NCBI GenBank assembly: GCA_028282805.1
Contig: JANQHD010000023.1
Location: 62,001 to 126,000 of the forward strand
Reading direction: 5' to 3'
Origin: Phycisphaeraceae bacterium
GTDB lineage: Bacteria > Planctomycetota > Phycisphaerae > Phycisphaerales > Zrk34
Length of the DNA: 64,000 nucleotides
In this document: positions 1-64,000 of the stretch, piece by piece
Position numbering within the stretch: position 1 is the stretch's first letter
Layout: each line of letters opens with the position of its first letter
Program-made: the position numbers and the translations under genes
The notes under the pieces: generated by a model
Databases searched by the model: none
What the model saw: only the letters and a program-made list of their open reading frames with translations
Told to the model about the DNA's origin: nothing

Positions 1-120
1 GTAGCCCTGGTCGTCGGTCATGATCAGCACGATGTTCGGCCGGTCACCACGGGCGGCGGCGAGCAGCAACAGGGCCGCGACGATGCATCGGATGGCGTGG
101 TTGTGTGGCACGATGCGCAT
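1..120 (-). CDS. Sulfatase, N-terminal part (runs off the window start)
   Basis: Read leftward from the ATG at 118-120, the frame stays open to the window edge. It gives a short signal peptide (hydrophobic VAALLLLAAA) followed by RPNIVLIMTDDQGY. That is the hallmark first beta strand of the alkaline-phosphatase-like sulfatase family, whose Asp-Asp pair helps bind the catalytic calcium. Only 40 codons are in the window, so the formylglycine site cannot be checked. It is transcribed divergently from the second sulfatase at 307. Such paired sulfatases are common in planctomycete loci that degrade sulfated polysaccharides; that role is inferred. Confidence 0.8.
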   Translation of the reverse strand, partial: MRIVPHNHAIRCIVAALLLLAAARGDRPNIVLIMTDDQGY

Positions 121-136
121 GAAGACGCTTGACGGC

Positions 137-217
137 AAGGGCAAATGACAAAGGGCAAAGCTCAAAACCAGTAGCAAGCCGCCGATTTTTGGGTTTTGCC
201 CTTTGTCATTTGCCCTT
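137..217. repeat. Inverted word repeat between the divergent sulfatases
   Basis: The 23-bp arms at 137-159 and 195-217 are perfect reverse complements. Each arm contains the word GGGCAAA (or its relative TGACAAA) more than once, so it is both an internal tandem and an inverted repeat. The loop is 35 bp. It has the same design as the loci at 24030, 29351 and 56193, but with a different word. Confidence 0.85.
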
Positions 218-306
218 ACCATCTGCGCACCGAGCTTGCATCGCCCGCACCGCACGAACCAGCGCCGGGCGAACGGTCGTCATTCGATGAAACGAAAGGC
301 CTGCCC

Positions 307-1725
307 ATGCGTGCTGCGCTGTGTTTGATGATCGTGTGCCTCGCCCTCACCGCCCCGGCCTGCGCCGAAAAGCCCGTGCTGTACAACTACGTGGTCATCC
401 TCACCGACGACCAGGGCTGGGGCACGACGTCGATGGTGTACGACCCGGCCGTGGCGGAGTCGGCCAGCGACTTTTTCGAAACGCCCCACCTGGCGCGGCT
501 GGCCGAGCGCGGCATGCGGTTCACCCAGGCCTACGCGGCGCACCCGAACTGCTCGCCGACGCGCGCGGCGTTGCAGACCGGCAAAAGCCCCGCCGCCCTG
601 CACCTGACCGACATCGTCGAACGCCACCGCGGCCCGCTCTACGAGGGCAACCGACTCATCCCGCCGACGCACATCAGCGGCCTGCCCGCCAGCGAACAAA
701 CCATCGCCGAGCTGCTCAAAGCCAAACACCCCCAGTACCGCGCCGCCCACTTCGGCAAGTGGCACCTCGGCGCCGGCGGGCCCGAAAAGCACGGCTACGA
801 CGCGTCCGACGGCAACGTCGGCAACGGCCCCGGCTACCGCAAGACCAACCTGCCCGACGACCCCAAGCTCGCGTTCAGCATGACCCGCAGCGCCAACGAC
901 TGGATGACGGCGCAGGTCGAAGAAGGCCGACCGTTTTACTTGCAGGTCTCGCACTACGCCACGCACCTGCCCTACCAGTCGCGCCCGGCGACGGAGCGGC
1001 GTTTTCGGAACAAGGCCCCGGGCGAGCGGCACCAGAACGTCGCGTTCGCGGCGATGATCGCCGACATGGACGAGGCGATCGGCCAACTGATCGCGCACAT
1101 CGACGAGCTGGGCATCGGCGACCGCACGTACATCATTTACACCGCCGACAACGGCACGTTCCCCACGAACGACGCGGGCAACATCAACGGCCCGCTGCGC
1201 GGCAGCAAGGCGACGGTGTGGGAAGCGGGCGTGCGCGTGCCGTTCGTGGTGGTGGGGCCCGGCGTGGCCAAGGGCTCGGTCAGCCGGCAGCCGGTGATCA
1301 CGATGGATGTGTTGCCGACGATCTGCGAGCTGGCGGGCATCGACGCCGTGCCCGCGGGCGTCGAGGGCGGCAGCGTGGTGGGCGTGATCGAATCGAAGCC
1401 CGGCGCGGAGGTCGAGCGCGTGCGCGACGTGTTCGTGTTTCACTGGCCGCACTACCAGCACCAGAAGAAGAGCAAGCCCGACACGACCCTCATCGACTTA
1501 GCGACCAACCACAAGCTGCACTACTGGTGGGAGACGGGCACGGTGCAGCTGTTCGACTTGAAGACCGACCTCGCCGAATCGCGCGACCTGGCGGCGACCC
1601 AGCCGCGGCGCGCCGCGCAGTTGAAGGCGAAGCTGCACGATTACCTGCGAGACGTCGACGCGCGGCTGCCGGAGCCGAACCCCGATTTCGACCCCGCGAA
1701 AGACCCGGCGCTGAAGCACAAGTGA
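307..1725 (+). CDS. Secreted sulfatase
   Basis: A 472-residue type I sulfatase predicted to hydrolyse sulfate esters outside the cytoplasm. The ATG at 307 starts a clear signal peptide (LCLMIVCLALTAPACA) followed by the VILTDDQGWG strand. The modification motif C-S-P-T-R (Cys82) fits the C-x-P-x-R signature, in which Cys becomes formylglycine. Further family motifs are GKWHLG and YTADNG near the calcium and sulfate sites. Length is normal for the family. The frame is open upstream to 196, but that extension runs through the inverted repeat and lies before the signal peptide, so 307 is preferred. The natural substrate cannot be read from the sequence. Confidence 0.92.
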   Translation: MRAALCLMIVCLALTAPACAEKPVLYNYVVILTDDQGWGTTSMVYDPAVAESASDFFETPHLARLAERGMRFTQAYAAHPNCSPTRAALQTGKSPAALHLTDIVERHRGPLYEGNRLIPPTHISGLPASEQTIAELLKAKHPQYRAAHFGKWHLGAGGPEKHGYDASDGNVGNGPGYRKTNLPDDPKLAFSMTRSANDWMTAQVEEGRPFYLQVSHYATHLPYQSRPATERRFRNKAPGERHQNVAFAAMIADMDEAIGQLIAHIDELGIGDRTYIIYTADNGTFPTNDAGNINGPLRGSKATVWEAGVRVPFVVVGPGVAKGSVSRQPVITMDVLPTICELAGIDAVPAGVEGGSVVGVIESKPGAEVERVRDVFVFHWPHYQHQKKSKPDTTLIDLATNHKLHYWWETGTVQLFDLKTDLAESRDLAATQPRRAAQLKAKLHDYLRDVDARLPEPNPDFDPAKDPALKHK

Positions 1726-1829
1726 ACCGAGCGGGGGCGTGTTCTTGGCCAAGTGCTCCACCTTCACCCAGCGTCGCCGGCATCGGCAATGAAAACCCAC
1801 GGCGGGGGCGGCAAACCCACGGAGTTTGC

Positions 1830-1858
1830 TTGGTCACGCCGGGGGCGGGCGGTATACT
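1830..1858 (+). promoter_or_regulatory. Candidate sigma-70 promoter of the PEP-CTERM gene
   Basis: TTGGTC at 1830-1835 and TATACT at 1853-1858 are separated by 17 bp. They lie about 70 bp before the ATG at 1928. The -10 is good and the -35 is weak. Confidence 0.4.
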
Positions 1859-1927
1859 GGCTCTGTGCCGCGTCGGGCGGGAGCCGCGTTGCCGGTGTGG
1901 GTCTCTTTGGGGAGAGGGAGTTCAAAC

Positions 1928-2671
1928 ATGCGTCACCGAGTTTTCGCCGTATTCGCGTCCGCGGTGGTTTTGATTTGCCTCATCGACCGTGCGGGCGGCG
2001 ACATCGTCATCGACACGTTCGAGCAAGGCCCGTTGTTTCTTTCGGACTCGAGCCTGACACCGAACCCGTCGCTCGGGCAGGGACCGGCGCAGGGTCTGAC
2101 CGAGGCCAACGTCATCAAGGCCCTCCGCCACACCCAGGTCAACCACACCGCGCCCGAGGTCGACGCCGCGGTGATCCAACTCGTGCTCGACCAGCCCGAC
2201 AACGGCGTCGAGCTGATCAAGAACGCCTCGGGCGTGGCCAATTACACCCTGAGCTACTCGGGGTTTTTCGGGTTCCCCTCGGCGACCAACCTCAACGTCG
2301 ACTTCAGCAACGAGCCGGGGTTCCTGCTGGCGTTCGATCAGGTCGACTACGTGATCGCCGCCACGATCCGTGCGCAGAGCAACGTGCCGGGCGCAGGCGG
2401 TACGTATGCGGCGACGACGACCATCGATCAGCCGGGCACCTACTTCGTCGCGCAGGGCGATTTCATCATGCTCGGCGTTGGCGAACCCGGCGAAGACGAC
2501 ACCCTCGCGACACCCTGGTCCAACGTCACCAACCTGCGGCTCACGTTCAACATCGCCAGCACGGACACGGGGGTGGTGGTGCTGAACGATTTCCGTGCGG
2601 GTGTGCCGGAGCCGGCGAGCGCGGCCCTGCTGCTGCTGGGCGCGACCGCGGTGGCCCGGCGACGGCGGTGA
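1928..2671 (+). CDS. PEP-CTERM sorting domain protein
   Basis: A 247-residue secreted protein of unknown function. The ATG at 1928 follows a purine-rich ribosome-binding site (GGGGAGAGGGAG, 1909-1920) and starts a signal peptide (VFAVFASAVVLICLI). The mature part looks beta-rich. The C terminus has the full PEP-CTERM layout: VPEPAS, a short hydrophobic helix and a terminal Arg cluster. In known systems this signal is recognised by an exosortase, which is not encoded in this window, so surface sorting is inferred. The frame extends upstream to 1826 but without a signal-peptide-compatible start. Confidence 0.85.
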   Translation: MRHRVFAVFASAVVLICLIDRAGGDIVIDTFEQGPLFLSDSSLTPNPSLGQGPAQGLTEANVIKALRHTQVNHTAPEVDAAVIQLVLDQPDNGVELIKNASGVANYTLSYSGFFGFPSATNLNVDFSNEPGFLLAFDQVDYVIAATIRAQSNVPGAGGTYAATTTIDQPGTYFVAQGDFIMLGVGEPGEDDTLATPWSNVTNLRLTFNIASTDTGVVVLNDFRAGVPEPASAALLLLGATAVARRRR

Positions 2672-2866
2672 CGGCAATCGCTTCGCCACATTAACCCGCC
2701 TTTATCCGAAACTGGCACGACGTTTGCCCACCTATCCATCGGTGCCGGGCCTCCCCCGTGCCGCGATGCGGCGTGCCCGGCGTGGTTGTCTGCTGGTGTG
2801 AAAAGAGAGTTACCCCACCGCGCGTTCCCAACCCAAACCCACCCACAACCGATTAAGGAGTGCCAC

Positions 2867-3691
2867 ATGATCGGTTTTCTCATAGACATGGACGGCGTGA
2901 TCTACCGCGGCGGCCAGCTCGTCGAGGGCGCCGACCGCTTCATCCGGCAACTGCTGCGCGACGACATCCCCTTCCGGTTCCTGACGAACAACAGCCAACG
3001 CACCCGGCGCGACGTGATGATGCGCCTGCGCGCCATGGGCATCGAGGTCGAAGAAGACCACGTGTTCACCTGCGCCATGGCCACCGCGCGCTTCCTCGCC
3101 CAGCGCAAGCCCAAGGGCTCGGCGTACGTCATCGGCGAGGGCGGCCTGCTCACCGCGCTGCACAACAACGGCTACGCGGTCGTCGACAAGGACCCCGACT
3201 TCGTCGTTGTTGGCGAGGGCCGGACGTTCAGCGCCGAAAACCTCGACAAGGCCTTGAACATGATCCTCGGCGGCGCGAAGCTGGTGGCGACCAACCTCGA
3301 CCCCAACTGCCCGACCACCGGCGGCATGCGCATCGGCTGCGGCGCGATCGTCGCCCTGCTCGAAGCGGCCAGCGGGCAAAAGGCGTTCAGCGTTGGCAAG
3401 CCCAGCGCCGTGATGATGCGCGACGCCCGCAAGACGCTCGGCCTCGACGCCGCCCACACCGTCATGGTCGGCGACACGATGGAGACCGACATCCTCGGCG
3501 GCGTGCAGATCGGCTACCACACCGCCCTCGTCCTCACCGGCTCGACCCGGCGTGAGGACCTAGCGAACTACGCCTACGAGCCGAGCTGGGTTTTTGATTC
3601 GATCGCCGACCTCGACCCGCTCGCGATCGAACAGGCGGTGCGGCGGGCGCCTATCGAACCGACCGAACACGCGTACGGCATGGCGGGGTAG
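2867..3691 (+). CDS. HAD-superfamily (class IIA, NagD-like) phosphatase
   Basis: A 274-residue haloacid dehalogenase-type phosphatase. The start at 2867 has TAAGGAG seven bases upstream. Motif I is DMDGVIYRG (nucleophile Asp7, acid/base Asp9). Motif II is in FLTNNSQRTRRD. The motif III lysine is in KPSAVMM, and motif IV is MVGDTMETDI with the magnesium-binding aspartates. The cap between motifs II and III fits type IIA (NagD, phosphoglycolate and pyridoxal phosphatases). The substrate cannot be assigned. It stands alone between a PEP-CTERM gene and a convergent SIR2 gene. Confidence 0.9.
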   Translation: MIGFLIDMDGVIYRGGQLVEGADRFIRQLLRDDIPFRFLTNNSQRTRRDVMMRLRAMGIEVEEDHVFTCAMATARFLAQRKPKGSAYVIGEGGLLTALHNNGYAVVDKDPDFVVVGEGRTFSAENLDKALNMILGGAKLVATNLDPNCPTTGGMRIGCGAIVALLEAASGQKAFSVGKPSAVMMRDARKTLGLDAAHTVMVGDTMETDILGGVQIGYHTALVLTGSTRREDLANYAYEPSWVFDSIADLDPLAIEQAVRRAPIEPTEHAYGMAG

Positions 3692-3747
3692 GACGAGACA
3701 ATGTGCAATTAATGTAAAATGCTCAGAGCCCGTATTCTCTTGAATAT

Positions 3748-5751
3748 CTACTCAGGCAGGCTTTCGTAAAATGCAACAAAAGCTGGGTCTTCACGAACTC
3801 GATCGAAGTCCGATTCATCGTCAAGCTCATGACGACAAGCATTCGACTCCAATTCGCGCCATTGTTCCAGCCAGGCGACTGTGTCGCCTGTATTCGCCTT
3901 CAAGGCGCTGATACAAGCTAAATTAAATAACGCTGAAGCGTAGTCGGGCTTGATTCTGTAAGACTCTTCGATTTTCTCTTGAGCTGATTGAATGATCGCA
4001 TCTGCATGCGGACCTTGGTTCATATGAAATTGATGTATTAAAGCACCCCCCCAATTACTCCACGCCTCGTGCTTGTCCGGCTTGATACGCACCGACTCGG
4101 CGTACTTCTCGCACGCAGACTCGAACAACGCCGCCGCACGCTCGCCGTCAGAGGCTTTGGCCTGAAAACTCAGCGCCGTCCCCCAGTTGTTCCACGCCTC
4201 GTGCTTGTCCGGCTTGATACGCACCGACTCGGCGTACTTCTCGTACGCAGACTCGAACAACGCCGCCGCACGCTCGTCGTCAGAGGCCTGGGCCCGATCG
4301 CTCAGCGCGACCCCCCAGTTGTACCACGCCTCGTGCATGTCCGGCTTGATACGCACCGCCTCGGCGTATTTCGCATATGCCGTTTCAAACAGAGCATCTG
4401 ATTCATCCCCGACTTTGATGCCAGCCTGATCTGACAGCGCTTTGCCCCACGTTACAAGCAACCACTCGGGCTCATCACTACCGAGTGACTCTGCCTCTTC
4501 CAAAAGTTGATACGCCTCTACAAACTGTTGGTCCTGATACGCTTTAATCGCGGTCTGTCGATATGCCCCGCTAAGCTGGTTACACAGCGCATCACTGGTT
4601 TGATCATTGAACTCTGCGCGGATTGCATCAAGAGCTTGGCGATCTCCCTTGAGTGAGGCCATGGCGATCTTCATGCTGAGGTTGCTACTTGAGGGTTCGT
4701 CTGGTGATTCCTGAACAGGGGCAGCCCCTTCACTCAAGCATTCGATCGCGCGTTCGATCTCCGCTTGTGCCGCTTCGACAGGATCGATCGACTCAGGCCC
4801 CTCGTCTTTTTCGGGAAAGGGCAAGACTCGGGCTAACGCATCCTTCGCATAACCGCACGGCGAGAGCACCATCGGTGGCAGATCGACTTTCAGGTGCTCC
4901 AATACCAGCTCTCGCATGAAAGAATCTGCATTGTGCCCGCGCACCAACGATGCGCCGCGTCGCGTGTTGCTCAACAGGTTCATCGCATCGTTGTGCGGCA
5001 GGTGGTCTTCGTATGCCACCCAATACAAGGCGTTGGGGAAATTGTGTGGGAATCCGCCGTCTAATTCCTGCAACACCGGGTCGCTGGCCCCGCTGTAGCC
5101 AATCACGATCAGCGTGCTATCGCTCAACGCATCCTGGAACACGATCCGCAAGTGTGTACGAACGTTCTCTGTTTCCGAAACCGTATTTGCGATCACAGGG
5201 CCACTGGCTTGACCGTGTAGGTAGATGATCGAACCCGGGGCCATCGTGCCCGCGAGATAGAACTCGCTGGCGGTCAGATCAAACACCCGGACCGGGTAAC
5301 CGATCAGCGACAACGCATCCACAGTCAGCGGATCAAAATTGGTAGTCAGGATGTACTTCACATATCCCGCGTTGACCATAGAAGCCAACAACAGGTGCGC
5401 CCAGTTGATCTTCGTGCGGTTCGTGTTGGGATCGACGGCCTCGTCGATACACTCACGAATAACCTGGGCACGGTCGCTCGGCGTGTTGAGCTCGCGCATG
5501 TAGTGAGCGTACGCGTTATCGTCCGGCCCAGGCTCAGGAGTACCTTCCAACAGGAAGTGGGGCTTCAGCTTGTCTTCAACGATTTCGCCCGCCAGCGGGA
5601 TACCAGCTGAACGAGAGAAGCCCGCACCGAGCAGAAAGGTGACACAGGGTTTGATCTTTTTCCCGTTGCATTCGCACTGGTGCTTAACCCAGTTGGCAAT
5701 TCTCTTAACGTCGGCTTCGTGAGGCGCTGAGCTGGCTGGCTTCCCGGTCAT
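3748..5751 (-). CDS. SIR2-like domain protein with C-terminal TPR repeats
   Basis: A 667-residue cytoplasmic protein. The N-terminal third is SIR2-like: GAGFS (42-46), TTNFD (136-140) and YLHG with the catalytic-type His179. This is the NAD-binding fold that in bacterial defence proteins acts as an NAD-consuming effector. After a variable linker come TPR-like repeats (about 370-640). These include units of exactly 44 residues (AEAVRIKPDMHEAW, AESVRIKPDKHEAW twice) whose DNA copies are nearly identical. GC content and codon use are visibly lower than in the neighbours, which suggests acquisition by transfer. It stands alone, with no STAND, HerA or Thoeris partner gene next to it. A role in phage defence is plausible from domain content but unproven; a regulatory or metabolic NAD-binding role is possible. 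Confidence 0.85.
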   Translation of the reverse strand: MTGKPASSAPHEADVKRIANWVKHQCECNGKKIKPCVTFLLGAGFSRSAGIPLAGEIVEDKLKPHFLLEGTPEPGPDDNAYAHYMRELNTPSDRAQVIRECIDEAVDPNTNRTKINWAHLLLASMVNAGYVKYILTTNFDPLTVDALSLIGYPVRVFDLTASEFYLAGTMAPGSIIYLHGQASGPVIANTVSETENVRTHLRIVFQDALSDSTLIVIGYSGASDPVLQELDGGFPHNFPNALYWVAYEDHLPHNDAMNLLSNTRRGASLVRGHNADSFMRELVLEHLKVDLPPMVLSPCGYAKDALARVLPFPEKDEGPESIDPVEAAQAEIERAIECLSEGAAPVQESPDEPSSSNLSMKIAMASLKGDRQALDAIRAEFNDQTSDALCNQLSGAYRQTAIKAYQDQQFVEAYQLLEEAESLGSDEPEWLLVTWGKALSDQAGIKVGDESDALFETAYAKYAEAVRIKPDMHEAWYNWGVALSDRAQASDDERAAALFESAYEKYAESVRIKPDKHEAWNNWGTALSFQAKASDGERAAALFESACEKYAESVRIKPDKHEAWSNWGGALIHQFHMNQGPHADAIIQSAQEKIEESYRIKPDYASALFNLACISALKANTGDTVAWLEQWRELESNACRHELDDESDFDRVREDPAFVAFYESLPE
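4045..4440 (-). repeat. 132-bp tandem repeats encoding 44-residue TPR units
   Basis: About three direct copies, the middle ones nearly identical at the DNA level, including third codon positions. They encode the AESVRIKPDKHEAW-type TPR units. Near identity at silent sites suggests recent duplication. Confidence 0.8.
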
Positions 5752-5825
5752 GCCATCAATGTACTACAAGCCACGATAATTGGCTAAAGACTGCTAAGGC
5801 CTGAATATGAAGCAAATAAAGAAGA

Positions 5826-5855
5826 AAAGCCCACCCATGGCCATGGGTGGGCTTT
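5826..5855 (-). terminator. Rho-independent terminator of the phosphofructokinase gene
   Basis: A perfect 30-nt palindrome centred on ATGGCCAT, 22 bp after the stop codon at 5878. Read leftward it is followed by a pyrimidine-rich tract (TTCTTCTTTATTTG). Confidence 0.8.
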
Positions 5856-5877
5856 GAAGAATCAGGCGTGTTGTGCC

Positions 5878-7095
5878 TTACTGCGCCCGCAGGAACTCGA
5901 CAGGCGGCAGGTCGCCGACGATCGGGCCGAGGTAGTCCTTGAACGAGTCGAGGATGTTGTTGTTCTCGGTGTTGATGAAGTCGAGCGGGAGGGTGCGGGT
6001 CTTGGCGGCGACGTCGGACAGCTCGATCCGCTTGTACTCCACGCGGTAGGGGTTGTCGCTGACGCGTTGGATGGCGATGGAGCCGTCGAAGTCACCGGCG
6101 AGCGCCTGGCGGGCGGCCTCGCGGCCGGCCTCGCGGGCCTCGAGCTGGTCGACGGGGCTGGCGGTGCCGACCATGCAGCGCTGGAGGTAGCCGAACGTGT
6201 CGGCGCGGACGCGAGTCTTCTTGCCGAGGTAGTTTTTTATTTCCTGGGCGAGGAAGTCGCCGAGGGCGCCCGAGCCGGAGAGCTGCACGTTGCCGTGCGC
6301 ATCTTTTTCGACGTGGTGGCCCTGCTGCTCGGCGAGCTTGGCGGCCATGGGGTTGCCGTCGGCGTCGTGGATGCCCTCGGAGACGGCGATGAGGCACCGG
6401 CCGTGCTTGGAGTAGACCTTGTCGACGTCCTGGCAGAACTTGACGGAATCGAAGGCGACCTCGGGGACGTAGACCAGGTGCGGGCCGTCGTCTTCGCCGC
6501 TGCGGCCGAGGATCGAGGCGGCGGTGAGCCAGCCGGCGTGGCGGCCCATCACGACGTTGATCTTGATGCCGGGCAGGGCGCGGTTGTCGAGGTTGTCGCC
6601 CATGAACGCCTGCGCGACGAACCGGGCGGCCGAGCCGAAGCCGGGCGTGTGGTCGTTGCAGACCAGGTCGTTGTCGATGGTCTTGGGGATGTGGAACGCG
6701 TGCAGCTCGTAGCCGGCGGACTTGGCCTTCTCGTTGACGATGCGGCAGGTGTCGGACGAGTCGTTTCCGCCGGCGTAGAAGAAGAAGCGGACGTTGTGCT
6801 TCTCGAAGACCTTGAAGATCTTCTCGCAGTAGGCGTCGTCGGGCTTGTCGCGGCTGGAGCCGAGCGCGGCCGAGGGGGTCTCGGCGATGCGGTCGAGCCG
6901 GTCCTGCGGCAGGTCCTGCAACTCGATGAAGTCTTCTTCGATGATGCCGCGCACGGCGTGGTGGGCGCCGAGGATCTTCTCGACGTTGGCCGATTCCTTG
7001 AGGACCTCGACGCAGCCGACGAGCGACTGGTTGATCACGTGGGTCGGCCCGCCGGACTGGCCGATGACGGCGTTGCCTTTCAGGTCGCTGCCCAT
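5878..7095 (-). CDS. pfp: 6-phosphofructokinase, pyrophosphate-dependent type
   Basis: A 405-residue phosphofructokinase that phosphorylates fructose 6-phosphate. Family motifs are GQSGGPTHVINQS (12-24), GGNDS (109-113), PKTIDND (137-143) and MGRHAGW (183-189). The Asp in GGNDS and the Lys in PKTIDND are the residues that mark pyrophosphate- rather than ATP-dependent enzymes, in which both positions are Gly. Use of PPi is therefore likely, which would make the step reversible in glycolysis and gluconeogenesis. The ATG at 7095 has a GAGGTG ribosome-binding site. It is a single gene ended by its own terminator. Confidence 0.92.
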   Translation of the reverse strand: MGSDLKGNAVIGQSGGPTHVINQSLVGCVEVLKESANVEKILGAHHAVRGIIEEDFIELQDLPQDRLDRIAETPSAALGSSRDKPDDAYCEKIFKVFEKHNVRFFFYAGGNDSSDTCRIVNEKAKSAGYELHAFHIPKTIDNDLVCNDHTPGFGSAARFVAQAFMGDNLDNRALPGIKINVVMGRHAGWLTAASILGRSGEDDGPHLVYVPEVAFDSVKFCQDVDKVYSKHGRCLIAVSEGIHDADGNPMAAKLAEQQGHHVEKDAHGNVQLSGSGALGDFLAQEIKNYLGKKTRVRADTFGYLQRCMVGTASPVDQLEAREAGREAARQALAGDFDGSIAIQRVSDNPYRVEYKRIELSDVAAKTRTLPLDFINTENNNILDSFKDYLGPIVGDLPPVEFLRAQ

Positions 7096-7450
7096 AAATC
7101 ACCTCGATTCGGGGGTGGTTGGGTGTGTGTCGCGTGCCCGGGGGCCGCGGGGGGGCCACCAATGTAGCGACTTACCCCCCCGCGCCAAGGTGGTGGCAAG
7201 CACGGATCGCATAAAAAGCCGACTTGCAGGTTTCCTATCGCGCCCGCGCGTGGCCAAGGACCTGACCTGGCGCGCAGCGAAGCGCGCAACATGCTTCTAA
7301 TAAACGCTTTGTACGAATTAACCAGGGCCGATCGACACCGGCAACTGCGCCCCAACTTGCCCCGCGCCCTCGGCCATCGGTCCGAAACGTGCGAAGCGGC
7401 TAACCCACCGGCAAAAACATACTTGACATTTAATATCTATATTGTAAAGT
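7096..7450. other. Intergenic region between pfp and the TetR gene
   Basis: 355 bp with no convincing reading frame. The left part holds the pfp leader and G/C homopolymer runs near 7140-7185. The right end holds the tetR promoter and operator. Nothing else was recognised. Confidence 0.5.
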
Positions 7451-7454
7451 ATGT
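7417..7454 (+). promoter_or_regulatory. tetR promoter with overlapping palindromic operator
   Basis: ACATACTTGACA (7417-7428) and TGTAAAGTATGT (7443-7454) are reverse complements at 11 of 12 positions. The left arm contains the -35 TTGACA (7423-7428). The right arm contains a weak -10 TAAAGT (7445-7450, 16-bp spacer) and the first ATG. The layout suggests autorepression by the TetR protein. Confidence 0.6.
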
Positions 7455-8002
7455 GTATGAACCGCCACGAAGCATTACAAGCGGCCGTCGGCGTGTTCCT
7501 CCAGTACGGCTACCGCAAGTCGTCGATGGAGGACATCGCCCGGGCCATCGGCGTGTCGCGCCAGTGGGTCTATCAGCAGTTCGAGTCGAAGGAGAAGCTG
7601 TTCCATGACGCGGTCGAAGCCGCGCTGGCCGACACACTCGCCAAGAGCCGATCGGCGCTGGAACAGGACCAGCCGATCGACGCCCTGCTGCTGGCGGCGT
7701 TCGACGCGTGGTGCGGCGAGCACTTAGAGACGTTCAGCCGCTCGCCCCACGCCGACGAGATCATGGCCTCGGCTTTCTCGCAGTTCGGCCGGCAGATCCG
7801 AACCACACGCGATGCACTCGAAGACGCGCTCGCCGAGGCGATCGAGCGGGCGGGCGTCGACCTGCCCAAGCCGACCAAGGCCGCCGACCTCGCGGCGCTG
7901 TTGCTGGCGGCGAGCGACGGGCTGAAGAAGTACGGGCCCAACCGGGACGAATACCTCGACGAAATGCGACGGTTCATCCAGGTGGTGCTGGCCGGTCGCT
8001 GA
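7451..8002 (+). CDS. TetR/AcrR-family transcriptional regulator
   Basis: A 183-residue TetR-type repressor. The N-terminal helix-turn-helix reads HEALQAAVGVFLQYGYRKSS, then MEDIARAIGVSRQWVYQQFESKEKLF, a canonical TetR DNA-binding domain. The C-terminal ligand-binding part is all-helical and not conserved enough to name a ligand. The start may be 7451 or the in-frame ATG at 7457. Both lie inside or just after the operator-like palindrome, and the -10 almost touches the start, so a very short or leaderless transcript is likely. The SDR gene starts 68 bp downstream in the same direction and is the probable regulated partner. Confidence 0.9.
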   Translation: MCMNRHEALQAAVGVFLQYGYRKSSMEDIARAIGVSRQWVYQQFESKEKLFHDAVEAALADTLAKSRSALEQDQPIDALLLAAFDAWCGEHLETFSRSPHADEIMASAFSQFGRQIRTTRDALEDALAEAIERAGVDLPKPTKAADLAALLLAASDGLKKYGPNRDEYLDEMRRFIQVVLAGR

Positions 8003-8069
8003 GACGTGGTGGACGGCGCGCGTGGCGCGCCGCGAACGCAAGAGGACAGGTACAAAAAGGAACATGGCC

Positions 8070-8894
8070 ATGAAGACCGTACTGATCACCGGCGCCTCCG
8101 CGGGCATCGGCAAGGCGACCGCCGAGTTGCTGCTCACCGAGGGCGGGTACACCGTGTACACCGCGGCGCGGCGGGTCGAGCAGATGCAGGACCTCGCCGC
8201 CAAGGGCGCCCGGCCCATCAAGATGGACATCACCCACGACGACGAGATCGTCGCCGCGGTCGAGCAGATCACCCGTGAAACCGGCGGCGTCGACGTGCTG
8301 GTCAACAACGCCGGCTTCGGGCTCAACGGGGCGGTGGAGGACATCCCTATCGAGCGGGCTCGCTACCAGTTCGAGGTCAACCTGTTCGGCCTGGGCCGGC
8401 TGACGCAGCTCGTGCTGCCGTACATGCGTGAGAAGCGTGCCGGCAAGATCGTGAACATCACGTCCGTGGGTGGAAAAGTTTACAACCCCCTGGGCGCGTG
8501 GTACATCGCCACCAAGCACGCGCTCGAAGGCTGGTCGGATTGCCTGCGGTTGGAAGTGCGCGACTTCGGGATCGACGTGGTGATCGTGGAGCCGGGCGCG
8601 ATCCAAACCGAGTTCGACGACGTGATGGTCGGCCCGCTGATGGAGGCGTCGGGCGACACGGCCTACGGCCCGCTGACCCGTCAACTGGCCGCCGCGCTGA
8701 AACACACCTTCGAACACAACGCCTCGCCGCCCTCGGTCATCTCCAACGTGATCGCCAAGTCGATCAAAGCACCCAAGCCAAAAACCCGTTACGCGGCCGG
8801 CAAGCTCGCGGGCACCATGCTGTTTGTTCGCAAGTATTTCGGTGACCGGTTCTTCGACCGGTTCGTGATGAAGTTCATCAAGAAAGCGGCCTGA
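8070..8894 (+). CDS. Short-chain dehydrogenase/reductase (SDR)
   Basis: A 274-residue classical SDR. The nucleotide motif TGASAGIG is at residues 7-14 and LVNNAGFG follows the fourth strand. The catalytic Ser (NITSVGG) and the Y-x-x-x-K pair in WYIATKHALEGW are intact. The C-terminal extension ends in a basic helix (RFVMKFIKKAA). The ATG at 8070 has AAGGA seven bases upstream; the ATG at 8064 would be too close to it. Together with the preceding TetR gene this looks like a two-gene unit responding to a small molecule. The substrate is unknown. Ketone or steroid-like oxidoreductases are the closest general group. Confidence 0.9.
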   Translation: MKTVLITGASAGIGKATAELLLTEGGYTVYTAARRVEQMQDLAAKGARPIKMDITHDDEIVAAVEQITRETGGVDVLVNNAGFGLNGAVEDIPIERARYQFEVNLFGLGRLTQLVLPYMREKRAGKIVNITSVGGKVYNPLGAWYIATKHALEGWSDCLRLEVRDFGIDVVIVEPGAIQTEFDDVMVGPLMEASGDTAYGPLTRQLAAALKHTFEHNASPPSVISNVIAKSIKAPKPKTRYAAGKLAGTMLFVRKYFGDRFFDRFVMKFIKKAA

Positions 8895-9058
8895 GCCGGA
8901 GCAACTTTCACCCGAGCGAGGACCTCGATAAGCGCCTTGAACAAGACGTCACCCGTGCTGCTCGCCGGCGCGAGGGTGAAATGATCTGCAAATTGCTCGA
9001 AAATACGCGTCACAGCAACAGGCGGCCGCGCCTTTGACGTGGGGGTGGGCTCTTGCGA

Positions 9059-10861
9059 ATGGCGATCGGGGCTCGCATCACGAGTTGGACGACCGGGCGG
9101 CGGTGGCCTTGGGTGGTCGCCGCGGCGGGGTTGTTGCTGACGCTGCCGTCGCTGTGGGGCGGGTTGGTGCTCGACGACCACTTCAACCGGATGGTGATCA
9201 CCCAGCCCGAGGTATACGCCGACGCCCTGCCGGGGCCGTTGGACACGTACAATTTCTTCGGCAACGACCCCGAGCGCAACCGGCAAATCATCGACCGCGG
9301 GCTGGTGCCGTGGTGGACCGACGCGAACCTGTCGCTCGGTTTCTGGCGGCCGATCACGTCGCTGACGCAGTGGCTGGATTACAAGGTTTGGCCGAACCCG
9401 GTCTGGGCGATGCACCTGCATAGCGTGCTGTGGTACGCGGCGGTGGTGTTCGCGGCAACAATGATGTTCCGCCGATTCATGGGCGTGACCGTGGCGGCGG
9501 GACTGGCGGCGCTGATGTTCGCCGTCGACGAATCGCACGGCGTGCCCGTGGGCTTCCTCGCCAACCGCAACAGCGTGATCGCCTGCTTGTTCAGCGTGTT
9601 GGCGCTGATCGCGCACGACCGCTGGCGGCGCGACAAACAAGGCGCGATGGCATTCATCGGCACACTCATGTTCGCGCTCGCGTTGCTGTCCGCCGAGGCG
9701 GGCGCCGCGGCGCTGGCGTACCTCGCGGCATACGCGCTCTGCTTCGACCACGGCGTGTGGCACAAGCGGCTCACCTCGCTGACGCCCTACCTCGTCGTGC
9801 TGATAGCCTGGCGCATCGCGTGGGCGGCCATGGGTTATGGGGTGAGCGAATCGATCCTGTACACCGACCCGCTGAGTGAACCGCTGACCTACCTCACCTG
9901 GGTGTGGCGCGAGGCGCCGCTGATGATTGACGGCCAGTTCTTGCTGCCCGGGCCCGAGCTGTTGGTGGTCGCGTGGGCGGTGTGGCCGGGCAGTTGGTGG
10001 CTGATCGCTGCGCTGGCGGGCGTGATCGCCATGGCGATCTGGCCGATGGTTCGAACCGACCGCACCGCAAGGTTCTTCGCCATCGGCACGCTGCTGTCGC
10101 TGATACCGGCCTGCGCCACGCTGCCGCAGAACCGCAACCTGATGTTCGTGGGCATCGGGGCGTGTGCGCTGTTGGGATTGTGGCTGACGCAATACATGCC
10201 ACGCTTGTCGTGGCGATGCACCGCCAAGCTTGCCGGCGGGTGTTTGGTCGTGCTGCACCTGATCATCGCCCCGCTGCTGATGCTCGGCATGGCGCGATAC
10301 CCGATGGGCCCGCAGCCGCAGCCCAACCCCGTCGAACACCCGCCGGGCCTCGACGCGCTCGCCGGCCGCGACCTGTTCATCGTCAACCACCCCGCGCCCA
10401 TGGTGATGTATCACACGCTCGGCCAGCGCGCCGCCGAGGGCCGCCCCACGCCGGCGCACGCGCGCGTGTTCAGCCACGCGTGGGCCCCGGTGACGGTCGA
10501 ACGCCTCGGCCCAAAGGAGCTGCGCGTGCGGTGCGAAACCGGGCTGCCCGACGTGTTCAGCTACGTGATCGCCGACAAGTTGGACCACCTGCCCGTGGGA
10601 GATTCGCTCGCGTTGACGGGCGTGACGCTGACGGTTGCCGACACCGACGATACCGGTTTGCCCACCGAGCTGCGCTGCGCGTTCGATCGCCCGCTCGAAG
10701 ACGAATCGTCGGTCTGGTTGTGCTGGCGCAACGGCGGGTTCGAGCCGTTCACCCCGCCGGCCGTGGGCCAAAGCGTCGAGCTGCCCGCGATGGGCCTGCC
10801 GTTCGGCTTATCCGCCGAGGCGATCGACGCCCACCTGCGCGAGGTGTTGGCGAACCGTTGA
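9059..10861 (+). CDS. Polytopic membrane protein, possibly GT-C-type glycosyltransferase-like
   Basis: A 600-residue protein with about ten hydrophobic segments in residues 15-420, followed by a soluble C-terminal domain of about 170 residues. The first extracytoplasmic loop begins with LVLDDHFNR. An acidic pair after TM1 is typical of GT-C glycosyltransferases such as the PMT and ArnT types, but the rest does not clearly match, so the function is left open. The ATG at 9059 is preferred over a TTG at 9053. It is a single gene, facing the convergent secreted hydrolase, whose stop is only 3 bp from this stop. Confidence 0.7.
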   Translation: MAIGARITSWTTGRRWPWVVAAAGLLLTLPSLWGGLVLDDHFNRMVITQPEVYADALPGPLDTYNFFGNDPERNRQIIDRGLVPWWTDANLSLGFWRPITSLTQWLDYKVWPNPVWAMHLHSVLWYAAVVFAATMMFRRFMGVTVAAGLAALMFAVDESHGVPVGFLANRNSVIACLFSVLALIAHDRWRRDKQGAMAFIGTLMFALALLSAEAGAAALAYLAAYALCFDHGVWHKRLTSLTPYLVVLIAWRIAWAAMGYGVSESILYTDPLSEPLTYLTWVWREAPLMIDGQFLLPGPELLVVAWAVWPGSWWLIAALAGVIAMAIWPMVRTDRTARFFAIGTLLSLIPACATLPQNRNLMFVGIGACALLGLWLTQYMPRLSWRCTAKLAGGCLVVLHLIIAPLLMLGMARYPMGPQPQPNPVEHPPGLDALAGRDLFIVNHPAPMVMYHTLGQRAAEGRPTPAHARVFSHAWAPVTVERLGPKELRVRCETGLPDVFSYVIADKLDHLPVGDSLALTGVTLTVADTDDTGLPTELRCAFDRPLEDESSVWLCWRNGGFEPFTPPAVGQSVELPAMGLPFGLSAEAIDAHLREVLANR

Positions 10862-10864
10862 TAC

Positions 10865-13312
10865 TCACCGCGCGGGCAGCACCAGTTCGTTTTTCATAAA
10901 CCCGTGGCCGTACCGCAGCGTGAGCGGGCCGGTCGCCTTGAGCGTGCCCTCGAACACGCCCGGCGACACGCGCTTGCACACCACCGAGCCGGTGTCGTTG
11001 ACCGCGATCGTCAACCGGTCGATCCGACGGTTGGGGTAACCCTCGGGCGCTCGAACGCGCACGGTCAGCGTCTGGCCCGGGCCGATGCGCTCGACCGGTC
11101 GGCCCGCCTCGTCGAGCGCGGCCAGCGTGATGTTGCGCCGTGCGGCGTAGGCGTACGAAACGTTCAGCGCCGTGTTGAACGCGACCCAGCCCTCGGTGTG
11201 CCGGCGGATCGGGCCGGGGTTGAAGGGGTAATGGTCGGTGGCGCAACTCGCGTCGATGGAGCCGCGCACGAACTCGAGGCGGGCGCAGGTGTCGTCGGGG
11301 TACTTCTTCGGCCAGCCGCGCTCGACGCCGAAGAAGTCGGCCCACCGCTTGCCGGAGGTGTGGCACCGCAGCGGGTTGCGGCCCCAAAGGTTGTCGTAGT
11401 GCGACGCGGCCAGCCGGTCGAGCGCCGGCCGCAGGTCGGGCAACTGGTCGCCGAGCACGAAGCAGGCGGCGCTGAACGCCGGCAGGTTACCCGGCTCGTT
11501 CCAACCGGCGCCGCCGGCCTGGATGCCGCGCGGGTTCTTGATCGGAAGGCCCCAGTTCTTCTCGTCGTACCGGCGGAAGTCCCACATGTTGTCCGACCGC
11601 GCGATGCTCGCCTTGGCGTAGTCTTCGAGCAGCTTGCGCGTGCCCTTGGGTGCGCGGTCGGGGTACATCTCCAAAAACGCGGCCAGCGCCGTCGGCAGCA
11701 CGTGCTCGCTCATCCGCTGGCCCTTGCTGAACACCGGATCGGTCAGGTCGATGTGGTCGATGACCCACCGCGTCTGGTCGGCCGCGGCCTGGATGAACCG
11801 CTCGGGGTCGCCGCGCCCGGTGCGCTTGGAGACCTCGGCCATGAGCAGGTTGGGCAGGATCGAGTGACCGGGCGGCCGACGCCCCTTGAACCCGCCGACC
11901 TTCGTGAACACGCCGTACAGCCCGACCTTCTCCCAGTTGTCGAACGCGAAGTCCTCGCACCGCTTGTAAAAACTGCGCGGGAAGTGCTCGGCCAACAGCG
12001 GGTCGACGTACAGGTAATACGCGAACCACTCGACGACCTGCTCGTGCAGCACAAACCGCTTGTTCTGCGTGAGGTCGTAGATCGTCGGGTGCGCGAGGTA
12101 GAAGCCGACGCCCCAGTGAATCAGGTCGACGATGTCGGGCACGCTCCGGCCGATCGGCGGATCGACCGTGGTGTAGTACCCCCGCGCCCCGGCCAGCGCG
12201 TGCTCGCCGTGGGGGTTGGAGTGGGTGACCATCTTGAAGCCCGGGGCGAACAGCTTGGCCTTGTCCCGGGCGTGGTCGATCTCCGACGGCACGCTCATGA
12301 AGAAGTCCGGGTGCGCAAGATACATCATCACCAGCGAGGGCACCTCGTAGGTGTAGAACGCGCCGTCGCGCCACGCGCTGCCGTTGAACCCGCTGGGGTG
12401 CGAACCGACGATGCTGCGGAAGTCGACCATGCCCTGCAGCGCCAGCTCGAGGTTCACGTCCAGCAGCCAGTTCGGCGCCACGCGGAACGCGTCGCTCACA
12501 CCCTCGGCCAAACCCCCGCCACGCAGCCGCACCACCAGGTCCACCTCGCGGTCGGCCGGGGTCAGCTTCTCGGCCAGCGCGCTGAAGTCGCCCACGCCCC
12601 CGCGCACCTTGCCGGCAAAGTACACCTTGTTTGTTTTCGGATCGACGACCTCGAACACGCTGCCGTCGGGCGACTGCGGCGCGGTGAAACGCATCGGCCA
12701 AAGGCTGTCGTAACCCGACAGGTTCACCGCGGCGATGTGCCGGCCCGGCTCGGCGCGGAACGGGCTGAACGGCAACGGCTCGGGCGCGCGATCCCAGAAC
12801 TCGATCTCCGCCACGCGCGCCCGGTTCAGGTGGCCGGGCTTGTCGGTGAAAAACCGCACACGCTTGGCGGTCACCGGCGCTTCCAAAACGACACGTTCCA
12901 ACGCGGCGCTCGCCTGCTCGAGGTGGCCGCCGGCCGGCGTGACCCACTCGCCGTCGCGCTCGACCTGGATCCGCCACGACGGGACGAAGTTGCTGCCCTG
13001 CCAGCCGCTGGTCACGTCCACGGCAACGATCCGCCGCGGCGCATCGAACTCGAACACCAGCCAGGCTTGATCGCCCGCCTCGCTCACCCACCGCGACTCG
13101 TCGCCGGCATTGCCGTCGACCGCGAGGTGCGCCGTGTCTTGCGCGGAGCTGGCCGTCACCTTCACGCCCGCACAGGCCGGCTGGGTGGCGACGCACAACA
13201 GCAATGCCGCCCACGCCGGCAGCGTTTTGTTCAAATGGTCTGCCCATTTCCGCCAACCGGCGATGAAGTATTGAGCCGGCCGAACGGCGACGATAGGGGT
13301 TGTGTAAAGCAT
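10865..13312 (-). CDS. Secreted hydrolase with discoidin-like domain (GH9-like alpha-toroid)
   Basis: An 815-residue exported protein. From the ATG at 13312 there is an unusually long, partly basic lead of about 30 residues, then a hydrophobic segment and the cleavage-like site ATQPACA. Residues about 50-155 look like an F5/8 type C (discoidin) carbohydrate-binding domain (ASSAQDTAHLAVDG, VFEFDAPRRIVAVDV). The large C-terminal part is helical and contains HYDNLWGRNPLRCHTSG, reminiscent of the GRNP motif of family 9 glycoside hydrolases. A polysaccharide-degrading role is inferred; neither the exact family nor the catalytic acids could be fixed. The frame is open further upstream to 13432, but 13312 is the last start that leaves the signal region intact. 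Confidence 0.65.
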   Translation of the reverse strand: MLYTTPIVAVRPAQYFIAGWRKWADHLNKTLPAWAALLLCVATQPACAGVKVTASSAQDTAHLAVDGNAGDESRWVSEAGDQAWLVFEFDAPRRIVAVDVTSGWQGSNFVPSWRIQVERDGEWVTPAGGHLEQASAALERVVLEAPVTAKRVRFFTDKPGHLNRARVAEIEFWDRAPEPLPFSPFRAEPGRHIAAVNLSGYDSLWPMRFTAPQSPDGSVFEVVDPKTNKVYFAGKVRGGVGDFSALAEKLTPADREVDLVVRLRGGGLAEGVSDAFRVAPNWLLDVNLELALQGMVDFRSIVGSHPSGFNGSAWRDGAFYTYEVPSLVMMYLAHPDFFMSVPSEIDHARDKAKLFAPGFKMVTHSNPHGEHALAGARGYYTTVDPPIGRSVPDIVDLIHWGVGFYLAHPTIYDLTQNKRFVLHEQVVEWFAYYLYVDPLLAEHFPRSFYKRCEDFAFDNWEKVGLYGVFTKVGGFKGRRPPGHSILPNLLMAEVSKRTGRGDPERFIQAAADQTRWVIDHIDLTDPVFSKGQRMSEHVLPTALAAFLEMYPDRAPKGTRKLLEDYAKASIARSDNMWDFRRYDEKNWGLPIKNPRGIQAGGAGWNEPGNLPAFSAACFVLGDQLPDLRPALDRLAASHYDNLWGRNPLRCHTSGKRWADFFGVERGWPKKYPDDTCARLEFVRGSIDASCATDHYPFNPGPIRRHTEGWVAFNTALNVSYAYAARRNITLAALDEAGRPVERIGPGQTLTVRVRAPEGYPNRRIDRLTIAVNDTGSVVCKRVSPGVFEGTLKATGPLTLRYGHGFMKNELVLPAR

Positions 13313-13410
13313 GATAATTTCTTCTAATATGCGACAGTCGGTATTATACAAGATCCCGCCGGCCGAGCAATCGGCGCGGCGCATCGGCGTTGCGGTACAC
13401 TCCTGCTGCC

Positions 13411-14085
13411 ATGACCGATCCGGCGACGCCAACCGAACCCCAAAACGCCCCGTCCCACAAGGCCTTTGCCCGCCAACGGTTGGTGATGGTGGCCGGCGGC
13501 GTGCTGCTGGGGTGGGCGCTGTTCAACCTGTACCTCGCCGACGGGGCCGAACGACTGCACGGCTCGCCCGTGCGGCTGATCGCGATCATGGTGGCGCTCG
13601 TGGTATTTACCCTCGGCTACCAACTGCGGCGCACCGTCGCCGGCGGCGTCGCGGCGCTGATCGTGCTGTCGGTCGTGGCGCTGGCCCGGTCCACCGGCAG
13701 CGTGCTCATCGCGGCGCTGATCGGTTGGGTCGTCGGCGAACAACTCGCCCGCGGCGTGAAACGCGCGGGCAAACAGGGCGCAGCCACCGTGCTCGCCTGG
13801 GCGCTGTGCGTGACGCTCGCCTGGCTGATCATCGTGGCCGTCGCGGCCAGGCCCGACATGGTTTCAAGCAACGATGAAACGCGCCAAGTCGACCCCGCCC
13901 TGCTGCGGCAGGCGCTGCAAGCCTTGCTTGCGCCGGCGATTGCGTGGGGCGCCGCGGCGATGTGGCTCAAGGCCGCGGGCCCCGACCGGCGCACGTTGGC
14001 GCTGCTCGTGTTGGGCCTGTCGTTGGCGATCGGTGTGACGTTCGCGCTCGGCCTCGAGCAAACGCTCAACCCCATCGAACCGTGA
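13411..14085 (+). CDS. Conserved hypothetical membrane protein
   Basis: A 224-residue protein with a hydrophilic N terminus (TDPATPTEPQNAPSHK) and about seven hydrophobic segments, for example VMVAGGVLLGWALFNLYLA and LAWALCVTLAWLIIVAVAA. There is no recognisable domain. The ATG at 13411 is chosen because the short upstream extension (TTG at 13390) adds only unremarkable residues. It converges on the Nudix gene, with stops 6 bp apart. Confidence 0.65.
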   Translation: MTDPATPTEPQNAPSHKAFARQRLVMVAGGVLLGWALFNLYLADGAERLHGSPVRLIAIMVALVVFTLGYQLRRTVAGGVAALIVLSVVALARSTGSVLIAALIGWVVGEQLARGVKRAGKQGAATVLAWALCVTLAWLIIVAVAARPDMVSSNDETRQVDPALLRQALQALLAPAIAWGAAAMWLKAAGPDRRTLALLVLGLSLAIGVTFALGLEQTLNPIEP

Positions 14086-14090
14086 CTTGG

Positions 14091-14534
14091 TCAGAGGTGA
14101 TCGGCGATGATCCGCCGCGTGATCGGCTCGTTGGCTTCGGGCAATGGGTACTCGCCCAACCGATCGACCGGCACCCACCGGTGCTCGGCGACCTGCAAGT
14201 TGCGCGGCTCGCCGCCGACGTGCTCGCAGTAAAACGCGTGCAACCGCACGTGCGCATGATCGTAAACGTGCTCGACGATCGGCAGCGCGGTGTGCGCGCG
14301 AACGGCGATGCCCAACTCTTCGCGCAGCTCGCGCTCGGTCGCGCCGGCCGGCGTTTCACCGGCGTGCACCTTGCCGCCCGGCAGCTCCCAGTACCCGGCG
14401 TAAACCGTGCCAGCCGGGCGCCGCGTCAGCAATACCTCCAACACCGCATCTGCACCGCGCACCACCACCCCCAAGCCCACATCGACCCGTTCGCCGCCCG
14501 CTGAGCCCGTGCTTTGCTTACCTTGACTGCCCAT
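14091..14534 (-). CDS. Nudix hydrolase (MutT-like)
   Basis: A 147-residue Nudix protein. The Nudix box is complete: GGKVHAGETPAGATERELRE followed by ELGI, with the metal-binding glutamates of REXXEE. The segment WELPGG just before the box is typical of MutT and mutY-associated 8-oxo-dGTP diphosphatases, which clean oxidised nucleotides from the pool. WVPVDRLGEYPLPEAN near the end also resembles MutT. The exact substrate is inferred. The N-terminal 15 residues (Gly/Ser-rich) are atypical and may be trimmed by a later start. Confidence 0.88.
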   Translation of the reverse strand: MGSQGKQSTGSAGGERVDVGLGVVVRGADAVLEVLLTRRPAGTVYAGYWELPGGKVHAGETPAGATERELREELGIAVRAHTALPIVEHVYDHAHVRLHAFYCEHVGGEPRNLQVAEHRWVPVDRLGEYPLPEANEPITRRIIADHL

Positions 14535-14637
14535 GTGGAATAATTATCGCACACGGCATAAGTCATTGCAAGCAAGTGATTTGCATTACATTTTGATAAA
14601 TGACTGGAAACAAACAAGATGCGTTAAAATCGCGCTG

Positions 14638-14841
14638 TTGACAGCTTGTTAACGCCATGTGGATAAGGTTGCATATTATTTATTTGCAGATGGTTACGTG
14701 ATTTACGCGACTTGTGATGTGGATCATTGCAGTCTGACCGATGGATGGATAGGATGGAATCACCGAATCAGTCACCAACGGCTCTTAGCCGTGGCGCCCC
14801 CCATCGCCGGTTCGGAGCGTGGCGATGGGGGCTTTTTTATT
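14638..14841 (+). ncRNA. Candidate small RNA or putA leader in an AT-rich island
   Basis: TTGACA at 14638-14643 is followed after 16-17 bp by a poor -10 (TGGATA or GGATAA, about 14660-14666). The transcript would run about 170 nt through a small hairpin (ACGGCTCTTAGCCGT) to a strong terminator at 14796-14841. No reading frame of note is present, and the stretch 14535-14640 is unusually AT-rich. It could be an independent sRNA or a terminated leader of putA. No known riboswitch class was recognised. Confidence 0.35.
14796..14841 (+). terminator. Strong rho-independent terminator upstream of putA
   Basis: The stem GCCCCCATCGCC pairs with GGCGATGGGGGC (14821-14832) and is followed by TTTTTTATT. 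It lies 37 bp before the putA start, so it either ends a separate small transcript or acts as an attenuator. Confidence 0.85.
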
Positions 14842-14877
14842 GATTGTGTACCTATGAGTAGCCATTAGAATGCCGCC

Positions 14878-17772
14878 ATGCCGATAGACGTGGTTGGTCG
14901 TTTACAGCGCATCGAACCTCAGATCCAAGAGGTCGGTCGGTCGCTGTTGGAATCCGCTCGCAAGCACCGTGCGTCCGCCTCGTTGGCCGATCGGTTGACC
15001 GATTGGGCGCTGTCGGACCAAGCGTTCAAGGTGCAGCTGTTCCGGTTCGTCGACGTGTTCCCGTCGTTGCGCGACCCGGTCAGCGTACACCAACACCTGA
15101 CCGAGTACCTGATGCAGCCGGGCGTGAGCCCACCGGCGGCGCTGCGCGCCGGCATCAAGGCCGGGGGCTTGCTCAAGGGCGTGATGGCCAAGACCGTCTC
15201 CAGCCAGATCCAGGCGATGGCCAAGCGGTTCATCGCGGGCGTCGACGCCGACGATGCGCTGCCGCTGCTGGAGAAGCGGTGGAAGAAGGGCGTGGCGTTC
15301 AGTGTTGACCTGCTCGGTGAGGCCTGCCTCAGCGACGCCGAGGCCGAGGCCTACCGCACGCGCTACGTGACGCTGATCGATCGGCTCGCCGAACTCGTCA
15401 CCCCGTGGCGGCCGATGCACATCCTCGAAACCGACCACCTCGGCCCGCTGCCGCGCGCCAACGTGTCGATCAAGATCAGCTCGCTGGCGGCGCGCGTCGA
15501 CCCGATCGACATGAAACCCACCGTCGAGCGCCTCACCGAGTCGCTCGGCCCGATCCTCCAGGCCGCGGCCGACAAGGGCGTGTTCATCAACTTCGACATC
15601 GAGTCGCACGACCTCAAAGACCTGGCCATCGACCTGTTTATCAGCTGCTGCGAGAAGTACAACTTCGAGGCCGGCCTGGCGCTGCAGGCGTACCTGCGCA
15701 GCGGCGAGGCCGACGCCCGGCGCGTGATCGACTGGGCCAGGCGGACCGGCCGCGCGGTGACCGTGCGCCTGGTCAAGGGCGCGTACTGGGATTACGAGGT
15801 GATCCACGCCCAGGAACAGGGCTGGCCCGTGCCCGTGTGGACACGCAAGAGCGCCTCGGACGCGTGCTTCGAGCGCATGGCCGCGTTGCTGCTCGACGCC
15901 ACGCCCACCAAACCGGGCGAGGGCGGCACCAAGCTCGCGCTCGGCTCGCACAACGCGCGCTCCGTCGCCGCGGCCCTCGCCTACGCCCGCTCCATCAACC
16001 TGCCGACCGAAGCGCTCGAGTGGCAGATGCTCTACGGCATGGCCGACGAGCTGAAGGGCGCAGCCCACGACCAGAACATGCGCGTGCGCGAGTACATGCC
16101 CGTCGGTGAGTTGATCCCCGGCATGGCGTACCTCGTGCGCCGGCTGCTGGAGAACACGTCGAACCAGTCGTGGCTCTTGCAGGGCGCCGACAAGAACGCC
16201 GACCCCGCCGCGCTGCTCGCCGCGCCCACATCGGGCGACGAAGACACCGAGGCCTACCGCCCCGGCCCGACCGCGCCGGGCATCGTGGGCGTGGGCGACG
16301 GGCTGCCGTTTTACAACGAATCGTTCCGCGACTTCGCCGACCCCGAGCAGCGCGAAACCTTCGCCGCCGCCGTCGCCGGCGCGCAAGTGCCGGCGGTCGC
16401 CAACGACACCACCGTCGAGGCGGCGCTCGAGTCGGTGCGCGTCGCGCACGAGGCGTTCGGCACGTGGGCCGGCGTCGAAGCCCGCTCGCGCAGCAACACG
16501 ATGAGCAAGGCCGCCGACCTGATGCGCCGGCGGCGCGACGAGCTGTCGGGCATCATCGTCCGCGAGTCGGGCAAGCCGTGGCGTGAGTCGGACGCCGACG
16601 TGGCCGAGGCGATCGACTTCTGCGAGTACTACGCCCGGCAGGCCGTGGAGCTGTTCGAGCCCCGCCGCCTCGGCGAGTACCTCGGCGAGCGTGACGAGAT
16701 CTTCTACCAGCCGCGCGGCGTCGCCGTGGTCATCAGCCCGTGGAACTTCCCGCTGGCGATCTGCACCGGCATGGCCGCCGCCGCCCTGGTCACCGGCAAC
16801 CCCGCCATCGTCAAGCCCGCCGAGCAGACCCCCGGCATCGCAAAACTCATGTGCGAGATCATGTGGGAAGCCGGCGTGCCGAAAGACGTGCTGCACTTCG
16901 TGCCCGGCCGGGGCGAGACCGTCGGCGCGGCCCTGGTGCGCGACCCGCGTGTGGCCATCGTCGCCTTCACCGGCTCCAAGCCCGTCGGCCTCGACATCGC
17001 ACAGGCCATCGGCACCACCGGCGAAGACCAGCCGCACCTCAAACGCATCATCTGCGAGATGGGCGGCAAGAACGCGGTCATCGTCGACGAGTCGGCCGAC
17101 CTCGACGAGGCCGTCGCCGGCGTGCGCGACTCGGCGTTCGGCTACGCCGGCCAGAAGTGCTCCGCCTGCTCGCGTGCAATCGTGCTCGACGCCGTGTACG
17201 ACCGGTTTGTGCAGCGCCTGCTCGAAGCCAGCCGGTCGCTCGTCTGCTGCGACCCGCTCGACCCCAGCGCCGACCTCGGGCCCGTCATCGACGACGAGGC
17301 CGCCGACAAGGTCAAACGCTACATCGCCATCGGCAAGGAAGAGGGCAAGCTCGCGCTCGAGTCCTCCATCGACGGCCGGTACATCGGCCCGCACATCTTC
17401 ACCGACATCCGCCCCGACCACCGCTTGGCCAACGAAGAGATCTTCGGCCCCGTGCTCGCCGTGATCCGCGTCAAAGACTTCGACGAAGCATTGAAGGTCG
17501 CCAACGGCACGACGTACAAGCTGACCGGCGGCTGCTTCAGCCGAACGCCCACTCACCTCGACCGCGTGAAGCGCCAGTACCGCGTGGGCAACCTGTACCT
17601 CAACCGCAAGATCACCGGCGCCCTGGTCGGCCGCCAACCCTTCGGCGGCTTCGGCCTCTCCGGCGGCGGCACCAAAGCCGGCGGCGACGCGTACCTGCTC
17701 AACTTCGTCGACCCCCGCGTCATCACCGAAAACACCATGCGCCGCGGCTTCAGCCCGGAATTGGCGGAATGA
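14878..17772 (+). CDS. putA: Bifunctional proline dehydrogenase / glutamate-semialdehyde dehydrogenase
   Basis: A 964-residue PutA that oxidises proline to glutamate in two steps. The N-terminal half is the FAD-dependent PRODH barrel (VRLVKGAYWDYE, EWQMLYGMADEL, RRLLENTSNQSW). The C-terminal half is the NAD-dependent aldehyde dehydrogenase (VISPWNFPLAI, NPAIVKPAEQTPG, AFTGSKPVG, EMGGKNAVI) with the catalytic Cys in GYAGQKCSACSR. There is no N-terminal ribbon-helix-helix, so it is not a self-regulating repressor as in E. coli. The ATG at 14878 directly follows the terminator region. It is a single gene. Confidence 0.95.
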   Translation: MPIDVVGRLQRIEPQIQEVGRSLLESARKHRASASLADRLTDWALSDQAFKVQLFRFVDVFPSLRDPVSVHQHLTEYLMQPGVSPPAALRAGIKAGGLLKGVMAKTVSSQIQAMAKRFIAGVDADDALPLLEKRWKKGVAFSVDLLGEACLSDAEAEAYRTRYVTLIDRLAELVTPWRPMHILETDHLGPLPRANVSIKISSLAARVDPIDMKPTVERLTESLGPILQAAADKGVFINFDIESHDLKDLAIDLFISCCEKYNFEAGLALQAYLRSGEADARRVIDWARRTGRAVTVRLVKGAYWDYEVIHAQEQGWPVPVWTRKSASDACFERMAALLLDATPTKPGEGGTKLALGSHNARSVAAALAYARSINLPTEALEWQMLYGMADELKGAAHDQNMRVREYMPVGELIPGMAYLVRRLLENTSNQSWLLQGADKNADPAALLAAPTSGDEDTEAYRPGPTAPGIVGVGDGLPFYNESFRDFADPEQRETFAAAVAGAQVPAVANDTTVEAALESVRVAHEAFGTWAGVEARSRSNTMSKAADLMRRRRDELSGIIVRESGKPWRESDADVAEAIDFCEYYARQAVELFEPRRLGEYLGERDEIFYQPRGVAVVISPWNFPLAICTGMAAAALVTGNPAIVKPAEQTPGIAKLMCEIMWEAGVPKDVLHFVPGRGETVGAALVRDPRVAIVAFTGSKPVGLDIAQAIGTTGEDQPHLKRIICEMGGKNAVIVDESADLDEAVAGVRDSAFGYAGQKCSACSRAIVLDAVYDRFVQRLLEASRSLVCCDPLDPSADLGPVIDDEAADKVKRYIAIGKEEGKLALESSIDGRYIGPHIFTDIRPDHRLANEEIFGPVLAVIRVKDFDEALKVANGTTYKLTGGCFSRTPTHLDRVKRQYRVGNLYLNRKITGALVGRQPFGGFGLSGGGTKAGGDAYLLNFVDPRVITENTMRRGFSPELAE

Positions 17773-17839
17773 TTGGAATGTCCGATCTTCGATCTGCGAT
17801 GTGCGATCGATGCCAACGCCACCGCGCCCATTAGCCCCG

Positions 17840-18038
17840 GGTTCCACCCGGGGGTTCCGGGGGTTCCGGCGTTTTGTCACCCCTCTCCCGCCGGGAGAGG
17901 GCGCCAAGCACAGTGAGGCGGGTGAGGGGGAAGGCGGCGCACGGAACAAACACGAACCCGGACCACCGGGGCTCGTGATGCTCGCCCCGATGCGTGGGGT
18001 GAATGTGTTTCATATAGCCCCCGGCATGCCGGGGGCTA
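17840..18038. repeat. Cluster of palindromic repeats after putA
   Basis: Three repeat types are packed in the 274 bp between putA and cstA. They are CCCGGGTTCCACCCGGGGG-like tandem motifs (about 17837-17870), a CCCTCTCCCGCCGGGAGAGGG hairpin (17881-17901, related to 23992-24010) and a perfect 24-bp palindrome at 18015-18038 centred on GGCATGCC. Both flanking genes end here, so these may act as bidirectional terminators. No gene is present. Confidence 0.75.
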
Positions 18039-18046
18039 AATAGCAT

Positions 18047-20203
18047 TCAACACGACCGCCCGCCCTCGATGGCATAAGTCGGCTGTGCGGGCAGCGGTGG
18101 CAGGGTTTCTTCGAGGACGCCGCGGGCTTTGGGCCAGGCGAGGAACGCTTCGATCAAGAGCCACGCTTCGAGGGCGAGGGTGGCCAGCGCGACGGTAATG
18201 AGCGTCCAATTCTTGTTCTCGGCGAACAGCCAGCCGGGCGTGGCATCGGGCGAGGTTTCGGTGCCGGGGTTTTCGACGAACAGCTGCCAGGCCATGGCCC
18301 ACGCGGGCATCGCGAGCATGAACCCCATCGGCACGACGATGAACCACACGGGCAGCCTGCGCCGCCACAGCCAGAACGCGGTGACGAGGAACGCCAGGCC
18401 GCCGAGCAGTTGGTTGGTCGCGCCGAACATGGGCCAGAGGATCATGCCGCCGGTGCCGGCGGTCTTCCAGCTCCAGTCGAGGCCGGGTTTGGACAGCGAG
18501 GCGATGGCGGCGGCGATCACGATGGCGAAGATCGTCGCGGCGTGCTTGTTGGTGAGGAAACCGAGGGGGAGGGTGAAGCGTGGTTTATGTTTCACACCCG
18601 CGTCGCTGAAGCGACGCTCGCCGCTGAGCACCGCGGTGAGTTCTTGCGTGACGTAGCGCTGCAACCGGCAGGCGGTGTCGAGCGTGGTGCCGGCGAAGGA
18701 CGCGACCAGCACGCCCATCAGCGCTACGGCCACGCCGGCGGGGATGCCGAGCGCTTTGAGGAAGTTGCCCGAGCCGTCGACGAACGCGCCGACCTTGGCG
18801 TCGAGGCCGTTGGAGGCGTACCACGACCCGTAGCGCGTGTTGTAGGCGGCCGTGGACTGAAGCCTGATCTTCGGGCCGTTGGCATCTGCGGTGGCGAGGA
18901 TGCCCAGCGCAGCGAGTTCTTCGCTCTGCGTGAGCGAACTCAGGCTCTCACCGGGCAGGTCGTGGGGATCGGTCACGTGACCCGCGGACACATCGACACG
19001 GTTCTCATCAACCGGTGTCCATACGGCCGTGCGAGGTTGGCCTTGGCTGTCGTAGAAGTTAGCTGTCTGCAAAGACTCGGGGCCATCGGTTTTCAAGGGG
19101 ATGCCCATACCCAGCCCGGCGACGCAGGCGAGGATGACGAGCGTGGCCAGAAAACCCTCGGTGAGCATCGAGCCGTAGCCGACGAACTGCGCATCGGACT
19201 CGCATTTGAGTTGTTTGCTGGAGGTGCCGGAGGACACGAGGCAGTGGAAGCCGGAGATCGCGCCGCAGGCGATGGTGATGAACAGGAACGGGAAGATCAT
19301 CGGCGCGGCGGTGGGGTTCCAGTTCACGACGGGCGCGACGATCTCCAGCGGTTGCGGCTCGCCGCCCTCGACGGCGGGCGCGCCGCCGACCAGCGCCGCG
19401 GCTGCTAGGCCGAGCATGATCAGGCCCAGGGCCGTGAGCAGTTGCAGCGAGTTGATGTAGTCGCGCGGCTGGAGCAGCGTCCACACGGGCAGCACCGAGG
19501 CGATGTACGAGTAGACCAAAAGCACCGCCACCCACACGATCGTCGGCAAACCGGCGAGCCACTTGTTGACATCGCCGAGCACACCGACGTCGCCGAAGAT
19601 GACCGTGACGTACATGACCGCCAGCGTGATCAGCGAGGGGACGAGCAGGTGGACGCCCTTGCGGTGGAGGTAGAGGCCGATGGCGATGGCGAGGGGGATC
19701 TGCACGATGCAGGGGAAGATGGACGCGGGGTACATGCGGAACACGGCGGCGATGACCAGGCCGAAGATGGCGAGCACGATGGTCAGGGCGAGGAAGAGGA
19801 CGAACAGGAAGAGGATGCGCACGCGCGGGTTGAGCACGCGCCCGGCGATGTCGCCGACGGTCTGGCCGCGGTTGCGGAGAGAGACGACGAGCGCGCCGAA
19901 GTCGTGGACCGCGCCGATGAAGATCGAGCCGAGCAGCACCCAGAGCAGCGCGGGCAGCCAGCCCCACATGACGGCGATGGCGGGGCCGACGATCGGGCCG
20001 GTGCCGGCGATGGAGGTGAAGTGATGGCCGAACACGATGGACCTGGCGGTGGGCACGTAGTCGGTGTCGTCGTTGAGCGCGACCGACGGCACGGGCGCGG
20101 CGGGGTCGAGCTTGAAGATGCGGCGCGCCAGCCATCGGCCGTAGGTGTGGTAAGCGATGAGGTAGCCGACGAACGCGCCGACGGCGATGAGCAGCGTGGT
20201 CAT
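18047..20203 (-). CDS. cstA: Carbon starvation protein CstA (peptide/pyruvate transporter)
   Basis: A 718-residue polytopic membrane protein with roughly 16 hydrophobic segments. The CstA signature is clear: YVPTARSIVFGHHFTSIAG, then TGPIVGPAIAVMWGWLPALLW and GAVHDFGALV. Family members import peptides or pyruvate under carbon limitation. The ATG at 20203 has GAGG eight bases upstream. An odd feature is in the loop around residues 528-536: the coding DNA is a complete REP element (18596-18622) that encodes GERRFSDAG in frame. The small membrane protein encoded just upstream (20327-20626) is a likely partner. Confidence 0.93.
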   Translation of the reverse strand: MTTLLIAVGAFVGYLIAYHTYGRWLARRIFKLDPAAPVPSVALNDDTDYVPTARSIVFGHHFTSIAGTGPIVGPAIAVMWGWLPALLWVLLGSIFIGAVHDFGALVVSLRNRGQTVGDIAGRVLNPRVRILFLFVLFLALTIVLAIFGLVIAAVFRMYPASIFPCIVQIPLAIAIGLYLHRKGVHLLVPSLITLAVMYVTVIFGDVGVLGDVNKWLAGLPTIVWVAVLLVYSYIASVLPVWTLLQPRDYINSLQLLTALGLIMLGLAAAALVGGAPAVEGGEPQPLEIVAPVVNWNPTAAPMIFPFLFITIACGAISGFHCLVSSGTSSKQLKCESDAQFVGYGSMLTEGFLATLVILACVAGLGMGIPLKTDGPESLQTANFYDSQGQPRTAVWTPVDENRVDVSAGHVTDPHDLPGESLSSLTQSEELAALGILATADANGPKIRLQSTAAYNTRYGSWYASNGLDAKVGAFVDGSGNFLKALGIPAGVAVALMGVLVASFAGTTLDTACRLQRYVTQELTAVLSGERRFSDAGVKHKPRFTLPLGFLTNKHAATIFAIVIAAAIASLSKPGLDWSWKTAGTGGMILWPMFGATNQLLGGLAFLVTAFWLWRRRLPVWFIVVPMGFMLAMPAWAMAWQLFVENPGTETSPDATPGWLFAENKNWTLITVALATLALEAWLLIEAFLAWPKARGVLEETLPPLPAQPTYAIEGGRSC
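18596..18622 (+). repeat. REP element (family A) inside cstA
   Basis: A full 27-bp copy with core CGCTGAAGCG and flanking stem GTCGCT/AGCGAC, ending in GCTCGCC. On the cstA coding strand it is read as GERRFSDAG. It matches the copies at 20644, 30933 and 62230 in the stem type. Confidence 0.9.
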
Positions 20204-20273
20204 GGTGTGTGCCTCACAAGACGGCGTGCCCGAACGGGCGTGCGTGATTCACATGATATCGGGATGATGTGGG

Positions 20274-20300
20274 ACCCGCACCGCTAAAGCGGTGCTCGCC
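20274..20300 (+). repeat. REP element (family A) upstream of cstA
   Basis: Same unit with stem ACCGCT/AGCGGT and loop AA instead of GA, ending in GCTCGCC. It lies in the 123-bp gap between cstA and the small membrane protein gene. Confidence 0.85.
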
Positions 20301-20326
20301 AAGTAAGACGCGCCGGGGGTGGGGTT

Positions 20327-20626
20327 TCAGGCGTTGAGCTTGCGTTTGATGATCATCAGCGCGGCGATGTAGAACACGAAGCAGATGGCGATCATGGTCA
20401 CGCCGGAGGCGAAGTCGGGCCCATCCTTCCGCCAGAACAGCGCGTAGAGCACGGCGAGGGTGCCGGGCACGAGTGCCATGAAGGCGAGGGGGTTGTTGGT
20501 GACGGGTTGGCCGGCGCGTTCTTTTTTCGCCATGCGGTAGAGCGCCATCGCGCGGGCGAGCGCGCCGAACAACGCGAAGGCGAGGGCGACGTACCACAGG
20601 GGCACTTGGAGGAAGGCGAAGTCCAT
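20327..20626 (-). CDS. Small membrane protein next to cstA
   Basis: A 99-residue protein with three hydrophobic segments (LWYVALAFALFGALA, PLAFMALVPGTLAVLYALFW, GVTMIAICFVFYIAALMII) and a basic C-terminal end (KRKLNA). The domain is not recognised. It is transcribed toward cstA, 123 bp away, with one REP element in between, so it may be co-transcribed and work with the transporter; this rests on position only. Confidence 0.7.
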   Translation of the reverse strand: MDFAFLQVPLWYVALAFALFGALARAMALYRMAKKERAGQPVTNNPLAFMALVPGTLAVLYALFWRKDGPDFASGVTMIAICFVFYIAALMIIKRKLNA

Positions 20627-20643
20627 GGGGGTTAGTTTAACGG

Positions 20644-20712
20644 ACCCGCGTCGCTGAAGCGACGCTCGCCCCTGGGCAGTGTGTGGGCGAGCACCGCTTC
20701 AGCGGTGCGGGT
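20644..20712. repeat. REP pair (REPIN) at the 3' end of the RAYT gene
   Basis: A direct unit at 20644-20670 (stem GTCGCT/AGCGAC) faces an inverted unit at 20686-20712 (stem ACCGCT/AGCGGT) across a 15-bp spacer. The inverted unit overlaps the transposase end: the last residues (DPHR) and the TGA stop lie within it. Confidence 0.9.
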
Positions 20713-21295
20713 CTTTGCGCTCGTAACGCCGGTACGGCACGCCTTCCATGAACGCGCGGAGTTCGTGGGCGCGCCGAACGCCGGGCTCGAGTTCGACGTT
20801 CACACGGGTGTGCGGGTAGGTGCGCCAGTCGGTGGTCAGCCCGTGGCGCACCGATTGGGTCAGCGTGTACCGGTAGGCAAGGCGGCACTGCTTCTCGTCG
20901 CGGATGCAGCCGTCGAAATACGACTTGCCCTGCGCATCGGACCAGAAGTTCTCTCGTCGAGCCGGCAGCTGGTCGTTGACCAGCTTGGCGACCGATCCGT
21001 GCAGGCGTTGGATAAAGCGCTTGAGGTGTTGGCCGTGGCGGACGTAGATGAGCGTGTGGTAGTGGTTGTCGAGCAACGAGGTGACCCAGGGCGTAAAACC
21101 CACCTCGGCGCAATAAAAATCGAAGCGGCCCCAGAACACGGCCTTGGCCTGCTCGGCGGCGAACGCGGGGTAGCGGTCGCGGCAACGTGCGGTGATGAAG
21201 TAGACCTGGTTGTCGGCGTACCAGTGCTCGAAGCGGTGTCGGGCGCGGTGCCGGGCGTTGCGGCTGCGCGAGGCGCGATCGGTCCGCTTGGGCAT
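20699..21295 (-). CDS. REP-associated tyrosine transposase (RAYT, Y1/IS200-like)
   Basis: A 198-residue single-strand transposase of the HUH superfamily. The metal-binding H-U-H is LLDNHYHTLIY (His78, His80). The catalytic Tyr is in YRYTLTQSVRHGL (most likely Tyr143), corresponding to the Y-x-x-x-NPVRAGL motif of RAYTs. The basic N terminus (PKRTDRASRSRNARHRARHR) suits DNA binding. The start at 21295 is preferred because the open frame upstream merely translates a REP element. The gene is bracketed by REP pairs on both sides, the classic RAYT arrangement, and appears intact. It is likely responsible for spreading the family A elements in the window, including those in cstA and purL. Confidence 0.9.
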   Translation of the reverse strand: MPKRTDRASRSRNARHRARHRFEHWYADNQVYFITARCRDRYPAFAAEQAKAVFWGRFDFYCAEVGFTPWVTSLLDNHYHTLIYVRHGQHLKRFIQRLHGSVAKLVNDQLPARRENFWSDAQGKSYFDGCIRDEKQCRLAYRYTLTQSVRHGLTTDWRTYPHTRVNVELEPGVRRAHELRAFMEGVPYRRYERKDPHR

Positions 21296-21321
21296 GGGAT
21301 GGTCCCCCGAGGGTGAGTGGA

Positions 21322-21393
21322 ACCCGCATCGCTGAAGCGATGCTCGCCCATGAGCAGTCAACGGGCGAGCACCGCTTTGAGCGGCGCGGGGGT
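21322..21393. repeat. REP pair (REPIN) at the 5' end of the RAYT gene
   Basis: A direct unit at 21322-21348 (stem ATCGCT/AGCGAT) and an inverted, slightly decayed unit at 21364-21393 (CCGCTTTGAGCGG). It lies between the RAYT start and the stop of the EF-G-like gene at 21400, and could also serve as that gene's 3' hairpin. Confidence 0.88.
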
Positions 21394-21399
21394 TTGTGT

Positions 21400-23448
21400 T
21401 CAGTCTTCCTCTTCCTTCGGCTTGTACTGCGCGACGATCTGCTGCTGCACGTTCGGCGGGACGGGCTCGTAGTGGCTGAACTCCATCGTGTACGAGCCGA
21501 GGCCGCCGGTGACGGATTTGAGCTGCGACTGGTAGTTGCCGAGCTCGGCGAGCGGGGCCTGGGCCTTGATGTTGATCATGCCGCCGGGCACGGGGTCCTG
21601 GCCCTGGATGCGGCCGCGCTTGCCGGACAGGTCGCCGGCGATGTCGCCCATGTTCGCGTCGGGCACGGTGATCTCCAGGTCCACGATCGGCTCGAGCAGC
21701 ACGGGCTTGGCCTTGGAGACCGCGTCGATGAAGGCGCGCTTGCCGGCGGTGACGAACGCGACCTCCTTCGAGTCGACCGGGTGGTGCTTGCCGTCGTACA
21801 CGCTGACCTTCACGTCCTGCAGCGGGTAGCCGGCGACGGCGCCCTCCTGGAGCACCTTGCGGATGCCCTTCTCGATGGCGGGCAGGAACTGGCCCGGGAT
21901 CGCGCCGCCGAAGATGTCGTTGGAGAACTCGAAGCCCGCGCCGCGCTCCAACGGCTCGATGCGCAGGTACACCTCGCCGAACTGCCCGGCGCCGCCGGTC
22001 TGTTTCTTGTGGCGGTGGTGGCCCTCGGCGGGCAGGGAGATCGACTCGCGGTAGGCGATCTTCGGCGGGGTGGTGTCGACCTCGACGTTGTAGCGTTCCT
22101 TCATCTTCTCGAGGCAGATGCGCATGTGCAGGTCACCCAAGCCGCGGATGACGGTCTCGTGCGTCACCGCGTCGCGTTCGATCTGGAAGCAGGGGTCCTC
22201 GGTCTCGAGGGCGCCGATGGCCTTGCCGATCTTCGCCTCGTCGCCCCGGCTGCGGGCGGTGATGGCCAGGCCGTGCATCGGCATGGGGAAGCCGAGGGGG
22301 CGGAGGTGGATGTGGTCTTCGTCGTGCGAGTCGTGCAACACCGCGTCGAACTCGATCTCGTCCACCTTCGCCACGGCGCAGATGTCGCCGGGGATGCCCG
22401 CGTCGCACTCGATGTGGTCCTTGCCCTGCAGCTTGAACAGGTGGCCGACCTTGAACGGCTTCTTCGCGGCGCCGATGTACAGCTGGCTGTCCTTGGTGAT
22501 CGTGCCCTGGTGGATGCGGAACATGCTCAGCCGGCCGACGAACGGGTCGATCGTGACCTTGAACACGTGCGCCAGCGCGTGGCTGTCGGTGCACGAAGCG
22601 TCGGCGTGGAACTCCTCGGCGTCGTCGCCTTCGCCCTTGACGAACGGGTGCGGGTTGCCCTCCAGCGGGTTCGGCGCCAGGTCGGTGAAGATGTGCAGCA
22701 TGTCATCGATGCCCGCGCCGGTCTTCGCCGAGGCGAACAGGATCGGCACGAGGTGCCCGCTGCGCAGCGACGCCTCGAACGCGCCGTGCAATTGCTCGGC
22801 GGAGACCTCTTCCCCTTCGAGGTAAGCCATGGCCAGCTCTTCGTCGACCTCGACGATCTGGTCGACGATCGCGGTGTGCGCATCGGAAGCCGACGAGAAG
22901 TCGACGTCGCCCGATCCGTGGTCGAACACGTCCACCACGTCGGTCCCGCCGCCGCTCGGCAGGTTGATCGGCAGGCACTCCTTGCCGAACGTCTCCTGGA
23001 CCTGCGCCACGAGGGCGGGCAGGTCGATGTTGTCGGCGTCGATCTTGTTGATGACGATCATCCGGCAGAGCTTGCGGTCGGCGGCGCGCTCCATCATGCG
23101 GCGGGTGTTCATCTCGATGCCCGCGTGCGCGTCGATGACCACCGCCACCGTCTCCACCGCCGGCAGCGCGCACAGCGCCTGGCCCATGAAGTCCGGGTAG
23201 CCGGGGGTGTCGATGAGGTTGATGTGCTTGCCTTTGTGGTCGGCGTGGACGACCGCGGGGCTCAGCGAGTGGCCGTGGTGTTTCTCCTCGGCCTCGAAGT
23301 CGCAAACCGTGTTGCCCTTCTCGACCTCGCCGATGTGGCCGATCACCCCGGTCTTGTGGAGCAGGGCCTCGACGAGCGATGTCTTGCCGGCGCCGCCGTG
23401 GCCCACGAATGCAATGTTACGGATATCCGCCGTCGTGTACTTCGGCAT
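21400..23448 (-). CDS. Elongation factor G-like GTPase
   Basis: A 682-residue translational GTPase. G1 is GHGGAGKTSL (16-25), G3 is DTPGYPD and G4 is NKIDADN. The remaining domains follow EF-G order, with HKKQTGGAGQFGEVYLRIEP at the start of domain IV. Domain I lacks the usual strong EF-G effector-loop spelling: EKHHGHSLSPAVV replaces the typical RGITI segment. This points to the EF-G-like paralogue group rather than the housekeeping translocase. The ATG at 23448 has a perfect AGGAGG upstream. No ribosomal protein genes flank it, which also argues for a paralogue. The exact role is unknown. Confidence 0.88.
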   Translation of the reverse strand: MPKYTTADIRNIAFVGHGGAGKTSLVEALLHKTGVIGHIGEVEKGNTVCDFEAEEKHHGHSLSPAVVHADHKGKHINLIDTPGYPDFMGQALCALPAVETVAVVIDAHAGIEMNTRRMMERAADRKLCRMIVINKIDADNIDLPALVAQVQETFGKECLPINLPSGGGTDVVDVFDHGSGDVDFSSASDAHTAIVDQIVEVDEELAMAYLEGEEVSAEQLHGAFEASLRSGHLVPILFASAKTGAGIDDMLHIFTDLAPNPLEGNPHPFVKGEGDDAEEFHADASCTDSHALAHVFKVTIDPFVGRLSMFRIHQGTITKDSQLYIGAAKKPFKVGHLFKLQGKDHIECDAGIPGDICAVAKVDEIEFDAVLHDSHDEDHIHLRPLGFPMPMHGLAITARSRGDEAKIGKAIGALETEDPCFQIERDAVTHETVIRGLGDLHMRICLEKMKERYNVEVDTTPPKIAYRESISLPAEGHHRHKKQTGGAGQFGEVYLRIEPLERGAGFEFSNDIFGGAIPGQFLPAIEKGIRKVLQEGAVAGYPLQDVKVSVYDGKHHPVDSKEVAFVTAGKRAFIDAVSKAKPVLLEPIVDLEITVPDANMGDIAGDLSGKRGRIQGQDPVPGGMINIKAQAPLAELGNYQSQLKSVTGGLGSYTMEFSHYEPVPPNVQQQIVAQYKPKEEED

Positions 23449-23599
23449 GTCAAACCTCCTGCGAGATGTCGTCCGGTGTGCCACCACCGGGATGTGAGGG
23501 TCACGCCAGTATAGAAACCGTCGCCTCACACGCAAAAGCGCACCGGCGGGTGGCTATTCCACCGCCAAATCGCTCACGCGCCCCAGGGGTGTGCGAAGT

Positions 23600-23947
23600 T
23601 CACCGGAAAAAGAAGTAGTACGCCGCCCCCGCCGCCAACGCCAGGCCCACCGCGATCACCACCACCCGCCGCTTGACCGCCGCCTTCTGCGCCATCCGCT
23701 CGGCCGCGGCCTTGCGCGCCTCGTCACGCCGGCGCGCCGCCTCCGCCGGGTCGACCGCCTTCGGTTGCTCGACGTCGGCCCACGGCTCGTCCGCGCCCGG
23801 CGCCGGCGCGGTGTCCGCCCCTTCGGCCAACTCCGGGTACAGCGTCGCCGGCCCCTCGTCGGTCGGGGCATCGGCGGCCTCTTCCAGTTCGTACAGCTCT
23901 TCGCCGGCGGCGTCGGGTTGTTTGCGTGGGTCTTCCAAGTCGCTCAT
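23600..23947 (-). CDS. Small tail-anchored acidic protein
   Basis: A 115-residue protein. The N-terminal 75 residues are acidic and proline/alanine-rich (SDLEDPRKQPDAAGEELYEL). A basic, charged helical stretch follows (EAARRRDEARKAAAERMAQK), then a single C-terminal membrane helix (VVVIAVGLALAAGAAYYFFF). The topology suggests a tail-anchored cytoplasmic protein. No family is recognised. The ATG at 23947 is used; the upstream open frame is repeat-derived. Confidence 0.6.
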   Translation of the reverse strand: MSDLEDPRKQPDAAGEELYELEEAADAPTDEGPATLYPELAEGADTAPAPGADEPWADVEQPKAVDPAEAARRRDEARKAAAERMAQKAAVKRRVVVIAVGLALAAGAAYYFFFR

Positions 23948-23991
23948 GGTGTCGGATTGTAGGCTTAAAAAGTATGCGTGTTGTTTCCAAC

Positions 23992-24152
23992 CCCCTCCCG
24001 CCGGGAGGGGTTGGGGGAGGGGACCGGAATGACCAATGTTCAATGCTCAAGGACCAATCAAACCCCAAAGCTCAAGCTTCAAACCAGTACCGGCACTTTG
24101 AGCATTCGGGCATTGGACATTGATTGGTCATTGGCAATTGGTCATTGAGCAT
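23992..24152. repeat. Hairpin plus word repeats (ATTGGTCATTG type)
   Basis: A CCCCTCCCGCCGGGAGGGG hairpin (23992-24010) is followed by word repeats. GACCAATG-like words lie at 24030-24060 and their reverse complements (ATTGGTCATTG, CATTGGACATTG) at 24108-24152. The right arm supplies the stop codon and last codons of the MBL-fold gene. Confidence 0.8.
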
Positions 24153-25086
24153 TCTGCTGCTGCGCGGCAGCGGCAGCCTCGGCTTCCTGCTGCTGGTAGC
24201 GCGCCCGGTTCGTGCGCGAGTCCATCAGCAGGTGCACGAGCGGCTGGTGCTCCTCGGGGATCGTGCGCTGGAGCATCTCGCGGGCGTCGCCGATGAACGT
24301 CCGGCGCGACAGGTGCGTCAGCACCACCGCCTCACACTTGAGCTTCGGCAGCAGCCGCACGATGTCCGACAGGTGCAGGTGCCGGCCGATGCGCGCCCGG
24401 TCGCGGTGGTCGCGCTCCATGAACGTGCACTCGGTGATCAGCACCTTGCAGTCGGTGACCTCCGGCCGGTCGAAGTGCGCACCGGGCGAGGTGTCGCCCA
24501 TGTACGTGATCAGCGGGATCTCTTTGATGTACGTGATGTCTTCGCCGGCCTCCTTCAGCTCCACCAGCTTGCTCTGCGGCAGGCCGACGTACTCGTCCTT
24601 GAGCTTGCTGCGCTTCTCGATGATCGAAAACGCCAGCGCCGGCACGGTGTGGATCGTGCTGAACGCGCGGAGGTAGAACGTGTTTTTCACCTCGAACTCG
24701 TGGGGCGCTTCGGCGCCCTCGGGGTCCATAGGCACCACCTTGTAGGGCGTGCGCTGGGCCTCGATGTCGATCCAGGCCGTCATCAGGTTCTTGATTGGCT
24801 TGACCAGCGTGGGGTGGCAGAGCACGGTCCCGGTGCCCATGCCCTGGAAGTGGCGCTGCGAGAAGTAGTAGGCCAGGCCCGCGGCGTGGTCCATGTGGCC
24901 GTGCGACAGCGCGACGTAGTTGCTGTTCAGCGCCAGCCGGGGGCACCGGCCGATGTCGAAACAGACGTCGAGCTCCGGCACCTGCACGACGGTCTCTTCG
25001 CCGGCGATGGAGTAGCCCTGGATGCGGTAAGGTGGGAAGTAGAGGAACCCCGTGGGCGGGGTGCGCGGCGGTTCGTGGGGCAGCAT
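24142..25086 (-). CDS. MBL-fold hydrolase, ribonuclease Z-like
   Basis: A 314-residue metallo-beta-lactamase fold protein. The metal motif is LSHGHMDHAAG (H-x-H-x-D-H). Later conserved pieces are TYMGDTSPGAHF and LITECTFMERDHRDRARIGRHLHLSD, and the final HLSRRT supplies another histidine. The order fits the RNase Z/ElaC group, which cuts the 3' trailer of tRNA precursors, but the N terminus is divergent and the lack of a clear exosite arm makes another substrate possible. The C terminus is an Ala/Gln-rich tail (EAEAAAAAQQQNAQ). Its final codons and TGA come from the adjoining word repeat. Confidence 0.8.
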   Translation of the reverse strand: MLPHEPPRTPPTGFLYFPPYRIQGYSIAGEETVVQVPELDVCFDIGRCPRLALNSNYVALSHGHMDHAAGLAYYFSQRHFQGMGTGTVLCHPTLVKPIKNLMTAWIDIEAQRTPYKVVPMDPEGAEAPHEFEVKNTFYLRAFSTIHTVPALAFSIIEKRSKLKDEYVGLPQSKLVELKEAGEDITYIKEIPLITYMGDTSPGAHFDRPEVTDCKVLITECTFMERDHRDRARIGRHLHLSDIVRLLPKLKCEAVVLTHLSRRTFIGDAREMLQRTIPEEHQPLVHLLMDSRTNRARYQQQEAEAAAAAQQQNAQ

Positions 25087-25246
25087 GTCGAAAATCTCCG
25101 TCGGGTCCGCTTTCGCAGGCCCGGGCTAAAAATCAGGCCACCAGTCTACGGCTCGCACCGAACTTCCACAAGGCACAGTTAACCGAGTGCTAACGTGAAA
25201 ACGAGGGTTGTCGCCGTAACCATCTGCTAATCTACCGCCCAATCGG

Positions 25247-26269
25247 ATGAAGATCGCTCTTATCAGTGATGCTTGGCAGCCGCAGATCAACGGCGTGGTC
25301 ACCACGTGGTCCCACGTGCGCGACGAGTTGATCGCGTTGGGCCACAGCTTCGAGGTCTTCCACCCCGGCCTGTTCAACACCATCCCCACCCCCAAGTACC
25401 CCGAGATCCGACTGGCCATCTTGCCCAACCGCAAGCTCGCCCGGCTGCTCGACGACTACAAGCCCGACGCCGTGCACATCGCCACCGAGGGCAGCGTGGG
25501 CCTGGCCGGGCGCGGCTGGTGCCGGAGCCGGTCGGTGCCGTTTACCACCAGCTACCACACCAAGTTCCCCGAGTACCTGCACAACTACTTCGAGCTGCCG
25601 ACGAAGCCGACGTACCTGTTCATGCGCTGGTTCCACCGCCCCGCCCAGCGCACGCTCGTGCCCACGCCGTCGATGCGCAACGAGCTGATCGCCCACGGCT
25701 TCGACGCCGACAAGGTCATCGCCTGGACGCGCGGCGTCAACCACGACCTGTTCCACCCCTACCCCGACGGCCCCGACCCCTACCAAGGCCTGCCCCACCC
25801 GCGCTTCGTCTACTGCGGCCGCGTCGCGCCCGAGAAGAACATCGGCGCGTTCCTCGAGCTCGAACTGCCCGGGTCCATGGTCGTCATCGGCGACGGCCCG
25901 TCGCGCAAGAAGCTGCAAGCCCAGTTCCCCCACGTGCACTTCGCCGGCTACCAGACCGGTGAAGCCCTCGCCCGCCACTTCGCCGCCGGCGACATCTTCG
26001 TCTTCCCCTCGCTCACCGACACGTTCGGCGTCGTCATGATCGAAGCGATGGCCTGCGGCCTGCCCGTCGCCGCCTACCCCGTGACCGGCCCGATCGACGT
26101 CGTTCAACCAGGCGTCACCGGCTACCTCGACGAAGACCTGCAGACCGCCGCCCTCAAGTGCATGGACTTGAACCCGCAAGACAGCATCGACGACGCCCGC
26201 CAATACACCTGGCACAACTGCGCCCAGATGGTGCTCGACATCCTCGCGCCCGTGCGGGCGATGGCGTAA
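25247..26269 (+). CDS. Family 4 glycosyltransferase
   Basis: A 340-residue GT-B glycosyltransferase. The N-terminal domain starts KIALISDAWQPQINGVVTTW, the pattern seen in GDP-mannose-dependent mannosyltransferases of the MgtA/PimB type. The C-terminal nucleotide-sugar domain has FVYCGRVAPEKNI and the E-x7-E region PSLTDTFGVVMIEAMACGLP. It probably transfers a hexose to a lipid or glycan acceptor at the membrane. Donor and acceptor are not certain. It is a single gene, divergent from the MBL-fold gene, with hicA starting about 70 bp downstream. Confidence 0.9.
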   Translation: MKIALISDAWQPQINGVVTTWSHVRDELIALGHSFEVFHPGLFNTIPTPKYPEIRLAILPNRKLARLLDDYKPDAVHIATEGSVGLAGRGWCRSRSVPFTTSYHTKFPEYLHNYFELPTKPTYLFMRWFHRPAQRTLVPTPSMRNELIAHGFDADKVIAWTRGVNHDLFHPYPDGPDPYQGLPHPRFVYCGRVAPEKNIGAFLELELPGSMVVIGDGPSRKKLQAQFPHVHFAGYQTGEALARHFAAGDIFVFPSLTDTFGVVMIEAMACGLPVAAYPVTGPIDVVQPGVTGYLDEDLQTAALKCMDLNPQDSIDDARQYTWHNCAQMVLDILAPVRAMA

Positions 26270-26337
26270 AGCCATTGTCTACGATTACCATGGTTCCGGA
26301 CTTGAGTGAATCATACCCGCATCGGGATGACCCAACG

Positions 26338-26535
26338 GTGAAACGACGGGACCTTGAAAAGCACCTGCGCCAACACGGATGCGAACTGCTGCGCGAAGGT
26401 AGTCGGCATGCGATCTGGGTCAACCTGAAAACGGGCGCGATCACGCCGATCCCGCGTCACCCGCGCATCGAGGAGAAGGGGACCATCCGGGCCATCTGCC
26501 GTGTGTTGGGGGTGCCCGTCCCGCGTCAGGCTTGA
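26338..26535 (+). CDS. hicA: HicA-family toxin (mRNA interferase)
   Basis: A 65-residue protein from a GTG at 26338. KRRDLEKHLRQHGCELLREG, then SRHAIWVN and PRHPRIEEKGTIRAI, is the HicA double-stranded-RNA-binding-like fold with the catalytic His in GSRHAIW. HicA toxins cleave mRNA and block translation until bound by HicB. An in-frame ATG at 26290 would add 16 residues with no family similarity, so the GTG is preferred. The stop overlaps the stop of the oppositely oriented hicB by 10 bp, which is not the usual operon layout. Confidence 0.85.
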   Translation: MKRRDLEKHLRQHGCELLREGSRHAIWVNLKTGAITPIPRHPRIEEKGTIRAICRVLGVPVPRQA

Positions 26536-26750
26536 GCGGCACGCAACTGCTTGAACAACTGCTTCCGCGCCGCACGCAGTTCCGACAACGCATCGCGCGC
26601 CATCTCAAACGCCTGCGAGATCGTTTTGGCTTCGGTCACCAACTCCGGGTCCATGGGCGAGGTGACGGTATACCACCCGTTCTCACCCTCTTCCAACGTG
26701 AGCACGAGTTTGCCGTCGCTGACCGAGTATTTCTTGGTGCGTGTCGCCAT
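26526..26750 (-). CDS. hicB: HicB-like antitoxin (short form)
   Basis: A 74-residue protein. LVLTLEEGENGWYTVTSPMD, then ELVTEAKTISQAFEMARDAL, is the partial RNase H-like fold of HicB antitoxins (typical pattern: E-x-GGY-x-V-x-P-x-LPG... T-x-EEA-x-x-NA). The C-terminal tail (RAARKQLFKQLRAAQA) is basic and has no separate DNA-binding domain. It is encoded on the strand opposite hicA and the two 3' ends overlap by 10 bp (26526-26535). Pairing with hicA is inferred from family and position. Confidence 0.75.
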   Translation of the reverse strand: MATRTKKYSVSDGKLVLTLEEGENGWYTVTSPMDPELVTEAKTISQAFEMARDALSELRAARKQLFKQLRAAQA

Positions 26751-26804
26751 GAGAGCATTATCGGCGGGATTCCCACGCAAATCAACGAAACCCACAAAAC
26801 CGTT

Positions 26805-28475
<1,671 letters not shown>

Positions 28476-28514
28476 GGGCGGCATTCTAACGCGGCGGGGC
28501 TTGGTCGGCTGCGA

Positions 28515-28886
28515 TCAGTTGGCGGCGCTGGCCTTGAACCGATCGCCGGGCACGGCGTTGATCGCGGCGATCAGCTGCTCATCGGTCACCGACGCGTCGG
28601 CGGCGAGCTTGATGTAGGCCTTCTTGTCGACGTGCGAAGCCGACACGCCCTCGACGCCCGGCAACGCCGCGATCGCGCGGTTGACCGAGCCCTCGCAACC
28701 CGAGCAGGTCATGCCCGTCACGATGAGCACCTTGTCAGCCTCGTCGGCGCTGACCGGATGGACCGCGGCCGCGGCCGCGGGCTTCGGCGGTTCGGGCTTG
28801 GGTTCTTCCTTCTTGCAACCGTTGAGCGCGAGCGTCGCGGTGATCAACAGCACAACGAACGACAGGCGGGTGAGCGTGGTCAACAT
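28515..28886 (-). CDS. Heavy-metal-associated (HMA) domain lipoprotein
   Basis: A 123-residue lipoprotein. The signal peptide ends in a lipobox (TLALNGC), so it is probably membrane-anchored on the outer face of the cytoplasmic membrane. A Lys/Pro/Ala linker follows, then one HMA domain with the metal motif GMTCSGC (C-x-x-C) and the usual beta-alpha-beta-beta-alpha-beta pattern (GVEGVSASHVDKKAYIKL). Copper or a similar soft metal is the likely ligand. There is no metal ATPase next door. It is divergent from the candidate RNA at 28943. Confidence 0.88.
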   Translation of the reverse strand: MLTTLTRLSFVVLLITATLALNGCKKEEPKPEPPKPAAAAAVHPVSADEADKVLIVTGMTCSGCEGSVNRAIAALPGVEGVSASHVDKKAYIKLAADASVTDEQLIAAINAVPGDRFKASAAN

Positions 28887-28942
28887 GGGTAAGCTCCGTG
28901 AGGTTTTTGAAGTTTGCGACGCGAAATGATAGGTGAAAACCG

Positions 28943-28970
28943 TTGACTTTGGCTATGTGTGGTCGATAAT
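28943..28970 (+). promoter_or_regulatory. Promoter for the candidate structured RNA
   Basis: TTGACT (28943-28948), a 16-bp spacer and GATAAT (28965-28970). A short inverted repeat CGATA/TATCG lies over the expected start site (about 28964-28980). Confidence 0.6.
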
Positions 28971-29204
28971 TCAACTATCGATGTCGCCGCCTGGCGCCAA
29001 AACGGGCAAAACCCATCTAAGCCCAGGGCCGGGGCGTCGATCGGGCGGCGAAGGCGCCAATGCCGCCCGCGTGTGTCTCGGGTGACGGCCCGGGGCATAA
29101 AAGGAGCCCGGCGGCTTCCGCTCGGTTTGACTCTCGGGTGTTGGGCCCGGGGCCGAGCGGGAAAGCGACGGCTGGGGTCACCCTTTTAGATAGGAGGTGA
29201 TCCA

Positions 29205-29237
29205 GTGTCAGACTGTACTAAGGGGCTGCACAGCTAG
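29205..29237 (+). CDS. Possible 10-residue leader peptide
   Basis: GTG at 29205 lies 7 nt after AGGAGG (29192-29197), ideal spacing for initiation. It opens a 10-codon frame (SDCTKGLHS after the initiator) ending in TAG. The stop falls in the following hairpin and the terminator comes 46 bp later. It could be a regulatory leader peptide or a chance frame in a structured RNA. Confidence 0.3.
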   Translation: MSDCTKGLHS

Positions 29238-29282
29238 CAGCTTGACGGAGCTGTGACTGTGCAGCTTCCCCCAACGGAAAAG

Positions 29283-29315
29283 GCCCGCCCGGCGCAAGTC
29301 GGGCGGGCTGTTTTT
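29283..29315 (+). terminator. Rho-independent terminator of the candidate RNA
   Basis: Perfect 9-bp stem GCCCGCCCG/CGGGCGGGC (29283-29291 with 29300-29308), followed by TGTTTTTAT. Confidence 0.85.
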
Positions 29316-29350
29316 ATAGAGCAAACTCGCCGGCCCGTGCGGCGTTTTGA

Positions 29351-29430
29351 ATTGCTGATGTGTGACCTCTGATTGCTGATGTGATGTCGATCCGTACCTC
29401 AGCAATCACCGATCAGCCATCAGCAATCCC
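29351..29430. repeat. Inverted word repeat (ATTGCTGATG type)
   Basis: ATTGCTGATG occurs twice in 29351-29381. Its reverse complement CATCAGCAAT, with a related variant, occurs in 29399-29430. It follows the RNA terminator and precedes yjbQ, with the same architecture as the other word-repeat loci. Confidence 0.85.
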
Positions 29431-29449
29431 GTTCCTATAAAATCCCCCC

Positions 29450-29866
29450 ATGGTCCATCAATCCACCATCGAGCTGAAAACCAATCACCACGGCCAGATG
29501 CACGACCTGACCGAACGCGTCGCCGCCGTCGTGCGCGAGGCGAGCGTCGTCACGGGCACGGTCAACATCTCAAACGTCGGCTCGACGGGCTCCATCGGCT
29601 GCATCGAGTTCGAGCCGGGCCTGATGGAAGATCTGCCCAACATCCTCGACAAGCTCATCCCCCCGTCGCGCTCGTATGGTCACGAGCAGGCCTGGCACGA
29701 CGGCAACGGCCACTCGCACCTGCAATCGACGTGGCTCGGCCAGTCGCTGACGCTGCCGATCACCGCCGGCCGGCCGAACCTCGGCACGTGGCAACAGGTC
29801 TTCCACCTCGAGTGCGACGTCAAGCCCCGCACCCGCACGATCGTGGTGACGGTGATGGGGGAATAA
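29450..29866 (+). CDS. yjbQ: YjbQ family protein (UPF0047)
   Basis: A 138-residue member of a small, very widespread family. Signature: SYGHEQAWHDGNGHSHLQST, then GQSLTLPI and LGTWQQVFHLECDVKPRTRT. The clustered histidines form the putative metal or active site. Some members have weak thiamine phosphate synthase activity, but the physiological role is unsettled. Length is typical and the ATG at 29450 fits the family N terminus. Confidence 0.93.
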   Translation: MVHQSTIELKTNHHGQMHDLTERVAAVVREASVVTGTVNISNVGSTGSIGCIEFEPGLMEDLPNILDKLIPPSRSYGHEQAWHDGNGHSHLQSTWLGQSLTLPITAGRPNLGTWQQVFHLECDVKPRTRTIVVTVMGE

Positions 29867-29955
29867 ACGTGATCCAGCGCATCGAAGAACCTGAAAGGGA
29901 ATATCTCGCGGCGCCACCGCGTCTATAGCTCGCGGAACCCCAGATGGAGGACACG

Positions 29956-30930
29956 ATGAACCGAGCGATACTCGTGCTGTGGGCGGTGGCCGTGGGCCTG
30001 CCCCTCGCGCTGGCGCTGACGCTCAACGCGCAGGCCGAGCCGGAGAAGATCAAAGTGTTGATCGTCACCGGCCAGAACAACCACGCGTGGTACAACATGG
30101 CCCCGGCGATGAAAGAGATACTCGACGCCGCCGGCCTGTTCGACGTGACCATCGCGCAGACGCCGAGCAAGCACGCCCCCCCGGAACAGTGGGATCACTT
30201 CAACCCGAAGTTCACCGACTACAAGGTCGTGCTCATCGATTACAACGACACCTACCCGCGCAACGACCCGGGCGACCGCTGGCCGGCGCGGGTGGACAAG
30301 GCGTTCGAGTCGTACATCCGCCACGGCGGGCGGGCGCTTTCCGTGCACGCGGGCAACAACGCCTTCGACGGCTGGATTGAGTACGAACAGATGATCGGCC
30401 TGCTGTGGCGCAACAACAAACAGGGCGACCGCATCTACATCGACCACGACGGCCACGAGGTCCGCGTGCCCAAGGGCAAGGGCCCCGGCGCAGGCCACGG
30501 CCCGCGGCACGAATACGTCATGGAACACCGCGACACCGAGCACCCCGTGTTCAAGGGCCTGCCCAAGCGCTGGCTCCACGCCGAGGACGAGCTGTACCAC
30601 GGCCAGCGCGGCCCCGCGCAGAACATGCACATCTGCGCCACCGCCCACTCGGCCAAGAACCAACGCGGCACCGGCGTGCACGAACCGATGATCTGGCAGA
30701 TCCCCTACCACGACGGCCTGGTGATGACCAACGTCATGGGCCACTGGGGCCGCGGCAAGAACGAGACCGGCATCCCCCTGCGCTGCGCCGGCTTTCAAAC
30801 CATTCTGTGCCGCTCCGTCGAATACCTCGCCACGGGCAAGGTGACGCAGCCCGTGCCCGATGATTTCCCCACGGAAGACAAGGTCTCGCTCCGGCCGCCG
30901 TTTAAGTTTGAGCCGTTGATTGAAGAATGA
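29956..30930 (+). CDS. Secreted ThuA-domain protein
   Basis: A 324-residue exported protein. The start at 29956 has GGAGG five bases upstream; an earlier ATG at 29944 overlaps that site. The signal peptide is ILVLWAVAVGLPLALALTL. The ThuA domain has the flavodoxin-like opening KVLIVTGQNNHAW, the middle LSVHAGNNAFDGW and the late motif YHDGLVMTNVMGHWG. ThuA-like proteins occur in planctomycete trehalose and disaccharide utilisation loci. The convergent DUF1080 gene (30960-31658), a family often co-located with ThuA, supports a shared sugar-processing role. Confidence 0.9.
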   Translation: MNRAILVLWAVAVGLPLALALTLNAQAEPEKIKVLIVTGQNNHAWYNMAPAMKEILDAAGLFDVTIAQTPSKHAPPEQWDHFNPKFTDYKVVLIDYNDTYPRNDPGDRWPARVDKAFESYIRHGGRALSVHAGNNAFDGWIEYEQMIGLLWRNNKQGDRIYIDHDGHEVRVPKGKGPGAGHGPRHEYVMEHRDTEHPVFKGLPKRWLHAEDELYHGQRGPAQNMHICATAHSAKNQRGTGVHEPMIWQIPYHDGLVMTNVMGHWGRGKNETGIPLRCAGFQTILCRSVEYLATGKVTQPVPDDFPTEDKVSLRPPFKFEPLIEE

Positions 30931-30932
30931 TC

Positions 30933-30959
30933 GCCCGCGTCGCTGAAGCGACGCTCGCC
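30933..30959 (+). repeat. REP element (family A) filling a convergent intergenic gap
   Basis: A full 27-bp unit (stem GTCGCT/AGCGAC) occupies essentially all of the 29 bp between the stop of the ThuA gene (30930) and the stop of the convergent DUF1080 gene (30960). Confidence 0.92.
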
Positions 30960-31658
30960 TTACTCGACTTCGAGTTGCTTGATCACGATGTTGCGGAACC
31001 AGATGGGGGCGCCGCCGTGTTTGCCTTGGAAGCCGATGTGGCCCTTGGTGGGTCGCTCGGCGTTGGGGGTCTTGGCGAGCCATGGCGGGACGGGCGAGCC
31101 GTCGGGGTTGGTCTTGGCTTGCGTCCACTGGCTTAAGTCGATCGAGTTGACGTGTTGGCCGTTGAGCACGACGTCGATCTGTTGGCCGACGCAGGTGAGG
31201 GTGTAGCGGTTCCACTGGCCGGCGGGCTTGACGACGCCGGGTGAGTCGGCGGCCTTGAAACCGAACAGCGCGCCGCAGCGCCACTTGGGGTCGGACTTCG
31301 CCCACTTCTCGGCGTGGTCGTCGGCGATCTGCACCTCGATGGAGTTGGGGATCCAGTTGACCGGGTCGGTCGTGTAGATGATGACGCCGGAGTTGGCGGC
31401 CGGGCCGTTCTTGAACTCGAGGTCGAGCACGAAGTTCTCGTACCGGGCCTTGGTCATGATGACCTGGTCCTTCGACGCGGTGATCACGCCGTTGTCGACG
31501 GTCCACACGCCCTTGGGGTAGGTCGCGTTGGACAGGTCGGCTTCGAACAGCGGCGCGAAGCCGGCGTCGCTCAGGTCGGCGTGGGCGGTCGGGTCGTGCT
31601 TGGCTGCGCCGCAGGCGGTGAGCACCGCGAGGCAAACGATCGTAAGCAAGCTACGCAT
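30960..31658 (-). CDS. DUF1080 (3-keto-disaccharide hydrolase-like) lipoprotein
   Basis: A 232-residue exported protein. The N terminus carries a lipobox-like LAVLTACG. The rest is the concanavalin-like DUF1080 fold: GFAPLFEADLSNATY, then VWTVDNGVITAS, ANSGVIIYT, GQWNRYTLTCVGQQIDVVLN and GHIGFQGKHGGAPIWFRNI. This family includes enzymes acting on 3-keto sugars, and in planctomycetes it is strongly expanded. The activity of this member is inferred. The stop abuts a REP element. Confidence 0.92.
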   Translation of the reverse strand: MRSLLTIVCLAVLTACGAAKHDPTAHADLSDAGFAPLFEADLSNATYPKGVWTVDNGVITASKDQVIMTKARYENFVLDLEFKNGPAANSGVIIYTTDPVNWIPNSIEVQIADDHAEKWAKSDPKWRCGALFGFKAADSPGVVKPAGQWNRYTLTCVGQQIDVVLNGQHVNSIDLSQWTQAKTNPDGSPVPPWLAKTPNAERPTKGHIGFQGKHGGAPIWFRNIVIKQLEVE

Positions 31659-31661
31659 GTA

Positions 31662-32966
31662 TCAGTTCCCTTGTTGGGTGTCGGGTGTTGTGCGCGGGGG
31701 CATCGTATCACGGATCGGCGTTTCACCGCGCACCATGCGCGCGGCCTGGCCGACGAGCCAAAGATAATGGTCGGAGGGCAAGCCGTCTTCGCGCACAAAA
31801 TATGAAGCGCCGACGGGCGGGTCGTTGGTGCACTTGAAGATCGCGGTGCCCTCGTCGACCTCGTCGAACATCGCCTGGTAGACCATGGTGGCGCCGGCGC
31901 GTTTGGCGTGGGCGTACTGCGCCCAGAGGAACTCGCCGCGCAAGCGGGGGATCGCGTCGGGCTTGGCGTCGGGTTTGAGGTTGTGCCAGCTGAAGCCGGG
32001 GAACACGACGGGCAGGTAGTCGAGCTGGCGCTCGTCGCACCACTGTTTGTCGGGCTGCCAGAAGCGCTCGGCGAAGCGCGGCGCCTGCTGCGGGCTGCGC
32101 AGCCTGCCCACCGACCAGGGGCTGACGATGTCGGCCAGCGCGATGATTTCGTGCAGCTTGGGGTCGGCGACCGCGTCGCCGCGCAGCGTGCGCCAGTGCG
32201 TGGGCACGCCGAGCATGACGGTGTGGCCGCCGTAGTGCGGATCGTTTTTCAAAAACTCGATGAGCTTTCGACAGTCGTCGAGGGTGTAGCGCCGCTTGCC
32301 GTCGTTGAAGCCGATGCCCCACACGGCGACGACGGGCTTGCCGCGGTGGTGCAGGTAGGCCTTGTCGTTCGGGTCGCGGGTAAGTTTCATTTCGTCGACG
32401 AGCCGTTTGAAGTCGGCGATGACGTGGTCGATCTGGTTTTCGCCGAGGCCGGACAGGTCGTACATCAGCGCGTAGGCCCGGCCGTGCTGGTTGGCGCCGG
32501 CGCGGCAGTTGAGCAATACGCGGTCGCACGCGGCGCGGAGCTTTTCGTGGCGTGTCGAGCTGGCGAAGCGTTGCACGAACGCGCCGTCGATGCCGTAGTC
32601 TTTCATCCACTCGAAGTGGCGGGCGACGGTGGCGGGGTGTTGCGAGCTGAACACCTCGGCGACGGAGCCGTCGGCGTGGCGGAACGCGGTGGGGTGGCGC
32701 TCGTCGGGGCCGAGCTCGCTGACGTCGGGCCAGAGGTCGATGGTGCACGCGCCGGGCTCGAATCTTTTGCCCTTGCCCCAGTGCCGCCAGCCGAGGTTTG
32801 CGCCGTCGTTGGGGGTGTTGAACCAGCCCTGGTAGCCGCACATGACCTTGCCGGTGAGGGTGGCGGTGTCGACGCCGGGCTTCGACTCACCGGTGAACGG
32901 TTGGAGCGCCTGGCCGGGCGCGGCCGAGGCGCATAACAGAAGCGTGATGACGGCGGGCCATTTCAT
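31662..32966 (-). CDS. Secreted glycoside hydrolase-like protein (GH99/GH71-related)
   Basis: A 434-residue exported protein with signal peptide (VITLLLCASAAPGQA) from the ATG at 32966. VMCGYQGWFNTPNDG at the start and VYQAMFDEVDEGTAIFK near the end match the GH99/GH71-like TIM barrels often annotated as endo-alpha-mannanase or alpha-glucanase-like. The EVDE acidic cluster could include catalytic residues. It lies 4 bp from the DUF1080 gene on the same strand, so the two are probably co-transcribed and work on the same glycan. Confidence 0.75.
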   Translation of the reverse strand: MKWPAVITLLLCASAAPGQALQPFTGESKPGVDTATLTGKVMCGYQGWFNTPNDGANLGWRHWGKGKRFEPGACTIDLWPDVSELGPDERHPTAFRHADGSVAEVFSSQHPATVARHFEWMKDYGIDGAFVQRFASSTRHEKLRAACDRVLLNCRAGANQHGRAYALMYDLSGLGENQIDHVIADFKRLVDEMKLTRDPNDKAYLHHRGKPVVAVWGIGFNDGKRRYTLDDCRKLIEFLKNDPHYGGHTVMLGVPTHWRTLRGDAVADPKLHEIIALADIVSPWSVGRLRSPQQAPRFAERFWQPDKQWCDERQLDYLPVVFPGFSWHNLKPDAKPDAIPRLRGEFLWAQYAHAKRAGATMVYQAMFDEVDEGTAIFKCTNDPPVGASYFVREDGLPSDHYLWLVGQAARMVRGETPIRDTMPPRTTPDTQQGN

Positions 32967-32990
32967 CACACGCAATGACGTCGCGCCGGT

Positions 32991-33509
32991 TTACTTCAGT
33001 GCGTTGGCGAGTCGTAAAGTTTCTTCGCAGAGTTGCAATATGCGGTGGTCGATGTCGTGATCGATGATTTGATCGCCTTCGACGGCGCCTTGCGGGGCGT
33101 ACACGAAGCGCGGCACGACGAGGCAGCGGAAGTCGAGCATCATCGAGTTGGCCAGCGACATGATGGACATGTAGCTGCCGTGGCTGCCGGCGGCGCAGAG
33201 GAAGCCGACGATCTTGTCGTTCCACGCCCGGCCGGTGAGCTCGATGAGGTTTTTCGCCGCGGCGTTGACGTCGTAGTTGTAGATGGGCGCGGCGATGAGC
33301 ACGGCGTCGGCGGACTCGATGGCCATGCGGACGTGGGCCGGCGCCAGCGCGTCGGCGCCGTCGCAGAACGGGATGTTGAACTCGCGCAGGTCGAAGCCGG
33401 TGACCGTCGCCCCCTCGGCTTCGAGGCGGCGGCGCGCCGCACCGGCGAGCACGGCGGACTTGCTCTGCGGGTTCAACGAGGTCGACAGCACGAGGATGTT
33501 GGGCGGCAT
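32991..33509 (-). CDS. NADPH-dependent FMN reductase family protein
   Basis: A 172-residue flavodoxin-fold reductase. The FMN phosphate loop is LSTSLNPQSKS near the N terminus, followed by FCDGADAL, IAAPIYNYDVNAAAKNLIEL (isoalloxazine-contact region) and FLCAAGSHGSYMS. Length and order match the FMN_red family (azoreductase, chromate or quinone reductases). The physiological electron acceptor is unknown. It may share a transcript with the downstream hydrolase gene, which starts 24 bp away. Confidence 0.9.
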   Translation of the reverse strand: MPPNILVLSTSLNPQSKSAVLAGAARRRLEAEGATVTGFDLREFNIPFCDGADALAPAHVRMAIESADAVLIAAPIYNYDVNAAAKNLIELTGRAWNDKIVGFLCAAGSHGSYMSIMSLANSMMLDFRCLVVPRFVYAPQGAVEGDQIIDHDIDHRILQLCEETLRLANALK

Positions 33510-33594
33510 GCGGTGAGTATAACGGATTGGGTATCGGGGCTCGGGTTCCGGGGGCCGGGTTCCGGGGGCGACGCTCGCCGATTAGACTGGGGGG

Positions 33595-34086
33595 ATGGAC
33601 GAGTGGCAGCTATCGCGGATGACGGTCAAGACGGTGCCGGCGTTCAGCGCGCTGGTGCAGCAGGCGCAGCTGACGGTGCCGAAGATCCCCCAGTTTGCCG
33701 AGCAGGCGACGACGTCGCTGGTGCGGTTGACCGAAGCGCGGCGGATCGAGGTGATCGCCCCGCCCGTGTTCGTGTACACCGGCGCGGGCACGGGCGCCGA
33801 GGACCTGTTGATGATGCAGGTGGCGTTCGTGGTCGGCGACGATCTCGCATTTGAAACCACGGACGGGCCGAGCCCCACCGCCCTGCTGCGGTTCGAGGCT
33901 TTCCGCTGCGCCAGCTTCGATTTTACCGGCCCCGCGGTGCACCTGGCCGAGGCGTACGCGCCGGCGATGAACGCGCTGAGGGCCGGGGGCCACACCCCCC
34001 GCGAGCAGAGCCGGGAGGTGTACAAGCGGTGGGCGGGCTACGATTCACGTCAGAACACGGTCGAGGTTCAGCTGGGCATCCGATAA
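33595..34086 (+). CDS. GyrI-like / AraC effector-binding domain protein
   Basis: A 163-residue protein with alternating strand and helix pattern. Weak resemblance to the GyrI-like small-molecule-binding fold is seen in PPVFVYTGAGTG, LMMQVAFVVGDDL and ASFDFTGPAVHLAEAYAPAM, where the last corresponds to the yVHKG-like strand and helix of that family. There is no DNA-binding domain. It may bind a hydrophobic ligand. The assignment is tentative and the gene stands alone. Confidence 0.6.
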   Translation: MDEWQLSRMTVKTVPAFSALVQQAQLTVPKIPQFAEQATTSLVRLTEARRIEVIAPPVFVYTGAGTGAEDLLMMQVAFVVGDDLAFETTDGPSPTALLRFEAFRCASFDFTGPAVHLAEAYAPAMNALRAGGHTPREQSREVYKRWAGYDSRQNTVEVQLGIR

Positions 34087-34260
34087 AACGCCGGGCGGGG
34101 ATGAATAAAACCGCTTTGAATCTGCGTATTAGACAGGGCGGGGCGTGATCCCTGTGCTATAGTTTTTTCGAAGGCACCCTCGAATTGAACCCTCCGCGTA
34201 CCTTCGGCCGATTGGGGCGTCCGCCCCCGGCCCAAGCGGTGCCTCATGGAAGGTTTGTTG

Positions 34261-37200
34261 ATGCAAAACAGGTGGAATCACCGCATGCTGTGGGGGATCG
34301 CCCTCACGCTCATGCTTACGCACAGCGCCTCGGGCTATATCGCCCCCGACCGTTGGAACAACACCGCCACCAACGGCGGCACCGGCTCCAAGGGCACGCC
34401 CGTGACCGTCACCTGGTCGCTGGCCGACGACGGCACACAGGTCGCCGGCGGCGACGGCCACCGGCCCAGCGACATGATCGCCTGGCTGGACGCCAACATG
34501 GGCGCGGGGCCCGGCGGCAGCAACTACACCCTCCGGCCGTGGTTCTGGCTGTTCGAAGACTCGTTCGACCGCATCAGCGAGCTGTCGGGCGTGACCTACG
34601 TCTACGAAGACGACGACGACGGCGTCAACTGGTCCTCCAACAACAAGGGCAACCTCAACGTCCGCGGCGACGTCCGCATCGGCGGCAAGACCTGGGGCTC
34701 GAGCACCAACGTGCTCGCGTCCAACTTCTTCCCCGACCACGGCGACATGCAGCTGAACACCGACAAGACCGGCTTCTACTTCAACTCCGGCAGCAACTAC
34801 CGCCGGTTCCGCAACGTCGTCATGCACGAGGCGGGCCACGGCCTGGGCATCAGCCACGTCGAGTCCAACAACGCCGGCTTCCTCATGGAACCGTCGATCT
34901 CCACCGCGTTCGACGGCCCGCAGCTCGACGACATCCTCGCCCTGCACCGCAACTACGGCGACTCCCACGAAAAAAACGGCGGCAACGACGTGTACTTTAA
35001 CGCCACCCCGCTGGGCACGCTGACCGACGCCAACAACCTCGTCATCGGCACACGCGGCGACAGCACCTTCGTCAACGCCAGCCACACCGACTTCATCTCC
35101 ATCGACGACAACTCCGACAACGACTACCTCAGCTTCACCGTCAACGAAGCGATCGAGGTGACGCTGGACCTGACCCCCAAGGGCGCAACCTACAACGTCG
35201 GCCCGCAAGACGGCACGCAGTCTTCGTTCGACGCCAGCGCGCTCAGCGACCTGACGCTCCGCCTGTACGACACCAACGGCACCAGCCTGCTGGAAACCGC
35301 CAACCTCGGCGGCATCGGCGCCGGCGAATCGATCACCCGTGTGCTCGACCCCGGCACCTACTACGCCCGCGTCAGCGGCACGGCGGACAACATCCAGCTC
35401 TACCAGCTCGCGCTCAGCGGCACCGAGGTCGCGCCCGACGAGCTGGTGTGGTTCGGGTTCATGTCCGCCGCGTGGGACGTGCAGGGCCAGGACAACTTCA
35501 AAGAGAACGGCCTGCTCACCGACTTCAACAACGGCGACAACGTCACCTTCAACGACACCGCCACCTACTTCACCCTCAGCGTGTTCGAGGACGTCGCGCC
35601 CGGACGCGTGACCATCGACGCGGTCAACGACTACACCTTCGTCGGCAACCACGCGATCGTCGGCACCGGTGAGCTGGTCAAAAACAACACCAACACCTTT
35701 GACCTGAAGACCGACGGCAACAGCTACTCCGGCAACACCACCATCAACGCCGGCACCATGATCATCTCCGGCGACGCCAACGCCATGGTCTCCGCCATCA
35801 CCATCAACCCCGGCGGCACGCTCGTGATGGACGCGACCGACGCGGCGACCATGGCCTCGACCTTCACCGTCAACCCCGGCGGCACCCTGCAGATCGGCAC
35901 GCTCGGCTCCGACGCCAACCTGTTCCCCGACAGCCCCGCCGCCCTGGTCAACGAGGGCGCCGTGGTCGTGCTCGACACCGAGTCGATCAGCAACATGACC
36001 GGCACCGGCGTGTTGCAGGTCGACCACGAGACCGCCCTGCTCAGCAGCAACGCCTCGTTCCACGGCGAGATCACCGTCAACGGCAGCGCCGTCGCCCGGC
36101 CGACCAACGACACCGGCCTCGGCTCGACCGCGGGCAGCACCACGCTCAACGACGGCGGCACCCTGCACGTCGACAGCACGATGACGCTGTCGGAAAACAT
36201 CTCGCTCAACGGCACCGGCGGCACCGTGCTCGTCGACAACGGCGCCAGCGCCACCCTCGACGGCGCGATCAACACCATCGGCGGCACGCCCCTGGCCCCC
36301 GGGGACCCCGCCGCGGTGATGTACCAGCAAGCCTACGGTCACACGCACTCCGCTTCGTGCGAGTGCGGGTGCCACGCCGAACAGCACGGCGAAAGCGAGA
36401 CCACCGCCAACGACCTGACCCTCAACGTCGCCGCGGGCAGCGCGCTGGCCGTCAGCGCCGACATCGCCATCGGCGCCGGCTCGGTCACCGTCACCGGCGG
36501 GGGGTCGGTCACCGTTAGCAGCATCGACAACGCTTACACCGGCACCACCACCGTCGACAACGACACGACGCTCAACCTCAACGGCAGGACCGGCGTGGGC
36601 GCCACGACCGTGCAGGGCGGCGGCTTGCTGACCGGCGGCGGCACGGTGGCCGGCGACCTGGTCGTCGCGACCGACGGCGTGGTCCAGCCCGCCGGCGCAC
36701 GCAACAACGGCGGCGTCTTCGCCCCGCAAGCTTCCGGCGCCGACTTCCCGCTCGTGGTGTCCGGCAGCTACACGCAGCAGGCCGGCGGCACGCTCGAGGT
36801 CGAACTGCTCAACGCGTCGATCTTCGACCGCATGAACGTCGCGGGCGACGCGATGCTGGGCGGGGCGCTGAGCATCATCCAAGAAGCGTCGCTGACGCCC
36901 GGCGACGCATACGAGGTGCTCGCCGCGAACACGCTGGCCGGCCAGTTCGACCAGACGCAAATCACCGGCTACGAGATCGACGCCGACCACGCCGTCGCGG
37001 TGCTGTACGAAGATATTGATACCGACACCATCGCCGACACCGTCCGCCTCTACGCCACGCTCTACGGCGACGCCAACGGCGACGGCCAGGTGACGATCTT
37101 CGACCTCAACCGGCTCGGCCAGAACTTCGGCACCGGCACGAACTGGCAGCAGGGCGACTTCAATTACGACGGGCAGGTGACGCTCATCGACCTAAACTTG

Positions 37201-37320
37201 CTGGGGTCGCGTTTCGGCATGGCCGTCAGCGCCCCGGGCGCCCCCGCCGTGCCCGAGCCGGGCGTATGGGCCTTGGCGGCGCTGGGCGCAGTGTCGCTGG
37301 CACGCCGACGGCGCGCGTGA
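34261..37320 (+). CDS. Matrixin-like zinc metalloprotease with passenger-like repeats, dockerin and PEP-CTERM
   Basis: A 1019-residue exported protein. The start at 34261 has GGAAGG seven bases upstream; an ATG at 34246 lies before it. After the signal peptide comes a metzincin catalytic domain with HEAGHGLGISH (His189, His193, His199) and a Met-turn (FLMEPS). Next are about 600 residues of beta-helix-like repeats of the autotransporter-associated type (NSYSGNTTINAGTMIISG, AYTGTTTVDNDTTLNLNG). An odd His/Cys-rich insert (THSASCECGCHAEQH) lies near residue 700. Two calcium-loop dockerin-like units (GDANGDGQVTIFDLN, GDFNYDGQVTLIDLN) and a PEP-CTERM signal with Arg tail close the protein. It is probably cell-surface anchored. 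The C-terminal module is shared with the gene at 49638. Confidence 0.88.
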   Translation: MQNRWNHRMLWGIALTLMLTHSASGYIAPDRWNNTATNGGTGSKGTPVTVTWSLADDGTQVAGGDGHRPSDMIAWLDANMGAGPGGSNYTLRPWFWLFEDSFDRISELSGVTYVYEDDDDGVNWSSNNKGNLNVRGDVRIGGKTWGSSTNVLASNFFPDHGDMQLNTDKTGFYFNSGSNYRRFRNVVMHEAGHGLGISHVESNNAGFLMEPSISTAFDGPQLDDILALHRNYGDSHEKNGGNDVYFNATPLGTLTDANNLVIGTRGDSTFVNASHTDFISIDDNSDNDYLSFTVNEAIEVTLDLTPKGATYNVGPQDGTQSSFDASALSDLTLRLYDTNGTSLLETANLGGIGAGESITRVLDPGTYYARVSGTADNIQLYQLALSGTEVAPDELVWFGFMSAAWDVQGQDNFKENGLLTDFNNGDNVTFNDTATYFTLSVFEDVAPGRVTIDAVNDYTFVGNHAIVGTGELVKNNTNTFDLKTDGNSYSGNTTINAGTMIISGDANAMVSAITINPGGTLVMDATDAATMASTFTVNPGGTLQIGTLGSDANLFPDSPAALVNEGAVVVLDTESISNMTGTGVLQVDHETALLSSNASFHGEITVNGSAVARPTNDTGLGSTAGSTTLNDGGTLHVDSTMTLSENISLNGTGGTVLVDNGASATLDGAINTIGGTPLAPGDPAAVMYQQAYGHTHSASCECGCHAEQHGESETTANDLTLNVAAGSALAVSADIAIGAGSVTVTGGGSVTVSSIDNAYTGTTTVDNDTTLNLNGRTGVGATTVQGGGLLTGGGTVAGDLVVATDGVVQPAGARNNGGVFAPQASGADFPLVVSGSYTQQAGGTLEVELLNASIFDRMNVAGDAMLGGALSIIQEASLTPGDAYEVLAANTLAGQFDQTQITGYEIDADHAVAVLYEDIDTDTIADTVRLYATLYGDANGDGQVTIFDLNRLGQNFGTGTNWQQGDFNYDGQVTLIDLNLLGSRFGMAVSAPGAPAVPEPGVWALAALGAVSLARRRRA

Positions 37321-37426
37321 TTTATACGCCGGGCCCACCGTTTTGTATTTATTTTTGCCGAGGGGCGTGCGATAATATGTCGCGTGTGTGGACATCGAGA
37401 GAGTACCCGATTCTCCGAGGTGAACC

Positions 37427-38611
37427 ATGTTCAGGATCAGCGCCCTTGCCTGCGTGATCGCGACGGCCTTGTCGGCTGCGCCCACCGCCAGCGCCCAGGT
37501 CACGCTCGACATCGAGTTCGATGAGACGTTTACGCTAAGCCCGCCGATCGCTGCGGTCGTCGGCCTGCCCGCCGGCGACTACGACCGGTACTTGGCGGTC
37601 CTCTATTCCGACATCGGGGCGGTGACCTCCCTGGCGCTGCCGTTTGTCGGTGAGTTCGCCGTGCCCACGATCGCCAACAAGCAGTTCACCGACAACACCG
37701 ACCTGCTGTTCGTCACCGACTCGTTTGTCCCGGACGCGTTTTACGTGGTGCCCGAGGGCGAGCAACCGCTGGCCGTCGGCATCGTGGACGAGGGGGCCGT
37801 TCTGTCCGCGGCGTTCACGCTCCAAGGCGACCGATCGATCCTTCCCGACGGCGGCCGTTCCACCGTGGCGGTCCTGACCGTTCCCTCCGGTAGCCCCGCC
37901 CCAATGCTCACCACGACCTCCATCACGACGTTTGTCAGCGGCGGGTACTTAAAGGATTACCACGAGAAGCCCCAGGCCGTCGTCGACCCCGGCGGCCCCG
38001 GCACCGAGGATCGCTTTCAGGTGGACATCGTGTCCGACGATTACGCCGACGTACCGACCGCGATCGAGCCGTCGTTGGTCGCGGCCACCGACAACATGGA
38101 CATGACCTTCACCGACGTCGGTGGCGCATACGGCCTGGGGCGGTTGACCGGCAGCGCCTACGTCGAGGTCGGCTTCCTCGGCGGCGTGGTCCCCGGCGGG
38201 CAACACCAGATGGTGCACATGGCGTTCCAAACCAACTTCCTCAACGACATCTCCGAGGGCGGCTTCGCGCGCGGCGAGTTCGCCGACGGCTCGATGGTGA
38301 TGCTCCTCAACCAGGGCGCCGACCAGAGCCAGACCGTGATCTCCGGTGACATCCTCTCGCTGACGCTCGTGCAGGCCGAAGACGCAGCAGGCACCGAGTA
38401 CCTGCACGGCACCGGCACGCTCGGCAACGTCCAAGGCATCGTCGGCGATTCCGACGAGTTCGAGTTCACGCTGTACCTGCAACCGGTGGGCGAGATGCCG
38501 AGCGACTTCAGCCGGGGCTTCGCCGCGACCGGTGCGCTGCGCGTGCCCGAGCCGGGCGCGTTGGCGCTGCTGGCGCTGGGCGCGCTGACGCTGGGGCGCC
38601 GCCGGCGGTAG
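37427..38611 (+). CDS. PEP-CTERM protein
   Basis: A 394-residue exported protein. The signal peptide (ALACVIATALSAAPTASA) starts at the ATG at 37427, preceded by GAGGTGAA. The mature part is beta-rich without a known domain. It includes the His/Met-rich stretch GGQHQMVHMAFQTN. The C terminus has VPEPGALALLALGALTLG followed by four Arg. It follows the matrixin gene by 106 bp in the same direction, so common regulation is possible. Function unknown. Confidence 0.85.
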   Translation: MFRISALACVIATALSAAPTASAQVTLDIEFDETFTLSPPIAAVVGLPAGDYDRYLAVLYSDIGAVTSLALPFVGEFAVPTIANKQFTDNTDLLFVTDSFVPDAFYVVPEGEQPLAVGIVDEGAVLSAAFTLQGDRSILPDGGRSTVAVLTVPSGSPAPMLTTTSITTFVSGGYLKDYHEKPQAVVDPGGPGTEDRFQVDIVSDDYADVPTAIEPSLVAATDNMDMTFTDVGGAYGLGRLTGSAYVEVGFLGGVVPGGQHQMVHMAFQTNFLNDISEGGFARGEFADGSMVMLLNQGADQSQTVISGDILSLTLVQAEDAAGTEYLHGTGTLGNVQGIVGDSDEFEFTLYLQPVGEMPSDFSRGFAATGALRVPEPGALALLALGALTLGRRRR

Positions 38612-38842
38612 CGTCAAGCGGGCGACCGCTGTTTATCCTTGACCGGGCGCGACAGCTGTCATTAAGGTTGTGTTTATCGGGTGGAAGGTGCCCTATCCGA
38701 CGGCGATCGCCGTCCCGCGCACAGAGAGACACCATCTCGGGGAAGCGACGAGAGACCGGATGAGGCGCAGCGCGTTGCTGCGCTGCCGTTGTCTTGTGTC
38801 GCCGGCCGTCGGGCCCGCGGCCCGTTGCTATGGAGGTCCGTT
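38612..38842 (+). other. Intergenic leader before the third PEP-CTERM gene
   Basis: 231 bp without a convincing gene. Short inverted repeats (GACGGCGATCGCCGTC near 38699-38714; GCAGCGCGTTGCTGCGCTGC near 38766-38785) could form leader hairpins ahead of the GGAGG site at 38832. No known regulatory RNA was recognised. Confidence 0.4.
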
Positions 38843-39481
38843 ATGCGCCGCTCTTCGATCACCCTTTTCGCCGTCGTCGTGTTCACGCTCGCCGCTCAGC
38901 AGGCTTTCGCCGCGGTCGTCACCCCGCCGCCGAACCCCACCGCGTCGGGCCCGGGCCTGATCAGCATGTCCTACAACAACACGTACACCAACACGCCCAA
39001 CAACGACAACGTCGCGGTGTCCGACAACCTGCTGCACGCGTGGCAGAAGGACTTTGGCTCGATCGACTACATCGACATCGACTTCCGCGTCACCGACTCC
39101 GGCGGCACGACCGAGTACCTGTTCCGCGAGGGCGTCAATAACTCGACGGGCATCGACTGGACCGACTACCACCTGATCCTCGGCTTCGGCACCGGCGCGT
39201 CGTTCGTGCCCTCGACGCCGGGCGACGGGCTCGACTTCGATTCGCCCGACCAGGATTCGCTGTACGACTTCGGGCCGTTCACGACGCTGACGATCACGGA
39301 GGACACGATCGACGCCGAGGGCGGCATCTTCCCGTATCTCAGTTTCTTCGAGTTCTACTTCCCCATCGACGTGCCCGACGGCATCACGCAGTTCACGATC
39401 CGCCAGCTGCCGACGATCCCCGAGCCCACCTCGCTCGCCCTGCTGGCGCTGGCCGGCGTGGCGCTGGTGCGCCGGCGCTGA
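38843..39481 (+). CDS. PEP-CTERM protein
   Basis: A 212-residue exported protein. The ATG at 38843 has GGAGG six bases upstream and starts a signal peptide (ITLFAVVVFTLAAQQAFA). The mature domain is beta-rich, acidic and Thr/Asn-rich (NNTYTNTPNNDNVAVSDN), with no recognised family. The C terminus has IPEPTSLALLALAGVALV plus three Arg. The open frame upstream to 38681 has no signal sequence and is rejected. A family B palindromic unit follows immediately after the stop. Confidence 0.85.
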   Translation: MRRSSITLFAVVVFTLAAQQAFAAVVTPPPNPTASGPGLISMSYNNTYTNTPNNDNVAVSDNLLHAWQKDFGSIDYIDIDFRVTDSGGTTEYLFREGVNNSTGIDWTDYHLILGFGTGASFVPSTPGDGLDFDSPDQDSLYDFGPFTTLTITEDTIDAEGGIFPYLSFFEFYFPIDVPDGITQFTIRQLPTIPEPTSLALLALAGVALVRRR

Positions 39482-39485
39482 ATGA

Positions 39486-39603
39486 GCGAGCCGGCTCGTG
39501 CCGAGCCGGCCCGTCGTGGGTTTCAACCTTGTCGCGCCGCAAACCAGCGGCGTGTGATCCGCACCGACCTTCACGGGCCGGGCCGACACGGCCCGGCTCG
39601 CTT
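39486..39603. repeat. Family B palindromic unit
   Basis: The left arm GCGAGCCGGCTCGTGCCGAG... (39486-39518) is complementary with few mismatches to the right arm ...CGACACGGCCCGGCTCGCTTT (39572-39603). Each arm is itself partly palindromic. It starts 5 bp after the stop codon of the preceding PEP-CTERM gene. The rest of the 320-bp gap to 39801 shows no gene. Confidence 0.85.
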
Positions 39604-39801
39604 TCGTTTTGCACGGACGGGTTGACGGTTGTGACGGCTGTAACGGTTGCGCGGGGGCGGCGGGGGTTAATCGGCAAACCCTGCGCGCGATCGCTTGCCC
39701 GGGGCCGGCGGGTGGTGCTTATTACCGTCGGTAGTAACCGAGAGAGTTCGCAAATCCACGAGAGAGATTACAAACCCATTTGATCAGCGAGGGGAAGAAA
39801 G

Positions 39802-40491
39802 ATGAGCGCAACGAAATGGCTGTCGGCCTTGGTTATCGCGATCGCGGGCGGTAGCGCCCACGCCGCGACGCTGGTGATCGACTTCAACACCGACGGGGCC
39901 GGCGATCCGATCGCGGCCGGGCAGATGATCGACGACGAGTACGGCGTGCTGGGCATCACGATCAGCGCCGACAACGCGCGGTCCGGGCACCCCGACGAGG
40001 CGATCGCGTTCGACTCGGGCAACCCGACGGGCGGCGACCGCGACCTGGCCACGCCGGTCAGCGGCACCGTGGTCGGCACGGACAACGAGCCGCTGGGCAA
40101 CCTGTTGATCATCGCCGAGGACCTCGGGGGCGCTGAAGCCGACAGCATCGTCGACGACCCGGACGACGAGGCGCGCGGCGGGACGCTGTTCTTCCTGTTC
40201 GACTTCGTGCAGAACACCGACGGCTCGGTCGTGCTGGTCGACATCGAAGAATCCGGCGGCACCGTCGAGTTCCTCCTCGACGGCAACCCGGTCGACACGA
40301 TCGCCATCCCGGCGCTGAACAACAACTCGGTGCAGGAGCTGGCGTTCGGCGAGACGGAGTTCGACGAGATGCGGCTGCACTTCACCGGCAGCGGCGCGTC
40401 GGGCCCGCTGACGCTGACGAACTACATCCCCGAGCCGGCGAGCATGATGCTGCTCGGCCTCGGCGGCCTGGCGCTGCTGCGTCGGCGGTAA
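39802..40491 (+). CDS. PEP-CTERM protein
   Basis: A 229-residue exported protein starting at the ATG at 39802 after GAGGGGAAG. Signal peptide: LSALVIAIAGGSAHA. The mature part begins TLVIDFNTDGAG and is acidic and beta-rich (DYKDD-like Asp/Glu runs, EFLLDGNPVDTI), a layout seen in many planctomycete PEP-CTERM proteins. The end is IPEPASMMLLGLGGLALL and three Arg. It is followed by a family B unit that contains a terminator hairpin. Function unknown. Confidence 0.85.
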   Translation: MSATKWLSALVIAIAGGSAHAATLVIDFNTDGAGDPIAAGQMIDDEYGVLGITISADNARSGHPDEAIAFDSGNPTGGDRDLATPVSGTVVGTDNEPLGNLLIIAEDLGGAEADSIVDDPDDEARGGTLFFLFDFVQNTDGSVVLVDIEESGGTVEFLLDGNPVDTIAIPALNNNSVQELAFGETEFDEMRLHFTGSGASGPLTLTNYIPEPASMMLLGLGGLALLRRR

Positions 40492-40501
40492 GCAAACGAA
40501 A

Positions 40502-40619
40502 AGCGAGCCGGCTCGTACCGAGCCGGCCCGTCGGAAGTGATCATCAAGTCGCGCCGCGCATCCGCGGCGCGACTTTTTCTTGCGCCCCACGGGCCGGGCC
40601 GACACGGCCCGGCTCGCTA
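40502..40619. repeat. Family B palindromic unit containing a terminator
   Basis: Left arm 40502-40532 and right arm 40587-40619 match the unit at 39486. The middle is replaced by a perfect stem-loop plus T run. It starts 11 bp after the PEP-CTERM stop and ends just before the truncated ATP-grasp gene. Confidence 0.85.
40548..40578 (+). terminator. Rho-independent terminator
   Basis: The stem GTCGCGCCGCG (40548-40558) pairs with CGCGGCGCGAC (40563-40573), followed by TTTTT. It ends the PEP-CTERM gene at 39802-40491. Confidence 0.85.
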
Positions 40620-40625
40620 ACACGG

Positions 40626-40991
40626 CTATCGGACCGGCAACCACTTGGCGTCGTGATCCGATACACAACCTTGTTTCAAACTCGCACGGCGGATCACGTC
40701 CAGCACCCGGCGTGCCTCGGCCAATGTCATGAAGCGCACCTCACGTCGCAACCATTCGCGAGGGATCGTAGTCAGCCAATCAAACGGCGGCTCGATCATC
40801 GCCAGGCCAAGCGTGTCGGCGACCACCGCGGCAAACAGCGGTTCGCCGTATAGCACGGGACCCGAATCGCGCAGCGAATCGGGGGCGCGCCATCCTTGCA
40901 GCCGTTCAACACCCCACCCCGCTTCGGCCGCGGCTTTGCGAACCCGGTTCGTGTCTTCCGTGTAACGTGGCGGCAGTACAAGTGTTGGCAT
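40626..40991 (-). pseudogene. Truncated ATP-grasp-type protein (N-terminal fragment)
   Basis: A 121-residue frame from the ATG at 40991. PTLVLPPRYTEDTNRVRKAA, then GWGVERLQGWRAPDSLRD, LYGEPLFAAVVADTLGLAMIE and WLRREVRFMTLAEAR, resembles the N-terminal pre-grasp domain of a family of ATP-grasp proteins of about 280 residues. The similarity fades after EARRV. The frame ends at 40626, 7 bp from the family B palindromic unit, exactly where the ATP-binding part should begin. It is probably a gene remnant cut by repeat insertion or deletion. A genuine short protein cannot be excluded. Family recognition is from memory of the motif pattern. Confidence 0.5.
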
Positions 40992-41171
40992 GAGTACCCC
41001 CATAATCAGGAAGCCGCATGATACACAGATCAAGTAACCGCAGTGCACCTGCCACCGGGCGAATATGTGCCCGGCGTGGCTGGGGGCGTAACGCCACGTC
41101 GTGACGAGTTGAATAAGCGCTCCCCTGCGGGTCGCGGCTAAACAGCAACCAACTCGATCTCGCGTTCGCGA

Positions 41172-42083
41172 TCACATCGGCGGCGGGGTCATGCCCTTGT
41201 TGGGTAGCGGGGGCAGGTTGTCGATGTGGTTGCGGATGAAGTCGGCGCACTGTTCCTTGGTGTAGCCGGCGTCGAGGCAGGCGCGGAGGAACCGGTCGTT
41301 GACCTGGCGTCGCCATTGTCGGGCGGCGTCTGAGCCGGCGAGGTTCATCGCGGCGGCGCGGGTCATGCCGGCGGTGGGGTTGGAGGCCTTGCCGGGGCCC
41401 TTGGTGGTGACCATGCCGCGTGCGGTGTTGGCGATCGCGGTGGCGCGTTGGCCGGGGTCTTGCTGGTTGCCTTTGACCTGCTGGTTGGCCGAGAGCTTGG
41501 TGGCGAGGCCGAGCTTGTTGACCTTGTTGGCGATGGCGTTGGCCTTGTTGGTCGGCGCGCCGGTGATGGTGGCGGGCCCGTCGTAGCAGCCGAACGTGCC
41601 GGCGGTGCCGCGGACGGCGGCGACGTTGGTGGGCGAAGCGATCTGGAAGTCGTTGACGAGGCCGACGTGTTGGACGTCGAAGTCGATCTTGCCGAACTTC
41701 ACGCCGAGGTAGGTGCGGAGGGTCTGGGCGTCGGCGTCGTGTTCGAGTTGGCCGATGGTCATCTGGGTGAGGCGCTGGACGACGACGTCGGCGTTGGGCC
41801 CGAGGCTGAGGGCGACGCTGCCGCGCACGCCGGTGCGGATCTCGGCGCCGACGGGCAGCACCTGGCCGGCTTCGAGGTTCTGCCACTCGGCGTTTTCATC
41901 GGGGCGGAACATCGCCTTGCCCTCGACGGCGCGCACGGTGGTCTGCATGACCGGCGGCGGCGCGGGCTCGGTTTCGATCGGCGCAGCTTCGTCGGACGCA
42001 TCCGCAGCGGGCGCGGCTTGTTCCTGCGCCAGCGCGGCGGTCGTCATCAGCATCAAACACCAAACAGTGAAGTGCAACCGCAT
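41172..42083 (-). CDS. FecR-domain exported protein
   Basis: A 303-residue exported protein with signal peptide (FTVWCLMLMTTAALA) from the ATG at 42083. An Ala/Pro/Glu-rich linker is followed by a FecR domain: VRAVEGKAMFRPDENAEWQN, then GQVLPVGAEIRTGVRGSVAL and DFQIASPTNVAAVRGTAG. The C-terminal 100 residues are basic and Asn/Gln-rich (NKANAIANKVNKLG, NQQVKGNQQDPGQ) with no known fold. In planctomycetes such domains occur in envelope proteins not tied to iron signalling; no sigma factor or TonB receptor is adjacent here. It lies 32 bp downstream of the methyltransferase, probably in the same operon. Confidence 0.8.
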   Translation of the reverse strand: MRLHFTVWCLMLMTTAALAQEQAAPAADASDEAAPIETEPAPPPVMQTTVRAVEGKAMFRPDENAEWQNLEAGQVLPVGAEIRTGVRGSVALSLGPNADVVVQRLTQMTIGQLEHDADAQTLRTYLGVKFGKIDFDVQHVGLVNDFQIASPTNVAAVRGTAGTFGCYDGPATITGAPTNKANAIANKVNKLGLATKLSANQQVKGNQQDPGQRATAIANTARGMVTTKGPGKASNPTAGMTRAAAMNLAGSDAARQWRRQVNDRFLRACLDAGYTKEQCADFIRNHIDNLPPLPNKGMTPPPM

Positions 42084-42115
42084 GTTCGGTTCCTTTTCTT
42101 TCCGCCCTGCCGGGC

Positions 42116-42865
42116 TTACGACCGCCGCCGGGCGACGACGAGCCAGTCCCACGGGTAGGGTTCGCGCAGCCAGCGCGGGGGCTTGGCGAACTCGGTGGTC
42201 CAATCGTACTCCACGCGTTGGACGGAATCGACATCGAAGCCCCACTCGCCGAGCGCCCAGCGGGTCTCGGCGGCGAGGTAGTGCTTGGTCGGCGCGCCGT
42301 CGAGGGGGACGATGCCCTCGAGCAGGTCGGCCCGTGCGTGCAGGCCGGCCTGTTTGGCATCGGACCGCGCCACACCGCGTTTGACGTTCCACGACACGTA
42401 GCGCTGGTTGACGTACAACGCCGACTCGAGCGCCGGCACGAGCAGCAGCAGCCGGCCGCCCTTTTTGACCCACCGCGCGAGGTTGGCGCCGATGGATTGC
42501 CGGGTGTTTCGGTCGGGCATGATCAGCACGTTCATGCAGAAGCCGACGTCGACGGGCTTTTCCAGCGTGCGTCTGTCGCGGGCGAGGTCGCCCTGCCGGA
42601 CGGTGGCGTTGGCGAGCTTGGCGATGCGCTTGCGCGCCGCGTCGAGCAGCTTGCGGGAGTGGTCGACGCCGACGACGCGCTCGAAGCGTTTGGCCAGGGC
42701 GGGCAGGTAATGGCCCGTGCCGCAACCGAAGTCGGCGCAGCTGCGCCGGCGGTTGGCCAGGCCGTCGATGGCGTCACCGATCACGCCGCTGCGGTCGGCG
42801 GCGAGCGAGTTGAGCACGCGCGCATCGTACACCCCCGCCAGCTTGTCCCAGTAAGTGCGGTCCAT
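42116..42865 (-). CDS. SAM-dependent class I methyltransferase
   Basis: A 249-residue Rossmann-fold methyltransferase. Motif I is CADFGCGTGHYLPALAK, the acidic end of strand 2 is VVGVDHSRKLLDAA, and motif II/post-II lies around VDVGFCMNVLIM and VKKGGRLLLLVPALES. The C-terminal region (WDWLVVARRRS) suits a small-molecule methyltransferase. The ATG at 42865 is chosen; the short upstream extension has no support. The substrate is unknown. Confidence 0.88.
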   Translation of the reverse strand: MDRTYWDKLAGVYDARVLNSLAADRSGVIGDAIDGLANRRRSCADFGCGTGHYLPALAKRFERVVGVDHSRKLLDAARKRIAKLANATVRQGDLARDRRTLEKPVDVGFCMNVLIMPDRNTRQSIGANLARWVKKGGRLLLLVPALESALYVNQRYVSWNVKRGVARSDAKQAGLHARADLLEGIVPLDGAPTKHYLAAETRWALGEWGFDVDSVQRVEYDWTTEFAKPPRWLREPYPWDWLVVARRRS

Positions 42866-42994
42866 GGCACAACTGAGCATCGGCTGTTTTCGCGATGCGC
42901 CGACAGGGCACGGTTATCGGGGCAACGGGAAAGGAAGAAGTCGGATCCGGACCTGCGCGGCGCTACGGTCCGGCTTGGAACCCGGAACCTGAAA

Positions 42995-43276
42995 CTACAC
43001 GAGGTCGTTGATGCGGCGGGCGAGTTCGAGGTCGTTTTCGGTGATGCCGCCGGCGTCGTGGGTGACCAGGTCGATCGTCACCGTGGCCCAGCAGTTCGAC
43101 CAGTCGGGGTGGTGGTTCATCGACTCGGCGACCAGCGCCACCCGGCTCATGAAACCGAACGCCTCGACGAAATCGGCGAACTGGTGCTGCCAGTGCAGCT
43201 TGCCGTCGGCCAGCGACCAGCCCGGCAACGATCCGAGCGCCCCGCGCACGCGATCCTCGGTGAGTTTGTCGGCCAT
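42995..43276 (-). CDS. phhB: Pterin-4a-carbinolamine dehydratase
   Basis: A 93-residue protein of the PCD/DCoH family. Key residues are in [17 protein letters not shown] (the catalytic His-His and the following Pro-Asp-Trp) and [18 protein letters not shown]. It recycles 4a-hydroxytetrahydropterin, normally with phenylalanine hydroxylase. No hydroxylase gene is nearby, as is often the case, and a role in molybdopterin metabolism has been proposed for orphan members. The frame is open much further upstream, but the ATG at 43276 gives the exact family length. Confidence 0.93.
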
Positions 43277-43377
43277 GTTTGCGCTCCGGTGTGATTCGAT
43301 TCTAGGCGCGGCGCCACCGCGAAGCGAAACGCGCAAGGGTTGCGCAGCGTGGCGTGTGTTCAACTCGAAACAGGGTT

Positions 43378-44472
43378 TTACCAGCCGTTGCCGCACACAC
43401 CGATCGTGTAGCCGACCTGGCTTGTCGGCATGGGGGTGCTGCTCGTCGACGCCCCGCCGAGCAACGCCCGGGCCCGCCACTGCTGTTCGACCGAGCCCGA
43501 TTCGGCGGCTTGCTTGATCGACTCGCCCGACAGTTCCGCCAAGCCGGCGAGCATGACCTGCGCGGTCTCGCGGACGCGGTAGTCGTTGTGGTCGAGGTCG
43601 AGCACCAACTCGGCGGCGCGGGCCTCGGCCTGGGCGCGCGTGGTGTCGCTGAACGCCTTGGCCCAAGCCTCGGCTTCCAGCGCATCGTGGTCGACGCCGT
43701 CGCGCAGCCGCTGCACGACCAGCCGCTTGATGTGCACGCTGCCGAAGCTCACCGCCAGCCGGGGGTGGTGCGGCTTGGTGGGGTCGAAGTTCTCGGGCAG
43801 GGGCTGGTGGCGGTAGGGCACGCCGTTGATCAGGTGCGTCACGACCCCGTCGCGTACTTCCATGCGCAGGGTGCGGCGCTTTTTGAGCTGCCTGGTGTTT
43901 TCCGACTGGGCGAGCATCGGGCCGTTGATGTCGGAAATCAGCACCGCCTGGGCGGCGATCTGCTGTTGGTGGATGGCGAAGCCGCCGCCGGAATAGAACG
44001 GCACCGTCGACACGCCGTCGACGAACCGCACGAGGTTGATATGCAACGCGGGCGGCTGGCCGGGCTCGTTGACCGGTGGGGTGATTTTGGCGCCGTGGTA
44101 ATAATTCAAGGCTTGGCCGCGCACCTCGACCTCGATGGCGTAGTCGCCGGAGATCTCGACGCCCTTGAAGCTGAACGGCCGGGCGCGGTTGGCCAGGCCG
44201 TGCGCCTGCAAGACCTGTTGGTTGTCGACCTTGACGAGCGACAAGCCGCCCTGCCGCGCCGACCATCGGGCCATGTCACCCTTCTCGGTGGTTTCGGTGT
44301 GAGTCGTCTGCCAGCGCGCCTCGCGCAGGTGCTGGCGGTAGGTTTGCATCTGTGAAACAAGCTGCGCGTAGCCCGCCCGGCGCTGCTCGAAGCTGCTCGG
44401 CGCCGCACCGAACAGCGAGCCCGCAACCAAAGCCAAGGGCAACACACAAAACATGCAACGGTGTTTCGACAT
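43378..44472 (-). CDS. Exported protein of unknown function
   Basis: A 364-residue exported protein. Signal peptide [18 protein letters not shown] from the ATG at 44472. The middle has a lectin-like beta pattern ([49 protein letters not shown]) that loosely recalls DUF1080-type folds. The C-terminal part ([20 protein letters not shown]) resembles HEAT-like helices common in planctomycete proteins. No catalytic motif is identified. Confidence 0.65.
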
Positions 44473-44575
44473 CGACGCGTACCTCGGGCGAGCAAGTTGC
44501 TTCGCGCAGCCGGTGCTTAGACGCTCGGCCGGCCCCGCGGTTCATCAACATTTCCGCCCCACCGGATGATACGCC

Positions 44576-45565
44576 TCAATCGATGCTCACACCCAGTTTT
44601 TGCAGCAATTCGTCGAACTGATCGAGCGAGTAAAACTCGATGGCGAGCGTGCCCGAGCCCTTGCGCCGGCCGGACTTGAGGTGCACTTTGGTCTGCAACT
44701 GGGCGGCGATCTGCTTTTCAAGGTCCGATAAATGGGCCGCCCTGTTGGGGCGCTTCGGGCCCTGCGGCGAGGTGTCGGCGTTGAGCTTGCGCACCGCCGA
44801 CTCCAGCGCCCGCACCGACCAGCCGCCGGCGATCGCCTTCTGCGCCACCGCTTCGCGGGCCTCGAGATCGGTAATGCCCAGCAGCGCTCGGGCATGACCG
44901 CCGCTGAGCAGGTTCTGACGCACCGCCTGCTGGATTGATTCTGATAACTCAAGTAATCGTAAATAATTAGTTACCGTAGAACGCTCAACCCCCACCCTGC
45001 CGGCGACCTGGTCGTGGCTGAGGGCGAACTGGTCGACCAGGCCGCGGAAGGCGACCGCCCTTTCGATCGGGTCGAGGTCTTCGCGCTGAAGGTTCTCGAT
45101 CAAAGCCCACTCGGCCATCTGCCGGTCGGACAGCTCGCGGATGATCGCCGGGACCTTGCCGAGTTCCGCCAGGCCCGCCGCACGCCAGCGGCGCTCACCG
45201 GCGACGAGTTCGTACCGGCCGGGTTGATTGGTCGGCCGCACGACCACGGGCTGCATCAAGCCGTCCTGTCGGATCGACTCGGCCAACGACGCGAGCGCCC
45301 GCTCGTCGAAGTGCTCACGCGGCTGGTGCGGGTTCGGGGCCAACTGATCGACGCCCAAATACACCAACTCGCCCGCCAAAGGCTCGGCCGCCGGGGTTTG
45401 AATCGACTCAGCCGGCGCAGCCGCGCCGCCACCGGTGGGGGCGTCGGGGGCCGGCTGCGGGCTTGGCTCGGGCTCAACGGCCACCGGCACGGGGTCCATC
45501 GACACCAGGCTGCTCAGGCCGCGGCCGAGACGAGGCTTCTTACTCTTACTCTTGCTCTTTGACAC
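44576..45565 (-). CDS. parB: Chromosome partitioning protein ParB
   Basis: A 329-residue ParB/Spo0J. The start is a GTG at 45565 with AAGGAGG six bases upstream. It gives the usual basic N terminus (SKSKSKSKKPRLGRGLSSLV), followed by a Pro/Ala linker. The N-terminal CTP-binding domain includes LAPNPHQPREHFDERAL, LMQPVVVRP and the GERRWRA motif. The helix-turn-helix is ALSHDQVAGRVGVERSTV, and the dimerisation domain is at the C terminus. Two parS sites lie 65 and 134 bp upstream of the start. No parA is adjacent; the upstream 555 bp is noncoding. It would load on parS and organise the replication-origin region. Confidence 0.95.
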   Translation of the reverse strand: MSKSKSKSKKPRLGRGLSSLVSMDPVPVAVEPEPSPQPAPDAPTGGGAAAPAESIQTPAAEPLAGELVYLGVDQLAPNPHQPREHFDERALASLAESIRQDGLMQPVVVRPTNQPGRYELVAGERRWRAAGLAELGKVPAIIRELSDRQMAEWALIENLQREDLDPIERAVAFRGLVDQFALSHDQVAGRVGVERSTVTNYLRLLELSESIQQAVRQNLLSGGHARALLGITDLEAREAVAQKAIAGGWSVRALESAVRKLNADTSPQGPKRPNRAAHLSDLEKQIAAQLQTKVHLKSGRRKGSGTLAIEFYSLDQFDELLQKLGVSID

Positions 45566-45629
45566 GGGTCGCCTCCTTGCGCTCGAGGATTGGGCTATCA
45601 GTTTACGAACCCCGTCAACCCACCACAAG

Positions 45630-45645
45630 TGTTTCACGTGAAACC
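45630..45645. promoter_or_regulatory. parS site 1
   Basis: TGTTTCACGTGAAACC, 15 of 16 matches to the universal parS palindrome TGTTTCACGTGAAACA. It lies upstream of parB. Confidence 0.92.
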
Positions 45646-45698
45646 CCGGAACCCCCGGCCCCCCGGAATATGGGGCCGACACCAACGGACGACCGAAA

Positions 45699-45714
45699 TG
45701 TTTCACGTGAAACA
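45699..45714. promoter_or_regulatory. parS site 2
   Basis: TGTTTCACGTGAAACA, a perfect 16-bp parS. It is 69 bp from site 1, close to a whole number of helical turns apart. Confidence 0.96.
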
Positions 45715-46120
45715 TGGGCCGGGGCCATAGGCTCATCGCGCATCGCTCACGTCGCCGCTGCGCGTCGAAAACGGCCCGCAGGGCCGTCGCTAAATAGTCA
45801 CGCCGCGATTCGTTTTGACCGACGCCCCAGACACCTCGTTGGCTCGGTGGCTCGGTGGCTCGGTGGCTCGGTGGCTCGGTGGCTCGGTGGCTATGAACTC
45901 ATCGCTCATCGCTTTATTTTACAGTCCTTTATATGTTATTTATTATCGGACCCTATGTCGTGGTGGTGCTTGATCACGCGCTGATTATTAGTGCCAGCGG
46001 GGCGGGTTGGCCGATACAAAGCGTGTCGTGGCCGAGCGTTGAGTCGCGACGGACGAGTTGGAGCATGCCGATCGAACGGGCGGAGCCCGGGGTTTGGGCA
46101 ATTCTGAAGCTGAGTGAAGG
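45715..46120. other. Noncoding region with tandem repeat between parS and the histidine kinase
   Basis: About 400 bp without a convincing gene. It contains the CTCGGTGG tandem array (45835-45890), GCTCATCGC words on both sides of it (45733-45750 and 45900-45911) and an AT-rich stretch (45911-45950). No DnaA box cluster was seen. Confidence 0.5.
45835..45890. repeat. Seven tandem copies of CTCGGTGG
   Basis: Six perfect 8-bp copies (45843-45890), preceded by one variant CTCGTTGG (45835-45842). Confidence 0.95.
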
Positions 46121-46933
46121 ATGAGCGGTGACGGACTGTCGCACGCCGAGCGGGTGCTCGACGACTTGGAACAACTCGAGCGGCGGCTCGAGCAGTTGCA
46201 GCTCGGGCTGACCCGCAGCCACCGCCTGGTCACGATCGGGACCATGGCGTCGATTATCGCCCACGAGTTCAACAACATCCTCACGCCCGTGATCAGCTAC
46301 TGCCAGATGGCCATCGCCGCCGGCGACAGCGACCCGGCGCTCACGGCCAAGGCGCTGGCCCGTGCGCTGAGCGGCGCCGAGAAAGCGGCGCAGATCTCCA
46401 GTTCCATCTTGGGCTTCGCCCGCGAGCAGACCGCCGAGCGCACGTGCAACGTCGCCGAGGTCACCGACGAGGTGTTCACCTGCCTGGCGCGCGACCCGAA
46501 GAGAGACGGCATCCGCTTGGAGCTTGATATGCCCAGCGATCTGCGCGCCGCGATCTCGCCGGTCGAGCTGCAACAGGTGCTGATGAACCTCGTGCTCAAC
46601 GCGCGCAAGGCGATGGCCCGGCGGGGCGGTTCGCTGTCGATCGCCGCGCGTGTGGTCGAAGCCGACCGCTTGTTGATCACCGTCAGCGACACCGGGCCGG
46701 GCATCCCCGAAGACCTGTTGCCGCGCGTGTTCGAGCCGTTCGTCACGCGGCGCAGCGACGACGGCGCACAAGACGCGGGCACGGGGCTGGGCCTGGCGGT
46801 CTGCCGCGACCTGATCGAGCGGGCCGACGGGCGGATCACCGCGTCGAACCACGGCGGCGGGGCGGTGTTCCACATCGAGCTGCCCTGCGACGACACCGCC
46901 GAAACCGCGCAGGCCGTGCGGCAGGCGGGCTGA
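46121..46933 (+). CDS. Sensor histidine kinase (cytoplasmic, orphan)
   Basis: A 270-residue kinase without transmembrane or PAS domain. A short coiled coil (VLDDLEQLERRLEQLQLGL) leads to the H box ASIIAHEFNNILTPV with the phospho-accepting His. The ATPase core has NLVLNARKAM (N), VSDTGPGIPEDLL (G1) and GTGLGLAVCRDLI (G2). No response regulator is adjacent. An in-frame stop just before 46121 fixes the start at or after this ATG. The signal is presumably sensed through a protein partner. Confidence 0.92.
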   Translation: MSGDGLSHAERVLDDLEQLERRLEQLQLGLTRSHRLVTIGTMASIIAHEFNNILTPVISYCQMAIAAGDSDPALTAKALARALSGAEKAAQISSSILGFAREQTAERTCNVAEVTDEVFTCLARDPKRDGIRLELDMPSDLRAAISPVELQQVLMNLVLNARKAMARRGGSLSIAARVVEADRLLITVSDTGPGIPEDLLPRVFEPFVTRRSDDGAQDAGTGLGLAVCRDLIERADGRITASNHGGGAVFHIELPCDDTAETAQAVRQAG

Positions 46934-47003
46934 GCCGCCAACCCCGACCAAAACGACGAGAACCTCGCCGGGCGCGCCGCGTCGGTATGATTTATTGCGG
47001 TGA

Positions 47004-47019
47004 CACAATCATGATTGTG
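47004..47019. promoter_or_regulatory. Perfect 16-bp palindrome upstream of the duplicated-domain protein gene
   Basis: CACAATCATGATTGTG lies about 85 bp before the ATG at 47102. It could be a regulator binding site. No promoter hexamers are clear next to it. Confidence 0.4.
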
Positions 47020-47101
47020 GACACGAAACCGTGACGCGCGCCCCGCGACGGGGCGTCTGTGTATACCGTGGTGGTCACGTGAACCCTTCAGGACGCTCGG
47101 C

Positions 47102-49516
47102 ATGAAACCGATTCACTCGCTGCTGGCGCTGGCCATGATCGCGGGCTGCGCCAACGCGCAGCACACGCAAAACAAACACCTCAACGTCAGCGGCATCTAC
47201 CCGCACCTCGCGTCGTTCAACCAGCCCGCCCCCGGCGAGCGGGGCGGCGGCGAGTGCGGCATCGGGGCGCTGGTGCCGTGGGCGGGCAAGCTGTGGTGGG
47301 TGACCTACTCGCCGCACGAACCGCGCGGCAGCGCCGACAAGCTGTACGCGATGGACGCGGGCTACAACCTGACCGTGCGGCCCGAGAGCATCGGCGGCAC
47401 GCCCGCGTCGCGCATGATCCACAAAGAATCGAACCAGCTGTTCATCGCCAGCTACGCGATCGACGCGAAGGGTCGCGTGCGCGTGATCCCCTTCGAACGC
47501 ATGCCCGGCCGCATGACCGCCGCGGCCCGACACCTGACCGACCCGGCCAACAAGCTGTACATCTACGACATGGAAGGCGCGCTCTACGAGGTCGGCGTGC
47601 ACGACCTCGACGTCAAGCGCCTGTTCCGCAAGCCCGTCCCCGGCTGGCACGGCAAGGGCGCGTACACCGGCCAAGGTCGGCTGATCCTATCCAACAACGG
47701 CGACCACCCCGTCGACCGCAACGCCTACAAGGAACTGCAGGTCGGCGCGCCGCCGCAGAGCGCCGAAGAGATCGGCTGCCTCGCTGAGTGGGACGGCAAA
47801 ACGTGGCGCATCGTGCGGCGTAAGCAGTTCGTCGACATCACCGGGCCCGGCGGGATTCACGGCGCGCCCGACGACGAGGCGCCGGTGTGGGCGATGGGCT
47901 GGGACCGGCGGTCGGTCAAGCTGATGCTGCTCGACGACGGGCGGTGGAGCGAGTTCCTTCTGCCCAAGGGTTCGTTCTGCAACGACACGAGCCACGGCTG
48001 GTACACCGAGTGGCCGCGCATCCGCGAGATCGGGCGCGACGACTTTTTGATGGACATGCACGGCACGTTCTTCGACTTCCCGCCGGGCTTCGCCAACGGC
48101 GAGCACGCGGGCATCCGCCCGGTGTCGACGCACCTGCGCTACGTGCCCGACTTCTGTGAGTGGGACGGCCAACTCGTGCTCGCGGCCGACGACGCGGCGG
48201 TGGTGGGCGGCAACAAGATGTGCGGCCAGTCGCAGTCGAACCTGTGGTTCGGGCAATACGACGACCTGAAAACGTTCGGCCCGCGCAACGGTTACGGCGG
48301 GCCGTGGGTCAACGACGCGATCGAAAAGGGCGAGCCGAGCAAGCCGTACCTGTTCGCCGGCTACGACCACCGCGTGCTGCACCTCGTGCACGACGCGAAA
48401 CAAACCGTGCGCTTCACGGTCGAACTCGACCGCAAGGGCGACGGGCAATGGGCCGAGCACGCCACGTTTGACGTGGGAGCGGGTCAATACGTTTGGCACG
48501 CGTTCCCGCGCGACCTGAAGGCGGAGTGGGTGCGGCTCAAGGCCGACACGCCGTGCAAGGCGACGGCGTACTTTCATTACCACAGCTACCGCAAGCCGGT
48601 GGCGGGCGAGGGCGCGGTCTTCGAGGGCCTGTTCCGCACGATCGATTCGATGCAGCGAACCAGCGCCTTGATCCGCCCGGCCAAGCACAACCGCAACCTG
48701 CAGGTGTTGACCGACGACGGTGAGTACTTCGAGGTCGACCAGACGCTGACCTTCAGCGCACCGGCGCAGAGCCGGGCGGACGAGGTGGCGCGGATCGCGG
48801 CGATCGAACCGTACTACACGGTCGAAGACGCGTCGGTGGTGGTGACCGAGAACGGCAAGCGGTACCGTTTGCCCAAGGCGTCGGAGGTGTTCGACCTGCC
48901 CGAGGTCGTCATGTCGAGCCGGCACGTCCGCGAGGTGCAGTCGGAGCGTGAGCTGATGAACGTGCACGGCACGTTTTACGAGCTGCCGAAGACCGACTGG
49001 ATCCGCAAGGAGGGCGTGAAGCTGATCCGACCGGTATCGACGCACGACAAGCTGATCACCGACTACTGCAACTGGCGCGGCATGCTGGTGATGAGCGGGG
49101 TAAAGAAGGGCGCGACAACCGACGGCAACACGTTTATGAATGACGGCCGCGGCTTCGGCTTGTGGTTCGGCATGGTCGACGACCTGTGGAAGCTCGGCGA
49201 GCCGCGCGGTTACGGGGGGCCGTGGTTGAACACGAAGAAGCAACCCGGCAAGCCGTCGGACCCGTACCTGATGACCGGCTACGACCACAAGGTGATGACG
49301 CTCAGCCACGACGCCGACGGGCCGGTGGCGTTCACCGTCGAGGTCGACTTCGACCATCAATCGGGCTGGCACACGTACGGCCGATTCGTCGTCAAGCCCG
49401 GCGAGCGGTTCGAGCACACCTACCCCACGGGCTACAGCGCGCACTGGGTCAGGTTGAAAGTGGATAAGCCGTGCCGGGCCACGGCGCAGTTTAAGTACAA
49501 CATGAGGCCGCGGTAA
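47102..49516 (+). CDS. Large exported protein with an internal domain duplication
   Basis: An 804-residue exported protein. The signal peptide LLALAMIAGCANAQ from the ATG at 47102 could also be read as a lipobox (IAGC). The N-terminal part looks like a beta-propeller (WWVTYSPHEPRGSADKLYAM, LFIASYAIDAKGRVRVIPFE). Two homologous units then follow. GPRNGYGGPWVND...PYLFAGYDHRVLHLVHD is repeated as GEPRGYGGPWLNT...PYLMTGYDHKVMTLSHD, and VWHAFPRDLKAEWVRLKADTP as FEHTYPTGYSAHWVRLKVDKP. HGTFFDFP/HGTFYELP is likewise duplicated. The family is not recognised. A surface carbohydrate-related role is only a guess. Confidence 0.75.
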   Translation: MKPIHSLLALAMIAGCANAQHTQNKHLNVSGIYPHLASFNQPAPGERGGGECGIGALVPWAGKLWWVTYSPHEPRGSADKLYAMDAGYNLTVRPESIGGTPASRMIHKESNQLFIASYAIDAKGRVRVIPFERMPGRMTAAARHLTDPANKLYIYDMEGALYEVGVHDLDVKRLFRKPVPGWHGKGAYTGQGRLILSNNGDHPVDRNAYKELQVGAPPQSAEEIGCLAEWDGKTWRIVRRKQFVDITGPGGIHGAPDDEAPVWAMGWDRRSVKLMLLDDGRWSEFLLPKGSFCNDTSHGWYTEWPRIREIGRDDFLMDMHGTFFDFPPGFANGEHAGIRPVSTHLRYVPDFCEWDGQLVLAADDAAVVGGNKMCGQSQSNLWFGQYDDLKTFGPRNGYGGPWVNDAIEKGEPSKPYLFAGYDHRVLHLVHDAKQTVRFTVELDRKGDGQWAEHATFDVGAGQYVWHAFPRDLKAEWVRLKADTPCKATAYFHYHSYRKPVAGEGAVFEGLFRTIDSMQRTSALIRPAKHNRNLQVLTDDGEYFEVDQTLTFSAPAQSRADEVARIAAIEPYYTVEDASVVVTENGKRYRLPKASEVFDLPEVVMSSRHVREVQSERELMNVHGTFYELPKTDWIRKEGVKLIRPVSTHDKLITDYCNWRGMLVMSGVKKGATTDGNTFMNDGRGFGLWFGMVDDLWKLGEPRGYGGPWLNTKKQPGKPSDPYLMTGYDHKVMTLSHDADGPVAFTVEVDFDHQSGWHTYGRFVVKPGERFEHTYPTGYSAHWVRLKVDKPCRATAQFKYNMRPR

Positions 49517-49637
49517 ACCCGATAACCCCTTATAAATGCTTTGTTTCACCACCGGCGGGGGTGTATGTTTGTTCTACTCGCGGGCGTGACTCGCGGGCGC
49601 GATACCATGCGAGGTCGATGGGTTTAAGCGGGAGTCG

Positions 49638-51350
49638 ATGGTGATGTCGTTTCATCGATGGGCGAAGCAGGTCGGACGCGCGGGCGCCGCGATGGCGTGT
49701 GCGGTGTGCGCGTGTGGCCTGTCGAGTTCGCCGGCGCGGGCGCTGGACATCAACCTCAGCTTCAACAGCGGCGCCTCGGCTGCGCCGAGCTTCGACCCGA
49801 CCGGCGCTCAGCTGTCGGCCGTGTTCGACGCGGCCGCGTCGTTCTGGGAAGACTACATCCACGACACGCACACGGTGGACGTGGAGTTCTATTACACCGA
49901 CCTGTCGGACACGTTCGGCACGCTCGCCACGCACGAGAACCTCGGCACCTCGGGCGGCAAGCCGACGGCCTCGCGGATCCGCATCGACACCGAGCTCGAC
50001 GGCGTCGAGCAGCTGTGGTTCTTCGACCCCACACCGTTCGACCACGGCGAGTACGACCTTCAGCAGACGCTGTACCGCGACCTGTCGGGCTTGCAACAGA
50101 CGCAGTGGTTCAACGGTGCGCCGCCGAGCTTGCTCGAGGTCGGTTACCGCGGCCACACGGTTTTGGGCGCGCCGGCCGACGCGGTCAACGGGTTCGACAT
50201 ACTCAGCACGCTGATACACGAGTTGGGGCACGCGGTGGGCCTGACGGTCAACGTGGCGAGCGGCGAGTACGCCGACGGGGACTACGACGTGCCGCCGGGG
50301 TTTGTCGGCGGGGCGACGATGGGCATCGTGGGCGACTTCCACCTCGACGCGCACACGTCGCTGATGTGCGGCGGGTGCGGCGCGACGGGGTTGCGCCGGC
50401 TGCCCACGGCGACGGACGTGCTGGCGGTGGCGACCGCCGCGGGCTGGGCGGAGATCGACCTGCCCCGCCAGGAGTTTCTTTCGGGCACGGACTGGCAGAC
50501 CCCGGCCAACTGGGTCGGCGGCGCGCTGCCGGACGGCGACGACGTGGCCAGCATCCGCACACGCACGGTGGACCTGGTCGACACGCAAACGGTGGCCGAG
50601 GCGCTCGTGAGCGAAGAGGCGAAGCTAAGGCTCGGGCCGACCGGCCAGCTCAACGCCGGCGGGGGCGTGAGGCTTGAGAGCGGGGGCCAGGTCACGGGCG
50701 TCGGCGCGATCGCCGGGCCGGTGACCAACGACTCGGGCGGGGTCGCGCCGGGCCTGAGCATCGGCACGCTCAGCATAAACGGCGATTACGCGCAAGCGGC
50801 CGACGGGTGGTTGCGCGTGGAGATCGATGGCCAACTCGATGACGCCGATTTGCTTGAGGTGCAAGGCGCGGTTTCGCTCGACGGCTGGCTGCACATCGAA
50901 GACACCGGTTCGGCTGCGCCGCAACTCGGCGACGCGTTCGACGTGCTCACGGCCGACTCGATCAGCGGCGGGTTCGGTCAGGCCCGGGTCACCGGCACGG
51001 ACCTCGGCGCGGGCGCGGCTTTGGCGGTGTTGTACCTCGATACCGACGCCGACACGCTCGCCGACACCGTGCGCCTGCTGGCGACGTACCGCGGCGACGC
51101 GGACGGCGACGGCGCGGTGTCGCTGGCGGACCTCGACGCGCTGGGCACAGGGTTCGGCGCGGCGGGCGCGACGTGGCGGCGGGGCGACTTCGACTACGAC
51201 GGCGCGGTGACGCTGGCCGACCTCGATGCGCTGGGCGCGAACTTCGGCGCGGCTACCGCAAATGCCGCGAACTCCGCCGTGCCCGAGCCGGCGAGCGTGG
51301 TGGGGTTGGGCCTGGGCGGGTTGGCGCTGGCCCGGCGTCGCCGGCGTTGA
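49638..51350 (+). CDS. PEP-CTERM metalloprotease-like protein with dockerin repeats
   Basis: A 570-residue exported protein. The signal peptide lies in GRAGAAMACAVCACGLSSSPARA. The domain at about 40-285 resembles a metzincin: STLIHELGHAVGLTV (His194, Glu195, His198) and a possible Met-turn in HTSLMCGG. The usual third zinc ligand (H in HExxHxxGxxH) is replaced by Val; a nearby His (DFHLDAH) might substitute. The C-terminal half matches the module in the protein at 34261: a beta-rich segment, ADTVRLLATYRGDADGDG and GDFDYDGAVTLADLDALG calcium loops, then VPEPASVVGLGLGGLALA with five Arg. It is probably surface-anchored. Proteolytic activity is uncertain. Confidence 0.85.
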   Translation: MVMSFHRWAKQVGRAGAAMACAVCACGLSSSPARALDINLSFNSGASAAPSFDPTGAQLSAVFDAAASFWEDYIHDTHTVDVEFYYTDLSDTFGTLATHENLGTSGGKPTASRIRIDTELDGVEQLWFFDPTPFDHGEYDLQQTLYRDLSGLQQTQWFNGAPPSLLEVGYRGHTVLGAPADAVNGFDILSTLIHELGHAVGLTVNVASGEYADGDYDVPPGFVGGATMGIVGDFHLDAHTSLMCGGCGATGLRRLPTATDVLAVATAAGWAEIDLPRQEFLSGTDWQTPANWVGGALPDGDDVASIRTRTVDLVDTQTVAEALVSEEAKLRLGPTGQLNAGGGVRLESGGQVTGVGAIAGPVTNDSGGVAPGLSIGTLSINGDYAQAADGWLRVEIDGQLDDADLLEVQGAVSLDGWLHIEDTGSAAPQLGDAFDVLTADSISGGFGQARVTGTDLGAGAALAVLYLDTDADTLADTVRLLATYRGDADGDGAVSLADLDALGTGFGAAGATWRRGDFDYDGAVTLADLDALGANFGAATANAANSAVPEPASVVGLGLGGLALARRRRR

Positions 51351-51525
51351 CCCGCGTTGCGACGCGAAATCGCCGACGCGACGAGCCGGGGCGTGTTTCT
51401 GTAACGGGTTGCGCGTTTCGGGCATCGAACGCTTAGCGACGGTGGCCACGCGCGCGTGGCGCGGCTACCGTTTGGTTCGGGCCCGCCGACGGGAGCAGCG
51501 GGCGCCCACGAAGAAGGGTGTCGTT

Positions 51526-52806
51526 TTGATCGCGCCAATCAAACCAGCCAACGAGCACGAGCGTCTGGCCGACCTGCGCGCCACGGAGATCCTCGACACG
51601 CCCAGCGAGCGCCGCTTCGACCGCGTGGTCGAGCTGGCCCGCCGGGCGTTCGGCGTGTCGATCGGTTACATCGCCATGGTCGACTCCGACCGGCAGTGGT
51701 TCAAGGCCAAGTGCGGCCTGGACCGCGACGAGACCGGCCGCGACGAATCGTTCTGCGGCCACACGATCCTGCAAGACGAAACGCTGGTGGTCGAAGACGC
51801 CACGCAAGACGAGCGCTTCTTCGACAACCCGATGGTCACCGGCGAGCCGTACATCCGGTTTTACGCCGGCCACCCGCTGCGCGGCCCGGGCGGGCACAAC
51901 ATCGGCACGCTCTGCCTGGCCGACCCCGAGCCGCGCACGCTCGACGAGAACGAGCGCAACATCCTCCGCGTGCTCGCCGAGCAGGCCGAGCAGGAGCTGG
52001 CGATGGTTTCGGTGATCGCGGCGCAGCGTGAGCTGTTGGAAACGAAGAACCAGCTGGTCGCGGCGCGGCAGAAGATGGCCGAGGAGATCGCCGACGCCGC
52101 CGACTACGTGCAGTCGATGCTGCCCGAGCCCATCGGCCACGGCCCGGTGCGCACCGACTTCCGCTACATCGCCTCCTCGCAGCTCGGCGGCGACCAGCTC
52201 GGCTACCACTGGCTCGACGAGCAGACGCTGTCGTTCTACCTGCTCGACGTCAGCGGCCACGGCATCGGCCCGTCGCTGCTCGGCGCCTCGGTGCACGCGC
52301 TGCTCAACAGCGGCCAGCTCGGCGACGACGTCATGCGCGACCCCGCCCGCTTGCTCGGGGCGCTCAACCGCGCGTTCCCCATGGAGCAGCACGGCAACCG
52401 GTTCTTCACCATCTGGTACGGCGTGTACCACACCGAGTCGCGCCGGCTGCGCTACGCCGTGGCCGGCCACCACCCGGCGCTGGTTTTCGAGTCGCCCGGC
52501 GGCCCGCCGCGCAGCCTGGGCGAGCCGGGGCTGATGATCGGCGTGTTGCACGACACCGAGTACGTCACGCTCGAACACACCATGCCCACCGGCAGCCGGC
52601 TGTTCTTGTTCAGCGACGGCCTGTTCGAGCTGCGCAACGGCGACGAGACGATGCTCGGCCTGCGGGGCTTGGCCGACGTGCTGCACGACGCCGCCCGCCA
52701 CCCCGACGGCGCCCGCGTCGACGAGGTCCGCCGGCGCCTCGTCGACTACCAGGGCCACGCCGAGTTCGACGACGACTTCTCGCTGTTGGAACTGACGTTC
52801 AGCTGA
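51526..52806 (+). CDS. GAF domain PP2C-type (SpoIIE/RsbU) protein phosphatase
   Basis: A 426-residue protein starting at a TTG at 51526 (AAGAAGG eight bases upstream); no ATG is available. Residues about 5-165 are a GAF domain (EHERLADLRATEILDTPSER, CGLDRDETGRDESFCGHTIL, GTLCLADPEPRTLDENE). A coiled linker leads to the SpoIIE-type phosphatase: SQLGGDQLGYHWLD, LLDVSGHGIGPSLLG, YAVAGHHPALVF, LFLFSDGLFELRNG and DDDFSLLEL. These contain the metal-binding aspartates. It probably dephosphorylates an anti-sigma-factor antagonist in a general stress or partner-switching pathway, whose other parts are not in the window. Confidence 0.9.
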   Translation: MIAPIKPANEHERLADLRATEILDTPSERRFDRVVELARRAFGVSIGYIAMVDSDRQWFKAKCGLDRDETGRDESFCGHTILQDETLVVEDATQDERFFDNPMVTGEPYIRFYAGHPLRGPGGHNIGTLCLADPEPRTLDENERNILRVLAEQAEQELAMVSVIAAQRELLETKNQLVAARQKMAEEIADAADYVQSMLPEPIGHGPVRTDFRYIASSQLGGDQLGYHWLDEQTLSFYLLDVSGHGIGPSLLGASVHALLNSGQLGDDVMRDPARLLGALNRAFPMEQHGNRFFTIWYGVYHTESRRLRYAVAGHHPALVFESPGGPPRSLGEPGLMIGVLHDTEYVTLEHTMPTGSRLFLFSDGLFELRNGDETMLGLRGLADVLHDAARHPDGARVDEVRRRLVDYQGHAEFDDDFSLLELTFS

Positions 52807-52899
52807 CGGGCGAGCCGGCCCGGGCCGTGAAGACGCGATACCCCGGCGCGCCGTTAACGAACACCACCACGGGCCGGCTCGACACGAGCCGGCTCGCTT
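52807..52899. repeat. Family B palindromic unit
   Basis: Immediately after the phosphatase stop. Left arm about 52808-52830; right arm CACGGGCCGGCTCGACACGA... (52868-52899). The stretch 52861-52899 is identical to 54081-54119. Confidence 0.85.
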
Positions 52900-52948
52900 G
52901 GTTTCACCGCGTGATACCGAAGGGGTGGAAGAAGCTCGACCCGGCGGC

Positions 52949-52977
52949 TTGCCCGATTTGTGTTTAGACACTATACT
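52949..52977 (+). promoter_or_regulatory. marR promoter
   Basis: TTGCCC (52949-52954), a 17-bp spacer and TATACT (52972-52977). The expected transcription start is at about the ATG at 52984, suggesting a leaderless mRNA. Confidence 0.55.
52962..52976. promoter_or_regulatory. MarR operator-like palindrome 1
   Basis: GTTTAG-ACA-CTATAC, one mismatch from GTTTAG-N3-CTAAAC. It overlaps the -10 of the marR promoter. Confidence 0.55.
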
Positions 52978-52983
52978 CATGCC

Positions 52984-53439
52984 ATGCGGTCGATGAACAG
53001 CCAGATCGCCGAGCAGGTGTTGCGCGTGGTCAACGCGGTGCTCTTCGCGGAGAAGAAGCGGGTGTTCGAGTTCAAGGGCGCCCGCCTGTACCCCTCGGAG
53101 GTGCACCTGCTGCTGGTGATCCGCAACGAGCTGAACACCAACGCCACGCAGATCGCGCGGAAGCTGGGCGTGACCAAGGGCGCGGTGTCGCAGACGCTGT
53201 CCCGGCTGGAGAAGAAGGGCATCGTCCTCAAGGCCAAGGACCCGGCGAACAAGAACGAGCTGACCCTGTCGCTGACCAGGCTCGGCCGGGAGGCGTGCGC
53301 GCACTGTCAGCGGGTCCAGGACGCGTTCCTCACCGCCCACACGAAGTACCTGCGGAAGCTCGACGCGGACGACAAGGCCGCGGTCCTCGGCTTCCTGAGG
53401 CACATGGAGCAGAGCTTCGGCGAGACCGACCCGCCTTAA
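52984..53439 (+). CDS. MarR-family transcriptional regulator
   Basis: A 151-residue winged-helix regulator. The recognition region is NATQIARKLGVTKGAVSQTL followed by SRLEKKGIVLKAKDPANKN, with the basic wing typical of MarR. The ATG at 52984 coincides with the predicted transcript start; the ATG at 52993 is the alternative. Operator-like palindromes with the same half-sites lie over its own promoter and in front of the next gene, consistent with repression of both. The SRPBCC gene follows by 47 bp. The ligand is unknown. Confidence 0.9.
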   Translation: MRSMNSQIAEQVLRVVNAVLFAEKKRVFEFKGARLYPSEVHLLLVIRNELNTNATQIARKLGVTKGAVSQTLSRLEKKGIVLKAKDPANKNELTLSLTRLGREACAHCQRVQDAFLTAHTKYLRKLDADDKAAVLGFLRHMEQSFGETDPP

Positions 53440-53454
53440 TTTTTTACCTTTTGA

Positions 53455-53469
53455 GTTTAGCTACTAAAC
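53455..53469. promoter_or_regulatory. MarR operator-like palindrome 2
   Basis: GTTTAG-CTA-CTAAAC, a perfect 6-3-6 palindrome between the marR stop and the AAGGAG site of the SRPBCC gene. It shares half-sites with palindrome 1. Confidence 0.6.
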
Positions 53470-53486
53470 ACAAATAAGGAGCCCCC

Positions 53487-53999
53487 ATGAACACGCAACG
53501 ATCCGAAACCCTGGCCCAGTCGTTCCTCGCGAAGGGCCACCCGCTTAAACGCAAGACGCAGACCGCCACGCAGACCTTCGACTTCCCGCCCGAGGTGGTG
53601 TTCCCGCAGTTGTGCCCCACGGCCGAACGCGACTGGATCCCCGGCTGGGAGTGCGATCTGCTCTACACCTCGACCGGTTACATGGAGCCCGACAGCATCT
53701 GGACCACGCCCGAGACCAACGTGCTCGGCCCGGGGCTGTGGGTCGTGACCCGCTGCAAACCCAACGCGGAACTCGAGATCGTGCGGGTCGTCGATCGGTC
53801 GTTCGTGGAACACATGCGGATCAAGCTGGTCGACAACCACGACGGCACCGCCACGGGCGTGTGGAACCTGACGTTCACCGCGCTGGACGAAGCGGGCAAC
53901 GACGTGGTCGCCTCGCTGCCGGACGAAAGCCCAGAGCTGGCGCACGCGATCGCGGGCTTGCGGCACTTCCTGGCCACGGGCGAGTTGATGGGCACGTGA
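53487..53999 (+). CDS. SRPBCC (START-like) family protein
   Basis: A 170-residue helix-grip-fold protein: TQTFDFPPEVVFPQLCPTAE, then DWIPGWECDLLY, TGYMEPDSIWTTPE, VTRCKPNAELEIVRVVDRSF and GVWNLTFTALDEAGND. Such proteins bind lipids or hydrophobic ligands. The ATG at 53487 follows AAGGAG. It is predicted to be co-regulated with, and repressed by, the MarR protein encoded just upstream. The ligand is unknown. A family B unit follows the stop. Confidence 0.85.
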   Translation: MNTQRSETLAQSFLAKGHPLKRKTQTATQTFDFPPEVVFPQLCPTAERDWIPGWECDLLYTSTGYMEPDSIWTTPETNVLGPGLWVVTRCKPNAELEIVRVVDRSFVEHMRIKLVDNHDGTATGVWNLTFTALDEAGNDVVASLPDESPELAHAIAGLRHFLATGELMGT

Positions 54000-54005
54000 G
54001 CGGCC

Positions 54006-54119
54006 GAGCGAGCGGGTTGTGTCGGCCCGTAATGACGCAACCACTCGGCGTGCCGCACGCGGGCGGCGCAGCGTTGACGCACACCACCACGGGCCGGCTC
54101 GACACGAGCCGGCTCGCTT
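54006..54119. repeat. Family B palindromic unit
   Basis: Left arm about 54006-54030 (degenerate) and right arm 54088-54119. The segment 54081-54119 is identical to 52861-52899. It lies between the SRPBCC stop and the convergent phosphatidyltransferase gene. Confidence 0.85.
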
Positions 54120-54130
54120 TTCGTGCGCGG

Positions 54131-54694
54131 TCAACCCGTGCGCCGGCCGCGCAGCACGCGGGCGGTCAGCAGCAGGTAATCGACCGCGGCGACGACGGCG
54201 GCGGCGATCGTGGCGTGCACCACGGCGCTGCGCCACCCCGCGCTCAGCCAATCGCTGAACAGGGCGACGAACGCGACGAACAACCCCGTCGTGGCGACCT
54301 TGCCGGGCCAGCGGGCGGGCACCTGTTGGAACGTGGCCCAGTCCCGGCGGACGGCGCCGTAGCCGGCGATGGCCACCACCACGATGTCGCGGGCGATCAG
54401 GCCGAACACCTGCCAGCCGGCGAGCAACCCTTCGCGCCAGGCCACGGTGAGCGTGATCAGCACGAAGGCCTTGTCGGCCACCGCGTCGAGCAGGCCGCCC
54501 TGCCAGCTGGTGACCTTGAACCGGCGGGCGGTGTAACCGTCGAGCAGGTCGGTGAACGCGGCGATGAACACCCCCGCCAACTGCCACGGCCGATCCATAA
54601 ACGGCATGGCCACCGCCACCGCCAGCCGGGCGGCGGACAGGGCGTTGGGGATCAGCGCGATCCACCGGTATCTCGTCGGGGGTTGGGCCTGCAC
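54131..54694 (-). CDS. CDP-alcohol phosphatidyltransferase
   Basis: A 187-residue integral membrane enzyme. The family signature D-G-x2-A-R-x8-G-x3-D-x3-D is present as DGYTARRFKVTSWQGG followed by LLDAVADK. About five to six membrane helices are predicted (LSAARLAVAVAMPFM, AFVLITLTVAWREGLLAG, VATTGLFVAFVALF). It probably makes phosphatidylglycerophosphate or a related phospholipid, but the alcohol acceptor cannot be read from the sequence. It is a single gene, divergent from trkA. Confidence 0.9.
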   Translation of the reverse strand: MQAQPPTRYRWIALIPNALSAARLAVAVAMPFMDRPWQLAGVFIAAFTDLLDGYTARRFKVTSWQGGLLDAVADKAFVLITLTVAWREGLLAGWQVFGLIARDIVVVAIAGYGAVRRDWATFQQVPARWPGKVATTGLFVAFVALFSDWLSAGWRSAVVHATIAAAVVAAVDYLLLTARVLRGRRTG

Positions 54695-54838
54695 GTTACT
54701 TCAGCCTATCGGCCGAATCCGCGCGGTTCGACCGATAATCGTGTGCGATTCTTGCCGGTCGACCGGTTTTGCCGATCCTAAGCCGATGAGAGACAATAGC
54801 CGGTTGATTTCCGAATCCTTCCTCGAGCGAATCGCGCG

Positions 54839-56191
54839 ATGAACATCATCATCTGTGGCGCCGGGACGGTCGGCTCACACGCCGCCGACGTGCTCGCCGC
54901 CGCCGGACACAACATCACCGTCATCGACCTCGACGCCCAGCGGCTGGCGTCGGTCGAAGAGACGATGGACGTGCGCATCCTCGAGGGCAACGCGATCCAC
55001 GGCGAGGTGCTGCTCGCCGCCGGCGCCCCCAAGGCCGACCTGCTCGTCGCGGCCACCGAATCCGACGAGATCAACCTGCTGTCGGCCGCCGTGGGCAAGG
55101 GCGTGGGGGCCAAGCAGACCATCGCCCGCGTGCGGCACTCGGCGTACTTCGACGAGAAGGGCGTCGACTACGACGCCGTGCTCGGCATCGACCACTTCAT
55201 CTGCCCCGAGTTCTCCACCGCGCTGGCCATCGCCTCCACGCTCCGCAACCCCGGGGCATTGGCCATCGAAAACTTCGCGCGGGGCCAGGTGCAGATGCAG
55301 GAGCTGATCGTCACCGACACCGCGCCCGCCGCGGGCAAGGCGCTGAGCGAGCTGCCCGCGCTCGGCATGCCGGCCGGCACCCGCCTCGCGGCGATCACCC
55401 GCAACGGCGTCGCCCGCATCCCCGAAGCCCGCACCGTGGTCCAGGCCAACGACACCATCGTGCTCGTGGGCAACGCCGACGTGTTCGGCAAGGCCCGCGA
55501 GCTGTTCCGCAAGGCCACCAAGGCCAAGCGCACCGTGGCGATCATGGGCGGCTCGAGCATGGCGGTCTGGCTCTGCCGGGCCCTCAAAGACCGCAACTTT
55601 TCGATCCGTCTGTTCGACATCGACCAGGGGCGCGCCGAGGAGTTGGCCGAGAAGCTGCCGTGGGTCACGGTGATCCGCGACGACCCGACCGACCCGGTGG
55701 TGTTCGCCGACGAGCGCCTGTCGGAGGTGGACGTGTTCGTGGCGCTGCGCACGGAAGACGACGAGCACAACATCCTCGCGTGCGCGTGGGCCAAGTCGCT
55801 GGGCGTGAGGCGCGCCGTGTGCACGGTGACCCGGCCGAACTATTTGCACCTGATGAAGCAGGTGGGCATCAACCACCCGTTCTCGCCGCGTTCGGTGGCG
55901 GTGCGGGAGATCGAGAACCACCTGGCCGACAAGCGGCTGCACCAGCTGGCGACGCTGGCCGAGGGCAGCGTGGACGTGTATCAGGTGACGATCCCGGCGC
56001 GGAGCGGGGTGGTGGGCAAGCCGTTGCGCGAGGTCAAGCTGACGCCGGACTGGATGATCGCGGCGATCCAGACCGAGCGCGAGGTCAAGGTGCCGCGCGC
56101 CGACGACGCGATCGAGGCCGGCGCCACCGTGCTGGTCATCGGCCGCAGCGGCGAAGAGGCGAAACTGAACAAGGTGCTCGGCACGAACTGA
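54839..56191 (+). CDS. trkA: Trk potassium uptake regulator TrkA
   Basis: A 450-residue cytosolic regulator with two tandem RCK units. The first begins NIIICGAGTVGSHAADVLA (NAD-binding G-x-G-x-x-G) and the second KRTVAIMGGSSMAVWLCRAL. Each is followed by a TrkA-C-type domain (LPALGMPAGTRLAAITRNG; IPARSGVVGKPLREVKLTP). It gates the TrkH channel in response to nucleotide. The ATG at 54839 matches the family start exactly. trkH follows after a 119-bp spacer made almost entirely of word repeats. Confidence 0.95.
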   Translation: MNIIICGAGTVGSHAADVLAAAGHNITVIDLDAQRLASVEETMDVRILEGNAIHGEVLLAAGAPKADLLVAATESDEINLLSAAVGKGVGAKQTIARVRHSAYFDEKGVDYDAVLGIDHFICPEFSTALAIASTLRNPGALAIENFARGQVQMQELIVTDTAPAAGKALSELPALGMPAGTRLAAITRNGVARIPEARTVVQANDTIVLVGNADVFGKARELFRKATKAKRTVAIMGGSSMAVWLCRALKDRNFSIRLFDIDQGRAEELAEKLPWVTVIRDDPTDPVVFADERLSEVDVFVALRTEDDEHNILACAWAKSLGVRRAVCTVTRPNYLHLMKQVGINHPFSPRSVAVREIENHLADKRLHQLATLAEGSVDVYQVTIPARSGVVGKPLREVKLTPDWMIAAIQTEREVKVPRADDAIEAGATVLVIGRSGEEAKLNKVLGTN

Positions 56192-56192
56192 A

Positions 56193-56308
56193 TGGAGTCA
56201 ATCGGTCGATCGGTCAATCAGTTAACTGGCAAAGACAAGCCTCACCGAACTGATAGACCGATTGACCAGTTGACCAACCGACCGATCGACCAACTGACTG
56301 ATAGCCCG
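56193..56308. repeat. Inverted word repeat between trkA and trkH
   Basis: The left arm (about 56198-56228) is built from GATCGGTCAATC-type words. The right arm (56255-56304) is built from their complements (GATTGACC, AGTTGACC, CGATCGACC). It fills the whole trkA-trkH spacer and would form a long imperfect hairpin in the mRNA. Confidence 0.85.
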
Positions 56309-56310
56309 CC

Positions 56311-57885
56311 ATGAACTTCAGCTTTGTATTCAACCGATTCGGCCTGTTGCTGCTCGTGCTCAGCGCGTTGCTGGCGGCGGCGGGGGCGTGGTCGCTGGGG
56401 CTGGTGACCGTGGGCGACGCGGCCGAGCAGCCCGCGGCCGGCGCGCTGCTGATCAGCGCCGTGATCGGCGGGGCGATCGGTTTCGTGCTCTGGTGGGTCA
56501 CGCGCAGGGCCGCGCAGATCGGCCGGCGCGAGGCGCTTTTGCTGGTGGCGCTCAGCTGGCTGTTGGGCGCGGCCCTCAGCGCCTTGCCGTTCTTCTTCTG
56601 GGCGCAGTTCGAGCCGGGCTATCTGGTCAACCCGCACCCGTTCGCCAACTACGTCGATTGCTACTTCGAGGCCATGAGCGGGCTGACCACGACGGGCGCG
56701 ACGGTCCTGCCCAACATCGCCGAGGCCGATCACGCGTCGGGCGTCGCGCCGCTGCCGCGCTCGCTGCTGCTGTGGCGCTCGGCGACGCACTGGCTGGGCG
56801 GGCTGGGCATCGTGGTGCTCTTCGTGGCGGTGCTGCCGTCGCTGGGCGTGGGCGGCAAGCGTCTGTTCAAGGTCGAGGCGCCGGGGCCGAAGTCCGAGGC
56901 CGTCACCCCGCAGATCCGCGAGACCGCGCGGGCGCTGTGGCTGATCTACCTGGTGCTGACTGCCGCCGAGATCGTCGCGCTTAAGCTCGCCGGCCTCGAC
57001 TGGTTCGACAGCGTCTGCCACACCTTCGCCACGCTCGCCACCGGCGGTTTCTCCAGCCACAACAGCTCGATCGCGGGCTTCGACAACGCGGCCGTCGAGT
57101 GGATCGCGGTCGTGTTCATGCTGCTGGCCGGCGTCAACTTCGGGCTGTACTACATGGTGCTGCGTGGCAAGTGGAAGCAGGCGCTGCGCGACACCGAGCT
57201 GCGCGTGTACCTGGTGATCATGGCCGTCGCCGCCACGGTCATCACGCTCTCGCTGATCGGCACGCAGTACCACACCACCGCCGGCGACGCGGTCAACGGC
57301 GGCGCCGGTGACGCGGTGCGCTACGGCGTGTTCCAAACGGTGTCGATCCAGACCACCACCGGCTTCGGCACCGCCGACTTCAACGCCTGGCCGTTCGTCG
57401 CCCAGGCCACGCTGCTGGCGCTGATGTTCATCGGCGGCTGCGGCGGCTCGACCGGCGGCGGGCTGAAGGTGATGCGCATCTGGGTCATGCTCAAGGTCAT
57501 CGCCGCCGAGGTCGAACGCGCCTTTCGGCCCAACGTCGTCCGCCCCGTGAAGGTCGGCCGCGCCACCGTCGACAACGACATGAAGCTCGGCACCGTCGTG
57601 TTCATCGTGTCCATGCTGCTGATCGTGCTTGCCGGCGGTGTGGCGATCGAAGGCTTCGAACAGCTCGCCGGCCACGACGAATGCACCTTCCGCACCTCCG
57701 GCACCGCCGCCGTCGCCACACTGTTCAACATCGGCCCCGGTCTCGGGCTCGTCGGCGCGACCGAAAACTACGGCTGGTTCACCGACGCCAGCAAGCTGTT
57801 GATGTCGCTGCTCATGGCGATCGGTCGGCTCGAGCTGTTCGCGATCATCGTGCTGTTCAGCCCCCGCTACTGGCGCGGCGATTGA
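56311..57885 (+). CDS. trkH: Trk potassium uptake channel subunit TrkH
   Basis: A 524-residue membrane channel of the Trk/Ktr/HKT superfamily. The four pore loops are visible: YFEAMSGLTTTGATVL, HTFATLATGGFSSHNSS, VSIQTTTGFGTADFN and TSGTAAVATLFNIGPGLG. The conserved glycines act as the potassium filter. About 10-12 membrane helices are present, with the conserved GGCGGSTGGGLKVMR after pore loop 3. It forms a functional pair with trkA directly upstream. Confidence 0.95.
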   Translation: MNFSFVFNRFGLLLLVLSALLAAAGAWSLGLVTVGDAAEQPAAGALLISAVIGGAIGFVLWWVTRRAAQIGRREALLLVALSWLLGAALSALPFFFWAQFEPGYLVNPHPFANYVDCYFEAMSGLTTTGATVLPNIAEADHASGVAPLPRSLLLWRSATHWLGGLGIVVLFVAVLPSLGVGGKRLFKVEAPGPKSEAVTPQIRETARALWLIYLVLTAAEIVALKLAGLDWFDSVCHTFATLATGGFSSHNSSIAGFDNAAVEWIAVVFMLLAGVNFGLYYMVLRGKWKQALRDTELRVYLVIMAVAATVITLSLIGTQYHTTAGDAVNGGAGDAVRYGVFQTVSIQTTTGFGTADFNAWPFVAQATLLALMFIGGCGGSTGGGLKVMRIWVMLKVIAAEVERAFRPNVVRPVKVGRATVDNDMKLGTVVFIVSMLLIVLAGGVAIEGFEQLAGHDECTFRTSGTAAVATLFNIGPGLGLVGATENYGWFTDASKLLMSLLMAIGRLELFAIIVLFSPRYWRGD

Positions 57886-57895
57886 GCGGCCGCGC

Positions 57896-58675
57896 TCAGC
57901 CCAGCGCCGCGACGACCGCGCGGACGCGATCGGCTTCGACCGGGTGGTTGGTGTCGCCACCCTCTTTCAGCGATGTGCCGACGATGAAGCCGTCGGCGCA
58001 GTCGCGGTAGGCGGCGATGTTGTCGACGCTCACGCCCGAGCCGACGAACACGGGCGTGTCACCCGCCGCGGCCTTGACGGCACGCAGCTCTTCGAGGTCG
58101 GTCTGGTCGCCGGTGCCCACGCCCGAAACGATCAGCGCGTCGGCCCGGCCGCGCTCGGTCAGGTCCCACACCTCTTGCTCGAGCGGCGCCGGCGCCACGG
58201 GCGCCGAGTGCTTGACGTTGAAGTCGGCCCAGATGCGGATGTGCTGCGCCGCGGTGTTGGCCCGGTCGCGCTGCAGGTCGTGGGCGATGCCCTGCAAGAC
58301 GCCCTGGTCGGTCACGCGGGCCCCGGTCAGCACGTTGACACGGATGAACTGCGCCGCGCACGCGTGCGCGATGGCCAGGGCGCTGCGGCCGTCGTTACGC
58401 AGGCAGTTGATGCCGATCGGCAGCTCGCAACGCCGGCGGACCTCGTTGGCGATCGCGGTCATGTGCGCCACGGTCATCGCCGTCACCCGGCCGGGGTAGA
58501 ACGGCACGTCGCCGTAGTTTTCGATCATCAACCCGTGCACGCCGCCGGCGAGCAGGGCTTCGAGGTCGGCCAGCACGCTGTCCCACACCGTCGAGATCAC
58601 GCCGCCGTAGCCGGGCGCGCCGGGCAGCGGGGGCAGGTGCAGCATGCCGATGACGGGCTTGTCGGTTTCGAACAT
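57896..58675 (-). CDS. BtpA/SgcQ-family protein
   Basis: A 259-residue TIM-barrel protein. The BtpA signature is VIGMLHLPPLPGAPGYGG at the N terminus, followed by GVHGLMIENYGDVPFYPGRV, PIGINCLRNDGRSALAIA, FIRVNVLTGARVTDQG and the C-terminal phosphate-loop-like VFVGSGVSVDNIAAYRDCAD. BtpA is linked to photosystem I stability in cyanobacteria; in other bacteria the function is unknown. The start at 58675 is preferred. The stop lies 10 bp from the convergent trkH stop. Confidence 0.92.
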   Translation of the reverse strand: MFETDKPVIGMLHLPPLPGAPGYGGVISTVWDSVLADLEALLAGGVHGLMIENYGDVPFYPGRVTAMTVAHMTAIANEVRRRCELPIGINCLRNDGRSALAIAHACAAQFIRVNVLTGARVTDQGVLQGIAHDLQRDRANTAAQHIRIWADFNVKHSAPVAPAPLEQEVWDLTERGRADALIVSGVGTGDQTDLEELRAVKAAAGDTPVFVGSGVSVDNIAAYRDCADGFIVGTSLKEGGDTNHPVEADRVRAVVAALG

Positions 58676-58753
58676 GGCCACAGCATAACCGATCGCGGTG
58701 CGGCGCGGGCTTGCGCTGCGCTGTGGGTCGGCTTGAAATGTGTTGGCAGCGCG

Positions 58754-60112
58754 TTAGCCGGTGGTGGGCGGCGCGTCCTGCCGCAGCGTCGCGGCCATCG
58801 CCATCATCGGTCGGTACAACACCATGATGACCAACTCCGCCAGCACGACCGCGGTGTACAGCGGTGCGCCGATGACCTGTCGGTGGTAGAGCAGCCAGGC
58901 GATCGCCAGCAGCGCCGCGCCGCCGGCGCTGGCCGCCGCGCCCAGGTGCAACGAAGCCAACCCGCCGCGCCGCGCCAGCAAGCGGGCGGCGACCCATGCG
59001 CCGAGCGCCTTGCCGTCGCCGATGACGATCAATGCCACGACCCAAAGCCACAGGCCGAAGTGCCGGGCCGGGTCGGCGTGCAGCGTGGCCAACAGCGCCA
59101 CGACGGGCGCGGCGAACTCGACCAGCCGGCGGGTGAACGGCGCATCGGCGCCGGCGACGAACGGGCAGGCCAGCGCCGCGATCGCGACCGCGGCCAACGG
59201 GTGAACGCCGCTGGCGCCGGCGGCCACGGCGCCCAGCGCCACCACCCACACCACCGATAGCGCATCGCGCACAACCGGGTCACCGATCTTGCGCTCAAAC
59301 AAGCGCGTGGTTGGCAGACCGATCGCCGGCACGCACACCGCGAACGCCACGACGCCCAGCGCGTGCACCGGCCGTTCGTATACGGCGAGCAGCGCCGCGG
59401 TCGCCGACCACGCCCCCAGCAACAGCCAGCGCACCGTCGCGGCGTGCAGGGCGGGGTGCTCGTCGCCCGCGGCGGCCGGCGCGTGCGACGCATGAATCGG
59501 CAACCCCGCCGCCAGCGCGATCGCCACCAGCGACCAGCCGCCGACCGCCGCTTGCCGGGCCGTGACCCAGTGGCCGAGCAGCGTCACGGCCGCGACGCTG
59601 AACAACACCACCGTCACCGCGGCGCCCGCGGCGATCGCGCCGGCGTCGGCGGTGAGCGGCGCGGGCCTGGGCCCGGCGACCAGCAAGCCCCCGGCCAACA
59701 CCAACCCCAACGCCGCGCCGTACATCAGCACCGACCGGCCCCCGCTGCGCGTCGCCACCGCGCGGTCGTAAGCCCGCTGGCGCTGGGCGATGCCCGACTC
59801 GGCGTGGGTCTGCATGTTTTTCAGCGCCCGCGCGCTGTAGCCCCGGTGCATCAGGCCGACCATGTTCTCGTTGACCTCTTTCTCGAACCGGCGCATGTCG
59901 CGCAGCTCGGCGTGGCCCCCGACCACGAGCCACTGGTGCCAGTCCGGGGCGGCCTGGCCGAGCACCGCCGGGCCCAGCAGCAACCCCGCGAGCATCGCGC
60001 CGACGATGCGTGGCTGGCCGACCGCCTGCGCCACCATCGCCGCGACCAGCGCCACCGGCACCACCCACGCCGCCTGCGCCACGGCCGACCAGATCAAAGG
60101 GTTGCCCGCCAT
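58754..60112 (-). CDS. Cation:proton antiporter-like (CPA2) membrane protein
   Basis: A 452-residue membrane protein from the ATG at 60112. The N-terminal PRIVGAMLAGLLLGPAVLG is the classical CPA2 (Kef/NapA-type) helix. Later segments (HPLAAVAIAALACPFVAGAD, IVIGDGKALGAWVAARLLA) also follow that fold. A hydrophilic, helical insert of about 60 residues follows the first two helices (ELRDMRRFEKEVNENMVG). The usual ion-binding Asp pair was not located with confidence, so transport activity is uncertain. Confidence 0.7.
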   Translation of the reverse strand: MAGNPLIWSAVAQAAWVVPVALVAAMVAQAVGQPRIVGAMLAGLLLGPAVLGQAAPDWHQWLVVGGHAELRDMRRFEKEVNENMVGLMHRGYSARALKNMQTHAESGIAQRQRAYDRAVATRSGGRSVLMYGAALGLVLAGGLLVAGPRPAPLTADAGAIAAGAAVTVVLFSVAAVTLLGHWVTARQAAVGGWSLVAIALAAGLPIHASHAPAAAGDEHPALHAATVRWLLLGAWSATAALLAVYERPVHALGVVAFAVCVPAIGLPTTRLFERKIGDPVVRDALSVVWVVALGAVAAGASGVHPLAAVAIAALACPFVAGADAPFTRRLVEFAAPVVALLATLHADPARHFGLWLWVVALIVIGDGKALGAWVAARLLARRGGLASLHLGAAASAGGAALLAIAWLLYHRQVIGAPLYTAVVLAELVIMVLYRPMMAMAATLRQDAPPTTG

Positions 60113-60213
60113 CGATTGGAAGGTAACGCGCCACCCCCCCGGCGCGAAGCACAATCCGCCGTTGGCGTGACAAACTTCGCCCGCTTATCATGGTCGCCCA
60201 GGTGAACAACACG

Positions 60214-60762
60214 ATGAAACAACTCGCTTTACTGTGGCTGCTGTACGGCGCGGCCGCGCTGGTCGGCTGCGAAAAACTCAGCCTCACGCCCACCATCTAC
60301 TCGACGCCCGACGCCGTGGTCACCGCCGTCGAGTTGCTCGAGGTCTCGCCCGAAGGCGCGTCGGCACGCATCGTCGTCGACCTTAAAAACAAAAACGACG
60401 AGCCCATGCCCCTCAAGCTGGCGCGCTATCGCCTGTCGCTCGGCGGCGAGGCCTACACCGGCAACACCAAGGCCAACGCCACCGTGCCCGCACGCGGCGC
60501 GCTGACCCTCGCGCTGACCGGCGCCGTGGCCGGCGCGCCCGGCGCAGCCTACGACGTGAGCGGCAGCATCGAGTACCAGCCGCCCGGCGAGATCCGCGAG
60601 CTGATGACCGACTTCAAGGTCCCGCTGCCCACCATCAACTTCAGCGGCGCCGGCCAAGTCACCGGCACACCCAAACAGGTCGGCCGCCTCGACCTCGCCC
60701 CGCCGCCCGCGCCGGTCGAACAAGCGCCCACACCGGCCGAGGCCGATCCGCCGACCAAGTGA
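60214..60762 (+). CDS. Lipoprotein with LEA/WHy-like domain
   Basis: A 182-residue lipoprotein. The ATG at 60214 follows AGGTGA and starts LALLWLLYGAAALVGC, a lipobox. The mature part (AVELLEVSPEGASARIVVDL, NKNDEPMPLKLARYRLSL, TVPARGALTLALTGAV) has the repeating-strand pattern of LEA type 2/WHy domains, which are linked to stress protection. A Pro/Ala tail ends the protein. The stop overlaps the start of the HAD gene by 4 bp (GTGA), so the two are translationally coupled. Confidence 0.8.
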   Translation: MKQLALLWLLYGAAALVGCEKLSLTPTIYSTPDAVVTAVELLEVSPEGASARIVVDLKNKNDEPMPLKLARYRLSLGGEAYTGNTKANATVPARGALTLALTGAVAGAPGAAYDVSGSIEYQPPGEIRELMTDFKVPLPTINFSGAGQVTGTPKQVGRLDLAPPPAPVEQAPTPAEADPPTK

Positions 60763-61406
60763 GCGACACCCCCATTCAACTGGTGCTCTTCGACCTGGGC
60801 CACGTGCTGGTGCGCATCTGTCACACCTGGGCCGAGGCCGCCCAGCGCGCGGGCGTGCCGCAACTGATCGACACCTCGCAGCCCCACGTCAAAGCGTTGA
60901 TCGACGACGCCGTCGACCGCAACGAACGCGGCCACACCACGCAGGCCGAGTTCGCCGAACGGCTGGCGGCGTTGCACGAATCGCTCGAACCGCAACACAT
61001 CGACGCGATCGGCGAGCACTGGCTGATCGAGTGTTACGAAGGTGTCGATACACTGATCGACCGCGTGCACGACGCAAACATGGCCAGCGGGTGTTTGTCG
61101 AACACCAACGAACGACACTGGCAGATCATGTTCGGCAGCGGCAACGGCTTCGCCCCCCTCGACAAGCTGCAAACCGACTACCGCTTCGCCTCGCAGCTGA
61201 TCGGCGCCCGCAAACCCGAGCCGGCGATCTACGAACACGTCGAGTCGGCCACGGGCCTCGGCGGCGGGGCGATCCTGTTCTTCGACGACCTGCCCGACAA
61301 CATCGCCGTCGCACGCTCGCGCGGCTGGCGGGCGGAACTCGTCGAGCGCGGGGCCGACCCCGTCGCACAGATGCGCCAAGCGTTCGCCAAGCACCACATC
61401 CCTTGA
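60759..61406 (+). CDS. HAD-superfamily hydrolase
   Basis: A 215-residue HAD enzyme starting at a GTG at 60759 that overlaps the previous stop. Motif I is [13 protein letters not shown], in which the second Asp of DxD is replaced by Gly (D-L-G). This is seen in the YihX/epoxide-hydrolase-like HAD branch. Motif II is [13 protein letters not shown], motif [16 protein letters not shown] and motif [17 protein letters not shown]. It is probably a phosphatase for a small sugar phosphate such as alpha-glucose-1-phosphate, as for YihX, but the substrate is not certain. Confidence 0.88.
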
Positions 61407-61470
61407 CGCGAACCAAAAACTAGCCCGCCAGGGCCGTTGTGCCCGGCGCGGGGCGCACTACAATCGCGCC

Positions 61471-64000
<2,530 letters not shown>

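Follow-up and report, generated by a model that had tools for sequence, protein, structure and literature searches.

A free-standing structured RNA of Planctomycetota with a complete 16S rRNA tail complement and a short ORF, and its alphaproteobacterial counterparts

Bacteria need translation to be matched to their ribosome supply, and a free-standing RNA that directly reads the tail of 16S rRNA is, to our knowledge, without precedent. A candidate for such an RNA is encoded in a 64,000-nt stretch of a Phycisphaeraceae genome, hereafter termed the window. Its predicted transcript of ~340 nt (plus strand, 28978~29316) carries a perfect complement of the 16S 3′ tail, immediately followed by a 10-codon ORF. 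Comparison among relatives delimits the gene and brings out its 16S complement, its ORF, the indifference to the encoded peptide and the helices, from which we infer 30S binding, switching and any effect in the cell. We give about even weight to the reading that the RNA is free-standing, that its maximal ribosome-binding site is occluded, and that 30S capture and translation would switch the RNA itself. More tentatively, it would represent a widespread, so far undescribed class of free-standing RNAs in Planctomycetota and Alphaproteobacteria, which gauge or buffer free 30S subunits: they would present the entire 16S-tail complement from behind their own fold, have a peptide-indifferent ORF translated, and convert this event into a change of their own state. 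Among the functional guesses of the original prediction, 30S sequestration and translation sensing are the ones we favour.

Gene boundaries, neighbouring genes and the 16S tail complement

The RNA locus is bounded by a putative promoter that matches the consensus, TTGACT-16-GATAAT (28943~28970), and by a predicted intrinsic terminator (29282~29316) with a 12-pair stem (29282~29309), both on the plus strand and both already named in the original prediction. By chance, only ~0.1 promoters and ~0.4 terminators of this kind would be expected. The 341-nt strand has a predicted fold energy of −185.1 kcal/mol, with a z-score of −5.4 against shuffles; together with covariation in relatives, this bears out the proposal of a structured RNA of about 340 nt. 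Directly past the terminator lies an imperfect inverted repeat, AATTGCTGATG..CATCAGCAATC (29343~29430), which is REP-like and gives only weak, chance-level Rfam matches. Tandem repeats are also present elsewhere in the window. A 7-bp unit, CGATTGC, is repeated 4.6 times at 27671~27702 inside an NAD synthetase-like gene, where it encodes GNRQSAI, and resembles the AATCGGA unit at 63389~63420; an 8-bp unit, CTCGGTGG, forms 7.2 copies of 98% identity at 45835~45892; and a 132-bp unit forms 2.5 copies of 90% identity at 4047~4372, probably as repeats inside a protein gene.

The left neighbour of the RNA is a minus-strand ORF (28515~28886) with a heavy-metal-binding motif, whereas the right neighbour is a plus-strand YjbQ-like ORF (29450~29866), both named by eye. 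The latter, which begins ~130 nt past the terminator in the same direction, would suit a cis-acting leader or attenuator of the next gene. The same holds for the Rhodobacteraceae, in which the RNA lies between YhhQ-like and ArfB-like genes (named by eye) and is usually upstream of the same arfB-like gene on the same strand. However, the terminator directly follows the RNA, and the flanking genes and their directions vary in planctomycetes and in Alphaproteobacteria outside the Rhodobacteraceae, the neighbours often pointing the opposite way. The conserved downstream gene that marks a leader or attenuator was thus not found in these lineages, the synteny in Rhodobacteraceae being the exception. 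Because the neighbouring genes vary, we rejected the leader-peptide switch of the original prediction, and regard a cis-acting leader of any kind as very improbable.

In the Rhodobacterales loci L016~L134 (e.g. L025 and L067), the RNA is mostly flanked by a transporter gene of YhhQ type and an ArfB-like rescue gene with a GGQ motif. A tie between the RNA and ribosome rescue is possible in this order, as is plain synteny. Some alphaproteobacterial copies also have flanking genes that look translation-related by eye, such as an RNase R-like gene in Bosea (L027) and an RF3-like gene in Microvirga (L065).

The 16S complement itself, AGGAGGTGATCCAG, is located at 29192~29205 on the plus strand. It is complementary over 14 nt, without mismatch, to the 16S tail of the same genome, GCGGCTGGATCACCTCCTTTCT (L147), so that the complement claimed in the original prediction proved perfect against the genome’s own rRNA. 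Within 3.9 Mb of this genome, AGGAGGTGATCCAG is found only at the 16S and at the window site. The complement spans the entire single-stranded 16S tail and would make a maximal Shine-Dalgarno sequence; the predicted duplex with 16S has an energy of −22 kcal/mol when the 12-mer alone is counted and as much as −33 kcal/mol when flanks are included, compared to −9.2 kcal/mol for AGGAGG alone. A duplex of 12~14 bp that extends to or adjoins the start codon may also hinder initiation. A search of the literature for a 16S-complementary small RNA returned nothing relevant.

The 12-mer AGGAGGUGAUCC, together with a nearby start codon, recurs at stand-alone loci of Planctomycetota and Alphaproteobacteria. 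Its variants mostly retain the pairing with 16S, such as AGGAGGTGGTCC in Rhodobacteraceae, which forms a G·U pair, and AGGAGGTGATTC in L321. Among the outer planctomycete members, L338, L343 and L349 retain AGGAGGTGATCC with a start codon shifted a few bases downstream, and L335, L337 and L339 keep just AGGAGGTG or less; full 16S complementarity is therefore not universal. Our scans also picked up ordinary coding genes that share the 12-mer (L267, L271 and L182), as they should if an ordinary strong Shine-Dalgarno merely happened to lie near unrelated hairpins. Such a coincidence is contradicted by the covariation, the single copy and the phylum-wide conservation, and its probability is negligible.

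The short ORF and its peptide

The window ORF (29205~29237, plus strand) starts with GTG at 29205~29207 and reads GTG TCA GAC TGT ACT AAG GGG CTG CAC AGC TAG, giving the peptide VSDCTKGLHS* with the TAG ending at 29237. This 10-codon frame, which the original prediction had proposed as a possibility, gains support from sequence comparison in the form of covariation, in-frame indels and mixed stops at a fixed place.

Evidence on the start codon comes from Alphaproteobacteria, in which 18 matches deviate by one mismatch from an 18-mer spanning the 12-mer, the spacer base and the GTG. The mismatch falls on the first base of GTG in 11 cases, always yielding ATG (8) or TTG (3), on the spacer base in five, and on the 12-mer in two, both of which form a G·U pair with 16S. 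A start codon and a 16S complement would be expected to give just this distribution. One of the five spacer-base variants, L182, reads into an apparent ordinary gene. With the single-stranded 16S tail complemented in full, the RNA could instead assist 3′-end maturation or decay of 16S as an antisense guide or chaperone, and the ORF would then be incidental. However, as GTG is replaced only by ATG or TTG, indels are in frame and the stop is fixed, the ORF is not incidental, and a guide of this type appears highly improbable.

A sample at the level of the Rhodobacteraceae was searched via the ORF rather than via the 16S complement. Matches were obtained in 85 of 149 genomes, and the sequences of 83 loci were read. 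Of these 83 copies, 54 have AGGAGGTGATCC as the 12-mer and 25 have the wobble variant AGGAGGTGGTCC. The stop is located at codon 19, closing an 18-codon ORF, in 78 of the 83 copies, compared to 0~6 copies with stop triplets at other positions near the ORF end; over all 83, TGA is used in 39, TAG in 32 and TAA in 12. The pN/pS ratio (Nei-Gojobori) is 0.79 for codons 3~12 and 1.02 for codons 13~18. A fixed stop combined with a pN/pS of ~0.8~1.0 therefore points to selection on frame and length, without amino-acid constraint. Judged by these substitution patterns, translation and its end point are conserved, whereas the peptide is not.

In the 23 planctomycete members, the ORF opens with GTG, contains a GGG-CTG that is conserved in all but a few, and closes with a stop. 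Where it could be anchored, the distance from the start to GGGCTG is 18, 21, 24 or 27 nt; the sole out-of-frame distance, that of L291, results from a misplaced anchor, since the codons of L291 read GGG CGT. TAA, TAG and TGA are all found as stops, and the peptides of the subfamilies range from MKGDKR (6 codons, L303) up to 19 codons. The planctomycete ORF terminates inside the 5′ side of hairpin P5, and therefore a terminating ribosome is predicted to open P5.

Conservation of start, frame and stop would also be found in a small mRNA whose product is the micropeptide and whose strong Shine-Dalgarno merely serves high output. Indeed, selection on frame, start and stop is as expected of an RNA that has its short ORF translated, be it dual-function or a small mRNA; a Cys-x-x-Gly-Leu pattern is kept within Phycisphaerae, and Met-Ser is common within Alphaproteobacteria. 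However, pN/pS is near 1, the conserved codons sit in a covarying helix and change along with it, and the peptides are unrelated across lineages and as short as the six codons of L303. On balance, we consider a micropeptide gene rather unlikely.

In SAR92 and Cellvibrionales (L063, minus strand near 950; L092, 1~90), the ORF reaches the terminator hairpin GGGAGCC..GGCTCCCTTTT without encountering a stop, which would make a non-stop message of the transcript. The gammaproteobacterial L317 and L318 have an ATG start and 11-codon ORFs, MSDGCIEVLTG and MSNGCIEVLTG, respectively, in a layout like that of the planctomycete ORFs.

Helices and the initiation region

The consensus fold of alignment A1, which contains 21 planctomycete members, was computed by RNAalifold and recovered three hairpins, P2, P3 and P5, all on the plus strand of the window. 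P2 (29072~29099; CUCGGG-UGACGG-CCCGGGG) corresponds to helix 1 of the family, with seven of its eight pairs changed on both sides. P3 (29107~29175) pairs CCCGGCGGC (29107~29115) with GCGACGGCTGG (29165~29175) and corresponds to helices 2 and 3, with 7/11 pairs changed on both sides, whereas P5 (29224~29265) pairs GGCTGCACAG (29224~29233) with CTGTGCAGC (29257~29265), encloses an inner GACGG-loop hairpin and corresponds to helices 4 and 5. Over the 32 helix pairs of the 21 members, 94.3% of cells are paired and 22 pairs are changed on both sides. None of 500 shuffles reached these values, and sliding by 1~3 columns reduced the pairing to 34~48%; the structure was derived from the tested alignment itself, which is a mild bias in its favour, and the margins over shuffling and sliding are large. 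Covariation and conservation in relatives, both named among the tests in the original prediction, thus came out strongly. Altogether, these alignments add a well-supported structured RNA family to the planctomycetes.

The initiation region is likely to be occluded in a lineage-specific manner, via a pseudoknot with the P3 loop in planctomycetes and via an anti-Shine-Dalgarno mimic in Rhodobacteraceae. In the window, the P3 loop segment CGGTTTGAC (29123~29131, plus strand) could pair over nine positions with GTCAGACTG (29207~29215, plus strand), which overlaps the start codon, at a predicted energy of −10.2 kcal/mol. The P3 loop can pair with the first codons through 4~9 consecutive pairs in the 16 relatives tested, with a permutation p of 0.017 when the loops were taken from the alignment; automatic loop extraction gave p = 0.12, as it cut several loops wrongly. 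The pseudoknot is therefore likely in planctomycetes, with modest permutation support.

The original prediction had suggested that GGTCACC (29176~29182) could mask the site. The predicted fold does have this element paired to the site, as part of the 16S-tail-like CTGGGGTCACC (29172~29182, plus strand), which is particular to the window copy; the planctomycete family, however, shows no enrichment of such an element. An internal mimic of the 16S tail was thus rejected as a general rule. In the three main alphaproteobacterial groups, 38~46% of sequences have a mimic at p ≤ 0.05, compared to 2~15% with the reversed query. Moreover, the site in Rhodobacteraceae can pair with a downstream CCUCC-like element, for which the RNAs’ own partners outperform swapped ones (p = 0.005).

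Once released, the CCUCC-like element could pair with other Shine-Dalgarno sequences. The RNA might then be a trans-acting base-pairing sRNA, in which ribosomes translating the ORF either uncover or cover the seed and whose output is the repression of target mRNAs. A free-standing gene with a predicted promoter and terminator is consistent with such a role, as is the cataloguing of CC2171, compared below, as an sRNA. Nevertheless, no conserved unpaired seed was found, and the CCUCC element is not conserved in the planctomycete family. This translation-gated sRNA, which we deem conceivable though unlikely, and the micropeptide gene are the main rivals of the ribosome-responsive RNA proposed here.

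Distribution, proposed working and comparison with known systems

The covariance model R1, built from the planctomycete alignment, was run on 294 Planctomycetota genomes and found 49 positive, with exactly one copy apiece. A relaxed pattern detected many loci of the same layout in the window’s class, whereas in the window’s order few matches were obtained with the reversed pattern used as a control; the relaxed-pattern loci were read one by one to split true members from ordinary genes. The exact 18-mer occurs in at least 119 contig stretches. The matches listed are nearly all from Alphaproteobacteria, those from elsewhere including a SAR92-type and a Cellvibrionales genome, and all bar a few non-members are free-standing units with a short GTG-TCN ORF. 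Of 190 sampled alphaproteobacterial genomes, 26 contain the 18-mer when up to one mismatch is allowed. L015, an exact match in a genome of the window’s class, was set aside as apparent Bradyrhizobium contamination, given its 58% complete assembly and Bradyrhizobium peptide. Common ancestry of the alphaproteobacterial and planctomycete RNAs is possible, the alternative being convergence on one working principle; the alphaproteobacterial copies score weakly under R1, mainly from the shared block.

We propose that the RNA works as follows. By complementing the free 16S tail in full, the RNA would offer 30S subunits an attachment site close to the strongest attainable. As the site and the start codon would be embedded in secondary structure, a 30S subunit must compete with the RNA’s own fold. 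A bound ribosome would initiate at GTG, read the tiny ORF and stop at a fixed point in P5, which would open this hairpin. In this way the RNA would respond to free ribosomes as a switch or buffer, whether it retains 30S subunits or undergoes a change in its own fold or lifetime. Given a dedicated gene, the longest 16S complement, a free peptide, an ORF end within a helix and a hidden site, a ribosome-responsive RNA is the simplest account. If true, RNA-based ribosome sensing would be testable in strains such as Caulobacter and Rhodobacter, and the orphan Rfam family CC2171 would gain its first functional lead.

A search of Rfam 15 gave no match at the gathering threshold in the window or at the RNA in L008, L010, L013 and L014. 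In a permissive search, RF01867 (CC2171) matched the window with 37 bits (E = 3.2e-6 for a short stretch) against a threshold of 75, and its best match across the window’s own genome also scored 37 bits; a confident match to a known family, which the original prediction had named as speaking against it, was thus not found. The match is centred on AGGAGGUGAUCCAGUGUC. The block GGAGGUGAUCCAGUGUC, which RF01867 has near its 5′ end, is identical at 29192~29209, although in the window RNA ~215 nt separate it from the predicted 5′ end. Both RNAs have the AGGAGGUGAUCCAGUGUC block, a short GUG ORF, a hairpin and a terminator in common, whereas the window RNA differs in its ORF, in P5 and in a long 5′ region that contains P2 and P3. 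The CC2171 helix CAUUGUC/GACAAUG, located between ORF and terminator, fails at three of seven pairs in the window alignment, where P5 is found instead. The alphaproteobacterial L027, L048 and L054 exceed the RF01867 threshold. CC2171 is one branch of the counterparts that share the 16S complement, the NTG start and the short ORF, which are common in Alphaproteobacteria.

Rfam lists CC2171 as a Caulobacter non-coding sRNA of orphan function, reportedly originating from Landt et al. in 2008, and we found no published report of an ORF or a 16S complement in it. Its Mesorhizobium homologue, MH_s33, is listed from RNA-seq as a 215-nt transcript (PMC5596092). For Caulobacter, Schrader et al. described intergenic ncRNA regions generally as untranslated, without naming the CC2171 RNA, which weighs mildly against translation in this species; 75.4% of its genes have no Shine-Dalgarno, and strong ones are under-represented within genes (PMC4117421).

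Three other systems resemble the window RNA in part. The rnTrpL/peTrpL RNA of Sinorhizobium meliloti is a small structured dual-function attenuator sRNA, the short ORF of which is translated (PMC10117765). The window RNA likewise combines a small structured RNA with a short, putatively translated ORF; however, rnTrpL is derived from the trp attenuator and is leaderless, whereas the window RNA is free-standing with a maximal Shine-Dalgarno. In Staphylococcus aureus, an extended Shine-Dalgarno lengthens the pairing with the anti-Shine-Dalgarno toward the start codon on the platform of the 30S subunit (PMC13009471). There, two extra pairs are formed in ordinary mRNAs, compared to 12~14 contiguous pairs in a dedicated RNA here. 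In Escherichia coli, the pseudoknot at the start site of rpsO, a cis element controlled by S15, can entrap the 30S subunit before initiation. The window RNA might work in a similar way, with a start-site pseudoknot that holds 30S; the rpsO pseudoknot, however, is a cis element within a ribosomal protein mRNA.
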